From: Natronolimnohabitans innermongolicus JCM 12255
GTDB taxonomy: Archaea; Halobacteriota; Halobacteria; Halobacteriales; Natrialbaceae
Direction: 5' to 3'
Length of the DNA: 64,000 nt
NCBI RefSeq assembly: GCF_000337215.1
Contig: NZ_AOHZ01000044.1
Coordinates: 2,746-66,745 of the forward strand
The stretch's first letter is position 1; each line of letters starts with the position of its first letter. The notes beneath the pieces are model-generated. The model was not told where the DNA came from and did not search any database. It saw only the letters and a list, made by a program, of their open reading frames with translations. This document shows, piece after piece, positions 1 through 64,000 of the stretch. Position numbers and translations under genes: made by a program.

Positions 1-106
1 GCCGAGGAACAGTCCAATCCCCCTCGAGCGCCACGGGCGACTACCATGGTCCCCGGAATAAGTCTTCTCACCGTTCACGGGTGCGTTCATGGAACGAACC
101 ACAACC

Positions 107-550
107 ATGGATCTAACCAAATACAGAAACAAGCTGGTTGGCAGCGAAGACGAACGAGCAGTATCGCCCGTCATCGGGATCATCCTGATGGTCGCAATTA
201 CCGTCATTCTGGCGGCGGTGATCGCGGCATTCGTGCTGGATATGGGTCCAGATGATCCAGATCCAGCCGCTGCAATTGATGTTGACGAGCAAGGAAATGA
301 AACGGTAGTGGAACTGCAGGGGACCACTGATGGAGATGGAGCTGTAGTTTGGAACGCAACCGACGAATCAGCTATGGATGGCAGTGATAGTAACGAACCA
401 GTGTTAACTACGACTGGTCAAACATACACTGTCAACGAAAGTAATACTACTACTGTCCAAGTAATTGCCTTTAGTGGTGATGAGTCTGAGGAGAATTTAG
501 AGGATTTCGATAACTACGCTATTGCAGAAGAATTCGAATACGAAGCGTAG
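107..550 (+). CDS. Type IV pilin (archaeal PilA-like)
   Basis: Small surface pilin subunit. The N-terminus carries the haloarchaeal class III signal: a short basic leader, then DERAVSPVIG, then a hydrophobic stretch of about 20 residues (IILMVAITVILAAVIAAFVL) that would be cleaved by the prepilin peptidase PibD and form the filament core. The rest is acidic and rich in Asn, Thr and Glu, as expected for an exposed pilin domain in high salt. An ATG at 89 is in frame, but the ATG at 107 gives the usual MDLTKYRNKL-type start. Base composition is clearly more AT-rich than the genes beyond 1.3 kb, which suggests transfer. No pilus assembly ATPase is visible here, so it is an orphan pilin. Confidence 0.85.
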   Translation: MDLTKYRNKLVGSEDERAVSPVIGIILMVAITVILAAVIAAFVLDMGPDDPDPAAAIDVDEQGNETVVELQGTTDGDGAVVWNATDESAMDGSDSNEPVLTTTGQTYTVNESNTTTVQVIAFSGDESEENLEDFDNYAIAEEFEYEA

Positions 551-595
551 TTATTCCTCATAAATTTCATCTTCTTAGTCGAATTAATCAATCTG

Positions 596-781
596 TTATG
601 TGTCTATACTATTAATAAGCTTAAGTCTCCATTCCCCTTCCCCAACGTGCCGGATATGAATATGATGGTCTCCCGCAAGCTCGCCGTTCTCATCGATTAG
701 CCCCTCAACACGCATGTCGTCTTTCGGAAGCGTGATTCCAACCGAGTCGCTGTCCAGTTGTCGAAGTTTGTTCAGCGCCAT
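596..781 (-). CDS. Small haloarchaeal protein, possibly AbrB/SpoVT-like
   Basis: Encodes 61 residues starting MALNKLRQLDSDSVGITLPKD. The segment SVGITLPKDDMRVEGL resembles the first beta-hairpin of an AbrB/SpoVT swapped-hairpin DNA-binding domain (antitoxin-like), but this is a judgement by eye and the family is not certain. The ATG at 781 is chosen because the upstream extension to 835 looks non-coding. No toxin partner is seen next to it. It is low in GC like the pilin, lies convergent to it with a 45-bp gap, and could belong to the same acquired segment. Confidence 0.55.
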   Translation of the reverse strand: MALNKLRQLDSDSVGITLPKDDMRVEGLIDENGELAGDHHIHIRHVGEGEWRLKLINSIDT

Positions 782-857
782 ACTCGGCGGGCAACCCCAC
801 TTCTCATAAAACTTGGTGAACCTATAGTATCCCAAGGTGTTCCGGTGGTTTCCCTGA

Positions 858-1255
<398 letters not shown>

Positions 1256-1289
1256 TCACGCGAACGAAACCGTGGAATGTAGTTAACAG

Positions 1290-2126
1290 TTACTCTCCGT
1301 CGCGCTCGAGCGAGCCGTTCTCACCCGGCTCGAAAAACGCGGCCATCTTCGTCTCGGCGCGCGCTTTTCGACGCTTTCGCTCGGCGATCGAAATTTCCTC
1401 GACGCCGTCAGGGACCGATCGGTCGTACGACTCGTAGTAGCCCTCGGTGACGACCCAGTCGTTGTAGTAGTCGGGTCGCACGTCGCGGATCAGCGTCAGG
1501 GCGACGTCGGCGCCGTTGCCGGCATTGACGATCGCCTGATGGTTCTGACTCGTGATCCGGCCCGCGGCGTACACGCCGTCGCAGTCGGTCCGTCCATCTT
1601 CGTCGGTCGGAACGACCATCACCGGACCCGGCTCTTCGGGTTCGCGCGTGAGATCGAGAGCCTCGAGAAACGCGGTGCGTGCCCAGGAGGCGACGATCAC
1701 GCGCTCGGCCCGGACGGACCGGGCGTCGGTCTCGAGGACGAACCCGTCGTCGCCGTCAGTCTCGCCGCTGGAGGGTGCCCGTCGAACCGTCTCGACGCCC
1801 TCGCGGTGGGCCGTACAGCCGACTTCGCGGACGTGTTCGCGAGCCAGTTCGAGAAACTGCGTCGGCTGGATTCCGAACGGGAAGCCGAGGTAGTTCTCGA
1901 GGTGGGCCGACTTCAACAGGGAGGCGCGGTCGTGTTCGAACAGGATCGTCTCGAGGTCGGCGCGGGCGGTAAAGACGGCGGCCGAGCAGCCGGCGGGGCC
2001 GCCGCCGACGACGGCGACGTCGTACGCGGGTGGCGTATCGGTCGCGGTCTCGTCGCTCGTTTCAGTTGCTGTCGATGCGTCGGTCGCTGTCGGTGTCGAA
2101 TCGGTATCGGTATCGGTCGTCGTCAT
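1290..2126 (-). CDS. FAD-dependent oxidoreductase, thioredoxin-reductase-like
   Basis: Protein of 278 residues with a Thr/Asp-rich N-terminus, then the Rossmann FAD-binding motif VVGGGPAGCSAA and a C-terminal YAAGRI motif that closes over the flavin. It resembles thioredoxin-reductase-fold flavoproteins but lacks the redox CxxC and the NADPH-binding insert, so it is not a canonical TrxB. Its ATG overlaps the stop of the upstream ABC ATPase as ATGA, making it the last gene of a six-gene unit. A role in modifying or reducing the transported ligand (for example a metal chelate) is an inference from position only. Confidence 0.75.
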   Translation of the reverse strand: MTTTDTDTDSTPTATDASTATETSDETATDTPPAYDVAVVGGGPAGCSAAVFTARADLETILFEHDRASLLKSAHLENYLGFPFGIQPTQFLELAREHVREVGCTAHREGVETVRRAPSSGETDGDDGFVLETDARSVRAERVIVASWARTAFLEALDLTREPEEPGPVMVVPTDEDGRTDCDGVYAAGRITSQNHQAIVNAGNGADVALTLIRDVRPDYYNDWVVTEGYYESYDRSVPDGVEEISIAERKRRKARAETKMAAFFEPGENGSLERDGE

Positions 2127-4138
2127 CGGAGTAGCTGTGGCGGAGGGTCGTCGGTCGGGTCGTCGATTCGGCCGGTCGCGGCCGCGAGCAGTCGCTCGGT
2201 GTACGCTGCGTCCGGTTCGGTACAGAGTCGCCCCGCGGCGCCGGATTCGACGAGTCGCCCGTCTCGCATGACGACGATGCGGTCGGCGAGGTGGCGGACG
2301 ACGCCGAGGTCGTGGCTCACGAGAACGAACGCACAATCCAGTCGGTCCTGCAATTCGAGCAGCAGGTTACACACCTGCGCGCGAACGGAGACGTCGAGGG
2401 CAGCCGTCGGCTCGTCGAGGACGACCAGCGACGGCTCGAGGGCGATCGCTCGCGCGAGGGCGACGCGCTGGCACTGCCCGCCGGAGAGTTCGTGCGGGCG
2501 CCGATCGGCGTGGCGGTCGTCGAGCCCGACAAGCGAGAGCAGATCCGAGACGCGCTCGCGGCGACGGTCGCGGTTCCAGCCGGCCTCGAGTAACGGTTCG
2601 GCGACGGCGGTTCGGACGCGCTGACGCGGATCGAGACTCGAGCGCGGGTGCTGGAACAGTCGGCCGACGGCGGCGAGTCGGTCGCGCGAGCGGTCGGCGA
2701 CCGCTCCGACGGGAGCGCCCTCGAGGACGACCTCGCCGGACGTGGGCGACTCGAGACCGGTCACGAGATCGATCACGGTCGACTTGCCGGCGCCGCTCTC
2801 GCCGACGATGCCGAGGGTTTCGCCGCGTCGGACGGCGAGTGAGACGTCCGCGACGGCGGTTGCGTATCGGTCGCGTCCGCGCAGGCGTGCGAGCCACGAG
2901 TCGTCGATTGGGTACCGCTTCGAGACGCGGCGCAACTCGAGTAGCGGGTCGTCGTCTCCGGCCGACTCGCCGCCGTCGGCGCTCGTGATCGCGTTCGCGT
3001 CCGTCTCCGGTTCACATGTCGCGTCCGTTTCGCCGCGGGAGTCGGACCCGTTTCGAGTCCGCGCTGGCGACGGGTTCGGTTCGCCGAGCGCCGCGTCGGG
3101 CTCGCGGGTGTCGACCGCCTCGAGTTCGCCACAGCGAACGCGTCCGTCGCCGTCGTCGACCGTCGGCGGCGCGGTCGTTCGGCAGGTTTCGGTCGCGTGC
3201 GGACAGCGGGACGCGAACGAACAGCCCGTCCGCTCTGCGGTCGGATCCGGGACCGAGCCGTCGATCGTCGGCAACCGCTCGCCGGGTGCGGCGTTCTCGA
3301 GTCGGCAAGCGAGCAGCGATCGGGTGTAGGGATGGCGCGGCGCGGTGAGGACTCGGTCGGCGGGCCCCGACTCCATCAGTTCGCCGGCGTAGGCCACCGC
3401 GACGCGGTCACAGCGCTCGCCGACGAGTCCCAGGTCGTGGCTGACGAGCAGGGCCGCCAGATCGCGTTCGTCGACGAGGGACTCGAGCAGGTCGAGGACG
3501 GCGGCGCGAGTCGTCGCGTCGAGGGCCGTCGTCGGCTCGTCGGCGAGCAGCAGATCCGGCTCCGGGGCCAACGCGATCGCGATCGAGACTCGCTGGGCCT
3601 CGCCGCCGCTCAGTTCGTGCGGGTAGCGCTCGAGGTAGCCGGGATCGCCGAGGCCGACTCGCTCGAGGAGTTCGGCCGCTCGTTTCCGGCGCTCGGAAGC
3701 GCCCTCGTGCCAGTCCCAGTCGCGGGGATCGAGTGAGAGTCCGAGCGCCGACCGAACCGATCGATCGTCCGGACGGGCGGCGAGTCGCAACGCTTCCTCG
3801 AGGTGAAAGCCGACGGTACGCGTCGGCGTCAGCGTCGCCGACGGATCCTGAAAGACCGTCGAGAGCCGGGTCGCGCGGATGCGACGGCGGCGCTCGTCAG
3901 CGAGCGCGCGCAGCTCGGCGCCGTCGAAGGAGACCGTCCCCTCGACGCGAGCGTCGTCGCCGTGGAGCCCGGCGATCGCGCGGACCGCGGCGGACTTGCC
4001 ACAGCCGCTCTCGCCGACGAGGCCGACGATTTCGCCGGTGTCGACGGACAGCGAGATCCCGTCGACTGCACGGACCGTCTCGGCGCCGGTCTCGAAGCGA
4101 ACGCGGAGATCCGAGACGTCGAGTAGCGGATCAGTCAC
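2123..4138 (-). CDS. Peptide/nickel-type ABC transporter ATPase, DppD-DppF fusion
   Basis: Two complete ABC ATPase domains in one 671-residue chain, replacing the usual separate D and F subunits. Domain 1 has Walker A GESGCGKS at residues 42-49, signature LSGGEAQRV and Walker B LLLADEPT. It is followed by the oligopeptide-transporter C-terminal module (RHPYTRSLL) with the Cys cluster CSFASRCPHATETC. An acidic linker leads to domain 2 with GESGAGKS, LSGGQCQRV and LVVLDEPT. It energises uptake through the two permeases encoded just upstream, overlapping the preceding gene by 8 nt. The family takes up di/oligopeptides or nickel/metal chelates, and the sequence alone does not separate these. Confidence 0.92.
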   Translation of the reverse strand: MTDPLLDVSDLRVRFETGAETVRAVDGISLSVDTGEIVGLVGESGCGKSAAVRAIAGLHGDDARVEGTVSFDGAELRALADERRRRIRATRLSTVFQDPSATLTPTRTVGFHLEEALRLAARPDDRSVRSALGLSLDPRDWDWHEGASERRKRAAELLERVGLGDPGYLERYPHELSGGEAQRVSIAIALAPEPDLLLADEPTTALDATTRAAVLDLLESLVDERDLAALLVSHDLGLVGERCDRVAVAYAGELMESGPADRVLTAPRHPYTRSLLACRLENAAPGERLPTIDGSVPDPTAERTGCSFASRCPHATETCRTTAPPTVDDGDGRVRCGELEAVDTREPDAALGEPNPSPARTRNGSDSRGETDATCEPETDANAITSADGGESAGDDDPLLELRRVSKRYPIDDSWLARLRGRDRYATAVADVSLAVRRGETLGIVGESGAGKSTVIDLVTGLESPTSGEVVLEGAPVGAVADRSRDRLAAVGRLFQHPRSSLDPRQRVRTAVAEPLLEAGWNRDRRRERVSDLLSLVGLDDRHADRRPHELSGGQCQRVALARAIALEPSLVVLDEPTAALDVSVRAQVCNLLLELQDRLDCAFVLVSHDLGVVRHLADRIVVMRDGRLVESGAAGRLCTEPDAAYTERLLAAATGRIDDPTDDPPPQLLR

Positions 4139-5045
4139 GGGTCACCTCCGTCTGCCCGCCGCGCTCGGTGCGGTCGTTCGGATCGAGGGCGTCTCGCAGG
4201 CCGTCGCCGAGCAAGTTCGTTCCGAGCACCGCGAGGACGATCGCGAGACCGGGCGCGTTGACCAGCCACGAGGCCTCTCGAAGGTGATGACGGCCCGTCG
4301 AGAGCATCGTCCCCCACTCGGGCGTCGGCGGCTGCGCGCCGAGCCCGAGAAAGGAGAGTCCCGCCGCGGCGAGGACGACGCCGCCGAGGTCGAGCGTCGC
4401 CAACACGACGACGGGGCCCGCGACGTTCGGGAGAACGTGTCGGCGTAACACGCGTCGACGCGGCGCCCCGGTCAGCCGCGAGGCCGCGACGAACGGTCGC
4501 TCGCGCAACTCGAGGACGCTCGAGCGAACGATCCTCGCGTATCGGGTCCAGCCGACGACGGCGAGTGCGAGGACGAGGTTGGTGAGGCTCGGCCCGAGGA
4601 TGCCGGCGACGACGAGCGCGAGGACGATACCGGGAAACGCGAGCAAGACGTCGACGACGCGCATCAGCGTCTCGTCCACCCAGCCGCCGCAGTAGCCCGC
4701 GACGAGACCGACGGCGACGCCGATCGTGAGCCGAACTGCGGTGATCAGGACGGCGATGCCGAGCGTGATACGGGCGCCGTAGAGGAGTCTGGTCGCAACG
4801 TCGCGGCCGAGCTGGTCGGTGCCGAGGGGATGAGCGAACGACGGCCCCTGAAGCCGGTTGTCGAGGTGCTGGGCGTTCGGATCGTACGGGGCGAGAATCG
4901 GCCCGACGACCGCGAGGAGGGCGAGCGTAGCCACGACGACCGCGCCGGCGACGGCCGACGGATTCCGACGGAGCGCGCGCACGGTCGGATGGTCGAACCA
5001 CGCCGAAATGCGACCCTCGGAGCCGCGTCTCTCGAGGACGCTCAC
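4131..5045 (-). CDS. ABC transporter permease, DppC/NikC type
   Basis: Integral membrane permease of 304 residues with an N-terminal membrane anchor preceded by VRALRRNPSAVAG, a periplasmic-type loop LAPYDPNAQ, and the EAA-type coupling region near RPFVAASRLTGA that contacts the ATPase. This pattern (N-terminal OppC domain, then BPD_transp_1) fits DppC/NikC. The start is GTG at 5045 and overlaps the stop of the other permease as GTGA. The alternative reading frame over the same DNA is Arg-rich and not real. Confidence 0.9.
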   Translation of the reverse strand: MSVLERRGSEGRISAWFDHPTVRALRRNPSAVAGAVVVATLALLAVVGPILAPYDPNAQHLDNRLQGPSFAHPLGTDQLGRDVATRLLYGARITLGIAVLITAVRLTIGVAVGLVAGYCGGWVDETLMRVVDVLLAFPGIVLALVVAGILGPSLTNLVLALAVVGWTRYARIVRSSVLELRERPFVAASRLTGAPRRRVLRRHVLPNVAGPVVVLATLDLGGVVLAAAGLSFLGLGAQPPTPEWGTMLSTGRHHLREASWLVNAPGLAIVLAVLGTNLLGDGLRDALDPNDRTERGGQTEVTRD

Positions 5046-5983
5046 GCGCCACCACCCCCGATCGAGATGCGCGGATCGAGCCGACGGTAGGCGAGATCCG
5101 TCAGCAGGTTGACCGCGACGAACGTCACGCCGACGAGCAGCGTGACGCCCTGAATAACGGGGAAGTCGCGAGCGAAGACGGCGTCGACCAGCAGCGTTCC
5201 GAGTCCCGGTCGCTGGAAGACGACCTCGACGACAACGGCGCCGCCGAGAACGGCACCCAGCTGGAGTCCGATCATCGTCACGACCGGCAACAGCGCCGTT
5301 CGCAGCGCGTGGGCGACGACGACGCCGCGCTCGGCGAGCCCGCGGGACCGGGCCGCGTCGACGTAGGGCTCCTCGAGCGTCTCGAGCAGCGACGAGCGGA
5401 CGAGTCGAGTGAGGACGGCGGCCATCCCCGTTCCGAGTGTGATCGCCGGGAGCACGAGGTGGGCGAGCGTGCCCGCGCCGTAGACGGGGAAGACGCCGAG
5501 CCTGAGCGCGCCGCCGATGATGAGCAGGTAACCAAGCCAGAAGTTCGGCATCGAGAGTCCGAGCAGGGAGACGATCTGGCTAGCGTAATCGATCCACGTG
5601 TCCCGGTAGACGGCGCTGATGACGCCGGCGGGGAGTGCGATCGCGACGGCGACGAGCACCGACGCGCCGGCGAGTTCGATCGTGTTCGGGAGGTGGGCGA
5701 CCAGAAGGTCGAGGACGTCGCCCTCGCCGTAGTAGGAGCGACCGAGGTCGCCGCGCAATGCGTCGCCGAGCCAGTTTGCGTACTGGACCGGAACGGGATC
5801 GTCGAGCCCCTGTTCGGCGCGGAACTCCCGGACGGTTTCCTCGTCGGGCTGGCGGCCCTGTCGTTCTGCGAGCACCGTCCGTGCGGGGTCGCCCGGCGTC
5901 AGATGGATCAGCCCGTAGGTGAGGACGGTGACGCCGAACAGGACGACGGTCGAACTCGCGATGCGACGCAGCACGTAGCTCAT
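5042..5983 (-). CDS. ABC transporter permease, DppB/NikB type
   Basis: Permease of 313 residues beginning MSYVLRRIASSTVVLFGVTV, the classic DppB/NikB start, followed by LIHLTPGDPA and the EQGLDDPVPVQYANWLGDALRGDLGRS segment typical of this subunit. Five or six membrane helices follow, with the coupling loop near EEPYVDAARSRGL. The ATG at 5983 overlaps the stop of the methyltransferase gene by 4 nt. It pairs with the DppC-like permease to form the channel. Confidence 0.92.
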   Translation of the reverse strand: MSYVLRRIASSTVVLFGVTVLTYGLIHLTPGDPARTVLAERQGRQPDEETVREFRAEQGLDDPVPVQYANWLGDALRGDLGRSYYGEGDVLDLLVAHLPNTIELAGASVLVAVAIALPAGVISAVYRDTWIDYASQIVSLLGLSMPNFWLGYLLIIGGALRLGVFPVYGAGTLAHLVLPAITLGTGMAAVLTRLVRSSLLETLEEPYVDAARSRGLAERGVVVAHALRTALLPVVTMIGLQLGAVLGGAVVVEVVFQRPGLGTLLVDAVFARDFPVIQGVTLLVGVTFVAVNLLTDLAYRRLDPRISIGGGGA

Positions 5984-6942
5984 GGTGGCTCCGTCTCCCC
6001 TCGGTTCGGTCGGCTGCCGAGCGGTTCGGCTTCGCACTCGCCGTCTCGGTTGTTGGGGCGGTGCCAGACGACGATCCCGGCCGGGATCGAGTACTGGTAC
6101 CGAACGCCCTCGGGCGTCGTCTCGAGCAGCGGCTCCAGCCGCTCGCCGAGGGCCTCGCGTGTCTCGGGCGCCGCGTTGGGGGCGAGTCGATCGGCGACCG
6201 CCCGAGGCGTCTCGGCCTCGTGACACCGGATGGCATCGTCGACGACACAGCGTGGATTCGAACCGGAACCGAGCCGATCGAGGACGCCCGCCACGTACAG
6301 CGCTCTCGGGATCGGATCGGACGGCTCCCCGTCGCGAATGTCCGCGAGCAGGCGCGCGTGGGGCGGTGCCACTCCGAGGCTGTCGACGACGACGAGCGTC
6401 CGGTCGGTCGCCGCGACGAGCGCGGACAGTGCAGCCTCGAGGTCGGACTGTGAGTACGTCGTCCACGCGGTAAGGACGAGGTCGTGGCGCTCGACGTCGA
6501 CCTCGGGCCAGCGGCCGTGGCGGAACGCGACCGTGCCGCGTCGGTCGGCGGCGAGGGACTCGCGCACCCACTCGAGCATCGACCGCGAGTAGTCGACGGC
6601 GGTCACGCGGTCGACAGTCGCCGCGAGCCGGCGCGTGTACCGACCGGTTCCGGGCCCGACCTCGAGGGCCGACGCCGATCGCTCGGCCGCGCGGCGGATG
6701 ATCGTCCACCCTTCCGGTGCCGTCCGGTCCGGAAATCGCTCGCCGTAGTGTCGCGCGTTGGCCCGCCAGTACTCGCGGTCGTCGTCAGGAGTCCAACAGC
6801 CGAGGTCGCCGTTCGCGGCGAGCCGACGCCAGGCGCCGGCGTAGTCGAGGGGCGGCCGCTCGGCGAGACGCAGACGATCCTGATCGTCGCCGCGCTGGCT
6901 GGTCTTCGGTGGTCGCTGCGTTCGGCGCACTCGAGTCATCAC
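5980..6942 (-). CDS. Class I SAM-dependent methyltransferase within the ABC operon
   Basis: The Rossmann methyltransferase motif I is clear (ALEVGPGTGRYTRRL, residues about 92-106), followed by an acidic motif II (VTAVDYSRSMLEWV) and a motif near DLVLTAWTTY. It is 320 residues from the GTG at 6942, which overlaps the substrate-binding-protein stop as GTGA; an ATG at 6939 is the alternative. It lies between the binding protein and the permeases and overlaps both neighbours, so it is very likely co-translated with the importer. Substrate unknown; a small-molecule ligand of the transporter or a metallophore is an inference. Confidence 0.82.
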   Translation of the reverse strand: MMTRVRRTQRPPKTSQRGDDQDRLRLAERPPLDYAGAWRRLAANGDLGCWTPDDDREYWRANARHYGERFPDRTAPEGWTIIRRAAERSASALEVGPGTGRYTRRLAATVDRVTAVDYSRSMLEWVRESLAADRRGTVAFRHGRWPEVDVERHDLVLTAWTTYSQSDLEAALSALVAATDRTLVVVDSLGVAPPHARLLADIRDGEPSDPIPRALYVAGVLDRLGSGSNPRCVVDDAIRCHEAETPRAVADRLAPNAAPETREALGERLEPLLETTPEGVRYQYSIPAGIVVWHRPNNRDGECEAEPLGSRPNRGETEPP

Positions 6943-8465
6943 TCGTCGAGACGGTCGAGTTCGGTGAAGTCGGTCATCGCACTGACGGGGTGAAGCGTCG
7001 GGCCCGTGAGCTCGGTCTCGTGGGCGACGACGTACTCGAGGTAGTACAGCGGCAGGACGACGCCGGCCTCGACGACGCGTTCCTGTACCTCACCGTAGAG
7101 CTCGCGTTTCGCCTCGAGGCCGTCGGCTCGATACCCCTCCTCGATGAGTTCGTCGACCTCCGAGCCGAGGTTCATCACGCCGGTTCCCTCCTCCTCGTAG
7201 AGCTGCTTGTTGTCGCTGCCTTCCGAGTGGAACATCGCCCGGACGAGGTAGTCCGCCGCGGCGCTGTTCGACCCCAGGGTGGCGATCGAGACGTGGGCCT
7301 CGCCGTCGGTGAGCGTTTCCATGAACGCCGCCGATTCGACGCTCGTGATCTCGCTGTCGACGCCGATCTCGTCGAAGCGATCCTGCAGGATCTCCGCGAC
7401 GTTCCGGTCGTCGGGCTCGTCGCCGTCGATCAGGATCGAGAGCGTCTCGCCGTCGTAATTCGACTCGTCGACCAGGTCGCGAGCGGCCTCGAGATCGGGG
7501 CCGAACGCCGGGAGCTCGTCGTGGATCGCCCACGGTATCTCCGGCGAGATGGGACCTCGAGCCGGCTCGCCGACCCCCTCGAGAACGCTGTCGACGATCG
7601 TCTCCTGATCGACGGCGTACGCCAGCGCTCGCCGCAGGGTCTCGTCGTCGGTCGGCTCCTTGTAGATGTTGATGGCGCCGAAACACGTCCGCGGCGTCAG
7701 CTGACTGTCGGTCGTCGTCCCCTCGGCTTCTTCGAGTCTCGAAACGGCGCTGCGAGGTGGTTCGAGGGCAACGTCGGCATCTGTCCCCTCGAGGGCCTGG
7801 ACGCGTGTCGTCGGATCGCCCACGACGTCGAGTTGGAGCTCCTCGACGGCCGGAACGACGTCCCAGTGGTCTTCGTAGGGGACGAGCGTGACGTCGTCGC
7901 CGGAACGGTCCTCGAGTCGAAACGGACCGGTGCCGATCGCGGTATCGTCGTCCTCGTCGGTGTCCGAGTGGACGATGCCGAAGTAGTTGTGCGAGATCGT
8001 GCCCGGCAGCGTCGGGAACGGTTCGACCGTTTCGAACTCGACGGTGTGGTCGTCGAGGGCGCTGACGCCGTCGGGTTCGACGTTGATCCAGCCGGTCGCC
8101 TCCCAGTGGTCGATCGTCGCTTCGAACGAGGCGACGACGTCGTCGGCCGTCAGCGCGGCGCCGTTGTGGAAGGTGACGTCCTCGCGAAGGGAGAACTGCC
8201 AGGTCGTCTCGTCGGTTCGCTCCCAGTCGGTCGCGAGCAGCGGCTCGGGTTCCATCTCGGCGCTCGTTCCGACGAGCGGCTCGAAAACCCGCGTGTAGTA
8301 GGGAATCACGCCGCCGTAGACGCCCCACTGACCGTCCTGTGACGTATCGGAGCGAGCGACCGTGATCGATTCGCCGTCCATCGAATCGCCGAGGCAGCCA
8401 GCGAGCGCTCCGAGGCCGACGCCGACACCGGCGAGGACGTGCCGCCGTGAGTAACTCTTCGTCAT
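6939..8465 (-). CDS. ABC transporter substrate-binding lipoprotein, DppA/NikA family
   Basis: Extracytoplasmic solute-binding protein family 5, 508 residues. The N-terminus has a Tat motif (SRRHVL, RR at residues 7-8), a hydrophobic stretch and a lipobox LAGC with the lipid-modified Cys at residue 24, so it should be exported folded and anchored at the outer face of the membrane. Family landmarks include the N-terminal region VFEPLVG, the TADDVVASFE segment and LALAYAVDQETIV-like sequence. It is the first gene of the six-gene unit and would set ligand specificity. Peptide versus nickel or metallophore cannot be decided from motifs. Confidence 0.92.
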   Translation of the reverse strand: MTKSYSRRHVLAGVGVGLGALAGCLGDSMDGESITVARSDTSQDGQWGVYGGVIPYYTRVFEPLVGTSAEMEPEPLLATDWERTDETTWQFSLREDVTFHNGAALTADDVVASFEATIDHWEATGWINVEPDGVSALDDHTVEFETVEPFPTLPGTISHNYFGIVHSDTDEDDDTAIGTGPFRLEDRSGDDVTLVPYEDHWDVVPAVEELQLDVVGDPTTRVQALEGTDADVALEPPRSAVSRLEEAEGTTTDSQLTPRTCFGAINIYKEPTDDETLRRALAYAVDQETIVDSVLEGVGEPARGPISPEIPWAIHDELPAFGPDLEAARDLVDESNYDGETLSILIDGDEPDDRNVAEILQDRFDEIGVDSEITSVESAAFMETLTDGEAHVSIATLGSNSAAADYLVRAMFHSEGSDNKQLYEEEGTGVMNLGSEVDELIEEGYRADGLEAKRELYGEVQERVVEAGVVLPLYYLEYVVAHETELTGPTLHPVSAMTDFTELDRLDE

Positions 8466-8486
8466 GAGTAACTAGGAATTAGGACT

Positions 8487-8510
8487 GTATTAATACATTT
8501 TGCTAACCTA
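8487..8510 (-). promoter_or_regulatory. Promoter of the ABC importer operon with a DtxR/IdeR-like half-site
   Basis: Read on the minus strand, the AT-rich TGTATTAATACA stretch lies 22-33 nt before the ATG at 8465 and fits an archaeal TATA element for a leaderless or short-leader transcript. Directly upstream (8502-8510) is TAGGTTAGC, which equals one half of the DtxR/IdeR operator consensus. The other half is poorly conserved. Confidence 0.5.
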
Positions 8511-8735
8511 GACTCAGAGTTTGTTAAGCAGCTCGAGGGCCGTTCGACGATTCGCACTGCAGTCCGGTCGCGATTCGAACGCCGTCTCCGGCTGAACGCG
8601 GTCATACGACGCCGTTCACGCTCATCGCAAATATACTTGTCTAAGTGCAAGTGTGGTTTATCTACCGGCAGAGAACGACTACTGACAGTCGCTGTACGCG
8701 TCGGAAAAAGTGCGGACGAACGCGGCGTCGGCGGT

Positions 8736-9329
8736 TCAGCTATCGCCCTGATAGGCCGAGAGCGACTGGTCCGTCGTTCCGGTTCGGTGGCGCGTCGCCA
8801 GCCCCGCCAGATGGGGCGCTTCGGGAACGATCAGTTCCTCGCAGGCGGTCTCACAGGCGCCCGTACTCCCCGGGAGACAGAACACCGGCGTATCGACGGC
8901 GATGCCCGCCGTCGCGCGCGAGGCCATCGCGCGGGTCCCGATCTCGTCCCACGAGAGCGATCGAAACAGTTCGCCAAAGCCCGGCAGTTCGCGCTCGAAC
9001 AGCGACGACGTGGCCTCCGGCGAGACGTCGTCGGCCGTCACGCCCGTGCCGCCGGTCGTCACGACGACGTCCACGTCGCGGCGCGCGACCAGTCCGCGGA
9101 CGGCGGTTCGGATCGCGGAGTAGTCGTCGCGCACGAGCAACCGTTCCCGAATTTCGTGCCCCTCCGCCTCGAAACACTCCTGAATCGTATCCCCGCCCGG
9201 ATCGTCCGGGTCCGCCTCGTCGGCCTGTGCGCGCGAACTCGAGACCGTTACGATGGCGACGTACAGCGGCTCGATGATATCGTGTCCGTGATCGTCGGTA
9301 CTCCGGCGGTCGTCGCGGTCGGATGTCAT
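8736..9329 (-). CDS. moaB: Molybdenum cofactor biosynthesis protein MoaB/MogA family
   Basis: Protein of 197 residues with the MoCF-biosynthesis fold: YVAIVTVSSSR at the start, the molybdopterin-binding signature TTGGTGVTADDVSPEA, and the C-terminal FCLPGSTGACETACEE loop. It would adenylylate molybdopterin before metal insertion, for molybdo- or tungsto-enzymes such as the aldehyde:ferredoxin oxidoreductase at 37.5 kb. The ATG at 9329 is chosen because the upstream frame is Arg/Ala-rich and the family starts about there. Confidence 0.9.
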   Translation of the reverse strand: MTSDRDDRRSTDDHGHDIIEPLYVAIVTVSSSRAQADEADPDDPGGDTIQECFEAEGHEIRERLLVRDDYSAIRTAVRGLVARRDVDVVVTTGGTGVTADDVSPEATSSLFERELPGFGELFRSLSWDEIGTRAMASRATAGIAVDTPVFCLPGSTGACETACEELIVPEAPHLAGLATRHRTGTTDQSLSAYQGDS

Positions 9330-9456
9330 GTGTGTACGTCCACACCGGCGGGCGATAATAGTGCCCCCGCCTGCAGCGCTCGCGCGTTCGGCGATGCGGG
9401 AGGACGTCGCCGCCAGCGGGGACACCGACACGGCACTCCGGACGCAACTGCCGTGC

Positions 9457-10815
9457 TCAGGACTGGTCGGTCGCGGCCGTAACGACGGTCGACTCGCCCA
9501 TCCCCGTCGGCGCGGGATTGTTGAACGTCGACCACGCTGCGTCCATCTCCGCGTCGGTCAGCAGGCAGTCGTCCAGACGCGCCTGCAGATCGTCCATCGA
9601 GAGGTTACGGCCGATGAGCGCGAGTCGCGTTTCCCGGTCGCCCCACTCGTCGTCCCACGAGAGATCGGGTTGGCTCTGCCGGTACTGCTCCCGGCGCTCC
9701 GCTGAGAAACTGGCGATCCAGCGGCCGGTGACCTCGAGCGACGTCTCCGTCCCGGCGTAACTCATCGTGATGGCCTGGCGCTCGCGGCCGGCGATCCAGC
9801 ACAGCCCCTTCGCGCGAACGAGTCCCTCCGGGAGGTCGGCCAGCAGCGCCGCGAAACGTTCGGGGTGGAACGGGCGGCGACGATGGTAGGTGTCGACATC
9901 GATGCCGTACCGTTCGGGCGGGTGCGTGTGATCGTGTTCGTGGTCGTGTCCGTGGCTGTGATCGTCACCGTGCCCGTTCGAGCCGTGTGCGTGTGCGTGT
10001 TCGTCGTCGCTAGCCTCGCGTTCAGCGCCCGCTTCGATCGCTCGCTTCCAGCCCGCGGCGTCGGCCGCCGCCTCGAGGTCGAACCGACCGCTGTCGAGGA
10101 GCGTCTCGGGCTCGAGCGCGCCGTACTCCGTCCGAACGATCTCCGCGCGAGGCTGGAGCGTCTCGAGCACCGACACCACGCGCTCGCACTCGGCGTCGTC
10201 GACGAGGTCGCACTTGTTGACGACGAGCAGGTCGCAGAACTCGACTTGCTCGAGCAGCAGATCCGCGAGCGGTCGGCTGCCGCTCTCGTCGGGCCCCTGT
10301 CGGACCGGCGGCTCCTCGCTCGCAGTCCGATCCCCGTTCCCGTTCCCGTCCTCGTTCTCGTTCTCGTTCTCGTCGCCGCTGTCGTCTCCATCTCCGTCTA
10401 CCGCCACGAACCGGTCGTGAAACCGCCGCGCGTCGACGACGGTGACGACCGCGTCTAAGTCGTAGGGGCCGCCCGCGGGCCCGCGGACGAACTGGCGGGC
10501 GATCGGTTCGGGTTCGCCGACGCCGGAGGCCTCGACGACCAGGTACTCGAAGTCGTGTTCCTTCCAGAGCCTGATCACCGACCGGGAGAGTTCGCTGCCG
10601 AGGCTACAGCAGATGCAGCCGTTCTCGAGGGCCAGCACTTCCTCGCCGGTTTCGAGGTCGGTGCGCGCTTCCACGAGGTCGGCGTCGACGTTGACGCTGC
10701 CGACGTCGTTTACCAGGACGGCGATTTCGCGATCGGTCGACTCGAGCAAGCCCGACAGCAGCGTCGTCTTGCCCGCGCCGAGTTCGCCACAGAGGACGGT
10801 GACGGGGACGCTCAT
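9457..10815 (-). CDS. CobW/COG0523 GTPase with His-rich loop (first copy)
   Basis: G3E-family GTPase and putative metallochaperone of 452 residues. It has the P-loop GELGAGKTT (residues about 10-18), the CxCC metal motif in NGCICCSL, NKCDLV for guanine recognition and a C-terminal CobW_C domain. Between them lies an acidic low-complexity insert (repeats of Glu-Asn, encoded near 10315-10390) and a strongly His-rich stretch (coded by about 9905-10010) suited to Zn, Ni or Co binding. It directly follows a second CobW gene with no gap, and both are divergent from a NikR-like regulator, pointing to metal-controlled expression. Confidence 0.9.
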   Translation of the reverse strand: MSVPVTVLCGELGAGKTTLLSGLLESTDREIAVLVNDVGSVNVDADLVEARTDLETGEEVLALENGCICCSLGSELSRSVIRLWKEHDFEYLVVEASGVGEPEPIARQFVRGPAGGPYDLDAVVTVVDARRFHDRFVAVDGDGDDSGDENENENEDGNGNGDRTASEEPPVRQGPDESGSRPLADLLLEQVEFCDLLVVNKCDLVDDAECERVVSVLETLQPRAEIVRTEYGALEPETLLDSGRFDLEAAADAAGWKRAIEAGAEREASDDEHAHAHGSNGHGDDHSHGHDHEHDHTHPPERYGIDVDTYHRRRPFHPERFAALLADLPEGLVRAKGLCWIAGRERQAITMSYAGTETSLEVTGRWIASFSAERREQYRQSQPDLSWDDEWGDRETRLALIGRNLSMDDLQARLDDCLLTDAEMDAAWSTFNNPAPTGMGESTVVTAATDQS

Positions 10816-12021
10816 TTACTGACTCGAGAGCGCGAGTTCACGTCGGTCTTCCGATCTGCCGAACGGGTCGGGGTAGGCGTCCCAGTCGTCGTTCATCTCC
10901 GCGTCGGTGAGGACGCAGTCGTCGAGGCGGTCGATCAGAGGCTGCTCGTCGAACTCTCGGCCGATGAAGACGAGACGGGTCATCCGGTCGCCCCACTCGT
11001 CGTCCCAGTCGTCCTCGAGGCCGGGGCGAGCGGCGAAGAACTGCTCGCGCTTCGCTTTCGGGAGCGTCGCGAGCCACTGTCCGGACGGCCCGGCGCGAAC
11101 CGAGGTCCCGGCCTTGTCGATCCCCATCGCGACGTCCTCGCGGCCGGCGCTCCAGAAGAAGCCCTTCGCGCGGATGAGTTCGGCCGGCAGCGCCGGAAGC
11201 AGGCTCGCGATCCGCTCGGGGTGAAACGGCCGGTCGCGCTGGTAGACGAACGACGTGACACCGTGTTCCTCCTGTGGATCGTGGTGGTGGTCGTGTTGCA
11301 GTTCGTGCTTCCAGCCCGCAGCGGCCTGTGCGCGCTCGAAGTCGAACTCACCGGTGTCGAGGATCGACGTCGGATCGACGTCGCCGAACTCCGTTCGGAC
11401 GATTTCGGCACGGGGCTGGAGTCGCTCGAGGACGGCCTCGATCTCCTCGAGGGCATCGTCGGGGACGAGATCACATTTGTTCAACAGCAGGACGTCGCAG
11501 AACTCGATCTGATCGAGCAGGACCTCCTCCGGAACGCGGCCGCTCTCGTCGGCGAGTTGGTGGTCGGTCAGCGCCGTTCCCGTGTCGAACGACTCCCAGA
11601 TGCTGTGGGCGTTGACGACGGTGACCATCGTATCCAGTTCGTACGTGTCGGTCGGATCGTAGTTGGCGTCCTCGTACCCCATCGCGAACGTCTGGGCGAC
11701 CGGAATCGGCTCCGAAATGCCCGAGGATTCGACCAGTAGGTAGTCGAACTCGAGGCGGTCGGCGAGTCGCCCGACTTCCTCGAGCATGTCGCCGCGCAGC
11801 CGACAGCAGATGCAGCCGTTCGAGAGTTCGACGATCTCTTCGTCGCCGCCCAGGTCAGTCTGCTGGGCGACGTGCTCGGCGTCGACGTTGACGTCGCCCA
11901 TGTCGTTGACGACGACGGCCACCTCGTGGCCGTGATCGGCGGTCAGCACGTGGTTGAGCACGGTCGTTTTGCCGGCGCCGAGCGGGCCGCTCAGGACGGT
12001 GACGGGAATGCGGTCGGTCAT
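10816..12021 (-). CDS. CobW/COG0523 GTPase (second copy)
   Basis: Paralogue of the downstream gene, 401 residues from the ATG at 12021. P-loop GPLGAGKTT, CxCC in NGCICCRL, Walker B-like EFDYLLVESSG, NKCDLV and CobW_C domain are all present. The His-rich loop is shorter (HDHHHDPQEEHG). The stop abuts the start of the next gene, so the two are one transcript. A larger start at 12138 would run into the divergent promoter region and is rejected. Likely a GTP-driven metal-insertion chaperone (Zn, Co or Ni). Confidence 0.9.
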   Translation of the reverse strand: MTDRIPVTVLSGPLGAGKTTVLNHVLTADHGHEVAVVVNDMGDVNVDAEHVAQQTDLGGDEEIVELSNGCICCRLRGDMLEEVGRLADRLEFDYLLVESSGISEPIPVAQTFAMGYEDANYDPTDTYELDTMVTVVNAHSIWESFDTGTALTDHQLADESGRVPEEVLLDQIEFCDVLLLNKCDLVPDDALEEIEAVLERLQPRAEIVRTEFGDVDPTSILDTGEFDFERAQAAAGWKHELQHDHHHDPQEEHGVTSFVYQRDRPFHPERIASLLPALPAELIRAKGFFWSAGREDVAMGIDKAGTSVRAGPSGQWLATLPKAKREQFFAARPGLEDDWDDEWGDRMTRLVFIGREFDEQPLIDRLDDCVLTDAEMNDDWDAYPDPFGRSEDRRELALSSQ

Positions 12022-12130
12022 AGACTGATTGTGAATACGGACTCGAGTCTTGTTAATGTTAGTTATTACATAGTCTCCGAGCACAGCATAACAAATTCTA
12101 TTATTACTGATGTAGGAGTTCATACTAACG
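12022..12130. promoter_or_regulatory. Divergent promoter region between cobW pair and NikR-like gene
   Basis: A 109-bp AT-rich spacer with promoters for both directions. It contains a 10-bp palindrome GACTCGAGTC (about 12040-12049), the short direct repeats TGTTAATGTTAGTTA, and a second AT-rich block (ATTCTATTATTACTG) near the right-hand gene. A NikR-like regulator encoded next door is the obvious candidate to bind here. Confidence 0.5.
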
Positions 12131-12553
12131 ATGCCCATTGTCAGCGTTTCGATGCCCGCCGACCTGATCGAGCGACTCGACGCCCACGCGGCCGAACACG
12201 ACTACACCGGTCGCAGCGAAGTCGTCCGGGAAGGCGCGCGGACGTTGCTGACCGAATTCGACGACGACCGTCTCGCCGGCGACCCGCTGGCTGCCGTCGT
12301 TAGCGTCTTCTACGACTTCGGGACCCAGCACGTCGAACGCCGCGTCACCGAACTCCGCCACGAGCACGACGCCCACATCGCCTCGAACGATCACAGCCAC
12401 GTCGAGGACTACTGTGTGGACTGCTTCGTCCTCGAGGCGGATCTCGACGCGATCTCGACGTTCGTCGGCAAACTCCGCGCCGTCGAGGACGTCGAGACGG
12501 TCGACTACTCGTTGGTGTCGCTGGACTCGATCGGCCACCTGCAGGACGCGTGA
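12131..12553 (+). CDS. NikR-like ribbon-helix-helix metal-responsive regulator
   Basis: Protein of 140 residues. Residues 1-45 form a CopG/NikR ribbon-helix-helix DNA-binding domain (VSVSMPADLIERLDAHA, then GRSEVVREGARTLL). Residues 55-140 look like the NikR ACT-type C-terminal domain, with His at about 77, 79, 82, 88 and 90 and Cys at 95 and 98. This is close to the nickel ligands of E. coli NikR (His76, His87, His89, Cys95). It probably represses the divergent cobW genes or itself when a divalent metal is bound. Metal identity is not certain. Confidence 0.82.
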   Translation: MPIVSVSMPADLIERLDAHAAEHDYTGRSEVVREGARTLLTEFDDDRLAGDPLAAVVSVFYDFGTQHVERRVTELRHEHDAHIASNDHSHVEDYCVDCFVLEADLDAISTFVGKLRAVEDVETVDYSLVSLDSIGHLQDA

Positions 12554-12569
12554 CGCGTCCGCCGGACCG

Positions 12570-13043
12570 CTATCCCGACCGCGGCTGACGAAGGTCGTCG
12601 AGTCGCTCCTCGAGCAGGTAGTCGTCGGCCGAGTTGATTCCGGCGCGCCGGTCGTTCTCCGGTTTCCGGAACCGAATCTCCATCTTTCCGTTCGCGGCGT
12701 CGGCGACGGGCACCAGGTATTGATTGTCGTTGAGCGGATCGTACACCGCGAAGTACTCCACGCGGCCGTCGGACCCCGCACGGTCGTAGCCGTCGCCTCG
12801 GCGGCGCGTACCGACGGTCTCGAACGCGACCGTTCCCGCCGTCTTCCGATACGCCGTTTTACACTGAATGCGATGGAACCGGCCGCCGACGTCGACGACC
12901 AGATCGTACGGTTCGTTGCCGGACGTCGGAACGAGAACTGGAATGTCTCGCAGGGCGAACGCCGCTCGAAGGAGTTCTTCGGTGGCGTGACCGCGTTTCT
13001 GTGGCTGCTCGAGGTTCTCGTAGCACGTGGTTCGATCGAGCAT
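12570..13043 (-). CDS. PD-(D/E)XK nuclease-fold protein
   Basis: Protein of 157 residues. N-terminal KRGHATEELLRAAFALRDIPVLVPTSGNEPYDLVVDVGGRFHRIQCKTAY shows the nuclease core: an E in helix 1, PYDLVVD for the catalytic Asp, and IQCKT with the Q-x-K lysine. This matches the small PD-(D/E)XK family associated with group I intron endonucleases and found widely in haloarchaea as a stand-alone gene. DNA target unknown. Convergent with the NikR-like gene. Confidence 0.75.
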   Translation of the reverse strand: MLDRTTCYENLEQPQKRGHATEELLRAAFALRDIPVLVPTSGNEPYDLVVDVGGRFHRIQCKTAYRKTAGTVAFETVGTRRRGDGYDRAGSDGRVEYFAVYDPLNDNQYLVPVADAANGKMEIRFRKPENDRRAGINSADDYLLEERLDDLRQPRSG

Positions 13044-13520
13044 GCACGGAGTTGCCGCTCGATGCGGGATAAACTACAGCACGAACGGACAACCGCGCGA
13101 AGGCGCGCGCTGTAGGCGACCCTGAGCCGACGCGAAGGGGCGTCGATACGCTCGCGCGAGGGGCGAGTGAACAAGCGGAGCGAGTGAGCGAGCCGGTTGG
13201 GGAGGGTGTGGAAATCCCTCGTAACCACGAGCGGAGGAGATATCACACATACCGCCGGCTCTCGAGTCAGGCTCGTCGTCTCCCCGATTCGGAGAGTGCT
13301 TCGGAGAACTATCGGGCGCCGACGCCAGAACTCGAACAGGTGCGAGACAGTCCGGGTCGCTCACTGCGTTCGCGACCGGCTGCGACTCGCGTGTTCGAGC
13401 CCGGCTTATTCCGCTGTTTCTCTCGTCGAATTCGCTCGGAGCAACGGCTCCTCGAGAGTTGTTCGATAAAACAATGCGTCCGGAACGCTACGCGTTCCGG
13501 TCTACACGAAAATTTTCGAG
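13044..13520. other. Intergenic region, no gene recognised
   Basis: No convincing coding frame. It holds several short inverted repeats (for example GGTCGC-GCGACC near 13355-13377) and a degenerate copy of the 3' end of the adjacent tRNA-Asn (listed separately). The open frames here read through tRNA-like sequence and are not supported. Confidence 0.6.
13316..13348 (-). repeat. Degenerate copy of the tRNA-Asn 3' end
   Basis: GCGCCGACGCCAGAACTCG at 13316-13334 aligns with GCGCCGAAGCCAGGACTCG at the tRNA-Asn 3' end (13520-13538), with the similarity continuing into CGAAC. It is in the same orientation, about 200 bp downstream of the tRNA. Possible remnant attachment site of an integrated element. 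Confidence 0.6.
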
Positions 13521-13593
13521 CGCCGAAGCCAGGACTCGAACCTGGGACAACCTCGTTAACAGCGAGGTGCTCTACCATCTGAGCTACTTCGGC
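13521..13593 (-). tRNA. tRNA-Asn (GTT)
   Basis: A 73-nt intronless cloverleaf on the minus strand: acceptor GCCGAAG/CTTCGGC, discriminator G, anticodon stem CCTCG/CGAGG with loop CTGTTAA (anticodon GTT), T-arm CCAGG-TTCGAGT-CCTGG. CCA is not encoded. Confidence 0.96.
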
Positions 13594-13721
13594 CCATCTC
13601 ATGATAGCCGGGTGCATTTGATAGGGCTTTCGTTTTGCTTGCTCCGTGTTGGACACCCTTTCACACCCCGCTCGAGGAGCGTTCGATACTCTTTCACGCG
13701 GTCGCCGACAACCCTCGTACA

Positions 13722-15104
13722 ATGAGCGTGGACGAGGACGAACGCGGAGATCGAGACGACTTCGAGTCGGTCGTTGCCGCGGCCCGTGAGCGCATCGACC
13801 CCGACGAGGCAGAGCGCGAACGGCTCCGGGCGGTCGCCGACCGACTCACCGAGCGCGCCGAAGCGGCCGCGACCGAACGCTGTCCCGACGCCGACGTCAT
13901 ACAGGTGGGATCGTCGGCCCGCGGCACGTGGATCAGCGGCGACCGCGACATCGATATCTTCGTGCGCTTCCCGCCCGAACTCGACCGCGAAACCCTCGAG
14001 ACCTACGGCCTCGAGGTCGGCCACGCGACGGTTCCCGACGGCCACGAGGAGTACGCCGAACACCCCTACGTCAAGGGCACCGTCGACGGCTTCGACATCG
14101 ACGTCGTCCCCTGTTTCCGCCTCGAGTCGGCGACCGAGATCCGCTCGGCCGTCGACCGAACGCCGTTTCACAACCGCTACCTCCAGAACCGTCTCGACGA
14201 GGAGCTCGCGGCCGACGTTCGGCTCACGAAGGGCTTCATGAAAGGCGTCGGCGTCTACGGCAGCGACCTCCGCACCCGCGGCTTCAGCGGCTACCTCACC
14301 GAACTGCTCGTCTGCGAGTACGGCGGCTTCCGCGAGCTGCTCGAGGCCGCCGCCGACTGGCAGCCGCCGATCGAACTCGACCCCGAAGACCACGGTCGAG
14401 AGTCCTTCGCCGATCCGCTGGTCGTCATCGACCCGACCGATCCCGAGCGCAACGTCGCCGCGGTCTGTGCGGCCGACAACGTCGCTCGGTTCCAACACTA
14501 CGCGCGCGAGTTCCTCGAGGCGCCGCGGACGGACCCCTTCGACGCCGACGCGCCCGACCCCCTCACCGAGTCTGAGCTCCGCGATCACCTCGAGCGTCGC
14601 GGGACGACGCCCGTCGCCCTTCGATTCGACGCTCCCGACCTCGTCCCGGACCAGCTCTACCCGCAGCTTCGAAAGTCGCTCGCGGGCGTCACCGACGGCC
14701 TCGTCGACCGCGGCTTCGACGTTTTCCGCGGCACGACGTTCGCGGACGAGACGGCCGTCCTGTTCGTCGAACTCGCCGTCGCCGAGCGCCCGGCGGTCGA
14801 ACACCACCGGGGGCCGCCGGTCCAGGTTCGTACTCACGCGGAAGGATTCTACGACGCCTACGCCGACGATACGGACGTCTACGGTCCGTTTATCACCGAA
14901 GACCGCTACGTCGCTGAGCGACCCCGAGAGTTCACCACCGCCCGCGGATTCCTCGGGAGCGACCGACTATTCGACGTCGGCCTCGGCGCCCACGTCGAGA
15001 CCGCACTCGAGACCGACTACACGGTGTTGACCGACGACGATATCACGGCGCTGTGCGAGGAGTTCGGACGCGAACTTCGACGGTACTTCGAGCCGAAGCC
15101 CTAA
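13722..15104 (+). CDS. cca: CCA-adding enzyme, archaeal class I tRNA nucleotidyltransferase
   Basis: Adds the 3'-terminal CCA to tRNAs; all three tRNA genes in this window lack an encoded CCA. The protein is 460 residues. The nucleotidyltransferase core motif GSSARGTWISGDRDIDIF (G-S then D-x-D) lies at residues about 64-81, and the third carboxylate is in GFDIDVVPCF. The family-specific FMKGVGVYGSDLRTRGFSGYLTELL region follows, and the C-terminal half is the tail domain of class I archaeal enzymes. The ATG at 13722 is the family start; the longer frame begins antisense to the tRNA side. It lies directly next to tRNA-Asn, divergent. Confidence 0.95.
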   Translation: MSVDEDERGDRDDFESVVAAARERIDPDEAERERLRAVADRLTERAEAAATERCPDADVIQVGSSARGTWISGDRDIDIFVRFPPELDRETLETYGLEVGHATVPDGHEEYAEHPYVKGTVDGFDIDVVPCFRLESATEIRSAVDRTPFHNRYLQNRLDEELAADVRLTKGFMKGVGVYGSDLRTRGFSGYLTELLVCEYGGFRELLEAAADWQPPIELDPEDHGRESFADPLVVIDPTDPERNVAAVCAADNVARFQHYAREFLEAPRTDPFDADAPDPLTESELRDHLERRGTTPVALRFDAPDLVPDQLYPQLRKSLAGVTDGLVDRGFDVFRGTTFADETAVLFVELAVAERPAVEHHRGPPVQVRTHAEGFYDAYADDTDVYGPFITEDRYVAERPREFTTARGFLGSDRLFDVGLGAHVETALETDYTVLTDDDITALCEEFGRELRRYFEPKP

Positions 15105-15196
15105 TCTGACGGGTCCAGCACGCCATTCCCTCGAGAAAAGCGACCGGAGGGTGGAACGAAACGCACAGAGAACGGAGCGACCACATTCCGCTCGAC

Positions 15197-16231
15197 TCAA
15201 TCCTCGGACTCGAGCTCTAGTTCGTATCCGTGTGCCTCCGCGACGTCGGCAAGTGCCGATTTGGCGTTCTCTCCGCAGTCCGAATCGGGCTCGATCGGCT
15301 CGCGACCGTCGAACGTCTCGTGGACGATAGCGACGCTGTCGGCCAGCACGTCGAGTCCGTAGCCGCCCTCGAGGATGAACGCCAACGCGGCGTCGACGTC
15401 GGCGGCGAGGGTTCGCAACCGGTCGGCCATCAGCGCGTAGGCTTCGGTCGAAAGCCGGATGCGCGAGATCGGATCGTGGCGGTGGGCGTCGAAGCCGGCG
15501 CTGATCAACAGGAGGTCGGGATCGAAGTCGGTCAGCGCGCGCACAATCGGCCCTTCGACCGCCGCCAGATACTCCCCGTCGTCCGTGCCCGCGGGCATCG
15601 GAACGTTCATCGTCGTTCCCGCGCCGGCGTCCTCGCCGGTTTCGTCGATGGCGCCGGTGCCCGGATACAGCCCCTGTTCGTGAATCGAAACGAAGTAGAC
15701 GTCCTCGCGGTCGTAGAAGATGTCCTGCGTGCCGTTGCCGTGGTGGACGTCCCAGTCGACGATCGCGACGCGGTCGACATCGTACTCGTCGGTGTCGAGT
15801 GCGTACTGGGCGGCGACCGCGGCGTTGTTGACGAAACAAAAGCCCATCGCGTCGTCGTAGACGGCGTGATGGCCCGGTGGCCGCCCGATCGAGAACGGCG
15901 TCTCTCGACCAGTCGCCCCCTCGAGCGCCTCGTCGACGGCCCAGCAGGCGAGGCCGGTGCTGTGGCGAACCGCATCCCACGTCTCTTCGACGGCCGTCGT
16001 ATCCGGGTCCCAACTGCCACCGCCGTCGGCACAGAACTCCCGAACCGACTCGAGGTACTCCCGATCGTGGACGGCCGCCATCCGGTCGAGGTCGCAGGGG
16101 TCGGCCTCGACGTACTCGACGCCGTGTTTCTTCTTCAGTCGTTCCCGGATCGCGCGGAGCCGGTCCGGCGTCTCGGGGTGGCGCGAACCGGGATCGTGTG
16201 CGAGACAGACCTCGCTGTAGCCGAATTGCAT
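15197..16231 (-). CDS. Histone deacetylase-family protein (class II HDAC/acetylpolyamine amidohydrolase-like)
   Basis: Zn-dependent deacetylase of 344 residues. Visible family motifs: HPETPDRLRAIRERL near the start, PPGHHA with the catalytic His pair, GFCFVNNAAVAAQYA, VDWDVHHGNGTQ with the Zn-binding Asp and His, SAGFDAHRHDP with the second Zn Asp, and LEGGYGL. All catalytic positions look intact. It begins 1 nt after the archaeal histone gene stops, so the two are co-transcribed. Substrates in archaea are not established; the neighbouring histone or acetylated polyamines are both possible. Confidence 0.93.
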   Translation of the reverse strand: MQFGYSEVCLAHDPGSRHPETPDRLRAIRERLKKKHGVEYVEADPCDLDRMAAVHDREYLESVREFCADGGGSWDPDTTAVEETWDAVRHSTGLACWAVDEALEGATGRETPFSIGRPPGHHAVYDDAMGFCFVNNAAVAAQYALDTDEYDVDRVAIVDWDVHHGNGTQDIFYDREDVYFVSIHEQGLYPGTGAIDETGEDAGAGTTMNVPMPAGTDDGEYLAAVEGPIVRALTDFDPDLLLISAGFDAHRHDPISRIRLSTEAYALMADRLRTLAADVDAALAFILEGGYGLDVLADSVAIVHETFDGREPIEPDSDCGENAKSALADVAEAHGYELELESED

Positions 16232-16232
16232 C

Positions 16233-16664
16233 TCACTCGAACAACGAGAAGTACGTCTCGATGTCGTCCTCGGTAATTGTTCGTCGGTCGGCGTGGTGAG
16301 CGAGGATCGCGGCTGCACGCGCGACGTTGTCCGCGTAGTCCTCGAGAATGTCAGCGAGCGCCACGCGTGCGTCCATCGAGACGCGATACCGATCGTCAAT
16401 ATTCAGTCTGGCGATGCGGTCGACGGGCGCGACGGGAAGTTCGAGGTCGTCCTTGTCGACGACCTGTTCGACGCCGAAATCCTCCGCCATCAGCGTCTTG
16501 CGCCCGTCCGAACTCGCCGCTGTGGCGGCATCGACGGCGAGTTCGCTCCCGTGTTCTTGAATCCGTGTCGCGAGTTCCTCCGACGCGTCGGCACTCACCC
16601 GAAGATCGCCCGCGTTCCGCCGGATAATCGTGTCCACCGGGGCGAACGGGAGTTCGACGTTCAT
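16233..16664 (-). CDS. Archaeal histone, two histone folds in one chain
   Basis: DNA-packaging protein of 143 residues. Residues about 3-66 (ELPFAPVDTIIRRNAGDLRVSADAS) and about 74-140 (ELPVAPVDRIARLNIDDRYRVSMDA) are tandem histone folds, the doublet arrangement known in haloarchaeal and Methanopyrus histones, so one chain folds like a dimer. It is acidic, as is typical in haloarchaea. It lies between the RPA gene upstream and the HDAC-like gene downstream, all on the same strand; the 66-bp gap to RPA has a TATA-like GTTAAGGG element for its own promoter. Confidence 0.95.
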   Translation of the reverse strand: MNVELPFAPVDTIIRRNAGDLRVSADASEELATRIQEHGSELAVDAATAASSDGRKTLMAEDFGVEQVVDKDDLELPVAPVDRIARLNIDDRYRVSMDARVALADILEDYADNVARAAAILAHHADRRTITEDDIETYFSLFE

Positions 16665-16730
16665 ACCATGATAGGCGGAGCAAAGTCCCTTAACGCTTTT
16701 CCTAGGCGGCCGATGAGGTTGCTCGCGGCG

Positions 16731-18248
16731 TCAGAAGACGTCGCTGGCCTCGAGACGGCCGTCCCGGACGACCCCGCGGGCGGTTACCTCCTCGCCGAGT
16801 CCGACGTCGGCGTCGGTCGCGACGCTCATCGTAGTCTCGCCGTCGTCTAACACGACGGGGTTGCCGGCCTGCACGACGACGCCGGTGAACTCGAGTTCGT
16901 CGCCGTCGCCCGGTTCGTCCGACGTCACGCCCGATTTCGACTGAGACTCGGACTCGGACGCGGAGCCGGCTGCGGTGTCGGGCGTCGAACTCGAGTCCGC
17001 CCCACCAGACTCGTCCGCCGGTGCGGCGCTTTCGTCGGCGTCGTCATCTCCGGCGAACGCCGATAGTCCGGTGTTGTCGCTCGCGGCGCCGCTTCGCTCG
17101 CCTCCGGCGCCGGCACCGGCGCCAGCGTCGGCCGACGCCGACTCGGACTCGAGGACGGTCACCGTCGACTGCCAGCCCGCGGAAGCCTCCAGCTCCTCCT
17201 GCCAGCCGTCTTTGATGTCGACGTCGCCCAGTGCGACCTCGTCGCCGGGGCCGACGTCGGTGTCGGCTTTCTCGCCCCACAGCGCGACGCGGATGTCGTC
17301 GGTGGCGTCCTGGACGCGGATGTTGCGAACCTGCCCCTCCGAGCCGTCGTCGCGGTCGAACGTCCGCTTCGGGTCCGCCGAGCGAACGACGCCCGCGAGG
17401 TCGACTGTCTGGCCGATCTCGACGTCCTCGATCGGCGTGCTCTCGGGGACGTACTCGACGTCCTCGTCGACCTCCTCGACGGCGCCGCGGTTGCCGACGT
17501 GAAGCTCGAGCGTGCCGTCTCGTTCCTTGACGTAGCCGTCGACGACCTCGACGGTCGTGCCGGGGTCGATCTCGGTTGCGAGATCCGCGCGCTCGTCCCA
17601 GAGAGTCACGCGCACGCGTCCGGTAGAATCCCCGAGAACGAGGTTCGAAACTTTGCCCTCCGAGCCGTCGTCGCGGTCGAACGTGCGAACGCTGTCGGTA
17701 TCGAGGACGAGTCCGACGAGATTGACGTTCGAGAGGCCGAGCGAGAGCGCGTCGACCGTGTGGGTGTCCATCGCCTGCACGTCGCCGATCTCCGTATCCG
17801 GATCGGGTTCGACCTCGTCGACGCTGACCTCGACGCCGGAGTAGCCCTCTTTGGGTCGACCCTTGATCCGCAACACCTGATTCTCCTCGAGCTCCTCGAT
17901 CGCCGCTTCGGCGTGCTCGTCCCAGAACGCCGCCCGGACGGAGCCGGTCTCGTCGGCGACCTCGACGTTGACGACGCGGCCGTCCTCGTCCTCGCCGTCG
18001 CGCTCGAAGGTCCGAACCTCGCCGATCGAAAGCACCTTGGCGACGAACTTCGCCTCCTCCATGCCGGGTTCGATGTCGGCGACGCCGCCGACCTCGCTCT
18101 CGCCGATCTCGTGAGCGACGAGCATCGCCGCCGTCTCCTCGTCCGCGAGTCCCCCCATCTGCTCGACTTTCGCCTCGACGGCCTCGCGAAACTCCTCGAG
18201 AGAAACGTCGGCCTCGAGGTCCTCGTACACGCCCTCGATGTCGCTCAT
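16731..18248 (-). CDS. rpa: Replication protein A / single-stranded DNA-binding protein
   Basis: Single-strand DNA-binding protein of 505 residues with three OB folds. After an N-terminal helical region (MSDIEGVYEDLEADVSLEEF), three repeats of the OB pattern follow: VLSIGEVRTFERDGEDEDGRV, VLDTDSVRTFDRDDGSEGKV and VVRSADPKRTFDRDDGSEGQV, each continuing with an (A/V)xWDE/WGE motif. A long Ser/Asp/Gly-rich linker leads to a short C-terminal OB-like segment. Works in replication and repair. The ATG at 18248 is the family start. No zinc-finger cysteines are seen, matching the haloarchaeal three-OB type. Confidence 0.93.
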   Translation of the reverse strand: MSDIEGVYEDLEADVSLEEFREAVEAKVEQMGGLADEETAAMLVAHEIGESEVGGVADIEPGMEEAKFVAKVLSIGEVRTFERDGEDEDGRVVNVEVADETGSVRAAFWDEHAEAAIEELEENQVLRIKGRPKEGYSGVEVSVDEVEPDPDTEIGDVQAMDTHTVDALSLGLSNVNLVGLVLDTDSVRTFDRDDGSEGKVSNLVLGDSTGRVRVTLWDERADLATEIDPGTTVEVVDGYVKERDGTLELHVGNRGAVEEVDEDVEYVPESTPIEDVEIGQTVDLAGVVRSADPKRTFDRDDGSEGQVRNIRVQDATDDIRVALWGEKADTDVGPGDEVALGDVDIKDGWQEELEASAGWQSTVTVLESESASADAGAGAGAGGERSGAASDNTGLSAFAGDDDADESAAPADESGGADSSSTPDTAAGSASESESQSKSGVTSDEPGDGDELEFTGVVVQAGNPVVLDDGETTMSVATDADVGLGEEVTARGVVRDGRLEASDVF

Positions 18249-18287
18249 TCTATGTTCGTGCATGAGTAGGTCGCGCATAAGCGTTGT

Positions 18288-18623
18288 TCATTCGGTGTGC
18301 CGGGTCGCCATCGCGTCCGGCGGTACCGAGCCCCGAACGGCCCGAACGCTGCGAATCCGTCCGCTCGACTCGCGGGCCGACCGCGGCCGACTCGAGCGGG
18401 CTCGAGAGCGAAGACATACCCACTGCTGGCTTCGGGATCGTATATAAAGTACAGCTCGCCGATTCTGTCGGCCGCCCGCAGCGCCAGCGCCTGACCCGTG
18501 TGCGTCGACGCCGTCCGCCGACGCGACGGGTAGGCCAGTCAGCGACGCCAACCCGACGCCGCCGAGTCCACCGAGGATCGCGCGCCAGGATTGTCCGTCG
18601 CCGTTCGAGTCGTTCGTGTGCAT
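18288..18623 (-). pseudogene. Frameshifted small secreted-protein gene
   Basis: The start at 18623 has a good TATA element (TATTTAAT, about 18647-18655) some 27 nt upstream and begins MHTNDSNGDGQSW followed by a signal-like hydrophobic stretch (RAILGGLGGVGLASLTGLPV). After ADGVD the frame becomes Arg/Ser-rich. Shifting by one base gives plausible protein (ALRAADRIGELYFIYDPEAS, then SGYVFALEP). The simplest reading is a recent +1 frameshift (or an assembly error) in a small exported protein. Family not recognised. Confidence 0.55.
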
Positions 18624-18912
18624 TTCGAATCATCACTAGATCAACACAATATTAAATATTGCTACGGATTAGAATTGATTGAAAGTATCATTCTTTGGAA
18701 TAGTGTATGGATAGTTACGACCCGAACGAGAGATCAGGCCGACAGCTGTCGTAAACGGCAGTTCCGCGCGATGGTCGACTACACGCTCGTTCGTCCGAAA
18801 GGGTCGGTGGCTCGAGAGTCGCGGTCTCGAGGCCGTTCGTGCGTGAAATTGTCGTGCGAGAGTCGATCGCTTTCGAAAGTGCTTTAATGTCCACGCGGCT
18901 ACGTAGAGATGA

Positions 18913-18985
18913 GTCCTGATAGGGTAGTGGACTATCCTCTTGGCTTGCGGAGCCAGGGACCGGAGTTCAAATCTCCGTCAGGACG
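18913..18985 (+). tRNA. tRNA-Arg (GCG)
   Basis: A 73-nt cloverleaf: acceptor GTCCTGA/TCAGGAC with discriminator G, anticodon stem TTGGC/GCCAG with loop TTGCGGA (anticodon GCG), T-arm CGGAG-TTCAAAT-CTCCG. No intron and no encoded CCA. Confidence 0.95.
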
Positions 18986-19229
18986 CTCACTTATCGCGAG
19001 TGCTTCACGTTGTTCAGCACTCGCTCTCGCGTTCGCGACCTGACGTGCCTCACGCTCACTTCGTTCGCGTGAGACTCCGTCAGGACGTTTTCACCGACGC
19101 AATAACGCCGAGCGCAGCGAGGCGTCTGCGTCGGTGCAAAACTCCGATACGGAGATTTGAGCAGGGAAGTCGCAGCGCGACTGAAGGGAGCGACCGTCTT
19201 CCCGCGTTCAAATCCCCGCCAGGACGCTC
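18986..19229 (+). repeat. Degraded direct copies of the tRNA-Arg 3' end with hairpins
   Basis: The 24 bp at 19206-19229 match the tRNA-Arg 3' end plus flank (starting at 18965) at about 22 positions, same orientation, 244 bp downstream. A shorter copy ACTCCGTCAGGACG lies at 19074-19087. The intervening DNA has no gene and forms several inverted repeats, the largest being CACCGACGC with GCGTCGGTG around 19092-19135. This looks like nested attachment-site remnants. The rest of the gap to 19340 holds only the promoter of the next gene. Confidence 0.65.
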
Positions 19230-19340
19230 TGCAGGGCGGGTTTTGGTCGATCGTCGAAAAGCCTCCTCGAGTCCCCGATTCACTGCCAACAGGCACGAAC
19301 GGGCGACACCTATTTTATCTCGAAGCGAAACGCTTCGAAT

Positions 19341-19694
19341 ATGCTCGACAGTCTGGTCGTCTTTCTGGTCAGTCTCCTGATCGGCGGACTGGGACTTCAC
19401 GTCGGCGCCGTCGTTATCGTAGACGTTAGCAATTACACGTACGCGTTCTTCACCGCGCTGTTCGGCGCGATCATCTGGAGCGTCTTCGGCTTCCTCTTCG
19501 GCTGGATTCCGTTCCTCGGCCCGATAATCGTCCTGCTCGCGTACCTGGCCGTCGTCAAGCGACGATATCCGGGCGGCTGGATCGACGCTGCCGGGATTAC
19601 GCTGGTCGCCTGGATCGCCGTGCTCGTCGTGCTGTACGCCCTCGCGACCGCTGATATCACGACGTTCGATGCCATCGGCGTGCCGGGGACGTGA
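19341..19694 (+). CDS. Small integral membrane protein, unknown function
   Basis: Protein of 117 residues with about four hydrophobic segments (VVFLVSLLIGGLGLHVGAVV, AFFTALFGAIIWSVFGFLFG, PFLGPIIVLLAYLAVV, GITLVAWIAVLVVLYALA) and a short Lys/Arg loop (KRRYPGGW) on one side. A TATA-like TATTTTAT lies about 27 nt before the ATG, so the gene is probably leaderless. No family recognised beyond haloarchaeal membrane proteins of this size. Confidence 0.7.
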   Translation: MLDSLVVFLVSLLIGGLGLHVGAVVIVDVSNYTYAFFTALFGAIIWSVFGFLFGWIPFLGPIIVLLAYLAVVKRRYPGGWIDAAGITLVAWIAVLVVLYALATADITTFDAIGVPGT

Positions 19695-19890
19695 CGACGA
19701 ATCGCTGACCCGACTGAATCGTTCGAACTGCGTTTCGGCCGCGAGCGGTCGCGCGGTCGCGACTCGAGTCGCCGTGCTCGTCTCGCATCGCCTCGAGTGC
19801 CGACTTCCGTCACCGATGAGCGGCCGTCGTGTGCCGACAGGGGCGTTACCGTCGCTCGGTTCCGAACCCGACCGCGGAGTGTCGAGGACG

Positions 19891-20868
19891 ATGACCGGAA
19901 CCCACCCCACCGACGACGGCGCACAGGAGGAGAGACGAACAAGCGGGGACGGCGGCGGAACCGAAACCGAAACCGGAGCCAAACGCGGCGAACGATCGCC
20001 CGGCGTGAGCCGTCGACGAGTCCTGCAGACGACCGCGGCGACGGCGGTCGGCGGCGCGGGGCTGGCCGGCGCGACCGGAACCGCCTCCGCCAGCGGCTTC
20101 ACGGGCTGTGACGACTGGCTCGAGGCGCCCGCTGAGTTCCCCGAAATCGATCTGACGAGCAGCAACCCGTCGGCGATGAATTTCGACGACCTCGAGGACG
20201 CGGACGAACTCGTCGTTCACGTCCACGGCTGGCTGGGCCTCGAGACCAGCACGGAGCAGGCGTACACGCTCGAGACGTCACTCGAGGAAAGTGACTACGA
20301 CGCGTCGGTCGTCGCGGCGTCGTGGTCGGCGGACACGCTCAACTACTGGGGCGCCGAGAGCGAGACGGAGACCGCGGGTCGGCGCCTCGCCTCGTGGCTA
20401 CGAGCCGATCGAATCGACCTCGAGGAGACGACGGTCCGCCTCGTCGGGCACTCGCTCGGCGGTCGCTGCTGTCTCGAGGCGCTCGCGTCGCTCGGGGACG
20501 AGGCGACCGTCGACAGCGTCGCCCTCGTCGGCACCGCGGCCGACGACGACTCGGTCTGTACCGACGGGGAGTTCGCATACGGCGTCTCCACCGGCGCCGA
20601 CGCAGTCTACAACTACCACTCCGAGAACGACGACAGCGTCTGCTACGGCTACGATGTCCAGTCGCTCTCGAGCGGTCTCGGCTGTGCCGGATCGGACTGC
20701 GAGGGCGGCTGGACCACCGACGACAGCGGCTCGGTCCCGGACAACTACACCGACGTCGACGTGACCGACGACGTCGATGACCACTGCGACTATCTGAAAC
20801 CCGAGGTCGGCTGCGTGCCGCGACTCGTCGCGGATTTCGAGTCGGAGTCCGAGTCGGATGCGGAGTAG
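19891..20868 (+). CDS. Tat-exported alpha/beta hydrolase (lipase-like)
   Basis: Protein of 325 residues. The acidic N-terminus leads to a Tat signal (SRRRVLQTTAATAVGGAGLAG) and an AxA-type cleavage region (TASASG). The mature part has an alpha/beta-hydrolase core: an HVHGWLG oxyanion-type motif, then the nucleophile elbow GHSLGG with the catalytic Ser. The C-terminal part contains several Cys (SVC, GCAGSDCEGG, HCDY, VGCVPRL), probably disulfides in a secreted enzyme. Substrate unknown. The ATG at 19891 is preferred over 19816 because it starts just before the Tat region. Confidence 0.82.
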   Translation: MTGTHPTDDGAQEERRTSGDGGGTETETGAKRGERSPGVSRRRVLQTTAATAVGGAGLAGATGTASASGFTGCDDWLEAPAEFPEIDLTSSNPSAMNFDDLEDADELVVHVHGWLGLETSTEQAYTLETSLEESDYDASVVAASWSADTLNYWGAESETETAGRRLASWLRADRIDLEETTVRLVGHSLGGRCCLEALASLGDEATVDSVALVGTAADDDSVCTDGEFAYGVSTGADAVYNYHSENDDSVCYGYDVQSLSSGLGCAGSDCEGGWTTDDSGSVPDNYTDVDVTDDVDDHCDYLKPEVGCVPRLVADFESESESDAE

Positions 20869-20953
20869 CGATTCGAACGCGGAGTGACGGCTCGGACGCG
20901 AGCCGACGACTCGAGGCGGCCGGTCGACGGCGTCGCCACTCGAGGTCGTAAAA

Positions 20954-21446
20954 CGGGTGAGAGGAGTAAGCCCCCTTCTGTTCGTCCCGGCATTCGGCTG
21001 AGCGTCCGCGCCGTCCGCGACCGCAAAGCGGTCGCGGGGCGTTCGGGCTACCACGGCGCGGACTTGCACCGGTGAGGGTTCGCCGTTCCATCGATCCTCG
21101 GCCGTCAGGGTGCGGTCGATCGCGTCGAACGCGATCCACGGGTTCGAACCGTGTGACGAAGCGACCACACTCCCTCAGCGGGTCAACTCCCCTTCCTCTC
21201 GGTCGGGTTCGCACGCATCATCGGTCGGGCCGAGACGTGTCGTTTCTGTTCCAGAGCCAGCGGTCTCCCGCTCCGGACTTGCGTCCGGTCACCTGCCCGA
21301 ACAGGTGGGGGGACTTTCCTCGCGGGCGTGATCCATCCCAACGGGATGAATCACGTTGTGGTTGCGCGTCCCGGAGGGACGCACACCCCTGGTGAGTCCG
21401 CCGTCGCCGGCGGACGCATCGCGGCAGCCAGGCTCTCTCTCCCGGT
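20954..21446 (-). ncRNA. rnpB: RNase P RNA, archaeal type A
   Basis: Conserved core elements on the minus strand: GAGGAAAGTCCCCCCAC (CR-I), a GGTGCAAGTCCG element, CCGGACGCAAGTCCGG hairpin and AGAAGGGGGCTTACT near the 3' end (CR-V). The ends pair as P1 (CGGGAGAGAG with CTCTCACCCG), which sets the boundaries to within a few bases. A TATA-like ACTTATTC lies about 25 nt before the 5' end. The catalytic RNA removes tRNA 5' leaders. At about 490 nt it is somewhat long for a haloarchaeon, suggesting an extended P12 or similar arm. Confidence 0.93.
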
Positions 21447-21550
21447 CGTCCTAGGCGCGGCGACCGAATAAGTCCCCCGGTCGAGGGGCATAAAAAAGCC
21501 GCCGAGTGGAATGGAAGCGTTTTAGGATAACTATACCCATGTGTTCCTGT

Positions 21551-22153
21551 ATGTCTCAGGGACAGGGCGCCGACCTCTCCTACGAAGACGGTGCGCGTGC
21601 GGTCGAACTCGCGCGCGAAGCCGTCGAGTCGTTCGTACAACACGGGCAACGAGAACAGCCGGGCAGCATGCGCGAGGCCTTCTACCAGCGCACCGGTGCG
21701 TTCGTCCGCCTCGAGTCGACCCGCGGACGGGGCAGCCTGCGCGGCTGTGCCGGCGGCTACCGTTCCGGCGAGCAGCTGGGCCACGTCATCGTCGACGCGG
21801 CGATCGAGGCCGCAAGCGAGGACTCCTGTGGCTCGGAGGTAACGCCCTCGGAGCTACCGAACCTCACGGTCTCGATCTGTGCGGTCAACAACGTCGTCCT
21901 CACCGACGACCCGCTGGCCGACCTCGAGCTCGGCACCCATGGCGTCGCCATCGACGGCGGCGGCGAGGGCGGTTGGCTCTACCCGACGGTGCCCGTCGAG
22001 AACGGCTGGAGCGCCCGCGAGTATCTCGACCGAACCTGCCGGAAGGCGGGGCTCCCACCGAACGCCTGGCAGAACGACGACGTCGTCGTCACGCTGTTCG
22101 AAGGCCAGGTGTTCCGCGAGCGCGACGCCGACGGCAGCATCGAAGAACTCTGA
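21551..22153 (+). CDS. AMMECR1-domain protein
   Basis: Conserved archaeal/eukaryotic AMMECR1 family protein, 200 residues. Recognised by GRGSLRGCAGGYRSGEQLG (the LRGC-G signature), followed by LPNLTVSICAVNNVVL and GWLYPTVPVENGWSAREYLDRTCRKAGLP. The biochemical role is unknown in archaea; family members often lie near MEMO-like genes, which are absent here. The ATG at 21551 has a TATA-like TTTTAGGA about 28 nt before it; an in-frame ATG at 21539 is the alternative. Confidence 0.9.
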   Translation: MSQGQGADLSYEDGARAVELAREAVESFVQHGQREQPGSMREAFYQRTGAFVRLESTRGRGSLRGCAGGYRSGEQLGHVIVDAAIEAASEDSCGSEVTPSELPNLTVSICAVNNVVLTDDPLADLELGTHGVAIDGGGEGGWLYPTVPVENGWSAREYLDRTCRKAGLPPNAWQNDDVVVTLFEGQVFRERDADGSIEEL

Positions 22154-22326
22154 ACGCGCCTTGCCGATTGCGGTTGCGTCGCTTTCTTACAGGTCGCCGT
22201 CCCACTCGAGCCAGCGACGCCTCCTACTGACGTCACTCGCGTGTGTCGCTCGAGTAGCGGCGGACTCGAGTGGGCATACAAAACTCACTCGTCACGCTTA
22301 TGCGGACCGACTGAGGGAGTGCGAAC

Positions 22327-23124
22327 GTGACTCGGGAGTCCGAACCGACGCCGTCGCGGGAGTCGTCGGGCGGCGTCAGTCGACTGCTGTTCGCGACGGT
22401 GGCGCGCCCGTTCCGCCGCCAGACCGCGTTGAACTGCTGTTATCTGGCCCTCTCCGTGCCGCTCGGGATCGGTTACCTCGCCTTCCTCATCGGCGGGCTC
22501 TCGCTCGGGCTGACGCTTTCGGTACTCCTGATCGGCGTTCCCATCCTGCTGTTCGTACTGGGGACCAGCCACGTCTTCGCGGCGTTCGAGCGTACTCTCG
22601 CCCGCCGACTGCTCTCGGTCGAGATCGCTCCGCCGAGATACCCGTTTCTCGAGTCCGACGACCACCTCGAGCGACTCCGGGGGCTCGCGTTCGGGCTCGG
22701 AACGTACATGGCGATCTGCTTTCTCGCGACGAAATTCGTCGTCGGACTCGTTTCGCTGGCGTTGCTAGCGGTACTACTCGCACCCGCCGTCGCGCTGGTG
22801 CTGGCGCCGCTGTACTATACTCGAGCCGAGAGCCTCGCGGACGCCTTCGGCGACGGGTCGATCCCGCTCGCGTCCGCGGTCGACCTCCCGTGGCACGCGA
22901 TGCTCGTCGGCGTCGAGGTCGTCGCCGCGGCGGTCGGCTCGGTCGCGACGTCGCTCCCTCGAGCAGTCGCCGTCTCGGTCGTCGGAGTCTTCGCCCTGCT
23001 CGTCTCGCTTCGGGTTCTCAACGTCTTCGCGAGACTGGTCGGACAGTTCAGCCGGGTGTTTCTGGGCTCGTTCGCCGTCTCGTCGGGTGACGGGACCGAG
23101 ACGAAGACGGAACGAGTGCGCTGA
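22327..23124 (+). CDS. Membrane protein with a sensor-type domain (Sensor/PF13796-like)
   Basis: Protein of 265 residues starting at a GTG. After a hydrophilic N-terminus come paired hydrophobic segments (YLALSVPLGIGYLAFLIGGL, LTLSVLLIGVPILLFVLGTS), a soluble stretch with RTLARRLLSVEIAPP, and further pairs (ATKFVVGLVSLALLAVLLAP, then two more). This organisation matches the putative-sensor membrane domain found alone or fused to kinases in haloarchaea. No kinase domain is attached. Downstream gene is convergent. Confidence 0.7.
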   Translation: MTRESEPTPSRESSGGVSRLLFATVARPFRRQTALNCCYLALSVPLGIGYLAFLIGGLSLGLTLSVLLIGVPILLFVLGTSHVFAAFERTLARRLLSVEIAPPRYPFLESDDHLERLRGLAFGLGTYMAICFLATKFVVGLVSLALLAVLLAPAVALVLAPLYYTRAESLADAFGDGSIPLASAVDLPWHAMLVGVEVVAAAVGSVATSLPRAVAVSVVGVFALLVSLRVLNVFARLVGQFSRVFLGSFAVSSGDGTETKTERVR

Positions 23125-23152
23125 TCGGAACTGAAACACAGACGGAATCCGT

Positions 23153-23395
23153 TCAGGCCTCGAGTCGCGCCGAAAGCAGTTCGTCGAACGCGCCGACGAG
23201 AGCGTCGACGACCAGCCAGAGCACGGCGACGTTGCCGAGGACGAACAGCGCGACGCCGACGAGCACGGACGACCCCATCGCGGCCATCGCGAGCCAGTTG
23301 AGCGCGACCGCGAAGCCGCTGATCGCGATCAGTTTGAGCGTCAGCATCGTCGTGACGGCGTCGCGGGCGGACGGAGACTCGGTCGAGGCGACCAT
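23153..23395 (-). CDS. Small two-helix membrane protein
   Basis: Protein of 80 residues from the ATG at 23395 (a GTG at 23410 is possible) with two hydrophobic helices (MLTLKLIAISGFAVALNWLA and SSVLVGVALFVLGNVAVLWL). No recognised family. It lies 25 bp after the nicotinate phosphoribosyltransferase gene on the same strand and may be co-transcribed. Confidence 0.6.
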   Translation of the reverse strand: MVASTESPSARDAVTTMLTLKLIAISGFAVALNWLAMAAMGSSVLVGVALFVLGNVAVLWLVVDALVGAFDELLSARLEA

Positions 23396-23420
23396 ACCCG
23401 ACCGTCTCACTCGGTCCGTA

Positions 23421-24581
23421 TCAATTCCCGTGCTGGTCGAATCCGACGGCTTCCGCGTCGGCCAGACACCGCTCGCTCGCCGACTCGAGGTCGAACTCGC
23501 GGACGACTTCGCCGTCGCGAATCAGCGGCTCGAGAAGCGACTCGGCCTCGTCGGGGCCGTCGCGGTCGGCCAGCGCGATCTGGTGGCCGCCGTCGGGCGT
23601 TCGGTAGACGTCTTTGACCCCCGAGAGCTTGCCGCGTTTGGAGATCGGTTCGCCGTCGACGGCGACGATGTCGAGGCTGAAGTCGACGGAGTCGGCGCCC
23701 GTAATGTGGCTGCCGACGCCGAAACCGTCGGCGACGTCCCGAAGCGACCGAATTTCGTCGGGATCGAGGCCGCCGCTACAGAAGATGTCGACGTCCTCGT
23801 GACCGCGAGCGTCGAGGTCCCAGCGGACTTCGCGGATGATGTGTCGGAAGTCGCCGCGTCGAGAGCCGGTCGTGTCGATGCGGACGCCGTCTAAGTCGTC
23901 GCCGAGCGTCTCGGCGGCCAGCAGGCTCTCGCTTTTCTCGTCCCAGAAGGTGTCCGTCAGCGCGATTCGGGGGACCGATTCGGGGACGGCCTCGTCGAAC
24001 GCCGTCCAGGCGTCGGCCTGGTTCCCCTCGCCGAAACAGAACATGAGCGCGTGGGGCATCGTCCCGCCCGCCTCGCGGCCCAGAACCTCGCCGGCTGCGA
24101 CGTGTGAGAAGCCGTCGAGCCCCGCCAGCAATGCGGCCCGTTCGACCGACGCCGTGATCGATGGGTGGACGTGGCGAGCGCCGAACGAAAGCACCTGCGA
24201 GTCGGGCGCCGCCAGTCGCGCCTCGAGCGCGGCGGTCGCGAAGCCGCTCGGCTGCGAGAGAAAGCCCAGCAGCGACGTCTCGAGTTCGGCGAACTCGAGG
24301 TAGGGGCCCTCGATGCGCATCACCGGACCGCCGTCGAACAACTGGCCGTCGGGCAGGGCATCGATATCGACGGCTCGACCCTCGAAGAGCGTCGCGACGT
24401 CGGCAATCCCGGTGAACACCTCGAAGGAGCCGGTCGGGAACTGGTCGGCGGTTACTTCGGCGACGACGTGCGGATTCTTCCCTGCGTGCTCGAGGGTCGC
24501 GCGCGTGCGCTCGAAGTAGGCGTCCGTGGCGCGGCCCTCGAGGACGGCCGCCGCCGGGACGGTTCCGAACGGGTTAGACAT
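23421..24581 (-). CDS. Nicotinate phosphoribosyltransferase
   Basis: NAD salvage enzyme that joins nicotinate and PRPP, 386 residues. Type II phosphoribosyltransferase features: ATDAYFERT near the start, PVMRIEGPYLEFAELET, FGARHVHPSI (the family FGxRR-like active-site loop), DTxGSRRGDFR, and IFCSGGLDPDEI and GVGSHITGA for the phosphate-binding region. The start at 24581 gives MSNPFGTVP. Across the two surface-protein genes lies a nicotinamidase-like hydrolase, so the window holds both steps of nicotinamide to nicotinate mononucleotide. Confidence 0.9.
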   Translation of the reverse strand: MSNPFGTVPAAAVLEGRATDAYFERTRATLEHAGKNPHVVAEVTADQFPTGSFEVFTGIADVATLFEGRAVDIDALPDGQLFDGGPVMRIEGPYLEFAELETSLLGFLSQPSGFATAALEARLAAPDSQVLSFGARHVHPSITASVERAALLAGLDGFSHVAAGEVLGREAGGTMPHALMFCFGEGNQADAWTAFDEAVPESVPRIALTDTFWDEKSESLLAAETLGDDLDGVRIDTTGSRRGDFRHIIREVRWDLDARGHEDVDIFCSGGLDPDEIRSLRDVADGFGVGSHITGADSVDFSLDIVAVDGEPISKRGKLSGVKDVYRTPDGGHQIALADRDGPDEAESLLEPLIRDGEVVREFDLESASERCLADAEAVGFDQHGN

Positions 24582-24611
24582 ACCCTCGGTTTCCGGGGGA
24601 GCGTACAAAAG

Positions 24612-26075
24612 CTACCCGTCTGCCGGCGCTGACGCTGCCGACGCCACCGGACTCGACTGGCCGACGGAGGCGGTCGGCGCCGATTCGGGCGTACGTATCT
24701 CCTCGAGGTCGTCGACCGCCGGTGCGCCGACGATTTCGACGGTGTCGCCGTCGACGACGACGCGGTAGGCGCCGGCGAAGGGATCGCCGTCGGGGATGCG
24801 GTAGACGCCCTCGGACCCGTTCTGCGGCTGCGGCTGTGCCTGCATCTGCGTCTCGACGACCGATTCGCCGCCGTGACTCTCGAGAAGGTCGCGGTACGCG
24901 TCGGCGAACGTCGCCGCGTCGGCCTCGCTCTCCCAGGCGAGACGCCAGACGTGGCCGGTTTCGGTCTCGTCGCCGTCGCCGGCGGCGCGCTCGTAGACCA
25001 CCATCGTATCGCCGGCCCACCCCTCGGTCGCGGGATGGGAGTAGTTGTACGGCGAGAGGTCGGTCGCGCCCTCGGTGAGCGGTCGCTCGACGACGCCGTC
25101 GGACCACAGCGAGGCGAAGATCGTCGCCTCGCCGATGGTCTCCGTGCGGACGTCGCCGTCGCGGGTGATCGGCTCCCACTCGTCGCTCGAGCGATCCGTA
25201 ACGCCGACGTCGATCGGTCGGTCGTCCGGATAGCGCTCTGGATGGATCAGCTGGCTGGTGCTCGCCGGATACTCGTCGTAGGCCGCGTCGACCGCGTCCC
25301 AGCCGTCGGCTCGCTCGTACAGGTCGGCGACGAACGCCGGTCCCTCGGAGTAGGGCGCGTAGGTCGAGAGCAACAGCCCGAGGTTAGGGTCGTCGGCCGC
25401 GCTGATGGTCGTGGCGGGGTCGTGGTCGACGACGCACTGCCACTCCCGATCGCAGCGCTCGTCGTAGCGGTGGGGAACGTAGTTCGCCTCGCCCTCGAGC
25501 AGGCCGAGTTCGGCCCGCCGCTCGTCGATCGTTTCGCCGCGTCGCTCGAGGCCGAAGTGCTGGTCCTGGAGGGCGTGGACGAGTTCGTGGACCAGCACCT
25601 CGCGATTGAGGCGAATCTCGTCCGCGTCCTCGACGATAACGACGATCTGATCGTTGACGTAGTACCCCTGAACGTTGGCTCCCTGAAGATCCGCCATCGC
25701 GCGGTTGACGTCCGTCTCGCCGTCGACGACGAACGCCCCCCGCCACAGTTCGTCGACGAACGGCGACGCCGGCGTCGGCTCCCCGCGCTCGCTGCGGTAC
25801 TCCGCGCGCGTGATCACCTCGAGTTCGACGTCGTGGTGGAACTTTAGCCCGCGAATCGCCTCGATGCGGGCCATCGAGCGGTACTTGACATCCTCGAGTT
25901 GGGATTCGGTGAGCGTCTCGCTGTCGTCGAACGCGAACGCGTCGTCGTGGGCGTAGCCGGCGACGTACCCCGGCTCGCGGTCGGTGTCGAACTGATCCGG
26001 CGAGTGCGGAAGGGTACAGCCCGAGAGGACGACGAGCCCGAAGAGGGCGAGCAACGCGAGCCGGCGACGGTCCAT
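24612..26075 (-). CDS. Hvo_1808-family surface lipoprotein with HExxH motif
   Basis: Secreted protein of 487 residues with a lipoprotein signal (LALLALFGLVVLSGC, lipid Cys about residue 20). The conserved family segment VLVHELVHALQDQHFGLER contains an HExxH zinc-metalloprotease motif, followed by GLLEGEANYVPHRY with a downstream Glu that could be the third ligand. The C-terminal half has two repeat-like sheets ending in a VEIVGAPAVDDL segment. Paralogous to the next upstream gene, separated by 24 bp. Protease activity is not demonstrated for this family as far as I know. Confidence 0.85.
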   Translation of the reverse strand: MDRRRLALLALFGLVVLSGCTLPHSPDQFDTDREPGYVAGYAHDDAFAFDDSETLTESQLEDVKYRSMARIEAIRGLKFHHDVELEVITRAEYRSERGEPTPASPFVDELWRGAFVVDGETDVNRAMADLQGANVQGYYVNDQIVVIVEDADEIRLNREVLVHELVHALQDQHFGLERRGETIDERRAELGLLEGEANYVPHRYDERCDREWQCVVDHDPATTISAADDPNLGLLLSTYAPYSEGPAFVADLYERADGWDAVDAAYDEYPASTSQLIHPERYPDDRPIDVGVTDRSSDEWEPITRDGDVRTETIGEATIFASLWSDGVVERPLTEGATDLSPYNYSHPATEGWAGDTMVVYERAAGDGDETETGHVWRLAWESEADAATFADAYRDLLESHGGESVVETQMQAQPQPQNGSEGVYRIPDGDPFAGAYRVVVDGDTVEIVGAPAVDDLEEIRTPESAPTASVGQSSPVASAASAPADG

Positions 26076-26099
26076 ACGGAAGGAGTTGCTGCGGTGTGG

Positions 26100-27878
26100 T
26101 CAAAGCCCCATCGCTCGGCCGCCAGCCCAGGCTGATCGGGCACGCTGCGCGGCGACGCGCTCGCAACCGGAGTTTCGGCGGCGGACGGCGGCCGAATTCC
26201 AGCGCGTCGCGGCGGTTGGGTGTCGAACCGTCTCGACGTCCGGTCGGCGACGACGCCGACCGCGTCGCCGAGCAACGACGAGAACGAGACTCCCGGAGAC
26301 GCCGACGATCCCGAGAGGGACGCCGAAGCCGGCCATCGAATCGTCGTCGCTCGCGTCTGCGACGTCGATCCGCTCGAGTCGATCGTCGCCTTCGGGCGCG
26401 GCGCCGTCGGCGATGGCGTCGAGGTCGTCGACCGACGGGGCGCGAACGATCGTCACCGTCTCGCCGTCGCGCTCGAGGAAGTAGGCGCCGGGGAACTCGT
26501 CGTCGATCACGTACGTATCCCGTCGATCGTCGACGGCCTCGGCGTCGTGGATCTCGAGCAGGTCGAGGTAGCCGGTGGCGAACTCCTGGGCGCCCTCGCT
26601 CGAGCGCCACTCGGTCTCCCAGACGTAGCCGGTATCGTCGGTCGTCGATTCGGTGCCGTCCGCGGCGTCGGCGTTTACGTACGTGACCAGTTCGTCGCCG
26701 GCCCAGTCGTCCGTGTACGGCTGGTCGTAGTCGTACATCGTCTCGTCGTCGGTCTCGAGGACGGCGTCGTCTTCGATGACGGCCGGCGTCGTCGAGTCGG
26801 AGAGGTCGCCGGCGAACATGCCGACCATCGCCGTCTCGCCGGCGGTCTCCGTGCGCACCTCGCCGTCGACCTCGAGGGGCCGCCAGGCGTCGTCCGAGCG
26901 ATCCTCGAGATCGATCTCGACCGGGTCGCGGTCGTCCTGGTGGATGATCGTCGACGCGCTCGCGGGCGGGTCGTCGTAGGCCGCGTTCACCGCGTCCCAG
27001 CCGTCCTCGGCCTCGAGGAGGTGGTCGACGTAGGCCGGGCCGTCGCTGTAGGGCTGGTAAAGCGCGAGGTAGATCCCCCAGTTGAGGTCGGATTGACCGC
27101 CGAAGCCTGTCTCGGCGTCGGGGAGACACGACCACTCCTCGCTACAGCGTTCTCCGTACTCGGTGTCGATCCACACTGCATCGCCCTCGACGAGCCCGTT
27201 TTCGGCGGCCTCATCGTCGATCGTGGCCCGGTCGAACCGCGTCAGGTCGAAGTGTTGATTCTGTAGCGCGTGGGCGAGTTCGTGGCCCAGAACGACCTCG
27301 TCGACCTCAGGTTCGTCGGGGTTCTCCGAGACGAGGACGATGCGGTCCTCGACGGGTTCGTAGTAGCCCTCGACAGTGCCGCCGTACATCGACTCGAGTT
27401 CGTCGTCGGCGGGCGTCTCGTTGTCGACCATAAACAGCGCCTCGTAGGTCACGTCCTGTTTGAGCCGTTCGTCGCCCGTCGGCGCGACGAACGCGTCGTC
27501 GTGGTCCTGCTGGAACTCCTCGCGGGAGATGACGTCGACCGGAACGTCGTCCTCGAAGGTCAGATCGCGAATCTCCTCGACGCGAGCCATCGACCGGTAG
27601 ACGACCGACTCGAGGTCGTCGTCCTCGAGTGCGGCGGTCTCGGCGTCGTCGACTGCGAGTTCGTCGTCGTACCAGTAGCCGTTGACGTAACCGACGGTGC
27701 CCTCGGTCGTCGGCTCGTCCGGTCGGTCAGCGGCGTCGTCTCCCGACTCCGGGGTCGCGTCGTCGGAGCCGTCGGCGAACAGCGCCGGCCCGGCACCGAC
27801 CGTGACCGCGACCAGTGCGAACCCGACGATAGCGACGGCCACGACGACTAACTGCGTTCGCGTCAGTGAAATCCTCAT
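26100..27878 (-). CDS. Hvo_1808-family surface protein with HExxH motif and C-terminal anchor
   Basis: Protein of 592 residues, paralogue of the downstream lipoprotein. N-terminal signal/anchor (LVVVAVAIVGFALVAVTVGAG), acidic spacer, then the domain with LGHELAHALQNQHFDLTRF (HExxH) and NGLVEGDAVWIDTEY. The C-terminus has a membrane segment (VPLGIVGVSGSLVLVVARRRGRRRRR) followed by about 50 Arg-rich residues that look like read-through. The true protein may end just after the anchor, so a lost stop codon is possible. Probably a membrane-bound extracellular metalloprotease-like protein. Confidence 0.85.
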   Translation of the reverse strand: MRISLTRTQLVVVAVAIVGFALVAVTVGAGPALFADGSDDATPESGDDAADRPDEPTTEGTVGYVNGYWYDDELAVDDAETAALEDDDLESVVYRSMARVEEIRDLTFEDDVPVDVISREEFQQDHDDAFVAPTGDERLKQDVTYEALFMVDNETPADDELESMYGGTVEGYYEPVEDRIVLVSENPDEPEVDEVVLGHELAHALQNQHFDLTRFDRATIDDEAAENGLVEGDAVWIDTEYGERCSEEWSCLPDAETGFGGQSDLNWGIYLALYQPYSDGPAYVDHLLEAEDGWDAVNAAYDDPPASASTIIHQDDRDPVEIDLEDRSDDAWRPLEVDGEVRTETAGETAMVGMFAGDLSDSTTPAVIEDDAVLETDDETMYDYDQPYTDDWAGDELVTYVNADAADGTESTTDDTGYVWETEWRSSEGAQEFATGYLDLLEIHDAEAVDDRRDTYVIDDEFPGAYFLERDGETVTIVRAPSVDDLDAIADGAAPEGDDRLERIDVADASDDDSMAGFGVPLGIVGVSGSLVLVVARRRGRRRRRPDVETVRHPTAATRWNSAAVRRRNSGCERVAAQRARSAWAGGRAMGL

Positions 27879-28025
27879 CTGGTCTGATAATTCCCCATAC
27901 GGAGGCGAGTGTAAAAAGACCGCTGATCGAACGGTCAGCCGTCGAGCGGCGTTCGGTTCGACTCGACCGACGTATCATCGGCCCAACTGAAAGACGTTTA
28001 TGCGATCGCCGCCGTAGCAGCCGAT

Positions 28026-28601
28026 ATGCACCTCGAGCCAGCGCGTACGGCTGTCGTGGTCGTGGACATGCAAAACGGCTTCTGCCATCCCGACGGCTCG
28101 CTGTACGCCCCGGGAAGCGAGACCGTCATCGAGCCGATCGCGGAACTCGTCGAACGGGCCCGAGAAGCCGGAGCGCAGATCGTCTACACGCGCGACGTCC
28201 ACCCGCCCGAACAGTTCGAGGACGCCCACTACTACGACGAGTTCGAGCAGTGGGGCGAACACGTCCTTGAGGACTCCTGGGACGCCGAGATCGTCGACGA
28301 ACTGGCCGTCGCTGACGCCGACCACGTCGTCGAAAAGCACACCTACGACGCCTTCTACAATACGGAACTCGAGGGCTGGCTGAACGCCCGCGGAATCGAC
28401 GACCTCGCGATCTGTGGCACGCTCGCGAACGTCTGCGTGCTCCACACCGGCGGCAGCGCCGGCCTGCGTGACTTCCGGCCGCTCATGGTCGAAGACTGCA
28501 TCGGCTCGATCGAAGACGAGCACAAGGAGTACGCCGTCGAGCACGCCGGCTGGCTGTTCGGCGAAGTCGTCGACAGCGACGACCTCGAGTTCGACGGGTG
28601 A
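28026..28601 (+). CDS. Isochorismatase-family cysteine hydrolase, nicotinamidase-like
   Basis: Protein of 191 residues with the cysteine hydrolase triad: Asp in VVVVDMQNGF, Lys in VVEKHTYDAFYNTELEGWL, and the nucleophile Cys in GTLANVCVLHT. Metal-ligand region DVHPPEQFEDAHYYDEF resembles nicotinamidases, and the neighbouring nicotinate phosphoribosyltransferase supports deamidation of nicotinamide to nicotinate. TATA-like TTTATG about 30 nt before the ATG. Other amide substrates are possible within the family. Confidence 0.88.
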   Translation: MHLEPARTAVVVVDMQNGFCHPDGSLYAPGSETVIEPIAELVERAREAGAQIVYTRDVHPPEQFEDAHYYDEFEQWGEHVLEDSWDAEIVDELAVADADHVVEKHTYDAFYNTELEGWLNARGIDDLAICGTLANVCVLHTGGSAGLRDFRPLMVEDCIGSIEDEHKEYAVEHAGWLFGEVVDSDDLEFDG

Positions 28602-28719
28602 GTGCGGGCGCGAACGCGAGCGTTTTCAATGCGTCGCTCCCAAGGGCCGGTATGATATCTCCGTTGAACACTCGGTCGAACCGACTCGAGCGCGCGACGC
28701 TACCGGCGGGTGAGACGGC

Positions 28720-28881
28720 GTGAACGAGCGACGACTGCAGTCGATGTACGTCGTCGGCATCGTTCTGAACGCGGTCGCGCTCGTCTACGCGCTACAGGAC
28801 GGCTCGCCGCTGTTCGCGGCGACGTTCGGTTTCGTCATGGTGTATCTCGGGATCAGATTCTGGATGGTCTCGTCGTCTTAA
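28720..28881 (+). CDS. Small two-helix membrane protein (53 aa)
   Basis: Starts at GTG 28720 (VNERRLQSMYVVGIVLNAVA) and has two hydrophobic stretches, the second GFVMVYLGIRFWMV. Codon usage fits the genome. It is too short for usual gene calls, and function is unknown. It is followed 55 bp later by another short membrane protein gene on the same strand. Confidence 0.55.
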   Translation: MNERRLQSMYVVGIVLNAVALVYALQDGSPLFAATFGFVMVYLGIRFWMVSSS

Positions 28882-28936
28882 CGGTCGACCAATTACAGGC
28901 GAGTACGTATCGGCCGTGGGCGGAAACGAGCGATCG

Positions 28937-29131
28937 ATGCTCGAGTCAGTCCCTCCATACGTCGAGACGGCGATCTACGGCTACTTCGTTCTCGTCGCGG
29001 CGATCGGCTGTTACCTCCACGGCCGGTACTGGCTCGCCGCCCGCCGAACTCGAGGGCGCGACCGAGACCAGCCCGCCGCAGCGAACGTGAGTGCCGAAGA
29101 ACGTACCGACCGTCCGCGGACCGACGGCTGA
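28937..29131 (+). CDS. Small single-helix membrane protein
   Basis: Protein of 64 residues (71 if the GTG at 28916 is used). One membrane helix (TAIYGYFVLVAAIGCYLHG) followed by a charged tail (RYWLAARRTRGRDRDQ). The TGA stop is the first three bases of an inverted-repeat element (29129-29212), so the end of this protein may have been set by insertion of that element. Function unknown. Confidence 0.55.
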   Translation: MLESVPPYVETAIYGYFVLVAAIGCYLHGRYWLAARRTRGRDRDQPAAANVSAEERTDRPRTDG

Positions 29132-29212
29132 TACGGACTGCTGTAAGTCATTGACGGAGCGACCGCAGGAGGGCGCGTGGTCGCCCCGGTAAATCGTTAC
29201 AGCAGACCGTAT
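29129..29212. repeat. Dispersed inverted-repeat element, copy 1
   Basis: Arms ATACGGACTGCTGTAA (29131-29146) and TTACAGCAGACCGTAT (29197-29212) are 16 bp with one mismatch, separated by 50 bp without coding signal. A related element lies at 50872-50956. Both begin with TGATACGG where the TGA is the stop codon of the preceding gene. Confidence 0.7.
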
Positions 29213-29245
29213 GAGACGGTTCGATAGCTCCGGTCCTCGTCCTCG

Positions 29246-29734
29246 TTACTGCTGTGAGCGAAAGATCCGATAGGCACCCTGCCCGGTCGCGACCTCCTTC
29301 GTCTCGCCGTTCGGCGCCGTGCTCTCGACCGTGATCTCGGTGACGCCGACGCTTCGGCCGACGCGGACGACGTCGGCCGTCGCGACCAGATCGTCTGTCG
29401 CCGGTCGCAGGTAGTTGACGTTCAGGTTGATCGTCGCGATGCGCACGTCGAACGGATCGTCCATTTCGGTCCGGAGCACCAGCCCGCCGACCGTGTCGAT
29501 CAGCGTCGCCGCGATGCCGCCGTGGAGGTCGTTGCGGTGATCCTCGGGCGCGGTCGGCCGCGCGTTGCTCAACTTTTCGTCGTAGGGGATCGACATCGAC
29601 ATCGTCCCGTCGCCGACGTTTTCGACCGTCGTCCCGATCCAGGAGAGAAACTCTTGGTGATTGTCGATGAAGTACTGTAACAGCTCCTCGAGGTCGTCGA
29701 ACGCCTCGAGATTCGCTCGGATATCGTCGGACAT
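29246..29734 (-). CDS. PaaI-family hotdog thioesterase
   Basis: Hotdog-fold thioesterase of 162 residues. The family core is the segment HRNDLHGGIAATLIDTVGGL, where the HGG(I)-x(n)-D motif holds the oxyanion turn and catalytic Asp on the long hot-dog helix, followed by NVNYLRPATDDLVATADVVRVGRSVGV. Hydrolyses acyl-CoA esters, substrate unknown. The ATG at 29734 gives the natural start; the frame upstream to 29830 is unlikely. Confidence 0.88.
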   Translation of the reverse strand: MSDDIRANLEAFDDLEELLQYFIDNHQEFLSWIGTTVENVGDGTMSMSIPYDEKLSNARPTAPEDHRNDLHGGIAATLIDTVGGLVLRTEMDDPFDVRIATINLNVNYLRPATDDLVATADVVRVGRSVGVTEITVESTAPNGETKEVATGQGAYRIFRSQQ

Positions 29735-29904
29735 GTCACCCCCTCGCAGAGGGACGTTCTTTACGGCACCGTTTCTCGACCCGCCCGTTGTCGACGGTTG
29801 TTTTCGCTTCGCATCGACGGTCGGTCGCAAGCCCAGGGGCTATCCGCTGGCCGACTTCACTCGAGGCAGAGAGACCGCTTTCCAGCGGGTGATGCTCCCA
29901 ATCC

Positions 29905-29988
29905 ATGACCGACGACGGACCCGAGTACGAGACCGACTTTCGCGCCGCTCCCGACGAGTACGAAATCGGCCGCGGCGAAGAGGGTGTC
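29905..29988 (+). pseudogene. Truncated duplicate of the start of the DUF4385 gene
   Basis: About 84 bp nearly identical (three or four base changes, mostly silent) to the first 28 codons of the gene at 30102, beginning with the same MTDDGPEYETDF. After codon 28 the frame enters unrelated sequence carrying a dispersed repeat, yet stays open to a TGA at 30103-30105 that overlaps the ATG of the intact gene. It is thus either debris or an accidental upstream ORF of 66 codons translated before the intact gene. Confidence 0.8.
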
Positions 29989-30034
29989 TTGCAACCACCT
30001 TTTTCCGTTCGGGTTCGCTTCGCTCACCCCTCAC

Positions 30035-30058
30035 GCAAAAATCTGGACCAAAAAGGCT
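30035..30058 (-). repeat. Dispersed T-rich repeat, copy 1
   Basis: Minus-strand AGCCTTTTTGGTCCAGATTT followed by TTGC. Nearly the same sequence occurs at 36648-36671 and, more diverged, at 54530-54552. Here it sits inside the 113 bp that separate the duplicated DUF4385 gene starts. Confidence 0.7.
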
Positions 30059-30101
30059 GCCTCGCGCCGATGGCGCTCGGCAGCGGTGACCAACCGAACC
30101 C

Positions 30102-30545
30102 ATGACCGACGACGGACCCGAGTACGAGACCGACTTTCGCACCGCTCCCGACGAATACGAAATCGGCCGCGGCGAAGAGGGCGTATTTAAAATCGAACCG
30201 TACAAGAGCGAACTGCTCCCGCTGTGGTCCTACAGCGACGAAGATGCGGCCCACGAGTCCGCCGACGCGATCTACGAACGCTACGAGCAGTATCGAGACG
30301 ACGGTGAGTTTCCGGGAATGGACATGGCCCGGAAGTACCTCCAGATGGGCTACACGCGGGCGATGCGCTACGCGAAGTACCCCGGCGGGCGGAAGTACGA
30401 CGACGACGGCGACGAACGCGAGCCGGAACGGTGGGCCGATCCGGAAAAGCGAGCGGCAGCGCTCGTCTTCGAGGCGTACTGGAAACGCGTCCGCGAGGAC
30501 GAGGCCTACCAGCGGGCGAAGGAACGACATCGAGAGCGCAAGTGA
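30102..30545 (+). CDS. DUF4385-family protein
   Basis: Protein of 147 residues, predicted soluble and helical, rich in Tyr, Arg and Glu (YKSELLPLWSYSDEDAAH, MDMARKYLQMGYTRAMRYAK, then YWKRVREDEAYQRAKERH). This matches the DUF4385 family found in bacteria, archaea and phages; function unknown. Its first 28 codons are duplicated 197 bp upstream, and its ATG overlaps the stop of the frame of that duplicate. Confidence 0.85.
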   Translation: MTDDGPEYETDFRTAPDEYEIGRGEEGVFKIEPYKSELLPLWSYSDEDAAHESADAIYERYEQYRDDGEFPGMDMARKYLQMGYTRAMRYAKYPGGRKYDDDGDEREPERWADPEKRAAALVFEAYWKRVREDEAYQRAKERHRERK

Positions 30546-30651
30546 AGTACCTCGGGGACAAGCCCCGAGGCACTCTCGCTGTAACTCTGTAGATCGACCG
30601 AGGCTGCGCGTCAAACGTGGGTCGCCGTCGCTCGAGAACGACTCTCGTCGC

Positions 30652-31563
30652 TCACTCGCCGGGTGACCGGTCGATTCGAACTCGAACCCGCTGACCGACG
30701 TCGAACTCGCGATCCGGACAGATCAGCTTCGCCCCGAAGTCGGCGTCTCGAGCGCAAAACAGCGAGAGTCCCGTAATCGGCTCGCGGTTTGCCGCCACTG
30801 TGACGTCGTCCCACGCGACGTTGCGTCCCGTCGCGGTACCGACGCGGTCGCCGTTGAGGGTGATCGACGTCGGCGCGGAATCGGTTGCTCGAGGCTCGTC
30901 GGCCGTGGCCGTTCGCGTGGCTCGCCGGAGAACGCCGCCGCCGTCGTAGTGTGGAAGCCCGCCGTCGAGGACGCCGCCGCCGTCCGCTCGGACGCCGACG
31001 AACGTCTCGCCCGGGTCCGGGTGGGTCGGCGCGTCGAGGACGGCGTAGGTGTCGCCGGTCGCGACGACGGTGCCGGTGCCGTCCCACTCGAGGGCTTGCA
31101 GTTCGGTCCCCACCTCGAGCGGGAGCGACCCCGACGCCCGGTGGAGGTTCTGGTCGGGTCGCCGGAACCCGACGTGGAGGTGGTTGTCGACCCACGGCGC
31201 GAAAAAGCCCGCGCGGACGAGCGTCCCCAGCGAGTCGCCGCGCTCGACGCGCCGGCCCGCTTCGACCTCGGGTTCGACGTGGAGCACGCGCGCGACGAGC
31301 CCCTCGAGTGCGGCGGGACCGGTACACTCGAGCAGAATCAGGTGGTCGTGCTCGGGCGCGTAGGGTTTCGGCGGCGCCCTGACGGCGCGGGTCTCGAGGA
31401 CGGTCCCTGAGACGGGACTCGGCGCGACGGCCGTTCGCCCGTCGCGAAGCGTCCCCGGGTACAGATCGACCGCACAACCGTCGTCGTGGGCGGGATACGG
31501 CGAGTTGTACAGGGAGAATCGCCGATACTGCGACAGCAACGACTCGGTGAGCGTGACGGCCAT
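30652..31563 (-). CDS. M23-peptidase-like (LytM fold) protein, unknown role
   Basis: Protein of 303 residues. AHDDGCAVDLYPG near residue 26 and NHLHVGFRRPDQNLH near residue 125 resemble the HxxxxxxD and HxH zinc-binding motifs of M23/LytM domains, with AVAPSPVSGTVLETRAV and HDHLILLECTG matching the intervening beta strands. The C-terminal part is a separate beta-rich domain (TSITLNGDRVGTATGRNVAWDDV). No signal peptide is visible, so it is probably cytoplasmic, which is odd for a peptidoglycan-hydrolase fold in an archaeon. Confidence 0.6.
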   Translation of the reverse strand: MAVTLTESLLSQYRRFSLYNSPYPAHDDGCAVDLYPGTLRDGRTAVAPSPVSGTVLETRAVRAPPKPYAPEHDHLILLECTGPAALEGLVARVLHVEPEVEAGRRVERGDSLGTLVRAGFFAPWVDNHLHVGFRRPDQNLHRASGSLPLEVGTELQALEWDGTGTVVATGDTYAVLDAPTHPDPGETFVGVRADGGGVLDGGLPHYDGGGVLRRATRTATADEPRATDSAPTSITLNGDRVGTATGRNVAWDDVTVAANREPITGLSLFCARDADFGAKLICPDREFDVGQRVRVRIDRSPGE

Positions 31564-31624
31564 CGATGGTCGGTCCCGACTGCGCAGCGAGAACGTTTAG
31601 GTTCGTCGGGACGAACGCCGGATG

Positions 31625-32344
31625 ATGCGAATTCTGCGCGGCCGCGCGGAGACGATCGACGCCGATCGCGGGGGGAGTCGTCGCCTCCTCGAGATCGCCG
31701 GCGGCGGCGAGTCGGCGGTCCGCGTCTGGTCGCCCCACCGCCAGCTCGCCTTCGGTCGCCGGGACGCGCGACTCGAGGGGTACGACTGCGCCCGCGAGGC
31801 CGCACGTGAGTTGGGTTTCCCGCCCGTCGAGCGACGCGTCGGCGGTCGGGCCGTCGCCTACGACGGCGAGACGACGGTCGCGTTCGCCCGCGCCGACCCC
31901 GTCGCGGACTTTCGGCGAGGGACCGACGAGCGATACGAGCGACTGACGACGGACGTCGAACGCGCGCTCGAGAGGCTGGGTCTCGAGCGAATCGAACGCG
32001 GCGAACCCGACCGCTCGTTCTGTCCCGGCGCGCACTCGCTGTCGGCGGTCGACGGCGCCGGTCGACGGCGGAAGATCGTCGGCATCGCCCAGCGCGTCCG
32101 AAGCGACGCCGCCCTCGCCTCGGGGATTCTCCTGGTCGACAGCGCCGACGAGCTTGCGAGCGTCCTCGAGGACGTGTACGGGGCGCTCGACGTTCCCTTC
32201 GATCCCGCGTCGGTCGGCACCGTCGCGTCCGGCGGCGGCCCGTCCGATCCGGCTACCGTCCGGGCGACGCTGGAGGCTGCGCTCGTCGGTGACGACGCCG
32301 CGAGCGCGACGATCGAGTCCGTCGACGACGGCGTCGACCCCTGA
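31625..32344 (+). CDS. Lipoate-protein ligase A-like (biotin/lipoate ligase fold)
   Basis: Protein of 239 residues. LAFGRRDARLEGYDCAREAARELGFPPVERRVGGRAVAYDGETTVAFA matches the LplA/LipB fold: the RRVGGRAVAYD segment corresponds to the RRxSGGGAVxHD ligand-binding loop, and RKIVGIAQRVRSDAALASGILLVD corresponds to the KI-x-G-xAQRR-catalytic lysine motif. It would attach lipoyl groups to 2-oxoacid dehydrogenases or the glycine cleavage H protein. ATGs at 31622 and 31625 are adjacent. Confidence 0.85.
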   Translation: MRILRGRAETIDADRGGSRRLLEIAGGGESAVRVWSPHRQLAFGRRDARLEGYDCAREAARELGFPPVERRVGGRAVAYDGETTVAFARADPVADFRRGTDERYERLTTDVERALERLGLERIERGEPDRSFCPGAHSLSAVDGAGRRRKIVGIAQRVRSDAALASGILLVDSADELASVLEDVYGALDVPFDPASVGTVASGGGPSDPATVRATLEAALVGDDAASATIESVDDGVDP

Positions 32345-32477
32345 CGGCGACGGCAGTCGTCCAGAGACGAACTGCGGTGACCGCCGAATCCGCGACCGAA
32401 TGCGGGAAGGTTTTTCGGCGCGGTCACCGGGAATGGTGTATGAACGCTCGAGTGCACCCGAGCGCGGAGGCGGACCG

Positions 32478-32966
32478 ATGACGTCGACGACGGGTCCCCG
32501 ATGGACGACGTTGCTCGAGGACGCGGCGGCGATCGCCGACGAGTACCGAGACAGCGGCTGGGACGTCGTCGTGCTGGAACCCGAGGCCGTCACGCCGGTC
32601 GAAGACGAGGCGCGAACCGGATTCGACGTTCGAGTCTCGACGGCGGAGTACGACCTTGTCGCCGACCTCATCGACGACGGTCCCGTCACGGTTACTGCGG
32701 CCGACGTCTACTATCGGCCGCCCGACGCCGACGACGGCCGACGGGTCGCCCTCGCGGTCGAGCGCGACGAGGAGACGGAAACGGCCGTCTTCGTTCCGCT
32801 TGCATACGACCTCGAGGAGTCGCGGTCGCTGTTCGAGACGGCGCTGCTGGACGAAGAGTTGCTGGTACACGTCCTGACCGACGAGACCGACGGCTGGGTC
32901 TCTTTTTCCCACGACGATCCGTCGCTCTTTCTCGAGGAATCCGATATCCGCCGGTGGGACCGGTAG
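32478..32966 (+). CDS. Haloarchaeal protein of unknown function
   Basis: Protein of 162 residues, acidic, soluble, with no signal or membrane segment. It starts MTSTTGPRWTTLLEDAAAIA and has an alternating alpha/beta pattern (WDVVVLEPEAVTPV, YDLVADLIDDGPVTVTAADV, then TAVFVPLAYDLEESRSLFE). It follows the lipoate ligase gene on the same strand with a 133-bp gap. I recognise it only as a conserved-looking haloarchaeal type of protein. Confidence 0.75.
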   Translation: MTSTTGPRWTTLLEDAAAIADEYRDSGWDVVVLEPEAVTPVEDEARTGFDVRVSTAEYDLVADLIDDGPVTVTAADVYYRPPDADDGRRVALAVERDEETETAVFVPLAYDLEESRSLFETALLDEELLVHVLTDETDGWVSFSHDDPSLFLEESDIRRWDR

Positions 32967-33058
32967 CGAACGGTCGCTGCTACCGCACCGTCGCTACCGT
33001 TCGACCGCTGCTACCGCACCGTCGCTACCACCGGCCGTCGTTCAGGGGTCGCGTCCCC

Positions 33059-34027
33059 TCAACACGAGTCGAACTCGAACTGGCCGTTGAGCGCCATCGA
33101 ATGCCCGTCGTAGTAGGCGTAGAGGTTCTGCGGCGCGGTGTACTGCCCGCCGTAGTGACCGACCGGCCCGTTCGTATCGATGATAGTGTCGGCGTGATCG
33201 TCCGTGAAGTGGAAGTTGTCGCGCTCGTAGACCGTTTCGCCGTCGAGCCGATAGCGGACGATTCCGTCCGCGTTCGCCTCGCCGTCGGTGATCGTGTTCA
33301 CGCACACGTAGTACTCGAACTCGTACCAGACGCCGGGTTCGATCTCGGGGGCGCCCAGCGCGTACTCCTCGCCCTCGAGCAGGTGGTCGTGATCGCCCCA
33401 GCCCGGGTGGTCCACGTGGTACGTGTTCGACAGGAGGTGGAACGGACCGTCGGGGTCGGTTCCACGGTTGGTCACGTACAGTCGGTTGCTCCAGCCGTTG
33501 GTGCCGGTCGTCTCGGTACCGCCGGCGCTCCCGACCCCTCTCGAGATTGCACAGTTCCAGAGCCGGCAGGTCGAGAGGTCTTGGCCGTCCATCGTCCATC
33601 CGGAGTCCAGTGCGAAACGCACGCGCCCGTTGAGTTCGAACAGCCCGTCGTCGAAGTCGTAGTGGGTGCTCACGCCCCAGTTGTCGCCGTCGGCGATTCG
33701 AAGCTGCAGGGCCTGCTCGCCGGACGCCGTCGGACTCGAGACCATCGTGAGGTTCTCGGGGGAACCGTTCGACCGACGGTAGACGTCGCGCCAGTCGTCG
33801 TAGTCGTCGTAATCGAGGTGAACGATGCTGTCTGGTCGCTCGCACGCTGCGGCCGCCGTATCGCTTCCGAAGCCGACCGTGCCGAGCAATCCGCCGGCAC
33901 CCACGAGCCCGCTCAACTGGAGCGTCCGACGTCGGGTCATCTCGGTTTCGGCCTGCGTCGCAGTCGTCTCGCGGCCACCGTCGTGTTCAGCCGTCCGCTG
34001 TTCCGTATCGTTAGTATTCGAATCCAT
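33059..34027 (-). CDS. Tat-secreted polysaccharide lyase-like protein (PL14/PL20 jelly-roll)
   Basis: Protein of 322 residues. N-terminal Tat signal (TRRRTLQLSGLVGAGGLLG) after a 30-residue acidic leader. The mature part is a beta jelly roll like alginate/glucuronan lyases: GLFELNGRVRFALDSGWTM (front strand), GVWYEFEYYVCVNTI, ADGIVRYRLDGETVYERDN and a C-terminal GPVGHYGGQYTAPQNLYAYY. Likely cleaves an acidic polysaccharide outside the cell. The ATG at 34027 follows an AT-rich promoter region; the longer frame is not credible. Confidence 0.75.
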   Translation of the reverse strand: MDSNTNDTEQRTAEHDGGRETTATQAETEMTRRRTLQLSGLVGAGGLLGTVGFGSDTAAAACERPDSIVHLDYDDYDDWRDVYRRSNGSPENLTMVSSPTASGEQALQLRIADGDNWGVSTHYDFDDGLFELNGRVRFALDSGWTMDGQDLSTCRLWNCAISRGVGSAGGTETTGTNGWSNRLYVTNRGTDPDGPFHLLSNTYHVDHPGWGDHDHLLEGEEYALGAPEIEPGVWYEFEYYVCVNTITDGEANADGIVRYRLDGETVYERDNFHFTDDHADTIIDTNGPVGHYGGQYTAPQNLYAYYDGHSMALNGQFEFDSC

Positions 34028-34378
34028 CCAGCTTGCTGTTGGTGTGTTATTCCTAATTGTATCGATGTAGATACCAGTAATATGACCTGTGTAGCGTCCA
34101 AACGTGGACAGTTGTCCAGCGTGAAAGTAATTTATTTTTGCCATTACGCACCGCCAATCGGTGACGACCGGCACCGTTCCGCAACGCTCGAGACGGACGA
34201 CGTGTCGTCGACGCTCGAGCGAATTGCGAGCGGCTATGACCGCAAAAGACACCTCCTGGGAGACGGTAACCGACAACCTACCCCGCAGAATCGTCCGTTC
34301 GTTCGTGTACAACAGTCGACAGGCGATCCGTTATCGAGTCACTCGACATCGACTCGGGTCACTCGACACCGGTCTCCG
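34028..34378. promoter_or_regulatory. Regulatory gap upstream of the lyase gene, with palindromes
   Basis: No gene. An AT-rich stretch just upstream of the lyase start serves as promoter. At 34105-34118 lies the perfect palindrome TGGACA-GT-TGTCCA, preceded by an overlapping GTCC-AAAC-GTGGAC. These are candidate operator sites about 75-90 bp before the start. The remainder (34150-34378) shows nothing recognisable. Confidence 0.5.
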
Positions 34379-35062
34379 TCACGTTTCGTCTTGTTCGCGC
34401 AGTTCTTCGCTCGCCTCGCGGACCTCCCGCATCACGCTCGAGATGCGCTCTTCGGCCTCGAGTTCGTCCTCGACGGAGAGGTCGACGCCCTCGACCTCGA
34501 GCAGGAATTTGGCGACCTCGGTCGATTCGTACATTACGTCGTCGAGTTCCTCGGCGGTGAAGAAATCACACATCGCGCCGTAGAGGAAGGTCGCGCCCGC
34601 GGTTCGGACCTTCTCCTCGAACGACGAGCGAGCCTGGTTGACCGCCTGGGGCGTGTAGGTGTCGGTCATGAACGGCACGAGCTCAGGGAGGTTCTCGCCG
34701 ATTTTGGTCATTTCGACGCCGGTTTCGGTTCGGAAGTCAGAGCAGAGGCGGGCGATCGCCCACTCGCGCGCGGTAATATACGTCCGATCGCGAAGGAACT
34801 CGTTGACGCGGTCGTACTGCGCGCCGTCCATCTTCGTGAACCGGGCGTACTTCTGGACGTCCTCGGGGACGTCGTTCGCTTCGGGTTCGGGATCCGGAAC
34901 GTTCGGCATCGGCGCGTCGTCTTCGGTACCATCTTTCGCATCACCCGCGGCGGCGTCGTCCGTCGAATCGGTCGGCGCGTCGGCGGTCGGGGCGCTAACG
35001 TCGCTGCCGTCCTCGTCGATGTCCGATTCGAACTGCGCGGCGTTCGGGCCGTCCTCGTCCAT
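34379..35062 (-). CDS. DUF5806-family haloarchaeal protein
   Basis: Protein of 227 residues: an acidic disordered N-terminal third (many Asp, Ala and Thr), then a helical domain (EDVQKYARFTKMDGAQYDRVNEFLRDRTYITAREWAIARLCSDF) and a C-terminal coiled-coil-like region (AEERISSVMREVREASEELREQ). Matches the haloarchaeal DUF5806 type. Function unknown; no membrane or signal segments. Confidence 0.8.
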   Translation of the reverse strand: MDEDGPNAAQFESDIDEDGSDVSAPTADAPTDSTDDAAAGDAKDGTEDDAPMPNVPDPEPEANDVPEDVQKYARFTKMDGAQYDRVNEFLRDRTYITAREWAIARLCSDFRTETGVEMTKIGENLPELVPFMTDTYTPQAVNQARSSFEEKVRTAGATFLYGAMCDFFTAEELDDVMYESTEVAKFLLEVEGVDLSVEDELEAEERISSVMREVREASEELREQDET

Positions 35063-35498
35063 GGACCCGTATTACCAGCAACCCGAGATAAGGGTTGTTC
35101 TCGAGTGGTCGCCGCCGATCGGTACAATCGTCTTCAGCCGTCTATATCGGCCGCTCGAAGTGGTCTTGATTCCGGTCTCACTGTGCAAGCACCAACAGTA
35201 TTGGCGACAGTTTCGACCGCACACCGTTCGCCCTCGAAAAGAACGGTCGCTCCCAATGCGATAGCAGCGATCCAACCGCTGCGCTCTCAGCGAGTGCTGA
35301 TGGCACCCGTTCAGTCGACGACTGCTCGAGACCGCCCCCGAACCAACCGGGGCGCAGTTCACTGCGAGAGCCTTGAACACGACGGTTCTCGAGATCGGCC
35401 TCGAGAGCGACGAAATAACCGGTTCCACGAGAGTAAACGGCTTTCGTGTGGCCGGGAGTTCTACCGGATTTAAGTTCGTGAGGGTTATTCGGTACGGT
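35063..35498. other. Intergenic region with thiolase promoter
   Basis: No convincing gene in about 430 bp. Near the right end, GGATTTAAGTT (35467-35477) is a TATA-like element about 27 nt before the thiolase ATG, consistent with a leaderless transcript. The left part holds only spurious frames antisense to neighbours. Confidence 0.55.
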
Positions 35499-36635
35499 AT
35501 GTCACAGACGCCAGTCGTAGTCAAGGCAGTGCGGACGCCACAGGGGAAAGAAGACGGCGTGTACGCAGACGTTCGCAGCGAGGACCTCTCCGTCCCGCTG
35601 ATCGACGAAATCCTCGCCGAAACCGGTCTCTCCGGTGACGAGGTCGACGACCTGATGTGGGGCTGTGCCCAGCAGCGCGGCCAGCAGGACAACAACCTCG
35701 CGCGCATCATCGCGCTCCTCTCGGAGCTCGGCGAGAACGTTCCCGCGACGACGATCAACCGCTGGTGTGCCTCCTCGATGCAGGCGGTAATGTCGGCGTC
35801 CGACGCCATCGCGGCCGGCAACCGCGACGTCATCATCGCCGGCGGCGTCGAGAGCATGACCAACGTCCCGATGGACGGAGGCAGCACCGACTACCACCCC
35901 AAGCTGGCCGAGATGTACAACATCGGCGAGCTCCAGATGGGGATGACCGCCGAGAAGGTCGCCGAGGAGTACGGCGTCAGCCGCGAGGAACAGGACGAGT
36001 ACGCCGCCCGGAGCCAGCAACGCGCCGAGGAAGCGACCGAGGAAGGTCGCTTCGAGGACGAGATCGTCCCGATCGAAACCGACGACGGCACCGTCACCGA
36101 AGACGAGGGCATTCGTCCCGGTACCACGGCCGAAAAGCTCGCCGAACTCCCGACCGTCTTCAAATCTGATGGCACCGTCACGCCCGGCAACGCCTCCCAG
36201 ATTTCCGATGGTGCCGCTGCCGTGCTCGTCACGAGCAAGGCCTTCGCCGAGGAGAACGATCTCGAGATCCTGGCCGAGGTCGGCATGAACAACGTCGCCG
36301 GCGTCGACCCGACCGTCATGGGCATCGGCCCGGTCCCCGCAACCGAAGGACTGCTCGAGCGCAACGGTCGCGACATCGACGAGTACGATCTGGTCGAACT
36401 CAACGAGGCCTTCGCCAGCCAGTCGATCTACTCGCGGGACGAACTCGGTATCGATCCCGAGATCTTCAACGTCAACGGCGGCGCCATCGCCATCGGTCAC
36501 CCGCTCGGCGCCTCCGGCGCTCGCCTGCCCGTGACGCTGATCCACGAACTCAAAAAGCGCGGCGGCGGCCTCGGCCTGGCGACGCTCTGTGTCGGCTTCG
36601 GACAGGGAGCGGCGATCGAGTTCGAGGTCAACTAA
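35499..36635 (+). CDS. Thiolase (acetyl-CoA C-acyltransferase/acetyltransferase)
   Basis: Protein of 378 residues. Condensing/degradative thiolase with the acyl-accepting Cys in TINRWCASSMQAV, the family GGVESMTNVPM segment, ELNEAFASQSIY, the catalytic His in GHPLGASGARLPVTLIHEL, and the C-terminal base Cys in CVGFGQGAAIEFE. The last motif is usually CxGGGxG; here one Gly is Phe, a mild deviation. Acts in fatty-acid beta-oxidation or acetoacetyl-CoA formation, consistent with the acyl-CoA synthetase at 40.6 kb. Confidence 0.93.
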   Translation: MSQTPVVVKAVRTPQGKEDGVYADVRSEDLSVPLIDEILAETGLSGDEVDDLMWGCAQQRGQQDNNLARIIALLSELGENVPATTINRWCASSMQAVMSASDAIAAGNRDVIIAGGVESMTNVPMDGGSTDYHPKLAEMYNIGELQMGMTAEKVAEEYGVSREEQDEYAARSQQRAEEATEEGRFEDEIVPIETDDGTVTEDEGIRPGTTAEKLAELPTVFKSDGTVTPGNASQISDGAAAVLVTSKAFAEENDLEILAEVGMNNVAGVDPTVMGIGPVPATEGLLERNGRDIDEYDLVELNEAFASQSIYSRDELGIDPEIFNVNGGAIAIGHPLGASGARLPVTLIHELKKRGGGLGLATLCVGFGQGAAIEFEVN

Positions 36636-36647
36636 GGCGGTTATTCT

Positions 36648-36671
36648 AGGTTTTTTGGTCCAGATTTTGCG
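36648..36671 (+). repeat. Dispersed T-rich repeat, copy 2 (possible terminator)
   Basis: TTTTTTGGTCCAGATTTT starts 16 bp after the thiolase stop, in a position and composition suitable for archaeal T-tract termination. Same core as the copies at 30035-30058 (minus strand) and 54530-54552. Confidence 0.65.
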
Positions 36672-36918
36672 AACGAGCCGCGATAGCGGCGAGTGAGACA
36701 AACGGTGGTCGCGCCAGGGTGCGGCGATCGAGTTCGAGGGGAACTGAGACACGGCACCCGATTTCTCGTTTCGTCGTCGCAAATCCGTGAGCGACGCCAC
36801 GATCGGCTCGAGACGCCACCGTCGAAACACTCGCGACTCGAGACTGCACCCCCGGCGACACCTCGCGTGAACGCCGACATGACCGGGAATTTAGATAGCT
36901 CGAACCCGAACGGCTAGT

Positions 36919-37326
36919 ATGAGCAACATCCTGCTGGCGGCGCTCATCGGCATCCCGCTGGCCTGGCACCTCGGGCTCACCGCGATCACCTACTACGACG
37001 CCGAGCGGGTCGGCATGGAGCCCCGCAAGAAGTGGGTCGCGATCACGTTCTGTATCCCGCTCTTTGGCTTCTTTATCTACCTCTTCGAGCGCAGCGAACT
37101 CGATTACGATCCCGACGAGGACCCATACCGTGGGAACAATTTCAACATCCACCCGTCGAGAGCCGACGACGCGCCGCTGCGCTCGCGCGGCGACGACCGG
37201 CCCGATCCCGACGCGGAGTGGGACGGCGACTGGGAGGAGACGACCGAGTCGTCCGAATCCGACGAGTGGGGCACGCAGCGTGGAGAGTGGGGCGAGCGAG
37301 ACGACGAGACCGACGACTCCCGGTAG
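36919..37326 (+). CDS. Membrane protein with acidic C-terminal tail
   Basis: Protein of 135 residues: two N-terminal membrane helices (ILLAALIGIPLAWHLGLTAI and WVAITFCIPLFGFFIYLFE) with a short cytoplasmic loop (DAERVGMEPRKK), then a long Asp/Glu/Trp-rich tail. The helix pair resembles the PLDc_N-type membrane anchor found in many short prokaryotic proteins. TATA-like TTTAGATA lies about 27 nt upstream of the ATG. Function unknown. Confidence 0.7.
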   Translation: MSNILLAALIGIPLAWHLGLTAITYYDAERVGMEPRKKWVAITFCIPLFGFFIYLFERSELDYDPDEDPYRGNNFNIHPSRADDAPLRSRGDDRPDPDAEWDGDWEETTESSESDEWGTQRGEWGERDDETDDSR

Positions 37327-37378
37327 CGGGGTCGTGGCGAACCGAGCCGCGACGCTCCTCGAGGGGCGCTCCGTGTCT

Positions 37379-37420
37379 CGCAGACCGCGAATCGCAGATC
37401 GCAGATCACAGATCACAGAC
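37379..37420. repeat. Heptanucleotide tandem repeat
   Basis: Six head-to-tail 7-bp units of the form CGCAGAT (CGCAGAC, CGCGAAT, CGCAGAT, CGCAGAT, CACAGAT, CACAGAC) in the gap between two convergent genes. No function evident. Confidence 0.8.
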
Positions 37421-37491
37421 CGTACTCGAGAGCGCTCGCTACGGAGCGCGGTATCCGGTCGAGGCCGGACGAAACGCGAGACCGGTCGAAC

Positions 37492-39186
37492 TCAGTCGTC
37501 CGCCGGTGTCGCGCCGCCGCTTTGTCCGCCTTCGAAGCGCTCGGCGGGCACCGTGCCGTCGTCGTTCCAGCCCCGTTCCGCGTAGTACTCCTCGAGTCCG
37601 GTCTCGAAGTCGGGGATCTCGTAGGGGACGGTGTCGTCGTCGCGGTCGAAACCGCGCTGGTTGTTGAAGTGGCGCTCGAGGGAGACGACGGTGCCGCCGA
37701 GTTCCAGCAGCTCCTCGTAGTCGGCGTCGAGCAACTGCTCGAGTCGCTCGGGCGTGACGAAGTCCCGCGAGAACTTACAGAGGACGCCGCTGTCTTTGAT
37801 CGCGTTGAGGTTCTCGAGTTCGACGAGTTTGGGAGGTTTCCCCTCGAGGCCGTCCTTTTCGAACGCGTCGTCCTGGTCGACGAGCGGGTACTCGTAGGGG
37901 TAGAACTCGGCGTACATGTGGTCGGCGCCGCGGTTCGAGGTGGCGAAGGCGAGCCCCTGACCGTTCAGCGTTCGGCCGTCGTGAGCGGGGAACTCCATGC
38001 CCTTGGCCGTCCAGTTTTCGACGCCGAGTTCGTCGTGGAAGGCGTCGATACCCTCGGCGAGCGTGTCGCCGACGTCCTCGCGGTAGGCGATTTTCTCGAC
38101 GAGGTCGTGGATGAGCTCGGCGTTGCCGAACTCGTCCTCGCTCGCGAGGTAAGCCGCGACGGCGTCGCCCGCGGAAATGGTATCGAGCCCGAGTTCGTCA
38201 CAGAGCTTGTTCGACTGCATCACGTCGACGACGTCGTCGACGCCCGAGTTCGAGCCGAAAGCCATGACGGTCTCGTACTCCGGCCCCTCAGTGACGACGC
38301 CTCGCTCTTCGTCTTTCGTCGGGAGCTTACAGGCGAAGGCACAGGCCGAACAGGTTCCTTTCTTGTACTTCTTCTCGGCGACGGCGTCGCCGCCGATGTC
38401 GGATGCCCCTTCGAAGGAGAGCTCGGAGAAGTACCGCGTCGGCAGCGCCTCGACCATGTTCGCGTACTCCGTGACGGAGGTCGTTCCGGACTCCTTCATC
38501 GGGTGGTCGACCTGGGCGGCCTCGCCGTGGATCTCCATCTGAACCTGCGGGATCTCGACCTCGTTGGTCGAGTCGCCGTCGAAGGTGATCGCCTTGACGT
38601 TCTTCGAACCGAGAACCGCGCCGAGTCCGCCGCGGCCGAAGGCTCGCTCCTCGGAAGTCATGATCGAAGCGAACCGAACGCGGTTCTCGCCGGCCGGGCC
38701 GACGACGACCGTGTGTTCCGACTCGAGGCCGTGTTCGTCCTCGATGTAGTCGCAGGTTTCGGGAACGGTGGCCTCCTCGAGATTTGGAACGTCCTCGAAC
38801 TCGACGCCGTCGTCGGTGACGTGGACGATGACGAGGTCGTCGCTCGCGCCGGTGATCTCGACGGCGCTGTAGCCCGTTCCGGTAAAGTTCCGCGAGAGGA
38901 AGCCGCCGGCGTTCGACGACAGCAGGCCGTCGGTCAGCGGTGAAACGCTCGTCGCGGACATCCGTCCGGTGAAACTCATCGTCGAGTGCTGAAGCGGGCC
39001 CGTCGCGAAGTAGAGGCGGTTGTCGGCGCCCAGCGGATCAGCGTCGAAGGGGATCCGATCGTGGGCGAGTTTCGTTCCCAGCGCCCGCCCGCCGAGGAAC
39101 GACTCGAGTACGTCGTCGATTGTCTCGGTTTCGGCTGTCCGTTCCCCGACGTCGACCGTACACAGTGGTCCCCGAACGTGTTTCAT
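37492..39186 (-). CDS. Aldehyde:ferredoxin oxidoreductase (tungsten-pterin enzyme)
   Basis: Oxidises aldehydes to acids with ferredoxin as acceptor, 564 residues. N-terminal domain with GGRALGTKL and the pterin-binding FTGRMSATSVSPLTDGLLSSNAGG segment; ERAFGRGGLGAVLGSKNVKAI is the AOR hallmark. The [4Fe-4S] ligands are CSACAFAC (CxxCxxxC) plus the Cys in DSGVLCKF. It needs the bis-pterin tungsten cofactor, to which MoaB at 8.7 kb would contribute. It is slightly shorter than hyperthermophile AORs (about 600). An inverted repeat lies 100 bp upstream. Confidence 0.94.
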   Translation of the reverse strand: MKHVRGPLCTVDVGERTAETETIDDVLESFLGGRALGTKLAHDRIPFDADPLGADNRLYFATGPLQHSTMSFTGRMSATSVSPLTDGLLSSNAGGFLSRNFTGTGYSAVEITGASDDLVIVHVTDDGVEFEDVPNLEEATVPETCDYIEDEHGLESEHTVVVGPAGENRVRFASIMTSEERAFGRGGLGAVLGSKNVKAITFDGDSTNEVEIPQVQMEIHGEAAQVDHPMKESGTTSVTEYANMVEALPTRYFSELSFEGASDIGGDAVAEKKYKKGTCSACAFACKLPTKDEERGVVTEGPEYETVMAFGSNSGVDDVVDVMQSNKLCDELGLDTISAGDAVAAYLASEDEFGNAELIHDLVEKIAYREDVGDTLAEGIDAFHDELGVENWTAKGMEFPAHDGRTLNGQGLAFATSNRGADHMYAEFYPYEYPLVDQDDAFEKDGLEGKPPKLVELENLNAIKDSGVLCKFSRDFVTPERLEQLLDADYEELLELGGTVVSLERHFNNQRGFDRDDDTVPYEIPDFETGLEEYYAERGWNDDGTVPAERFEGGQSGGATPADD

Positions 39187-39285
39187 GTGATTGGTATTGC
39201 CTTCCGTGGCTGCAAAACGGTATCGGTTCGTTCTATGCTATCACCGAATTTTGATGTGGTCCTACACAATATCTGTATCTTCATT

Positions 39286-39315
39286 GTGAGACAGTCAGTA
39301 AAGCGATTGTCTCAC
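39286..39315. promoter_or_regulatory. Inverted repeat upstream of the AOR gene
   Basis: Perfect 8-bp arms GTGAGACA (39286-39293) and TGTCTCAC (39308-39315) with a 14-bp spacer, in the 228-bp divergent gap between the AOR gene (start 39186) and the DUF2391 gene (start 39415). Size and spacing suit a dimeric regulator; the regulator is unknown. Confidence 0.5.
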
Positions 39316-39414
39316 GCTATCGAACTGACGTCCAGCGCCGCTTCGTCGTCTCGTCCCATGCGGAAGAGACGGTCGTTCGACGACCTTTACGTCCGATAGT
39401 GAGAGGGAACTCGT

Positions 39415-39984
39415 ATGTCACGATCGGAGCGGCCGCCGAACGATCCGACGCTCGACGACCTCTACGAGCAACTCGAGACCCTGGAGGAGACGGTCGACGA
39501 TCCCGCCGAGCGCACGGAAGTTCGTCGGACGATGCGGCTGGTCGACCGGCTCTCTCCCGCGGGGGCTGTCGGGGACGTGATAACTCGATTTACGGGGAAG
39601 GACAAGGCGGAGGCGTTCGTGGGCAGCGTCGTCATCGGCATGCCGCTGCTCGTCGAGGACGGCGTCCTCGATATCGGCGAGTTCCTCGCCGAGACGCCGG
39701 CGTTCGCCGCGATCAATATCGCGCTCGCCGTCGCCCTGGTGGTCGGCATCCTCTACGTCGCCGACTTTCGCGAGGTCCAGATTCACAACCCATACCTCGG
39801 CGTCGTGCCGCGCCGGCCCGTCTGGGTGCTCGCCATCGCCTTCGCGACCGCGACGGCGATGATGACCCTCTGGGGTCGCGTGACGTGGGACGAGCCGTGG
39901 GTGAACCTCTGTCAGGTCTCGGTGATCTTCACGGCGATGGCGATCGGCGGTTCGCTGGGCGACATCTTGCCCGGCGAAGACTGA
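39415..39984 (+). CDS. DUF2391-family membrane protein
   Basis: Protein of 189 residues. An N-terminal coiled-coil-like soluble part (LDDLYEQLETLEETVDDPAERTEVRRTMRLVDRL), then a membrane domain with segments AFVGSVVIGMPLLVEDGVL, AINIALAVALVVGILYVADF, VWVLAIAFATATAMMTLWG and a final helix. This matches the DUF2391 (putative integral membrane) family. Function unknown. Confidence 0.82.
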   Translation: MSRSERPPNDPTLDDLYEQLETLEETVDDPAERTEVRRTMRLVDRLSPAGAVGDVITRFTGKDKAEAFVGSVVIGMPLLVEDGVLDIGEFLAETPAFAAINIALAVALVVGILYVADFREVQIHNPYLGVVPRRPVWVLAIAFATATAMMTLWGRVTWDEPWVNLCQVSVIFTAMAIGGSLGDILPGED

Positions 39985-40002
39985 ACGCCGACGAGAAGCG
40001 GT

Positions 40003-40275
40003 TCAGTCCGACGCCTGCAGCTTCGCGACTTCGTCGTCGGGAACGTGCAGTTCGTCGTCGAGCACGACCTCGAGTCGGTCGTCCTCGAACAGGCGATCGA
40101 TCTGCTCGTCGGTGAACCGGCCGTCACACTCCGGACCGATGAACGTCACGAAGCGGTCGGTACGCTCGACGACGGTCGCCAGCGAGTCGCCGGTGCGGTA
40201 GTAGTAGCGAACCGTCGTTCCGGGGAAGAGGGCGTCCGACGTCGTTCGGGCGTATTTCCAGCGGGGACAGACCAT
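40003..40275 (-). CDS. Small haloarchaeal protein, unknown function
   Basis: Protein of 90 residues starting MVCPRWKYARTTSDALFPGT. It has a beta-rich middle (VRYYYRTGDSLATVVERTDRFVTFIG) and an acidic tail, with an SH3-like or KOW-like look but no firm match. Convergent with the DUF2391 gene, with an 18-bp gap. Confidence 0.6.
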   Translation of the reverse strand: MVCPRWKYARTTSDALFPGTTVRYYYRTGDSLATVVERTDRFVTFIGPECDGRFTDEQIDRLFEDDRLEVVLDDELHVPDDEVAKLQASD

Positions 40276-40594
40276 ACTCGAGGACAGTCGGAAGGTGCTA
40301 TATTTCTTGTGGACGACTTGGATTCGAACCGGGCAGAATCGGAACGAATCACGATCGGGAATCGTCTCCCACCTCGACCGGTCGCTCGTCGCTGGCTCTC
40401 ATCGCCTGGAAAATCGGTCGTCTCACAGCGCGGCGGGACCACGACAGTAGCGACTGGACATCATACGCACCCGGTCGACGACGGACCTTGCCATCGGTGT
40501 GAAACTCGGGTGAGCAGCTACGATAGCCGTCAGTGCCAGCGACCCACAGACAGTGTTGTCGTGGCGTCTCCGGATATCGGCCCGGGTGGTCAGA
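40276..40594. other. Intergenic region, nothing recognised
   Basis: About 320 bp without a convincing gene. The right-hand gene's TATA-like GTGCTATATTTC occurs near 40298. A GGATTCGAACC stretch near 40319 resembles a tRNA T-arm but has no matching partner strand, so it is not called. Confidence 0.5.
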
Positions 40595-42559
40595 TCAGGC
40601 CTCCGCCTCGGCGTACATCCGGTCGACGCGGTCTTCGAACTCGTCCATGATGACTCGTCGCTTCTTCTTCATCGTCGGCGTCAGCATGTCGTTCTCCTCG
40701 GTGAACTCGCGCGGGACGAGTTCGAACTGCTTGATCGTCTCGTGTTTCTCGAAGTCTTCGTTGACGCGGTCGACCTCCTGCTGGATGTACTCGCGGACAC
40801 GGTCGTCGTCACACAGCTCCTCGGAGTCGTCGGGAAGGTCGATTCCCTCTTCGTCGGCCCAGTCGCGAACGTGCTCTTCGTTGGGGACGAGCAGTGCGCC
40901 GATGAACTTCTCGCCGTCGCCGGTGACCATCGCCTGTTCGACGATCTCGCTGGCGGCGAAGGCGTCCTCGATCGGACCCGGCGCGACGTTCTTCCCGGTC
41001 GAGAGGACGATGATCTGCTTGACGCGGTCGCGGAACTCGAGGTAGCCGTCGGGTCGGATGTGGACGATGTCGCCGGTCCGGAACCACCGCGTGCCGTCGT
41101 CGTCCTCGGTGAACGAGCCCTGGGTCGCGCCGGGCTTGTTCCAGTAGCCCTGCGTGACGTTGGGGCCGCTGACGAGGAGTTCCCCGACGTCGCCGGGGTC
41201 GTCGGTAAAGGCCTCCTGGTTGGCGACGCTCTCGTCGACTTTCAGGTCGACGCCGTCGAGCGCCGGACCGATTGTTCCGATCTTGACCGCCTCGGGCGGG
41301 TTCGTCGTGACGACCGGCGATGTTTCGGTCAGTCCGTACCCCTCGTAGATCGGTAGTCCCATCGCGTGATAGAGCTGACAGAGTTCCTTCGAGAGGCTCC
41401 CGCCGCCGCTGATGAGTAGCTCGATTTCGCCGCCGAGTGCCTCCCGAACCGTCGAGAAGACGAGTTTGTCGGCGAGCGCCTGCTTGGCCTTGAGAATCGG
41501 GCCGGGACTGTCGGCTTCCTGGTACTGAACGCCGACGTCGGTCGCCCACTCGAAGATCCGCCGTTTCGCGTCGGATTGGCTGGCCTGTTCGCGGATTCCG
41601 TCGTAGATCTTCTCGTAGACCCGCGGAACGCTCGTCGCGGTCGTCGGCTGGACGAGTTCGAAGTCTTCCTGGAGCGTGTCGGGATCCTCGGCGTAGGCGA
41701 CCGAGGCGCCGCTGGCGAACAGGACGAAGTGGCCCGCCGTTCGCTCGAAAACGTGGGCCAGCGGCAGGTACGACATCGCCTTCGACTCCTGGTCTAACGT
41801 CGGGACGTCGTCGGCCTTGTCCGGCCGCGGGCCGTACCGCTTGCGGACCGCGTTGACGTTCGAGCGGAAGTTCCAGTGGGTTAGCTGGACGCCCTTCGGC
41901 TGGCCCGTCGTCCCGCTGGTGTAGATCAGGCTGGCCAGATCGTCGAGTTCGACCGCGTCGATGCGGGCTTCGTAGGCCTCGCGGTCGAAGTTCTCCTCGC
42001 CGCGGTCGTAGATCTCTCCGAGGGTGTGGATGTCCGAGCGGTCGTCGTACCCCTCGAATTCGTCCATCGAGACGATGAACTCGAGGTCCAGTTCGTCCTC
42101 GACCTCGAGAACTCGTTCGAGCAGGGCCTCGTTTTCGACGACGACGGCCGAGGCGTCGGGATCGTCGAGGAGGTACTCGACCTGATTCGGCGAAGAACTC
42201 GTGTAAACCGTCGTGATGGCGGCACCGGCGGTGAGCAGGGCGAAGTCACACTGGGCCCACTCCATTCGGGTGTTGGCGAAGATGCCGACGCGATCGCCGC
42301 GGTCGACGCCGAGGTCGTGAAAGCCCGCCGAGAGCTTGCGTACGATATCGGCCATCTCGGCGTACGAAATCGCTCGATACTCGCCGGGCGTCGCCGCCGG
42401 CAACACGGAATCGGTCAGGGACCGATCGTAGATGCCGCCTTTGTAGCGCTGGGCTGGACGGTTCGAGTTCCGTTCGACGGATTCTTCGAACATTCGTCCG
42501 AGCGTCGTTTCACCGATCACCTCGTCTTCGTACTCTCGTTCGGCCTCCCGCCAGTTCAT
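40595..42559 (-). CDS. Long-chain acyl-CoA synthetase (AMP-forming)
   Basis: Protein of 654 residues. ANL superfamily adenylating enzyme: P-loop YTSGTTGQPKGV, YEGYGLTETSPVV (motif A5), WFRTGDIVHIRPDGYLEFRDRVKQIIVLSTGKNVAP (A7-A8 hinge with D and R), and a C-terminal KKKRRVIMDEF. Activates fatty acids with CoA for degradation or lipid turnover, consistent with the thiolase nearby. A palindrome sits at its promoter. The start MNWREAEREYEDEV is leaderless-compatible (TATA-like TTTTATCG about 27 nt upstream). Confidence 0.94.
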   Translation of the reverse strand: MNWREAEREYEDEVIGETTLGRMFEESVERNSNRPAQRYKGGIYDRSLTDSVLPAATPGEYRAISYAEMADIVRKLSAGFHDLGVDRGDRVGIFANTRMEWAQCDFALLTAGAAITTVYTSSSPNQVEYLLDDPDASAVVVENEALLERVLEVEDELDLEFIVSMDEFEGYDDRSDIHTLGEIYDRGEENFDREAYEARIDAVELDDLASLIYTSGTTGQPKGVQLTHWNFRSNVNAVRKRYGPRPDKADDVPTLDQESKAMSYLPLAHVFERTAGHFVLFASGASVAYAEDPDTLQEDFELVQPTTATSVPRVYEKIYDGIREQASQSDAKRRIFEWATDVGVQYQEADSPGPILKAKQALADKLVFSTVREALGGEIELLISGGGSLSKELCQLYHAMGLPIYEGYGLTETSPVVTTNPPEAVKIGTIGPALDGVDLKVDESVANQEAFTDDPGDVGELLVSGPNVTQGYWNKPGATQGSFTEDDDGTRWFRTGDIVHIRPDGYLEFRDRVKQIIVLSTGKNVAPGPIEDAFAASEIVEQAMVTGDGEKFIGALLVPNEEHVRDWADEEGIDLPDDSEELCDDDRVREYIQQEVDRVNEDFEKHETIKQFELVPREFTEENDMLTPTMKKKRRVIMDEFEDRVDRMYAEAEA

Positions 42560-42580
42560 ATACGCGTGACAGTACCTCCC

Positions 42581-42606
42581 GTACGATAAAACGTAGTGAA
42601 ACTACG
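42581..42606 (-). promoter_or_regulatory. Promoter of the acyl-CoA synthetase gene with abutting palindrome
   Basis: The minus-strand TATA-like CGTTTTATCGTAC (42581-42593) is directly preceded by the palindrome CGTAGT-TTC-ACTACG (42592-42606), so a bound factor would cover the BRE/TFB site. Confidence 0.5.
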
Positions 42607-43016
42607 GGGAGTCTACTTCCGCATCTCTCAGAAACGCATAATGAGTATACAACGCCTATAATGCCCTATATCGAGGATGCACCAACAACTTCTTGAGAGT
42701 TTATCAGTAGGGAAAGGTGACAGTTTCGTCTCGCGTCACGAGAAAAACGGATACTGGTGAATTCGAGGTTCGTCCATTCGATCGGTTCTTCAGTCCCCAT
42801 TCGTTACATTCCATCGTCGCCACGAGGGCTCGGCCGTCGAACCGAGTTGAATGGACGGCCATCAGTCGGTTTCGCCACGGTCGCTGGTCGGATCTGATTG
42901 ACCGAGAAACCGATCCAGCGCCGACGAACCATCTCAGGGGGAGACAGGAGCACACCCGTTAGCCAGCGTCCCGATCGGTCGATTCGGCGACCGTGACGGT
43001 CCGTCCGAGGTCGGGC
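42607..43016. other. Intergenic region, no supported gene
   Basis: About 410 bp, more AT-rich on the left (TATAATGCCCTATATCG near 42658). Frames of 81-83 codons exist on both strands but overlap each other, have atypical composition and no recognisable domain, so none is called. Confidence 0.55.
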
Positions 43017-43943
43017 TCAGTCGCGGCGCTCGAGAAAGCCGAGTACGCCGCGCGTGTTCAATACCGCTTCCGCGCTGGCCTTCTCGGCGCCCCAGACGTC
43101 GACCATCTCGTCCGTCTCCGCGAAGTGGTCGATGACTGCGGCGTCGTCCTCGAGTTCGTCGCGTTTCGATTCGACGGCGTCGACCCACTTCTCGAGGACG
43201 TCCGCGTACGCATCGAGCGCGGCGGCGGCGGCGTCGCCGACCGCTCGCGGGCCGAAGTGCGTGTAGAGGAGAACGTCGGGATCGATCTCTTTGAGCAGTT
43301 CGACGTCCGCGAGACACTGCTCGAGGTCGAAATCCGACGGCGGCGAGGTCTCCCGAACCTCCTCGGTCTCGGGAACCCAGATACCCGCGGCGTCGCCGAC
43401 GAAGACGGCGTCGTTGGCCGGATCCTCGAAGACGACCTGGTGGAAGGCGTGGCCCGGCGCCTCGTGGACGCGCAATTCGTGCTCGCCGAGGTCGACGACG
43501 TCGCCGTCCTCGAGTTCGACGATCCGGTCGTCGTCGATCGGCGTCGGTTCGACGTAGTACTGCCACTGGTCGCCGACGGCGTCTTTGGTCCCCGCGACCA
43601 GCCGCGAGGGGTCGGCGAGCAATCCCGCGCCCGCTGCGGACACGTAGACGTCGGCGTTCGGACACGCCTCGGCGAGGTAGCCCGCGCCGCCGGCGTGATC
43701 GAGGTGGATGTGTGTCACGGCGATGACCTCGAGTTCGTCCCGGCCGATGCCGAGTTCGTCGAGCGCCTCGAGAATGCGGTCGTGGTTGGTGCCGATTCCG
43801 GTCTCGACGACCGCGGGACGTTCGTCGTCGAGGATGTACGCGGCGCCGTAGGCCTCGGTATCGTACATCCCGGTATCGAGACAGTAACAGTCCGTGCAAT
43901 CACCAGCCGTCACCTCGAAAACGTCACCGATGTCCGGTCCCAT
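43017..43943 (-). CDS. Metallo-beta-lactamase-fold hydrolase
   Basis: Protein of 308 residues. Zinc-hydrolase motif VTHIHLDHAGG (HxHxDH) at about residue 78, third His in APGHAFHQVV, bridging Asp in VFVGDAAGIW, final His in LYTHFGPRAVG. Before these, PAVVETGIGTNHDRILEAL is the first strand pair. A C-terminal helical extension (residues about 225-300) resembles glyoxalase-II/RNase-Z-like MBL proteins with helical caps. Substrate unknown, possibly thioesters. ATG at 43943 gives MGPDIGDVFEV. Confidence 0.9.
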   Translation of the reverse strand: MGPDIGDVFEVTAGDCTDCYCLDTGMYDTEAYGAAYILDDERPAVVETGIGTNHDRILEALDELGIGRDELEVIAVTHIHLDHAGGAGYLAEACPNADVYVSAAGAGLLADPSRLVAGTKDAVGDQWQYYVEPTPIDDDRIVELEDGDVVDLGEHELRVHEAPGHAFHQVVFEDPANDAVFVGDAAGIWVPETEEVRETSPPSDFDLEQCLADVELLKEIDPDVLLYTHFGPRAVGDAAAAALDAYADVLEKWVDAVESKRDELEDDAAVIDHFAETDEMVDVWGAEKASAEAVLNTRGVLGFLERRD

Positions 43944-44112
43944 ACCGGTATCCCTGCGGCGACCGAGATAAAAGCTGTCGTCGCGGTCAGACCGTCGATC
44001 CGTTCCGTCACCGGCACTCTCGCCGTCGCACACTGGCCGATACTACCTTTACAGTTGGCTCGTCATCACTAACCATGGGGCTATCGGACCGACGCGGGAC
44101 CAGCGGGGGACG

Positions 44113-45351
44113 ATGAGTACTCGATCGGTCGGTTCCCGCCTCGAAGCGTGCACTGCCGCGTGGCTGATCAGCGCTGGCGGCGTCCTGTCGTGTGCGATCT
44201 TCGTCGGCTGGACGTACTGGTTTCGTGCTGACCTCGAGGCGGCGGCCGTCGGACTCGGATTCGCGACGATCGTCGGTCCCGCACTCGGCCTCGTGTGGGC
44301 GGGCCACAGGCTCGTCCGAAGCGGAATCGAGCCCGAGCGCTACGATCGCATCCTCCGGTGGTGCGTCGGCGGCGCCGTCGGCTTCCTCGCGGTCAACGTC
44401 GCCGTGATGAGTATCTACCCCTGGGTCAGTACCGCTGGGAACGTCGCCTGGGCGCACTTCTCGGTGAACGCGGGCGCAATCGCGGGATTCGCCGTCGGCT
44501 ACGTGGAGGCTCGAGCGATTCAGCGAGCGGTAGAGGCGACCGCCGCCACCGTCCGCGCCGAACGGCTCGCGGAGGAACGAGCGCTGCTTAGCTATCTGAA
44601 CGACCTGCTCCGTCACGAGGTACTGAACAGCGCCCAGATCATCGGCGGGCACGCCTCGCTGGCCCGCGAACGCGTCGGCGCTGACGACCCGGACGCGATG
44701 CGATCCCACCTCGAGACCATCGATCGCGAGAGCGACGCGCTCACCGGCGTCATCGGCGAGGTGCGGGCGATGCTGGACGCGAACCGGGACGCCGAACAGA
44801 CTGGCGTCGTCGATCTGCACGACGTCCTCACCGCGGAGATAGACGCCCTCGAGCACCGTTTCGACGGCGTCACGGTCGAACGCGAGATTCCCGAGGCCGT
44901 CCGTGCCTCGGGCAACGAGGGAGTCAGCTGGATCTTCGCGAACGTCCTCGAAAACGCCGTCGAACACGATCCCAGTTCGACGACGCGCCTCGAGGTGACG
45001 GTCGATCCAGACGCAACGGCCGAGACCGTTACCGTCACGATCGCAGACGACGGACCGGGAATTCCGCCCGAAAAGCGGGGGACGCTATTCGAGCGTAAGT
45101 CGGAGAACCACGGGTTGGGGCTCTATCTCGCGCACATTCTGGCGAAGCGCTACGACGGCACCATCGAACTGACCGAGACTGGATCCGACGGTAGCGTCTT
45201 CACCGTCACGTTGTCCCAGCCGGCCGACCGAAACGAAGACGATCGAGCCGGCAAACGGCGACCAGCGGCGGTGACCCGCCGTGCGCGACTGTCTCGTGAG
45301 AGGACGTCCGACTCGAGGCTCGAATCAGCCGATCCGACGGAATCGACCTGA
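44113..45351 (+). CDS. Membrane sensor histidine kinase (orphan)
   Basis: Protein of 412 residues. Four membrane segments in residues about 12-130 (AAWLISAGGVLSCAIFVGWT, AVGLGFATIVGPALGLVWAG, CVGGAVGFLAVNVAVMSIY, VNAGAIAGFAVGYVEA), then a coiled coil, the H-box LRHEVLNSAQII with the phosphoacceptor His, N-box NVLENAVEH, G1 DDGPGIP and G2 GLGLYLAHI. The Arg/Ser-rich tail after residue 375 is atypical. No response regulator is encoded next to it, which is common for haloarchaeal kinases. Confidence 0.9.
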   Translation: MSTRSVGSRLEACTAAWLISAGGVLSCAIFVGWTYWFRADLEAAAVGLGFATIVGPALGLVWAGHRLVRSGIEPERYDRILRWCVGGAVGFLAVNVAVMSIYPWVSTAGNVAWAHFSVNAGAIAGFAVGYVEARAIQRAVEATAATVRAERLAEERALLSYLNDLLRHEVLNSAQIIGGHASLARERVGADDPDAMRSHLETIDRESDALTGVIGEVRAMLDANRDAEQTGVVDLHDVLTAEIDALEHRFDGVTVEREIPEAVRASGNEGVSWIFANVLENAVEHDPSSTTRLEVTVDPDATAETVTVTIADDGPGIPPEKRGTLFERKSENHGLGLYLAHILAKRYDGTIELTETGSDGSVFTVTLSQPADRNEDDRAGKRRPAAVTRRARLSRERTSDSRLESADPTEST

Positions 45352-45527
45352 GGTCGGCCAGTTCGAGACGCTCGCCCGTCGCTGCGAGGTAATGGTCCGG
45401 ATACACTGCTGGTTCACTATTCTGGCAGCCACCCCTACTAGCACCCGCTACCGTCTCGAGAGACTGACTACCGGCGCAGCTGCCCTCGAGTCACAACGAC
45501 AGCGCCACCGACGGACAGGCGTCGGTT

Positions 45528-46496
45528 TCACCGGCCCTCGAGATCCTCGTTCGGTCCCTGGAGTCCGTCGACCGTTGTCTCGCGCTCGCCGTCGATTTTC
45601 TCGACGCAGTCTTTCCACTCGCCGATTCCGGACGGGTCGAGGTGGACGTGTGCGTCGCCGACGTCCTCGACGCCTCGAAGTCGGTCGACCAGTTCCGACT
45701 CGACGTCGTGGGCTCGGCGAAACGGCATGTCGCCGTCGACCTCGACGTGAACCTCGACCTCGAGGACGGGGCCGTCGTAGAAGACGGTCAGATCGTGGAC
45801 GCCGCGAACGTCGGGGTGGTCGTGAAGCGTCCGCGTGATCGCCGACCGCTGGTCGGGCGTCGCTGCGGCGCCGATCAGGTAGTCGACGTTCTCGCGGCTG
45901 ATCTCGACGCCCTGGTAGACGACCAGCGCGCTGACGAGGGCGCCCGCGATCGGATCGAGCAGCGGGAAGCCGAACAGGACGCCGAGGACGCCGACGACGG
46001 CCGCGAGCGAGGTGTAGATATCGTTCAGACAGTCGGTCGCCAGCGCCCGCAACGCGGTCGAGTCGAGATCCTCGTTGACGCGCGTCGTGTACCAGTAGAC
46101 GAGATACATGTCGACGATCGCGAACGCTAACGCGGCGAGCAACAGCGGGTTGAAAACGACGTCGACGCCGTAGAGCAAGCCCTGTGCCGACTCGTAGAGC
46201 AGGTTCAGTCCGAGCAGCGCGATGATCGCGCCGACGAACAGCGCCGTCAGGGGTTCGATCCGGTCGTGACCGTGCGGGTGCGTTTCGTCCGGTTCGTCGT
46301 ACGCGCTTCGTCCCCAGATCAGGACGACGACGCTCGCGACCAGGTCGGCGACCGAGTGGGCCGCGTCGGCCACCAGCGCGACGCTGCCGAAGGCCAGCCC
46401 CACCGCGCCTTCAACGACGATCTTCACGGCGTTGCCGAGAACGTTCACCCACGAGACCCGCGTGAACCCCCGCCGTTCGTCCTCGGCGTCGATCAT
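45528..46496 (-). CDS. Cation diffusion facilitator (CDF) metal transporter
   Basis: Protein of 322 residues. Six membrane helices with paired metal-site motifs: ADAAHSVAD in TM2 (HxxxD) and ALATDCLNDIY in TM5 (DxxxD), a mixed set between Zn-type and Mn/Fe-type CDFs. A short His loop ETHPHGHDRIE between TM2 and TM3 and the cytoplasmic metal-binding domain (HDHPDVRGVHDLTVFYDGP, VEVHVEVDGD) are present. Exports Zn, Mn or Fe in exchange for protons. ATG at 46496 starts MIDAEDERRGFTRVSW. Confidence 0.9.
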   Translation of the reverse strand: MIDAEDERRGFTRVSWVNVLGNAVKIVVEGAVGLAFGSVALVADAAHSVADLVASVVVLIWGRSAYDEPDETHPHGHDRIEPLTALFVGAIIALLGLNLLYESAQGLLYGVDVVFNPLLLAALAFAIVDMYLVYWYTTRVNEDLDSTALRALATDCLNDIYTSLAAVVGVLGVLFGFPLLDPIAGALVSALVVYQGVEISRENVDYLIGAAATPDQRSAITRTLHDHPDVRGVHDLTVFYDGPVLEVEVHVEVDGDMPFRRAHDVESELVDRLRGVEDVGDAHVHLDPSGIGEWKDCVEKIDGERETTVDGLQGPNEDLEGR

Positions 46497-46618
46497 GTAT
46501 CGGATTAGAGGGAGTCTAAACTTGTCTCTTTTCCTTCCGCGTTCGTTCAGATCGGCTGACTCGAGTCGGTATCCCTTCCGCAATTCTCAAGCCGCTCCCC
46601 TGTGAACCGCGTCGTATC

Positions 46619-46700
46619 CGGGCGATGGGGCCCGCCTGACCCAACTGTCGGACGCTCGCGGTTGCTGACAGTCGACGCCGATCGGTGCTGATCGACGACT
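46619..46700 (+). promoter_or_regulatory. Fluoride (crcB-motif) riboswitch-like RNA
   Basis: CGGGCGATGGGGCCCGCC at 46619-46636 matches the first half of the fluoride riboswitch consensus; by memory it differs at one position from the Thermotoga petrophila aptamer core. It is followed by an A/C-rich CCCAACTG junction and a stem-loop ending GCTGACAG near 46665, echoing the consensus AACxG...GCUGAU. It lies about 55-135 nt before a crcB fluoride-channel gene in the correct orientation. The 3' end of the motif and the expression platform are uncertain. Confidence 0.72.
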
Positions 46701-46753
46701 CGGCGGCGACGACCCGCGAGGACGGCTGACGGTCCCTGTCTGACTCCGTAGCC

Positions 46754-47164
46754 ATGGCAGACCACCCCCTCGTTCGACTCGAGACGCTCGCACTGATCGG
46801 CATCGGCGGCTTCGCCGGCGCGAACCTCCGCTTTTTCGCGCTCGGACAGCTCTCGGACGTACAGGCCGTGTTGCTGGTCAACGTCCTCGGCTGTTTCGCG
46901 CTCGGATTTCTCGCCTACGAGGCCGAGTACGCGGCTCTCATCGCTCGCAGATCGCGAATCGTCTTCACGACCGGCTTCCTCTCGTCGCTGACGACCTATA
47001 GCACGTTCGCGGTCCAGACCGCGCTGGCGGCCGATCCGCTGCTCCTGATCGCCATCGTCGCCGGAAACTACGGCCTCGGCTTCGCCGCCGTGCTCGCGAG
47101 CCGGGAGCTCGCGCGTCGGGTCACCGGCGGTTCGACCCCCGCGGCGGGAGGTGAGACGGCGTGA
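46754..47164 (+). CDS. crcB: Fluoride channel CrcB/Fluc, subunit 1
   Basis: Protein of 136 residues with four membrane helices. Family motifs: GGFAGANLRFFALGQ (GxxGaxxRy), VNVLGCFALGFLAYE (N-x-x-Gsf-x-G) and GFLSSLTTYSTFAVQT (the TT-x-STF motif whose Phe and polar track line the F- pathway). It exports fluoride as a dual-topology dimer or, with the next gene, a heterodimer. Stop overlaps the start of the second crcB gene by 4 nt, and a fluoride riboswitch-like RNA precedes it. Confidence 0.93.
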   Translation: MADHPLVRLETLALIGIGGFAGANLRFFALGQLSDVQAVLLVNVLGCFALGFLAYEAEYAALIARRSRIVFTTGFLSSLTTYSTFAVQTALAADPLLLIAIVAGNYGLGFAAVLASRELARRVTGGSTPAAGGETA

Positions 47165-47580
47165 GTCCGTGTGCGGTCGCAACCGCGAGCACTGCGGGCG
47201 CGCTCGGCGCCGTCGCGTTCGACCCCGAACCCGCCCACCTCGTCGGCACCGGCGGCGCGCTCGGGGCCGTGCTTCGTCACTGGGTGTACCTGCAGTTCTC
47301 GAGCGAGCGCTTCCCGTGGCCGACGCTCGCGGTGAACGTCCTCGGGAGCTTCGTCTTTGGACTGCTCACCTTCCTCGGCGCGACGGCATCGACGCTCCAG
47401 CTCGTCGGAATCGGTATCTGCGGCGCGTTCACGACGTTTTCGTCGTTCTCCGTCGAGACCGTCCAACTCTACGAGCGCGGCGACCGACTGGTCGCCGTCG
47501 CGAACGCCGCGGGCAACCTCGCGCTCTCGCTCGCGGCGATCGGATTCGCGTGGGCGCTCGTCTCGACGGGCGTGTTCTAG
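47161..47580 (+). CDS. crcB: Fluoride channel CrcB/Fluc, subunit 2
   Basis: Protein of 139 residues from GTG 47161, overlapping the upstream crcB by GTGA. Motifs GGALGAVLRHWVYLQ, AVNVLGSFVFGLLTF and GICGAFTTFSSFSVETVQL are complete. The N-terminal 20 residues are Ala/Thr-rich. Two neighbouring, overlapping crcB genes usually encode opposite-topology subunits of one heterodimeric channel. Convergent with the UspA gene; stop codons overlap at CTAG (47577-47580). Confidence 0.93.
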   Translation: MSPCAVATASTAGALGAVAFDPEPAHLVGTGGALGAVLRHWVYLQFSSERFPWPTLAVNVLGSFVFGLLTFLGATASTLQLVGIGICGAFTTFSSFSVETVQLYERGDRLVAVANAAGNLALSLAAIGFAWALVSTGVF

Positions 47581-48005
47581 CCGCCGCGAACGGTCGTCAC
47601 CGGCACGCCGGCGCGCCTGACGACCGTCTCGGCGACGCTCCCCAACAGATACCGCGAGACGCCGTCTCGGCCGTGGCTCCCGAGCACGATCGTATCGACC
47701 TCGTGCTCGTCGGCGTAGTCGACGATCGTTTGCGCCGGCGGTCCACCCTCGAGAGCCGTTTCGACGACGCGGTCGTCCGGTATCGCCTCGAGAGACGACT
47801 CGAGGATGGCCTCGCCTTTCTCGCGCTCGGTAGTGTGTTCGTCGTCGGACGTATAGCCCGGATAGGCGCGGCGGCGGCTGTAGTCGACCATCGGATCGAC
47901 GACGTACAGCAGCGTCAGTTCGGCGTCGGGAAACTGCTCGAGGGCGTACTCGAGGGCCGAACGCGCGGGTTTCGAGCCGTCGACTGGAACGAGAACGCGG
48001 TTCAT
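47577..48005 (-). CDS. Universal stress protein (UspA family)
   Basis: Protein of 142 residues. Alpha/beta USP fold starting MNRVLVPVDGSKPARSALEYAL, with the ATP-binding signature VLGSHGRDGVSRYLLGSVAETVVRRAGVPV (G-2x-G-9x-GS) near the C-terminus. Probably an ATP-binding stress regulator. It lies 50 bp downstream of mgtE on the same strand and may be co-transcribed with it. Confidence 0.92.
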   Translation of the reverse strand: MNRVLVPVDGSKPARSALEYALEQFPDAELTLLYVVDPMVDYSRRRAYPGYTSDDEHTTEREKGEAILESSLEAIPDDRVVETALEGGPPAQTIVDYADEHEVDTIVLGSHGRDGVSRYLLGSVAETVVRRAGVPVTTVRGG

Positions 48006-48055
48006 ACGTCGTCTACGTCGAATGACAAAACAAAACTTCGGGTGGGTTCGACCCG

Positions 48056-49093
48056 CTACAGCAGTTCGGACAGCAAGACGGCCGCCAGTCCGAAGTAGAT
48101 CAGCAGCGCCGTCACGTCCTTGACGGTCGTAATCAGCGGGTCCGAGGCGGCCGCCGGGTCGAATCCGAGTTTGTTCATGACCCAGGGGATCACGTAGCCG
48201 ACGACCGACGCGACCACGCAGACCGAGACGAGACCCACGAAGACGACTGTCGCCAGTTCGAACGCGTAGGGTTCGTTGCGCTGCCAGGCGTAGGCCGCGC
48301 CGGCGCCGATACTGCCGATAATGAGCCCGATCAGCAGGCCGATGATCCCTTCGCGAGCGAAATGTTTCATCGCGTTCCTGTCGTCGATGTGACCGAGCGC
48401 GAGGCCGCGGACGAAGATCGTCGAGGCCTGCGTCCCGACGTTGCCGCCCATGTCCATGATGACGGGGACGAAGAAGGCGAGCGCGACGACCGCCTCGAGG
48501 GTGTCCTCGTAGGCCTCGATCACGCCGCCGGCGAGGAGGCCGCCGGCGAGCGCGACGATCAGCCAGGGGAGCCGCAGCCAGAGGATCCGCGGGATCGACG
48601 ACTCGAGAATGGCCGAACTGCGGGACTGTTCGACGTCTGTGAAGGTAAAGCCGGCCGATTTGAGAATGTCTTCGGTCGCTTCCTCCTCGACGACCTCGAT
48701 CATGTCGTCGGTTCGCAAGACGCCGACGAGACGATTCTCGTCGTCGACGACGGGCAACGCGGGGAAGTCGAGGTCGGCGATTCGGTTGGCGGCCGCCTCG
48801 GGATCCGCGTCGGCGTTGATCGTCACGAGGTCGGTCACCATGTGGTCCTCGACGACGTCGTCCTCCGGGGCGTTCAACAGTTCCCGGAGGGACATGACGC
48901 CGACGAGTCGGTCGGCGTTGTCGGTGACGTAGAGGTAGTAGACGGTCGTTTCGTCCGAAATCGGCTCGAACTCACGGAACTCGTCGATCGCCGGTCCGAC
49001 GAACGTCTCCTGGGTGACCGCGACGTACTCGTCGTCGGTTACTTCTTCGACCCGGTCCGCGTGGAACTCGAGTTCGCGATCAGCAGCCCCCAT
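48056..49093 (-). CDS. Magnesium transporter MgtE family with CBS pair
   Basis: Protein of 345 residues. Residues about 1-135 carry two CBS domains (VYYLYVTDNADRLVGVMSLREL and FPALPVVDDENRLVGVLRTDDM). The membrane part has about five helices, including the MgtE pore signature VPVIMDMGGNVGTQASTIFVRGLALG. The usual N-terminal superhelical N domain is absent, so regulation by cytoplasmic Mg may rest on the CBS pair alone. The start overlaps a 57-codon upstream ORF by 14 nt, suggesting translational coupling. Confidence 0.92.
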   Translation of the reverse strand: MGAADRELEFHADRVEEVTDDEYVAVTQETFVGPAIDEFREFEPISDETTVYYLYVTDNADRLVGVMSLRELLNAPEDDVVEDHMVTDLVTINADADPEAAANRIADLDFPALPVVDDENRLVGVLRTDDMIEVVEEEATEDILKSAGFTFTDVEQSRSSAILESSIPRILWLRLPWLIVALAGGLLAGGVIEAYEDTLEAVVALAFFVPVIMDMGGNVGTQASTIFVRGLALGHIDDRNAMKHFAREGIIGLLIGLIIGSIGAGAAYAWQRNEPYAFELATVVFVGLVSVCVVASVVGYVIPWVMNKLGFDPAAASDPLITTVKDVTALLIYFGLAAVLLSELL

Positions 49094-49253
49094 ACACCTC
49101 ACCCCGGCTGTGCGATCGAATGACGCCTGCGAACTCGCCCTCGAGCAAGTCCGTTACCAGGTCCTCGAGCGTCGGCGCGAACTCCAGTCCGCCGGCGGTG
49201 TCGCTGATCGCAGTGTCGGTACCGTCTCGACTGCTGTGGTTGGTGTACAGCAT
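49080..49253 (-). CDS. Small ORF (57 aa) upstream of and overlapping mgtE
   Basis: Starts MLYTNHSSRDGTDTAISDTA and ends with a TGA inside the mgtE coding start. Downstream part FAPTLEDLVTDLLEGEFAGV has normal codon usage. An AT-rich promoter-like stretch (TTTTTAGAGAAGTCTAATAC) precedes the ATG, while none is apparent directly before mgtE. It is either a real small protein or a leader peptide coupling translation to mgtE. No family recognised. Confidence 0.5.
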   Translation of the reverse strand: MLYTNHSSRDGTDTAISDTAGGLEFAPTLEDLVTDLLEGEFAGVIRSHSRGEVYGGC

Positions 49254-49420
49254 ACGGACGGAGTGTATTAGACTTCTCTAAAAACAGTTTCCACTTTAGA
49301 CTAATATTGTGTTTAACTCACACGCCTGTCGCAATCGCGAGAGCCCCGGCGAGCGACGGCAATACGGATAGGTGCATCGGTTCCCGGTACACTTAACAGG
49401 CGACTGGGTGTTCCACCGAT

Positions 49421-49990
49421 ATGAGTGTTCGGCGCGATTTCTGGTCGATCTATCGCGAGGCCTTGCCGATCCTGATCATCGCTCTGGGCGGCGGGCTGTT
49501 CGCCGGCGTCGTTCTCGAGTCGATCATCGAGAGCGTCGAGCGGTTTCCGGGACTCCTCGTGATGGTGCCGGTGTTTCTGGCGACTCGAGGGAACGTCTAC
49601 GGAGCGCTCGGCGGACGGATCTCGAGCGGCCTGCATCAGGGGTTGATCGAACCGCGATTCGAACGCGACGACAGGCTCGTCAACGCCGTCATCGCGTCGT
49701 TCGTCAACGGCATCGGCATCTCGATCGTCATCGGCGTCATCACCTGGCTCGCACTGTTGCTCATCGGCTGGGAGGTCGCGGCGCTGTACGAACTCGTCGG
49801 GATCATGCTGATCTCCGGCCTGCTCACGTCGGTGGTGTTGATCGGCGGGCTGCTCGCCCTGATATTCGCCGGCTACAAGCGCGGCTACGATCCGGACAAC
49901 CTCGTCGGCCCCATCGTGACGACCCTCGGTGACATCTTCGGCATGCTGTTCATGCTGTTCGCGATTTCCCTCGTGGAGGTGCTCGTCTGA
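49421..49990 (+). CDS. Half-size MgtE membrane protein, subunit 1
   Basis: Protein of 189 residues made only of an MgtE-type membrane domain: helices ALPILIIALGGGLFAGVVLE, the pore motif MVPVFLATRGNVYGALGGRISSGLH, then three more. It lacks N and CBS domains. Stop and next start overlap as TGATG, so the two half-size genes are translated together and likely form one transporter for Mg or another divalent cation. Confidence 0.88.
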   Translation: MSVRRDFWSIYREALPILIIALGGGLFAGVVLESIIESVERFPGLLVMVPVFLATRGNVYGALGGRISSGLHQGLIEPRFERDDRLVNAVIASFVNGIGISIVIGVITWLALLLIGWEVAALYELVGIMLISGLLTSVVLIGGLLALIFAGYKRGYDPDNLVGPIVTTLGDIFGMLFMLFAISLVEVLV

Positions 49991-50580
49991 TGGTCGTCCC
50001 GGCCGGCGGCTCGCTCGGCACGTGGGAGTGGAAACGCATCGTCACCAACATGTTCCCGCTGCTGATCGTCCTCTCGATCATCGTCCTCTGGGCCGGGATC
50101 ACCCTCGAGAACGCCGAAGAGATGATCGAGGAGATCTCCATTCTCGCGGTGATGGTTCCGACGATGGTCGACATGGGCGGCAACCTCGGCGCGATCTTGA
50201 GCTCCCGGCTCTCCTCGCGGTTCCACCTGGGGACGACCGAACTCGACCCGCGCGATCGAGTGCTCTGGGCGAACGTCGCGGCGATCCTCGCGCTCGCGGT
50301 GACGATCTTCACCGCGCTGGCGATCGGCGCGGCCGCCCTCGACGCCGTCCTCTACGGCGGCGCCGTCGGCTTCGGCCAGTTGCTGTTCATCTCGCTGGTC
50401 AGCGGGATGTCCGTCGCTGTCATCGCGATCGTGTTCAGCTTTGCGGCGACCTACGGCTCCTACCGACTGGGGATCGACCCCGACGACACGACGATTCCGA
50501 TCGTCACCAACGTCGTCGACGTCTTCGGGATGGTCATCTTCATCGGCGTCTCGGCTGCCGTCCTCGACATTCCACTGTGA
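49990..50580 (+). CDS. Half-size MgtE membrane protein, subunit 2
   Basis: Protein of 196 residues, paralogous to the preceding gene. N-terminal EWKRIVTNMFPLLIVLSIIVLWAG, pore motif MVPTMVDMGGNLGAILSSRLSSRFHLG, further helices to a C-terminal DVFGMVIFIGVSAAVLDI. Has the canonical D-x-GG-N-x-G that binds hydrated Mg in MgtE, while subunit 1 has a variant (TRGN). Probably the two form a heterodimer. A PhoU/TrkA-C protein gene lies 1 kb downstream. Confidence 0.88.
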   Translation: MVVPAGGSLGTWEWKRIVTNMFPLLIVLSIIVLWAGITLENAEEMIEEISILAVMVPTMVDMGGNLGAILSSRLSSRFHLGTTELDPRDRVLWANVAAILALAVTIFTALAIGAAALDAVLYGGAVGFGQLLFISLVSGMSVAVIAIVFSFAATYGSYRLGIDPDDTTIPIVTNVVDVFGMVIFIGVSAAVLDIPL

Positions 50581-50649
50581 ACCGAGAGACGCGTCGAACG
50601 TGGCCTATACAGGCTGTTCGCTGATACCGGCCACGGCGTTAGGCGAGGT

Positions 50650-50874
50650 ATGGACCTGCCAACAGATCGGCTCTTGATCATGATTATCGTCGCCACCGGC
50701 TTCGCCGTGGTCGGCGGCGGCTGGGCCGCGTCGCTGGTACACGCCGAGGCGACCGGAACGGAAGAGATCCTGCTCCGCGTCGGCATCGGGGCGGTGTTCT
50801 TCGCGATCCTCGTCGGGTTCTGGCTGGCGTTCCGGCGGGTCGACAGGCAACGCGACGCCCAGCCAAACGAGTGA
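50650..50874 (+). CDS. Small two-helix membrane protein
   Basis: Protein of 74 residues with two hydrophobic helices (LLIMIIVATGFAVVGGGWAA and IGAVFFAILVGFWLAF) joined by an acidic loop. Follows the MgtE pair with a 69-bp gap. Its TGA stop coincides with the first bases of the second inverted-repeat element. Function unknown. Confidence 0.65.
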   Translation: MDLPTDRLLIMIIVATGFAVVGGGWAASLVHAEATGTEEILLRVGIGAVFFAILVGFWLAFRRVDRQRDAQPNE

Positions 50875-50956
50875 TACGGATCGCTGTACCGATGTCCCGG
50901 CGCAACCGCCGCCCGGGGTCGCGGATGCGCCGGAACTGACGGACAGTAACCCGTAT
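50872..50956. repeat. Dispersed inverted-repeat element, copy 2
   Basis: Begins TGATACGGATCGCTGTA and ends ACAGTAACCCGTAT. The arms are imperfect inverted repeats and related to those of copy 1 (29129-29212); total length is about the same (84-85 bp), and in both cases the TGA is the stop of the preceding small membrane-protein gene. Confidence 0.6.
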
Positions 50957-51017
50957 GAGGGCATCGAGAGCAGACAACTCCCGCGAGACGTTCTCGACTC
51001 GGCAACGTGATCCTCGT

Positions 51018-51125
51018 AGCCGCGCCGCGCTCGGCCGCCAGCCGCGCGGTCGTCAGGCCGATCCCCGACGATGCGCCGGTGATCACGATCGCTCGCTCCT
51101 CGAGCGGATGCAGGTCGACGGCCAT
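51018..51125 (-). pseudogene. Remnant of a short-chain dehydrogenase gene (5' end only)
   Basis: Starting at ATG 51125 the frame reads 36 residues of clear SDR N-terminus, including VITGASSGIGLTTARLAAER with the TGxxxGIG cofactor-binding motif. After RGAA the similarity stops abruptly and the frame becomes Arg/Cys/Pro-rich. The remaining 200 residues of an SDR are missing, so this is a truncated gene. Confidence 0.75.
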
Positions 51126-51292
51126 GTGTTCGATTCGTGCCGACGCCGACGACACGGGTTCGTTCGTCGCCTGTATGCGCCGGGTAGCCGCCTCGTCGTC
51201 GCCATCGTCACCCCACGACGGATCGACCGTCTGTCCTCTGTCCGTCGGACGTCTGACTGAGATTCAAGTGGCAAGCCGTGGGCCACGTCAGT

Positions 51293-51376
51293 ATGCACCA
51301 AGAACCAGTCACCCACGATCGTCCACGGCGGTCCGCTGCCCTGCATCACAGCGTCGACGGCGGTGACACGCGATGA
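51293..51376 (+). CDS. Tiny ORF (27 aa) overlapping the next small gene
   Basis: Starts MHQEPVTHDRPRRSAALHHS, rich in His and Arg, and ends in an ATGA overlap with the 46-residue membrane protein gene. The overlap is the main support; it may be a leader ORF. No family known. Confidence 0.35.
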   Translation: MHQEPVTHDRPRRSAALHHSVDGGDTR

Positions 51377-51513
51377 TCGGACTCGTTCGAACGCTCCCGT
51401 TTCGAGAGTCGGGACGGTCGCTCCTGCCGGTCGCTCTCGCCGCCGTGGTCGCCGTCCTCGGCGCAATCTTCTACCTCGAGCTCGTGTTCCTGTTGCTCGA
51501 AACGCTCCAGTAG
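51373..51513 (+). CDS. Small single-helix membrane protein (46 aa)
   Basis: Begins MIGLVRTLPFRESGRS and contains one long hydrophobic helix (LLPVALAAVVAVLGAIFYLE). Codon usage is typical. It is convergent with the PhoU/TrkA-C gene (37-bp gap) and downstream of the MgtE pair. Function unknown. Confidence 0.5.
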   Translation: MIGLVRTLPFRESGRSLLPVALAAVVAVLGAIFYLELVFLLLETLQ

Positions 51514-51549
51514 CGCCGGGGAGTGCTGTGTTGCTGTTTGCGGACTATC

Positions 51550-52758
51550 TCACGTATTCGAGAGCTCATCGAACGCCGCCGCCGCCGTTCGGGTCCCCTT
51601 CGAGATGAGGACGTCGCCACCGCGAAGCTGTGCGTCGGCGTCGGCGACCAGCAGCCACCCCTCGTCGGGTCGCCGGATGGCGATCACCGACATCGTCGAC
51701 TCGACGTCCGGGACGCCGTTGGTAACGGCCGTTCCGTCGAGATCGCTCCCCGGTTCGACCTCGACGCGGGTGATGATCTCGTCGCTTTCCTGGACCGCGA
51801 GCTGGACGACAGGGTGGACGTCGATATCGCGGAGGACGCCCTCGCTGATGTCGATCGCCGCGTCGCTGATGACTTCGGTGCTGGTTCCGAGTCGGATCAG
51901 CCCGCGAAGGACGACGGGATCCTCCGCGTCGGCGGCCGCCCGAAGCGTCCAGGCCTCGAAGCGCGACTGCAGGGCGTCGACTTCGACCTCCAGATTTCGG
52001 ACTTCCTCGGCCAACTCCGCGCTGTCGAACAGGACGCTGCTGTAGGCCAGATCGACCGCCAGCTCCGAGAGGTTCTTCATGTGGACGATCGTGTCGACGG
52101 CTCGCTCCAGATCGTCGATCCCCGGATCGTCGATCGACGGCGTTTCGTAGACCTCGCCGGTCAACTCCTCGCAAACCTCGCCGATCGCCGGATTCGGGCC
52201 GCGCAACAGTGCGACGTCGCCGTTCTCGATTGTCGTCCCCGGGCCGGGATTGAGCAGCCACTCGTCGCCGCGCCGGAGCGCGATCACGCGCACGCCCGTC
52301 TTCGACTCGAGGTCGATATCGGCGAGCGCCCGGCCGGTGTAGGTCGACTCGGCGTCGACGACGCCGCGGACGAGCGTCTCTGCGGCCTCCGGAAGGGCGG
52401 CTCGCATCGCGTCGGGCAGACCCATCTCCTCGATGACGATTTTCGCGATGTCGCCGGCCGCGTCGCTGATCGCGTCGGTCGCGGCGACGATTCCGAGCAC
52501 CGGGGCGAGCTCTTCGGCGTCGTCCGGCTTCCGGACAGCCATCATGAGGCTCATCCGCGCGCGAAGCTCGAGGACGTTCATTCGCTCCTCCAGTCGCAGT
52601 ACCTCCCGTGCGAGGTCGACGTTGCGGTGGAGGACCGCCGAGTACGAGAGGTCGATCAACAGCTCTGCGGTGTCTTTCATCTCGACGAGCACGTCCTTGA
52701 CGCTGACGGGCTCGTACTCGACCGATACCGACGACGCTTCGCCCTCGAGCGGGTCCAT
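51550..52758 (-). CDS. PhoU and TrkA-C (RCK_C) domain protein, two tandem units
   Basis: Protein of 402 residues with an internal duplication. Each half starts with a PhoU-like helical domain (VSVKDVLVEMKDTAELLIDLSYSAVL; and VDTIVHMKNLSELAVDLAYSSVL) followed by a TrkA-C ligand-binding domain (GVRVIALRRGDEWLLNPGPGTTIENGDVALLRG; and MSVIAIRRPDEGWLLVADADAQLRGGDVLISKG). Cytoplasmic regulatory protein of ion transporters. The MgtE half-pair next door is the likely partner; in haloarchaea such proteins commonly accompany Mg or K transporters. Confidence 0.88.
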   Translation of the reverse strand: MDPLEGEASSVSVEYEPVSVKDVLVEMKDTAELLIDLSYSAVLHRNVDLAREVLRLEERMNVLELRARMSLMMAVRKPDDAEELAPVLGIVAATDAISDAAGDIAKIVIEEMGLPDAMRAALPEAAETLVRGVVDAESTYTGRALADIDLESKTGVRVIALRRGDEWLLNPGPGTTIENGDVALLRGPNPAIGEVCEELTGEVYETPSIDDPGIDDLERAVDTIVHMKNLSELAVDLAYSSVLFDSAELAEEVRNLEVEVDALQSRFEAWTLRAAADAEDPVVLRGLIRLGTSTEVISDAAIDISEGVLRDIDVHPVVQLAVQESDEIITRVEVEPGSDLDGTAVTNGVPDVESTMSVIAIRRPDEGWLLVADADAQLRGGDVLISKGTRTAAAAFDELSNT

Positions 52759-52923
52759 AGGCGGAACTCCGTTCCCCGTCGAAAAAAGCGTTTCCCGGTC
52801 GAAAAGTCACGCCACGAAACAGCCGCGCTCGACTCGCCAGTCGGTCCGAGCCCCGGCGACCGTCCCGGAACCTGACACGGTACTTCGACACGGTTTTGGA
52901 CGGGCGCGAAGAATCGACGGGCA

Positions 52924-54303
52924 ATGATCGACCGGAGCTACCTGCGCGAGAATCCCGAGGCGGTTCGCGAGGCGCTGGACAATCGCGGCGCCGACGTCGA
53001 CGTCGACGAGTTCCTCGAACTCGACGAGCGCTGGCGGGAGCTGAAAGCCCGCGGCGACGACCTCCGACACGAGCGCAATCAGGTTACCAAACGGATCGGC
53101 AAACTGGTCGCGGCCGAAAAGTTCGAAGAGAAAGAGGAGGCCATCGCCGAATCGAAGGAGCTCAAATCCGAAATCGAGGAGGTCGAGGCCGAAGCCGACG
53201 AGCTCGAGGCCGAACTCGAGCAGCGCATGCTCGAGATTCCCCAGATTCCCCACGAGAGCGTTCCGTTAGGAGTCGACGAGCGCCACAACGTCGAGGACCG
53301 ACGCTGGGGCTTCGACGACCTTCGGATCGACGCCGACGAGATTACGCCCCACTACGAACTCGGCGAGGAACTGGACATCATCGACGAGGAACGCGGCGCC
53401 AAGACGACCGGCGCCGGCTTCTACTTCCTCAAGGGCGACGGCGCCCGCCTCGAACACGCCCTGGTCCAGTTCATGATGGACGTTCACCGCGAACAGGAGT
53501 ACGTCGACCTCTTCCCGCCGATCCCCGTCACGAGCGAGTCGATGCGAGGCACCGGCCAGCTGCCGAAGTTCGCCGACGACGCCTACCGACTCGGCGGTAG
53601 CAACGAGGCGGAGTACGACGACGAAGACCTCTGGCTCTGTCCCACCGCGGAGGTGCCGGTCACTAACATGTACGCCGACGAGATCCTCCTCCAGGACGAC
53701 CTCCCGCTGAAACACCAGGCCTACACCCCGAACTTCCGCCGCGAGGCCGGCGAGCACGGCACCGAGACGCGCGGTATCGTCCGGGTCCACCAGTTCAACA
53801 AGGTCGAACTCGTCAACTTCGTCGAACCCGAGGAGAGCTACGACCGTCTCGAGGGGCTGCTCGAGGAGGCCGAGGAAGTCCTCAAACGACTCGAGTTACC
53901 CTACCGCATCCTCGAACTCTGTACCGGCGATCTCACCTTCGCGAGCGCGAAGACCTACGACATCGAGGTCTGGGCGCCCGGCGACGACATGGACGACGGC
54001 CCCGAGGAGGGCGGCCGCTGGCTCGAGGTGTCGTCGGCCTCGAACTTCGAGGCGTTCCAGGCTCGGCGCGCCGGCCTGCGCTACCGCCCCGAGCGCCACG
54101 AGTCGGCCGAGTACCTCCACACCCTGAACGCCTCGGGGCTGGCGCTGCCGCGGGTGATGGTGGCGATCCTCGAGTACTACCAGAACGACGACGGCACCGT
54201 GACGGTCCCCGAGGCCCTGCGGCCGTACATGGGCGGCCAGGAGGTCATCGAGGGCCACGAGAAGGTCGGCGAGTCGGCACTGGGTGCCGGCGAGCGGGAG
54301 TAA
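52924..54303 (+). CDS. serS: Seryl-tRNA synthetase
   Basis: Charges tRNA-Ser, 459 residues. N-terminal coiled-coil arm (residues about 30-110, rich in Glu/Lys/Arg heptads) that grips the long variable arm of tRNA-Ser, then the class II catalytic core: motif 2 FRREAGEHGTETRGIVRVHQFNKVE and motif 3 region NASGLALPRVMVAILEYYQ. This is the common bacterial-type SerRS, not the methanogen-specific type. Confidence 0.97.
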   Translation: MIDRSYLRENPEAVREALDNRGADVDVDEFLELDERWRELKARGDDLRHERNQVTKRIGKLVAAEKFEEKEEAIAESKELKSEIEEVEAEADELEAELEQRMLEIPQIPHESVPLGVDERHNVEDRRWGFDDLRIDADEITPHYELGEELDIIDEERGAKTTGAGFYFLKGDGARLEHALVQFMMDVHREQEYVDLFPPIPVTSESMRGTGQLPKFADDAYRLGGSNEAEYDDEDLWLCPTAEVPVTNMYADEILLQDDLPLKHQAYTPNFRREAGEHGTETRGIVRVHQFNKVELVNFVEPEESYDRLEGLLEEAEEVLKRLELPYRILELCTGDLTFASAKTYDIEVWAPGDDMDDGPEEGGRWLEVSSASNFEAFQARRAGLRYRPERHESAEYLHTLNASGLALPRVMVAILEYYQNDDGTVTVPEALRPYMGGQEVIEGHEKVGESALGAGERE

Positions 54304-54610
54304 TCGCGTTTCGAACCGCCAGGGATCCGTTTTCGGCGTTTCTCTCGGACGTTTCGAATACCGGATTCGCGTCGCGTCACTGAATACGATTGCTCGACCG
54401 TTTTGAACCTCTCTGAATCCCGTTCTCGAGTCCCCGTCTTCGAACCGGAGTTGGGACTCTAGCCGTCAATCAGCGCGGTAAGTGCGGTTGCGGTCAGCAA
54501 TCGAACCGCGAGCGTCGAAGACGCGAGCGGCCTTTTTTGGTCGAGCTTTGTGACCGGGTTCGAGCGCGGCCATCGGCCGCGCGAGGATCCGGTTACAAAG
54601 GTCGGTCGTT
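54304..54610. other. Intergenic region with dispersed T-rich repeat, copy 3
   Basis: About 307 bp with no gene. At 54530-54552 lies GCCTTTTTTGGTCGAGCTTTGTG, a diverged third copy of the repeat at 30035 and 36648. It is followed by a palindromic GAGCGCGGCCATCGGCCGCGC stretch (54562-54580). The region separates the convergent serS and aEF-2 genes and probably holds their terminators. Confidence 0.6.
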
Positions 54611-56797
54611 TTAGATGTAGTCGATGCTCGGCGGCAGCTCGAGCTTCATGCCCTTGCGCTCGCGGATCTCCATCGTCTTGTCGCGCTGGAGGGAGTCGGA
54701 CATGACCTCGAAGCCGGCGTTCTCGGTGTTCCAGGAGGCACGACCTTCGGTCGCGCTACGAATGTCGGAGGCGAAGCCGATCATCTCGTCGACGGGTGCG
54801 ATACCCTCGACGACCATGAGGTCACCTTCCTGGTACATGTCGTCGACGCGGCCACGGCGACCCTGAATCTCGCCGGAGGCGGCGCCCATGTGGTCGTTGG
54901 GCACGTCGATACGGACGTCCTGCATCGGCTCGAGGAGCTTGATCTGGCCGTCGATCAGCGACTTGTGGACGGCCTCGCGGGTCGCGGGGATGACCTGTGC
55001 CGGACCGCGGTGGATCGTGTCCTCGTGGAGTCGAGCGTCGTGCAGGCGGATGAGCGTCCCCTGAACCGGCTCGTTGGCCAGCGGACCGTTGTCGAGGGCC
55101 TCCTCGAGACCTTCGACGACCAGTTCCATCGTCTCGTTCAGGTGCTGGATACCCTTCGTGTCGTCGATGAGGATGTTCGAGCCGTGGATGTGCTCGACGT
55201 TCTGGGAGGTGTCCTTGTCCATGCCGGCTTCCTGCAGGGCTTCACGGCGTTCCTGCTCGGGCATGTCCATGGAGGCCTCGCCGAGCTTGATCGTCTCGAC
55301 GAGCTCCTGGCTCATCGGCTCGACGGAGATGTAGAAGCGGTTGTGACGGTTCGGCGAGATCCCCTCGACCTCGTCGCTGCCTTCCTGGGGTGCCTCGCGG
55401 TAGACGACGATCGGTTCGCCGGTGTTGACCGGAATACCCTGGTTCTTCTCGATACGCTGGGTGATGACCTCGAGGTGAAGCTCACCCTGTCCGGAGATCA
55501 GGTGCTCGCCGGTGTCCTCGTTGATCTCGATCTGGATCGTCGGGTCCTCCTTGGAAACCTGGCGAAGCGTCTCGATGAGCTTCGGCAGGTCGTCCATCGT
55601 CTGGGCCTCGACGGCCTTCGTGATGACGGGCTCGGAGATGTGTTCGATCGACTCGAAGGGCGTCATATCGACGCTCGAGACGGTCGAGCCGGCGATCGCG
55701 TCGCGAAGACCGGTGACGGCGGCGATGTTCCCGGCGGGAACCTGCTCGACTTCCTCGCGTTCGCCACCCATGTAGATGCCGACGGACTGGACGCGGTTCT
55801 TGCCGGCGGTCCCGGAGACGTACAGTTCCTGTCCTTTCTCGAGGGAACCCGAGAAGACGCGACCGGAGGCGATTTCGCCCGCGTGGGGGTCCATCGAGAT
55901 GTCGGTGACCATGAAGACGACGTCGCCGTTCTCGTCGACGAGCCGCATCTGTTCGGCGAGTTCGGACTCGTCGTCGCCGCGCCAGATGCGCGGGATACGA
56001 CGGGGCTGTGCGTCGACGGGGTTCGGGAAGTGCTCACAGACCATGTCGAGCACGACGTCCGACAGCGGCGTCTTCTCGTGGAGCTCCTGGCGCTTGTCGG
56101 CGCGCTCGAGTTCCATGATCTCGGCGAAGTCCATCCCGGTGCGCTGCATCGACGGCATGGAGACGCCCCACTTGTAGAGGGCGGATCCGAAGCCGACGGT
56201 ACCGTCTTCGACGGAGACCGTCCAGTCCTCGATGTCGTCCATGTCCTGGGTCATCCCGCGGATGAGTTCGTTGACGTCGCTGATGACCGAGAGGAGTCGC
56301 TGCTGCATCTCCTCGGGACCCTCCTGCAGTTCGGAGATCAGGCGGTCGACCTTGTTGATGAACAGGGTCGGCTTGACGCCCTCGCGGAGCGCCTGTCGCA
56401 GGACCGTTTCGGTCTGGGGCATGGCACCCTCGACGGCGTCGACGACGACGAGCGCACCGTCGACCGCACGCATCGCACGGGTGACGTCGCCACCGAAGTC
56501 GACGTGGCCCGGCGTGTCGATGAGGTTGATGAGGTGGTTAGTATCCTCGTACTCGTGGGTCATCGAAACGTTTGCCGCGTCGATGGTGATCCCACGTTCC
56601 TGCTCGTCTTCTTCCGTGTCCATCGCGAGCTGTTCGCCGGCAGTCTCATCGGAGATCATGCCTGCACCCGCGAGGAGGTTGTCAGAAAGGGTCGTTTTTC
56701 CGTGGTCGACGTGAGCGGCGATGGCGATGTTCCGGATGTTCTCCGGTTCGTCCATCAACCGTTCACACTCTTGGACGATCTTCTTGCGTCGGCCCAT
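54611..56797 (-). CDS. fusA: Translation elongation factor aEF-2
   Basis: GTPase that drives ribosomal translocation, 728 residues. G motifs AHVDHGKTT (G1), [10 protein letters not shown] (G3) and NKVDRL (G4); domain IV carries the [18 protein letters not shown] segment near the diphthamide-modified His of archaeal EF-2. The start [15 protein letters not shown] at 56797 is the usual archaeal EF-2 start. In most archaea it follows the S12 and S7 genes closely, but here about 4.8 kb separate it from rpsG. Confidence 0.97.
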
Positions 56798-57073
56798 ATA
56801 CCCCCCATTACCGGTAGCGGGGTCAAAAGGGTAGTGTTTCGTCGGCGCCGGAATCCGTCGCATTTCCCGGTTTTCGCGCTGAAATATCCAATTTGGGTGA
56901 GTGAATATCACACACGTCCGCGACCACACAGAACGTACCATCATAGCGGCCACGGCCGAACAACGTCTCACGCTACTCTCGCTCGCGAAGCGATTGTGGG
57001 TCGATAGCTCGCCACTCCTCACGCGAGACCGCACAAAAGAGTCAACTGTATCGAACCCTTGCTATTGATACAC

Positions 57074-57847
57074 ATGAATGTCCGCGTACAGGGGCCTGGA
57101 CCGACGTCCCCGTTCCTCAGCGCCCGCGATCTCTTCGAGACCGAACACGATCTCTCCCTCCCGGTCGAAGTCCGCCTCCGAGACGACCCCGACGAGCGGA
57201 CCTGGGCCGGTCACTACGACGACCGACACGTCCTCAACATCTCGAGACAGGCCGCCTCGAGCGCGATGGCTCGCGAACTCGCCCTCCACGAGTTCGCCCA
57301 CATGGCGCGCCACGAGCAGGAACATCCCTCACACACGCAGTCGACCGAAGAGGTGCTCTACCTTGCGCTGGCCGGCAAGAGCGTCGAGCGACGGAAGCTC
57401 GCCCACTGCTACCAGATCGCAAATCACATGAAAGACATCTACGCCGACGACATCACGCTCGCCGTCGGCCCCGGTCAGAAGCTCCTCTCGTTTCTCGAGT
57501 CGAGTCTCGCACTGGCGCTCGCCGACCGCCCCGAAACGCCGTCGCGGCCGGGCTTCGAGCGACTCTCCGCCAGCGCCGATCCCGAGATCACGGCCGTCAA
57601 CGCCGCCTTCGCGCTGGCGCTGGCCGAGCGCCACGAACTCGTCGACGACGACCACCGGCTGTACGACCTCGCTCACGCGGCCGCGATGGACGCCCCACAG
57701 GTCGACTTCGATGGGTTCAATCAGCGATTTCGCGACCTCGCTCGAGACCCGGACTCGAGTGCGTACCGGCAGGTCCTCGTCGACGCAACGCGCGCGTACG
57801 TCGACGGGAGCGAGAGCGGGCACAGCGGGCGGCCGGCTGCTGACTGA
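57074..57847 (+). CDS. DUF5781-family protein with HExxH motif
   Basis: Protein of 257 residues (ATG 57074, MNVRVQGPGPTSPF). Contains LALHEFAHMARHEQEHPSH, an HExxH zinc-peptidase-like motif, followed by a helical domain (KLLSFLESSLALALADRP, ITAVNAAFALALAERHEL). Predicted cytoplasmic. This haloarchaeal family is often found beside the aEF-2 gene, with which it is divergent here. Catalytic activity is not established. Confidence 0.82.
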   Translation: MNVRVQGPGPTSPFLSARDLFETEHDLSLPVEVRLRDDPDERTWAGHYDDRHVLNISRQAASSAMARELALHEFAHMARHEQEHPSHTQSTEEVLYLALAGKSVERRKLAHCYQIANHMKDIYADDITLAVGPGQKLLSFLESSLALALADRPETPSRPGFERLSASADPEITAVNAAFALALAERHELVDDDHRLYDLAHAAAMDAPQVDFDGFNQRFRDLARDPDSSAYRQVLVDATRAYVDGSESGHSGRPAAD

Positions 57848-57991
57848 AGCGGATCGCCGTCCCGCTATCCGGACCCCCGGTCATAGGACCGGGGACGCCC
57901 AAACCGACGGCCGGTTGGCCGGCCGGAACAGCAGCCGTCGTGACCGACGACCCCGATACCGGGCGAGCGACGGTTCGCTACGAAGGGAACA

Positions 57992-58029
57992 TTTAATAGT
58001 TGATCTCTCCAAACGGATAACATATATTG
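57992..58029 (+). promoter_or_regulatory. Promoter of the CHAT cassette
   Basis: TTTAATAG at 57992-57999 preceded by a purine-rich CGAAGGGAAC (BRE-like) and located about 31 nt before the ATG at 58030, a strong archaeal core promoter for a leaderless transcript. Confidence 0.6.
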
Positions 58030-58821
58030 ATGTTCTCGCGCAAGGACTGGGGGGACGGATCGGATGAAGAGCGGTTTTCCGGGGAGTTGGCACGTCTGAA
58101 ACGCCAGGGTGCGAGCATTCTCGTCGTCGGCGCAGTACAGCGGGCACACCGACGAGCCATCTGTCGGCGGTTGTTCGGACAGGCGACCACGCAGCCACGG
58201 CGGCGACTCTTCGTCTCGACTACTGGCGATTGTCGCAGAACGTCGACACTCTTCGACGAGGCCACGGCGTCAGATCACCACGCGTTCATCAGTTACGAAG
58301 CCCACTCCCGCAGTGCCGGAGCTGCCGCCGGCAACGTCGAGACAGACGTCGAACTCGACGCCGGTTCGAAACCGGAATCGAACCCAAACCCGTACTCGAT
58401 CGGAGCGGACGACTCGTCGACCGATCCACAGTCTGATCCGCTCTCGGCGACCGAGGTAACCTCACTCGCCGAGTTGGGTATCGCCATCTCCAACGCCATC
58501 GAAACGTTCGAAACCGAGTCGAACGGTCTCGCCCCAGCGGAGCTTCGTATCGGCATCGAATCGCTGGCACCACTTCTCGAGGCGTACGGCGCCGAACGCG
58601 TGTTCAAGTTCGTCCACCTGACCAACGGACGAACGCGGGACATCGACGGGATGATTCACTATCATCTTCCCATGAAACGGGACACCGACGTCGTCTCGGT
58701 CCTGACGCCGCTTTTCGACATCGTCATCGAACTCCGTGAGCACAACGACACCGCACAACAACGGTGGACGATCAACGACGGTACCTGTTCTTCAGGGTGG
58801 CTGCCCATCGAGCAGTCGTAA
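58030..58821 (+). CDS. DUF7504-type degenerate RecA/KaiC-like protein
   Basis: Protein of 263 residues. Residues about 25-60 (GASILVVGAVQRAHRRAICRRLFG) occupy the place of a Walker A strand-loop-helix but lack the GK(S/T), so ATP binding is doubtful. A disordered acidic middle (residues about 95-145) leads to LAELGIAISNAIETFETES, LRIGIESLAPLLEAYGAERVFKFVHLTNGRTRDIDGMIHYH and LTPLFDIVIELREH, typical of RecA/KaiC-like cores in haloarchaeal signalling proteins. First gene of the CHAT cassette; a sensor or adaptor role is an inference. GC lower than flanking genes. Confidence 0.7.
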   Translation: MFSRKDWGDGSDEERFSGELARLKRQGASILVVGAVQRAHRRAICRRLFGQATTQPRRRLFVSTTGDCRRTSTLFDEATASDHHAFISYEAHSRSAGAAAGNVETDVELDAGSKPESNPNPYSIGADDSSTDPQSDPLSATEVTSLAELGIAISNAIETFETESNGLAPAELRIGIESLAPLLEAYGAERVFKFVHLTNGRTRDIDGMIHYHLPMKRDTDVVSVLTPLFDIVIELREHNDTAQQRWTINDGTCSSGWLPIEQS

Positions 58822-58893
58822 CGGCTACCCCCCGCCAGTCCGTACGACCGATATCCCGGCGTCTTCACCGACTTCGTGAACGCCCACTGCGCT

Positions 58894-60972
58894 ATGAAAC
58901 CGACCTTCGAACCAACTGACGACGGCCTCGAGATTATCGATCCGATCGAACGCCACCGATACCGGCTGACGACCGAGAGTACGGTGACGCCGGAGTCGGT
59001 GGAGACGGCTCGGATCCCGTTTCCGGTCGACGACGCCGTCAGCATTACGACGGACCAGATCAGACTCCCGTCGAGCGATCTCGTCTACGTGTTAGACGAG
59101 AGTGGACAGCTCCGCACCGAGGTTCGGCCGGCCGAACAGGAGACGCTTCCGGCCGGAGAGCACCTGCTCGATATTTCCGGCCCGATCAAACTCTATGCGA
59201 ACGTAGAGGGAACGGTCCACATCTACTCGGATATCGAGCATACGTATCTCTCGTTCGACGGCCAGCAACCGGTCGTCCTCGGCGCGCGGTCGTTTCACAC
59301 GCGCCCCGCGGAGACGATCGTCACGTCAGCCGAACCAACGGACGTGATGCAAGCGGTGACGGCGTTTGGGTCGGCACTCAAGACGATGACTCCCGAACGA
59401 TCGTATTCGACACTGCGCGGACACCCTCCCGAACTCAGACTTGGCGACGACCTTCACGTCCCCGACGGGCTTTCGAAACGAGAGACCGGCGTTCGACTCG
59501 AGATTCCGCCGACGCTATCACACGTCTGTACCGTGACGCCGCTGGCGTACTATCTCGGGGCCGACGTCGTTCCCGGAGCGAAGCCCCGCCTCACCACGTC
59601 GACCGGGTTCGAACGTGTACTCGGTCGTGACACGACGTTTGAGGAAGCGGTCTCGAGAACGCTCAAACAGACGTTCTTCCTCGACTGTATCGTCCGTACC
59701 GCGGGGACGACGCCGCTTCCACTGCACGAGCGACGGAAGCTCGAGCCGAACCTCCCGTTCGACATCGAAGCGGTCTACGACCGGTCGCTCGCCGAACGGC
59801 TCGAATCCTACTTCCAGGTATCCTTCGAGTCGATACGGTCGTCGCTTCCGAACTGGCACCTCGAAGTCCGTCTCGAACCCGTCGACGACGTCATCGAGTT
59901 TCTCCCGTTTGTCGCCAACGACCTGCCACTCGTCAGTATCGAAGACGCCGCGACGACGACAGGACCATCGACGCAGCAACAAACGCAGGCGATCGATGAC
60001 TTCATTCGCGGCGACACGAGCCAGACGTCGACAGCCGTGCGAAACGCGAGTCGGACCGATCCCACCTCGTCGCGCGGGGAGCGAACGACCATTCAGCAAT
60101 CCTGGCAGGTCGACAACACGTCCGAGATCACGAGTACGACCCCGCTGAGTGCGTATCACAACGGAATCGGGCGCGAACCACGCAACGGACCGATCGAGAT
60201 TAAGGTCGTCTGTAACGATCAGAGTATGCACGAGGAACTGGAAACGGTAAACGGCGTGTACGGGACACGCGAAGAGCTACCGTTCGACGTGACCACGTAT
60301 TACGATCTCACGAAAGCCGAGTTCGAATCCGTACTCGCGAGCGAAAGCGACTTCCTTCACTACATCGGCCACATCGACGACGACGGGTTCCAGTGTGCAG
60401 ACGGGAAGTTAGACGGTGCTCGAATCGAATCGACGGATACGAAGGCGTTTTTCCTCAACGCCTGCCAGTCCTACGAACAGGGGCTGCATCTGGTAGATGC
60501 GGGAAGCATCGGCGGAATCGTAACGCTCGACGACGTCGTCAACAGCGGCGCGGTCAGCGTCGGGAGTACGATCGCCCGCCTGCTAAACCGCGGCTTCCCG
60601 TTGTACGCTGCGCTCGATATCGCTCGCAAAGACAACATCATTGGAGAACAGTACCGAATCGTCGGCAACGGGATTACGACGGTCACACAGTCGAAGACTG
60701 GCGGTCCGAGTATGTGTACCCTGACCAGCGAGGGAGCACGACAGCGCATCAGCGTGTATACGTATATTACGCTCTGGTTGGGTCGAGGCGGTGTGTTCAC
60801 GCCGCACGTCGATTCGGTCGACGAATACTTCCTCTGTCCCGGCGCTGCAACCGATCTCACCGTCTCCGACGAGACGCTCGAGGAATACCTCAAAATGGAA
60901 CAGATTCCGGTTGTAACGGATGACGGCCTCTACTGGAGCCGGAGTCTCGTCGATTCCTCTCGACACTCCTAG
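58894..60972 (+). CDS. CHAT-domain (caspase-like) protease
   Basis: Protein of 692 residues (GTG 58876 possible). The N-terminal 400 residues are an unrecognised beta-rich region (KLYANVEGTVHIYSDIEHTYL, LSHVCTVTPLAYYLGADVV), then a disordered Ser/Thr linker (about 360-420). The C-terminal part is a CHAT protease: catalytic His in FLHYIGHIDDDGF (about residue 493) and catalytic Cys in FFLNACQSYEQGL (about residue 524), followed by GIVTLDDVVNSGAVSVGSTIARLLNRGFPLYAALDIAR. No membrane segment. CHAT proteases act in cell-death and anti-phage systems. Its TAG stop overlaps that of the convergent peptide gene. Confidence 0.8.
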   Translation: MKPTFEPTDDGLEIIDPIERHRYRLTTESTVTPESVETARIPFPVDDAVSITTDQIRLPSSDLVYVLDESGQLRTEVRPAEQETLPAGEHLLDISGPIKLYANVEGTVHIYSDIEHTYLSFDGQQPVVLGARSFHTRPAETIVTSAEPTDVMQAVTAFGSALKTMTPERSYSTLRGHPPELRLGDDLHVPDGLSKRETGVRLEIPPTLSHVCTVTPLAYYLGADVVPGAKPRLTTSTGFERVLGRDTTFEEAVSRTLKQTFFLDCIVRTAGTTPLPLHERRKLEPNLPFDIEAVYDRSLAERLESYFQVSFESIRSSLPNWHLEVRLEPVDDVIEFLPFVANDLPLVSIEDAATTTGPSTQQQTQAIDDFIRGDTSQTSTAVRNASRTDPTSSRGERTTIQQSWQVDNTSEITSTTPLSAYHNGIGREPRNGPIEIKVVCNDQSMHEELETVNGVYGTREELPFDVTTYYDLTKAEFESVLASESDFLHYIGHIDDDGFQCADGKLDGARIESTDTKAFFLNACQSYEQGLHLVDAGSIGGIVTLDDVVNSGAVSVGSTIARLLNRGFPLYAALDIARKDNIIGEQYRIVGNGITTVTQSKTGGPSMCTLTSEGARQRISVYTYITLWLGRGGVFTPHVDSVDEYFLCPGAATDLTVSDETLEEYLKMEQIPVVTDDGLYWSRSLVDSSRHS

Positions 60973-61094
60973 GGGCCGTGGTAGAAGCCGCTCGAGGCGG
61001 CGGCCGATCCGGCCTGTGACAGCGCGAGCATGATGGTAAACAGGACGCCGATCATTCGTGGGTGGTTCTTCAGGTACTGTGGTAGGTCGCTCAT
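60969..61094 (-). CDS. 41-residue membrane peptide, DUF7503-like, convergent with CHAT
   Basis: Starts MSDLPQYLKNHPRMIGVLF and has one hydrophobic segment (MIGVLFTIMLALSQAGSAAA) resembling a membrane helix or signal peptide with an AxA-type end, then a short SSGFYHGP tail. Such peptides recur in haloarchaeal genomes near DUF7504-type genes. Its TAG and the CHAT TAG interleave in the palindrome CTAG (60969-60972). Preceded by an AT-rich promoter with a perfect palindrome. A toxin, antitoxin or protease substrate are all possible. Confidence 0.72.
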   Translation of the reverse strand: MSDLPQYLKNHPRMIGVLFTIMLALSQAGSAAASSGFYHGP

Positions 61095-61121
61095 GGTACA
61101 TGATAGACGATGACGCGAAAG

Positions 61122-61147
61122 ATGATAAATTTATTTTAATTTATCAT
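61122..61147. promoter_or_regulatory. Perfect AT-rich palindrome in the peptide-gene promoter
   Basis: ATGATAAATT-TATTTT-AATTTATCAT: 10-bp perfect arms around a 6-bp loop, 28-53 nt upstream of the 41-residue peptide's ATG, where TBP and TFB should bind. A natural operator, and possibly shared with the divergent gene at 61206 whose TATA-like TTTAAAAG lies at about 61184. Confidence 0.7.
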
Positions 61148-61205
61148 ATAAATATACTATGGTGTTATTTAATGGCATGGGTGTTTAAAAGTACAGAGAA
61201 GCCAG

Positions 61206-61604
61206 ATGCCGGACCAATCGGCGCCACTCACCGTAGTACGCGTCCGTTCGTCGGCGGGCGTCGCAATTGGGGATTCGAGAGTTCGCCACGAATCGCAGTC
61301 GATTGCGACCGACACTCGACATCACTCCACGGACGGACCGATACCGGCCGTCGACGCCGAAATCGACCCGCTGTACAGCGACGGTAACGCGGTCCGGCAA
61401 CGGTTCCAACTCGAGAGACTGGTAGCTCGTATCCACGCTGCCCGTACCGCCGCCTATCCCGCAGTCGGTCGTGCAGTAGTGCCAGCCGCTACGAGCGGTG
61501 GATCGGGAGACAGAGCCAACGGGTTTCCGAGACGCGTCGAAAGCGATACCGATGATCCGGCGGGTCGCCGGCTAACACGCAAAAAGACGGGAAGACTCGC
61601 TTAG
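61206..61604 (+). CDS. Hypothetical protein, divergent from the membrane peptide
   Basis: Frame of 132 codons starting MPDQSAPLTVVRVRSSAGVA with a TATA-like TTTAAAAG about 20-25 nt upstream. Composition is Arg/Ala/Asp-rich without membrane segments; a middle part (VRQRFQLERLVARIHAARTA) could be helical. It ends 4 nt into the rpsG gene on the opposite strand. No family recognised and codon use is only moderately convincing, so it may be spurious. Confidence 0.4.
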   Translation: MPDQSAPLTVVRVRSSAGVAIGDSRVRHESQSIATDTRHHSTDGPIPAVDAEIDPLYSDGNAVRQRFQLERLVARIHAARTAAYPAVGRAVVPAATSGGSGDRANGFPRRVESDTDDPAGRRLTRKKTGRLA

Positions 61605-62209
61605 CGTGCGGCTGCCGCGACGCGCTCTTTCTCTTCTTTCTGACTGACGGCGTAGGTCTGGACGTCGTAGTTGGCCGCGCCGACGAGCTGGCTAGCGATG
61701 GCCTCCTCGACCGACGTTGCCGTCTTGAACGAGTCGTTGTAGACGCCTTCGGCGAGGAATTTCAGCGCCTGGTCGACGCGTCGCTGTGGTGCGACGTCGA
61801 CGGCCTTGGGGACCGAAATGCCACCGTATTTCAGGCGGACGGTCTCCTCGCGCGGAGCGGCGTTTTCGACGGCGGTGACGAGGATCTGAATCGGGTTCTC
61901 GTCGGTTCGCTCGTGAATGAGTTCGAACGCCTCACGGACGTGGTTGAGCGCCTGCTGTTTCTTGCCCGTGTTCTCCTCGGTCTGCATCAGTCGGTTGATA
62001 AAGCGCTCGACGATGGAGACCTGCGACTTCTTGAACTGCTTGCTGGCGTGGCGGCCGGCGGTGTGTGCGACCGGCGTCACCGTGATATAGCGTTCGGTCG
62101 AGGGATCCTCGTATGCGATCTCTTCGATCTCCCAGGTACCGAAGAGTTTCGCGCCGACGTCTGCGCCACCTGCGGGGGCGTCCGGGTCGGGTTGATCTTC
62201 TGCAGCCAT
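61601..62209 (-). CDS. rpsG: 30S ribosomal protein S7 (uS7)
   Basis: Protein of 202 residues binding the 16S rRNA 3' major domain. After an acidic N-terminal extension, the core matches archaeal uS7 (FGTWEIEEIAYEDPSTERYI, KFKK-like SKQFKKSQVSIVERFINRLMQ, NHVREAFELIHERTDENPIQILVTAVENAAPREETVRLKYGG). It follows rpsL with a 2-nt gap in the usual str order. aEF-2, usually next, is displaced by the CHAT cassette. Confidence 0.97.
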   Translation of the reverse strand: MAAEDQPDPDAPAGGADVGAKLFGTWEIEEIAYEDPSTERYITVTPVAHTAGRHASKQFKKSQVSIVERFINRLMQTEENTGKKQQALNHVREAFELIHERTDENPIQILVTAVENAAPREETVRLKYGGISVPKAVDVAPQRRVDQALKFLAEGVYNDSFKTATSVEEAIASQLVGAANYDVQTYAVSQKEEKERVAAAAR

Positions 62210-62211
62210 GA

Positions 62212-62640
62212 TTATCGCACCGGTTTCTCCGCGTTCCCGCGGACGAGTTCTTTCAGCGCGACGCCGTTGACCTTGTCGACCTTGTAATTGACACCCGAGA
62301 GGTCACCCATCGCACGACCCTTCGCCCCACCGATACCGGCGATGGTGACTTCGTCGTGTTCGTCGATGAACGAAATGGCGCCGTCACCGGGACAGAACGC
62401 GGTGACCTGCTTGCCGTTTTTGATCAGCTGCACCCGGACGCACTTTCGGATCGCCGAGTTCGGCTGCTTCGCTTCGATGCCGACCTTTTCGAGAACGATA
62501 CCGCGGCCCTGCGGAGCACCCTCGAGGGGGTCAGACTTCTCGCGGAGGCCACGTGCGCGGCGCGCGTAGTCAGAGTCGGACCACCGCTGCTCCTGGCGGT
62601 CCTTCTTGAGCTTGCGCGCGGCGTATTTGCCGTTTGCCAT
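62212..62640 (-). CDS. rpsL: 30S ribosomal protein S12 (uS12)
   Basis: Decoding-centre protein of 142 residues. Conserved [41 protein letters not shown] (PNSA loop) and [18 protein letters not shown]. The ATG at 62640 gives [16 protein letters not shown], the archaeal start. Upstream gap of 313 bp separates it from nusA. Confidence 0.97.
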
Positions 62641-62953
62641 AGTACCCGTCGCTATCCGTCGGAACCACTTAAGCAACCCGTTTCGAATCGCCGTTACGCC
62701 ACGAGAACGCTCGAGGTATACCGTTCGCCGGATCTGCGGGCGTTTCGCGAACTCGAGTCACGGCTCGAGCGTGGCGTAGCGGACCTCGGCAGCCAGGAAA
62801 TCCCCGAACGGCTCTCGATGGTTTCGTCTCCGGTGTGAGCTACATCTGGACGGAGAGACTAACGGCGACCTGACGGTGAGACAGCTGTCGAGGTGGCAGC
62901 GCCGACCGGTCGACAGATTCAGTCCACGTGACAAAAGCGCGGTTCGGAGCGTC
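62641..62953. other. Gap between rpsL and nusA
   Basis: About 310 bp. The part next to rpsL has a TATA-like GCTTAAGTGG (62663-62672) suggesting a separate ribosomal-protein promoter. A plus-strand frame ending at 62838 ([20 protein letters not shown]) looks faintly protein-like but has no acceptable start outside rpsL, so it is not called. Confidence 0.5.
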
Positions 62954-63427
62954 TCAGACCAACTGCACGTCTTCGATTCCGAAGTGGCGGTCGGCGAGCG
63001 TTCGTGCAGCCTCGATCGTTCGACCGTTCGAACCGATCGCGACGCCGCGGTCGTCCTCGGCGACTTCGACGTAGGCGACCGTGTCGTCGTTCTCGCTAAT
63101 CGTGACGTTGTACACTGCGGCGGGAGCGAGCGCGTTCGCGACGAACGCTTCCGGATCGTCGGCGTCCTCGACCAGCCGAACGGGTTTGCCGACCCGGTCT
63201 TCGAACCGTTTGACCGTCCGTCCGCCGGGGCCGATCGCTTCGCTCATCCGTCCGCTCGAGACGACGATTATCAGTCGCTGGTCCGTCTCGGCGGCGGTGT
63301 CGGCGTCTGCACTGACGTCGGCGCCGGTAGCCGCGTCGACGACGAGACAGTCCTGTCCGTCGACGCCGGTGACGTCCTCGAACGCGGCGAGATATCGACG
63401 GGCGTCGTCGTCGAGTGTGACGCCCAT
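62954..63427 (-). CDS. nusA: NusA-like transcription factor (two KH domains)
   Basis: Archaeal NusA of 157 residues, consisting only of the two KH RNA-binding domains: GRMSEAIGPGGRTVKRFEDRVGKPVRLVEDADD (GxxG loop IGPGG) and DDRGVAIGSNGRTIEAARTLADRHFGIEDVQ (IGSNG). It follows rpoA2 with a 3-nt gap, the standard archaeal arrangement, and would act with RNA polymerase in elongation or termination. Confidence 0.96.
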   Translation of the reverse strand: MGVTLDDDARRYLAAFEDVTGVDGQDCLVVDAATGADVSADADTAAETDQRLIIVVSSGRMSEAIGPGGRTVKRFEDRVGKPVRLVEDADDPEAFVANALAPAAVYNVTISENDDTVAYVEVAEDDRGVAIGSNGRTIEAARTLADRHFGIEDVQLV

Positions 63428-63430
63428 CGA

Positions 63431-64000
63431 TCAGTCCGCCTGGCCGCCGCTGCCGCCCGGACTCGTCGAGCCCATCCGAAGGTCGACGTCGCCGGTACCG
63501 AGTTTGATCGGTTTGCCGACGATAACGTTCTCGGTGACGCCTTGTAGGCTGTCGATTTCGCCGTGGATCGCCGCGTTGAGCAGGTGGTTGACGGTCACCT
63601 CGAACGCGGCGCGAGCCAGCACCGAGTCTTTCGATCCCGAAATCCCGTGGCGACCGATCGACTCGATCTCGCCGCGGTTGGTCATCATGTCCGCGACCAG
63701 CATCAGGTGACGAACGTTTACGTCGTCGAGACCCTGCTCGGCGAGCGTGTTGTTCGTCTCCTCGATGATGGCCTCGCGAGCGGCCTCGATGCCGAGGTTA
63801 CGGTGGATCTCGTGGATGTTGTTACACGTCGTCCGCGAGGCGTCGACACCTTCGATCTCGAGTACGTCGCCGAAAGCCGATCCCTCGGTGTAGAGGACGA
63901 ACTGCTCGTCGCCGTCGTCCATCTCCTCGCGGCGGATGACGACGCGGGAAACCTCTTCGATTCCCTTGAACGTGATGTCGCGCAGCTCTTCGACCAGCTG
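63431..64000 (-). CDS. rpoA2: RNA polymerase subunit A'' (C-terminal part, runs off the window)
   Basis: Visible 189 residues are the C-terminal end of the Rpo1C subunit: [26 protein letters not shown], then [92 protein letters not shown]. The frame is open to the window end, so the gene's start lies outside. A Gly/Ser-rich tail ([11 protein letters not shown]) closes it. Confidence 0.97.

What the first reader, a model, noticed from the sequence alone, without database searches (positions are those of the whole stretch)
57992..61147. CHAT-protease cassette between aEF-2 and ribosomal protein S7
Seen: a degenerate RecA/KaiC-like gene, a 692-residue protein whose C-terminus has CHAT motifs (YIGH, then NAC 31 residues later) and a large unrecognised N-terminal region, and a convergent 41-residue membrane peptide, under their own promoters. 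Known: CHAT (caspase HetF associated with TPRs) proteases are effectors in bacterial programmed-death and anti-phage systems; in archaea S7 and EF-2 genes are usually adjacent. Inferred: a sensor (DUF7504-like), executioner (CHAT) and small membrane partner inserted as a unit. GC is visibly lower than in flanking genes (not computed).
Basis: partly seen in the sequence, partly recalled or inferred. Interest (0 to 1): 0.82.

Follow-up and report, generated by a model that had tools for sequence, protein, structure and literature searches.

The report
Haloarchaeal caspase-like protease with membrane micropeptide
Salt-loving archaea almost all carry a caspase-like (CHAT) protease gene that is nearly always paired tail-to-tail with a gene for a tiny membrane peptide, a two-gene unit with no described function that could explain the unassigned caspase activity measured in these organisms.

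Summary
In a haloarchaeon, between aEF-2/DUF5781 and rpS7, lie a DUF7504 gene (predicted KaiC C1-like fold, Walker A lost), a 692-residue protein and a convergent 41-residue DUF7503 gene. A confident model (pLDDT 88) of the 692-mer matches SAVED-CHAT, gingipain, separase and Craspase; His493 and Cys524 are invariant in 60 homologues. The CHAT call therefore stands, although the window's own copy scores on no library.

The interpretation needs changing. This is not a sporadic cassette: CHAT homologues occur in 71 of 81 sampled haloarchaea and DUF7503 in 66, never without CHAT. 121 of 124 DUF7503 genes lie convergent just behind a CHAT gene. CHAT–DUF7503 is thus the core unit and DUF7504 is optional. 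At the EF2–S7 junction the unit appears to be a single insertion in one Natrialbaceae clade; relatives carry it elsewhere. There are no PADLOC, phage or viral-contig matches.

DUF7503 has an invariant [HN]P[RK] before a hydrophobic helix, a signal-peptidase-like V/A-x-A site and a variable 8–9-residue tail, usually ending GP. Best explanation: a stress-regulated caspase-fold protease with a dedicated membrane partner, probably its substrate or anchor. Function is untested. A secreted-peptide reading is not excluded.

The parts
58027..58821 (+). DUF7504 protein, KaiC C1-like fold with lost Walker A; optional upstream partner
   Evidence: PF24336 E 8e-57; model pLDDT 83.9 matches KaiC C1, best E 1.4e-6; no GKT/S in 40 homologues
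58894..60972 (+). 692-aa CHAT (clan CD, caspase-fold) cysteine peptidase; N-terminal domain about residues 1-350, low-confidence linker about 354-395, C-terminal CHAT domain
   Evidence: model pLDDT 88.4, pTM 0.89; PDB fold matches SAVED-CHAT, gingipain, separase, Csx29; 21 of 60 homologues match PF12770 at E <= 1
60370..60372 (+). codon of predicted catalytic His493
   Evidence: invariant in 60 homologues; kept in Methanocella-like homologues (IGH)
60463..60465 (+). codon of predicted catalytic Cys524 (LNAC)
   Evidence: invariant in 60 homologues; NSC in Methanocella-like homologues
60969..61094 (-). DUF7503, 41-aa single hydrophobic-helix peptide, convergent with the CHAT gene (stop codons overlap)
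   Evidence: PF24335 E 2e-21; 121 of 124 family members lie convergent just behind a CHAT gene
61053..61064 (-). DUF7503 HPRM motif (residues 11-14), invariant [HN]-P-[RK] in 72 of 72 non-redundant sequences
60996..61052 (-). DUF7503 hydrophobic helix ending in SQAG-x-[VA]-x-A (residues 15-33)
60972..60995 (-). DUF7503 variable C-terminal tail SSGFYHGP (residues 34-41)
   Evidence: tail 8-9 aa in 63 of 72; ends GP in 61 of 70
61095..61240 (-). AT-rich promoter-like region of DUF7503 (GC 0.384)

Best explanation
The unit is a haloarchaeal caspase-fold protease module. Shown by sequence and prediction: the 692-aa protein is a CHAT-type clan CD cysteine peptidase with an intact His493/Cys524 dyad and a large conserved N-terminal domain, and it is genetically tied to DUF7503, a tiny single-helix peptide whose charge pattern predicts its N-terminus inside and C-terminus outside. 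Inferred: the protease is cytosolic and held in check; a stress signal, relayed in many lineages by the KaiC-like pseudo-ATPase DUF7504, activates it; and DUF7503 is its dedicated membrane partner, either substrate or anchor. In the substrate form the protease would act on the short cytosolic part of DUF7503, around the invariant [HN]P[RK] motif at the membrane edge, and thereby change what the membrane peptide does (permeability or signalling). Near-universal conservation next to core genes favours a physiological stress or cell-fate role over a sporadic phage-defence island. The family is a concrete candidate for the unassigned caspase-like activity of Haloferax.
For: Dyad invariant in 60 of 60 homologues and kept in Methanocella-like outgroups. 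Model pLDDT 88.4; PDB matches SAVED-CHAT E 5.7e-7, gingipain, separase and Csx29. 21 of 60 homologues score on Pfam CHAT at E <= 1, best 7.6e-5. DUF7503 convergent behind CHAT in 70 of 72 and 51 of 52 cases; no haloarchaeal genome in the phylum sample has DUF7503 without CHAT (66 both, 5 CHAT only, 0 DUF7503 only, 10 neither). DUF7503: P 72/72, R/K 72/72; K/R 137 on the N side against 9 in the tails. Complete DUF7504-CHAT-DUF7503 triads in all 12 Haloferax loci; Haloferax volcanii rings for DUF7503 and DUF7504. PMC3615174: high caspase-like activity in Hfx. volcanii, protein still to be identified.
Against: No biochemistry. P1 specificity is unknown: the residue two before Cys is Asn, neither the acidic residue of Arg/Lys-specific metacaspases nor the Gln of caspases (own knowledge of those families), so cleavage at Pro-Arg/Lys is a guess. 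The invariant R/K also fits the ordinary positive-inside rule. Many CHAT paralogues and the tandem second copies lack DUF7503, so DUF7503 cannot be the only substrate. The His-Cys distance in the model was not measured (no coordinates).
Confidence: 0.5

Rival explanations
1. DUF7503 is the precursor of a short secreted peptide: a Sec-type signal sequence is cleaved at the [VA]-x-A site and an 8-9-residue tail ending in Gly-Pro is released as a cell-cell signal, with the CHAT protein on the response or immunity side.
For: -3 is V/A in 64 of 70 and -1 is A/G in 70 of 70, while -2 also allows V, M, L, S, T; tail length is 8-9 in 63 of 72, its sequence varies and it ends GP in 61 of 70; K/R lie N-terminally.
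Against: The hydrophobic stretch and its N-side ([HN]P[RK]M, G[VA]LFT, SQAG) are far more conserved than a disposable signal sequence needs; no exporter or receptor gene travels with the unit; position -2 is mostly Ala; no SignalP-type test was available.
Confidence: 0.2
2. Abortive-infection or programmed-death defence system: DUF7504 senses infection, CHAT executes, DUF7503 permeabilises the membrane (the first reader's view, similar in logic to protease-gasdermin or Craspase systems).
For: CHAT proteases act in such bacterial systems (SAVED-CHAT and Craspase are the nearest solved folds); copies also lie on megaplasmids; multiple divergent copies per genome.
Against: No PADLOC match; no phage or viral-contig homologue; near-universal distribution and a stable place between translation genes within the clade.
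Confidence: 0.2
3. DUF7503 is a small membrane toxin of the type I kind, and the convergent CHAT transcript or protein is its antisense control or antidote; the peptidase activity is secondary.
For: Tiny hydrophobic peptide, AT-rich promoter-like region of its own, strict tail-to-tail orientation with a short or zero gap.
Against: The dyad is invariant, so proteolysis is under selection; the gap varies from 0 to about 1 kb, so antisense overlap is not conserved.
Confidence: 0.08
4. Mere housekeeping neighbours without functional link, a co-location frozen by vertical descent.
For: Clade-wise fixed positions.
Against: The pair is kept together at unrelated genomic places and on plasmids, with 121 of 124 linked and no DUF7503 without CHAT.
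Confidence: 0.02

Closest known systems
CHAT peptidases of bacterial immunity: SAVED-CHAT (PDB 8tl0) and TPR-CHAT/Csx29 of Craspase (PDB 8eey, 8d9g, 7zoq)
   Same: Caspase-fold C-terminal domain with His-Cys dyad behind a large N-terminal regulatory region; best fold matches
   Different: No TPR or SAVED domain detected in the window protein; a different, haloarchaeal N-terminal domain; no PADLOC match; partnered with a 41-aa membrane peptide
Bacterial gasdermin with adjacent caspase-like protease (from own knowledge)
   Same: Caspase-fold protease gene beside a gene for a membrane-active partner
   Different: DUF7503 is a 41-48-aa single helix, not a gasdermin; the genes are convergent; cleavage is not shown
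Separase and gingipains (clan CD)
   Same: Same catalytic fold
   Different: No detectable sequence kinship; gingipains are secreted and separase acts on cohesin (own knowledge)
Caspase-like activity of Haloferax volcanii (PMC3615174)
   Same: Same organism group; needs a caspase-type enzyme whose gene was unassigned in 2012
   Different: The measured activity cleaves after Asp; P1 preference of this family is unknown, and the 20S proteasome is an alternative source
KaiC / RecA-like regulators (for DUF7504)
   Same: KaiC C1 fold predicted
   Different: Walker A motif lost, so probably no ATP hydrolysis

Membership tests
CHAT domain family (Pfam PF12770) | Profile match | tested here: inconclusive
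   The window protein itself has no match; 21 of 60 homologues match at E <= 1, best 7.6e-5
CHAT domain family (Pfam PF12770) | Caspase-haemoglobinase fold | tested here: met
   Model pLDDT 88.4; top PDB match SAVED-CHAT, then gingipain and separase
CHAT domain family (Pfam PF12770) | Catalytic His and Cys at the ends of two core strands | tested here: met
   H493 after strand 485-491 and C524 after strand 516-522, invariant in 60 homologues; the 3D distance was not measured
CHAT domain family (Pfam PF12770) | Peptidase activity | not testable with these tools
   Needs biochemistry
TPR-CHAT / Csx29 (Craspase) | N-terminal TPR repeats | tested here: not met
   No TPR match in the window protein or among the families listed for 60 homologues
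TPR-CHAT / Csx29 (Craspase) | Association with Cas7-11 | not tested
   Flanking genes are aEF-2, DUF5781, S7 and S12; no cas-specific search was made
SAVED-CHAT | SAVED cyclic-nucleotide sensor domain | tested here: not met
   No SAVED match in Pfam or PADLOC; the fold match covers only about 200 columns of the query
Known anti-phage defence system | Match to a PADLOC model | tested here: not met
   (one weak JAB hit in one homologue)
DUF7504 (PF24336) | Above curated cut-off | tested here: met
   193 bits against 27
Active KaiC/RecA ATPase | Walker A GKT/S | tested here: not met
   Absent in the aligned DUF7504 proteins
DUF7503 (PF24335) | Above curated cut-off | tested here: met
   75.8 bits against 27
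Secreted peptide precursor | Signal sequence with -3,-1 small residues and a released short mature peptide | tested here: inconclusive
   The -3/-1 pattern and fixed tail length are present; release is untested and the helix is more conserved than expected

The most novel reading that the evidence does not exclude
A pan-haloarchaeal two-gene system in which a caspase-fold CHAT protease and a convergently encoded 41-48-aa peptide (conserved membrane helix plus variable Gly-Pro-ended tail, possibly released as an extracellular peptide) control cell fate. It would be an archaeal protease-peptide signalling or death module unlike described ones, and the genetic source of haloarchaeal caspase activity.
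Probability: 0.2. Interest if true: 0.85.

Novelty: new variant of a known kind. Interest (0 to 1): 0.62.

Why it matters
Caspase-like activity was reported in Haloferax as the dominant proteolytic activity, tied to salt stress, while archaeal genomes were said to lack clear caspase homologues (PMC3615174). This family supplies a concrete, genetically tractable candidate present in all 12 Haloferax loci examined, and a strictly linked micropeptide partner whose role can be tested directly. Almost all plasmid-borne homologues are still annotated 'hypothetical protein', and no paper found mentions DUF7503 or DUF7504.

Tried and rejected
Sequence-only PDB searches found nothing, alone or with a profile. 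A window-specific inverted repeat in the DUF7503 promoter (tgataaatt...aatttatca) was considered as an operator but is not shared by relatives. A strict TATA regular expression matched only 36 of 74 upstream regions (about 5 expected from shuffles), so the promoter claim rests mainly on shared AT-richness. The alternative upstream gene in Haladaptatus, Halomarina and Halorussus was tested as a diverged DUF7504 and rejected (HHalign probability 0.3%). The DUF7504 gene about 11 kb from the second CHAT paralogue in this genome (L118) sits among unrelated housekeeping genes and was not treated as part of a unit. The viral fold library gave two uninformative matches at E <= 0.001. DdvA appears in the PDB list with an rmsd near 20 angstrom and was not followed as real similarity.
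Full report
Observation. The window is from a haloarchaeon (genome G000, 4.6 Mb). Between aEF-2 plus DUF5781 and ribosomal proteins S7/S12 lie, as reported, a DUF7504 gene (58027-58821 +), a 692-aa ORF (58894-60972 +) and a convergent 41-aa DUF7503 gene (61094-60969 -). The two DUF assignments are far above the curated cut-offs. The 692-mer itself matches nothing in Pfam, NCBIfam, PADLOC, PHROGs or PDB sequences. GC of the 692-codon gene is 0.598 against 0.650 for the window, in the lowest 3% of windows, while the ribosomal neighbours are 0.62-0.63.

What the large protein is. Its homologues are abundant in haloarchaea. In alignments of 29 and 60 of them, His489, Gly492, His493, Asn522, Cys524 and Ser526 are invariant. 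21 of the 60 match Pfam CHAT at E <= 1, best 7.6e-5. The AlphaFold2 model has pLDDT 88.4 and pTM 0.89, and its closest solved structures are SAVED-CHAT (E 5.7e-7), gingipain R, separase and the Csx29/TPR-CHAT subunit of Craspase, with procaspase-3 lower. The fold and dyad are therefore well supported; activity is not shown. The N-terminal ~350 residues gave no clear fold match of their own and carry a strictly conserved RGHPP loop; their role is unknown.

The obligate partner. In 61 relatives, 70 of 72 DUF7503 genes lie convergent behind a CHAT gene, median gap 53 bp. In further genomes of the phylum sample the count is 51 of 52. Of the three exceptions, one is at a contig end, one is 4.5 kb away, and one is on the same strand. 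In the sampled haloarchaeal order, 66 genomes have both genes, 5 CHAT only, 0 DUF7503 only and 10 neither (Fisher p 1.6e-9, phylogeny not corrected). DUF7504 is next to CHAT in about 50 of 80 loci and is absent there in the Haloarcula group, several Haladaptatus, Halomarina and Halococcus loci, where unrelated genes take its place.

DUF7504.

DUF7503. In 72 non-redundant sequences [HN]-P-[RK] is invariant and the spacing from it to an Ala/Gly 20 residues on is fixed. Between them lies a hydrophobic helix with conserved G[VA]LFT and SQAG. Positive charges are N-terminal (137 K/R against 9 in the tails), predicting N-inside, C-outside. Positions -3 and -1 before the tail obey the signal-peptidase rule (V/A in 64 of 70; A/G in 70 of 70), and the tail is 8-9 residues in 63 of 72 and ends Gly-Pro in 61 of 70 while otherwise variable. 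Upstream regions are strongly AT-rich (GC 0.26-0.29 between -80 and -20). Two readings remain open: an anchored membrane micropeptide, or a precursor of a secreted short peptide. The strong conservation of the helix favours the first.

Place and history. In 30 CHAT proteins of Natrialbaceae loci the unit sits at the EF2-DUF5781 / S7-S12 junction, often with a second CHAT copy without DUF7503; these form one clade (SH-aLRT 100) with two changes of place on the tree. In ten other genomes of the same family EF2 and S7 are only 1.0-1.4 kb apart, which leaves room for DUF5781 alone (inferred from length; these stretches were not read). Those genomes mostly carry CHAT-DUF7503 elsewhere. So the unit appears to have entered this junction once, in one clade, while its presence in the genome is near-universal. 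Copies also occur on 25 haloarchaeal plasmids, annotated hypothetical apart from one 'CHAT domain-containing', one 'caspase family' and one record without annotation. No phage or viral-contig relatives were found.

Mechanism. Shown: fold, dyad, linkage, topology pattern. Inferred: a regulated cytosolic protease whose membrane partner is DUF7503, as substrate or anchor, with DUF7504 as an optional regulator. Cleavage at [HN]P[RK] is attractive because several clan CD peptidases cut after Arg/Lys (own knowledge), but the Asn two before the catalytic Cys does not favour a basic P1, so this is a hypothesis only. A role in the haloarchaeal caspase-like activity linked to salt stress (PMC3615174) is plausible: all 12 Haloferax loci found carry the full triad, and Hfx. 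volcanii itself rings for DUF7503 and DUF7504. The 20S proteasome is an alternative source of that activity.

Verdict. Observation confirmed; interpretation partly supported. CHAT peptidases are known; the haloarchaeal N-terminal domain, the strictly convergent micropeptide partner and the near-universal distribution make this a new variant of a known kind. No earlier description of the pairing was found in the library searched.

Noticed in passing
window 57059-57847 +: DUF5781 protein (PF19093, E 2.6e-131) with an HEFAH motif and a weak M78/IrrE-type peptidase match lies next to aEF-2; it is also present between EF2 and the unit in the Natrialbaceae loci, a possible second peptidase beside the translation genes.
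   Followed up: no
EF2-rpS7 junction in relatives (e.g. G014, G015, G018, G025, G026): Several relatives without a close CHAT homologue also have 4-8 kb between EF2 and S7, so the junction may be a recurrent insertion site.
   Followed up: no
L031, L032, L033, L036, L037, L042, L045, L046, L048 (between DUF7503 and rpS7): A second, faster-evolving CHAT gene without DUF7503 follows the unit in many Natrialbaceae; its copies form one clade.
   Followed up: partly
L118:15065-17506 - (G000 contig C3): The window's own genome has a second, distant CHAT paralogue (36% identity) beside glyA-like and other housekeeping genes, without DUF7503.
   Followed up: partly
L121:6562-8400 +, L122:6308-7954 -: Methanocella-like genomes carry a solo CHAT homologue close to a gene resembling archaeal DnaG primase, with the dyad kept and no DUF7503.
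   Followed up: partly
L106:7887-8894 +, L108:7876-8925 +: Two Haladaptatus DUF7504 proteins carry a roughly 90-residue N-terminal extension that looks like a separate domain.
   Followed up: no
G143:C1:486534-486796 and G031:C19:2670-2931: Tandem duplicated DUF7503 genes behind one CHAT gene.
   Followed up: no
CHAT protein residues 169-179: Strongly conserved RSxPTLRGHPP loop in the N-terminal domain, not kept in Methanocella-like homologues; possible ligand or partner site.
   Followed up: no
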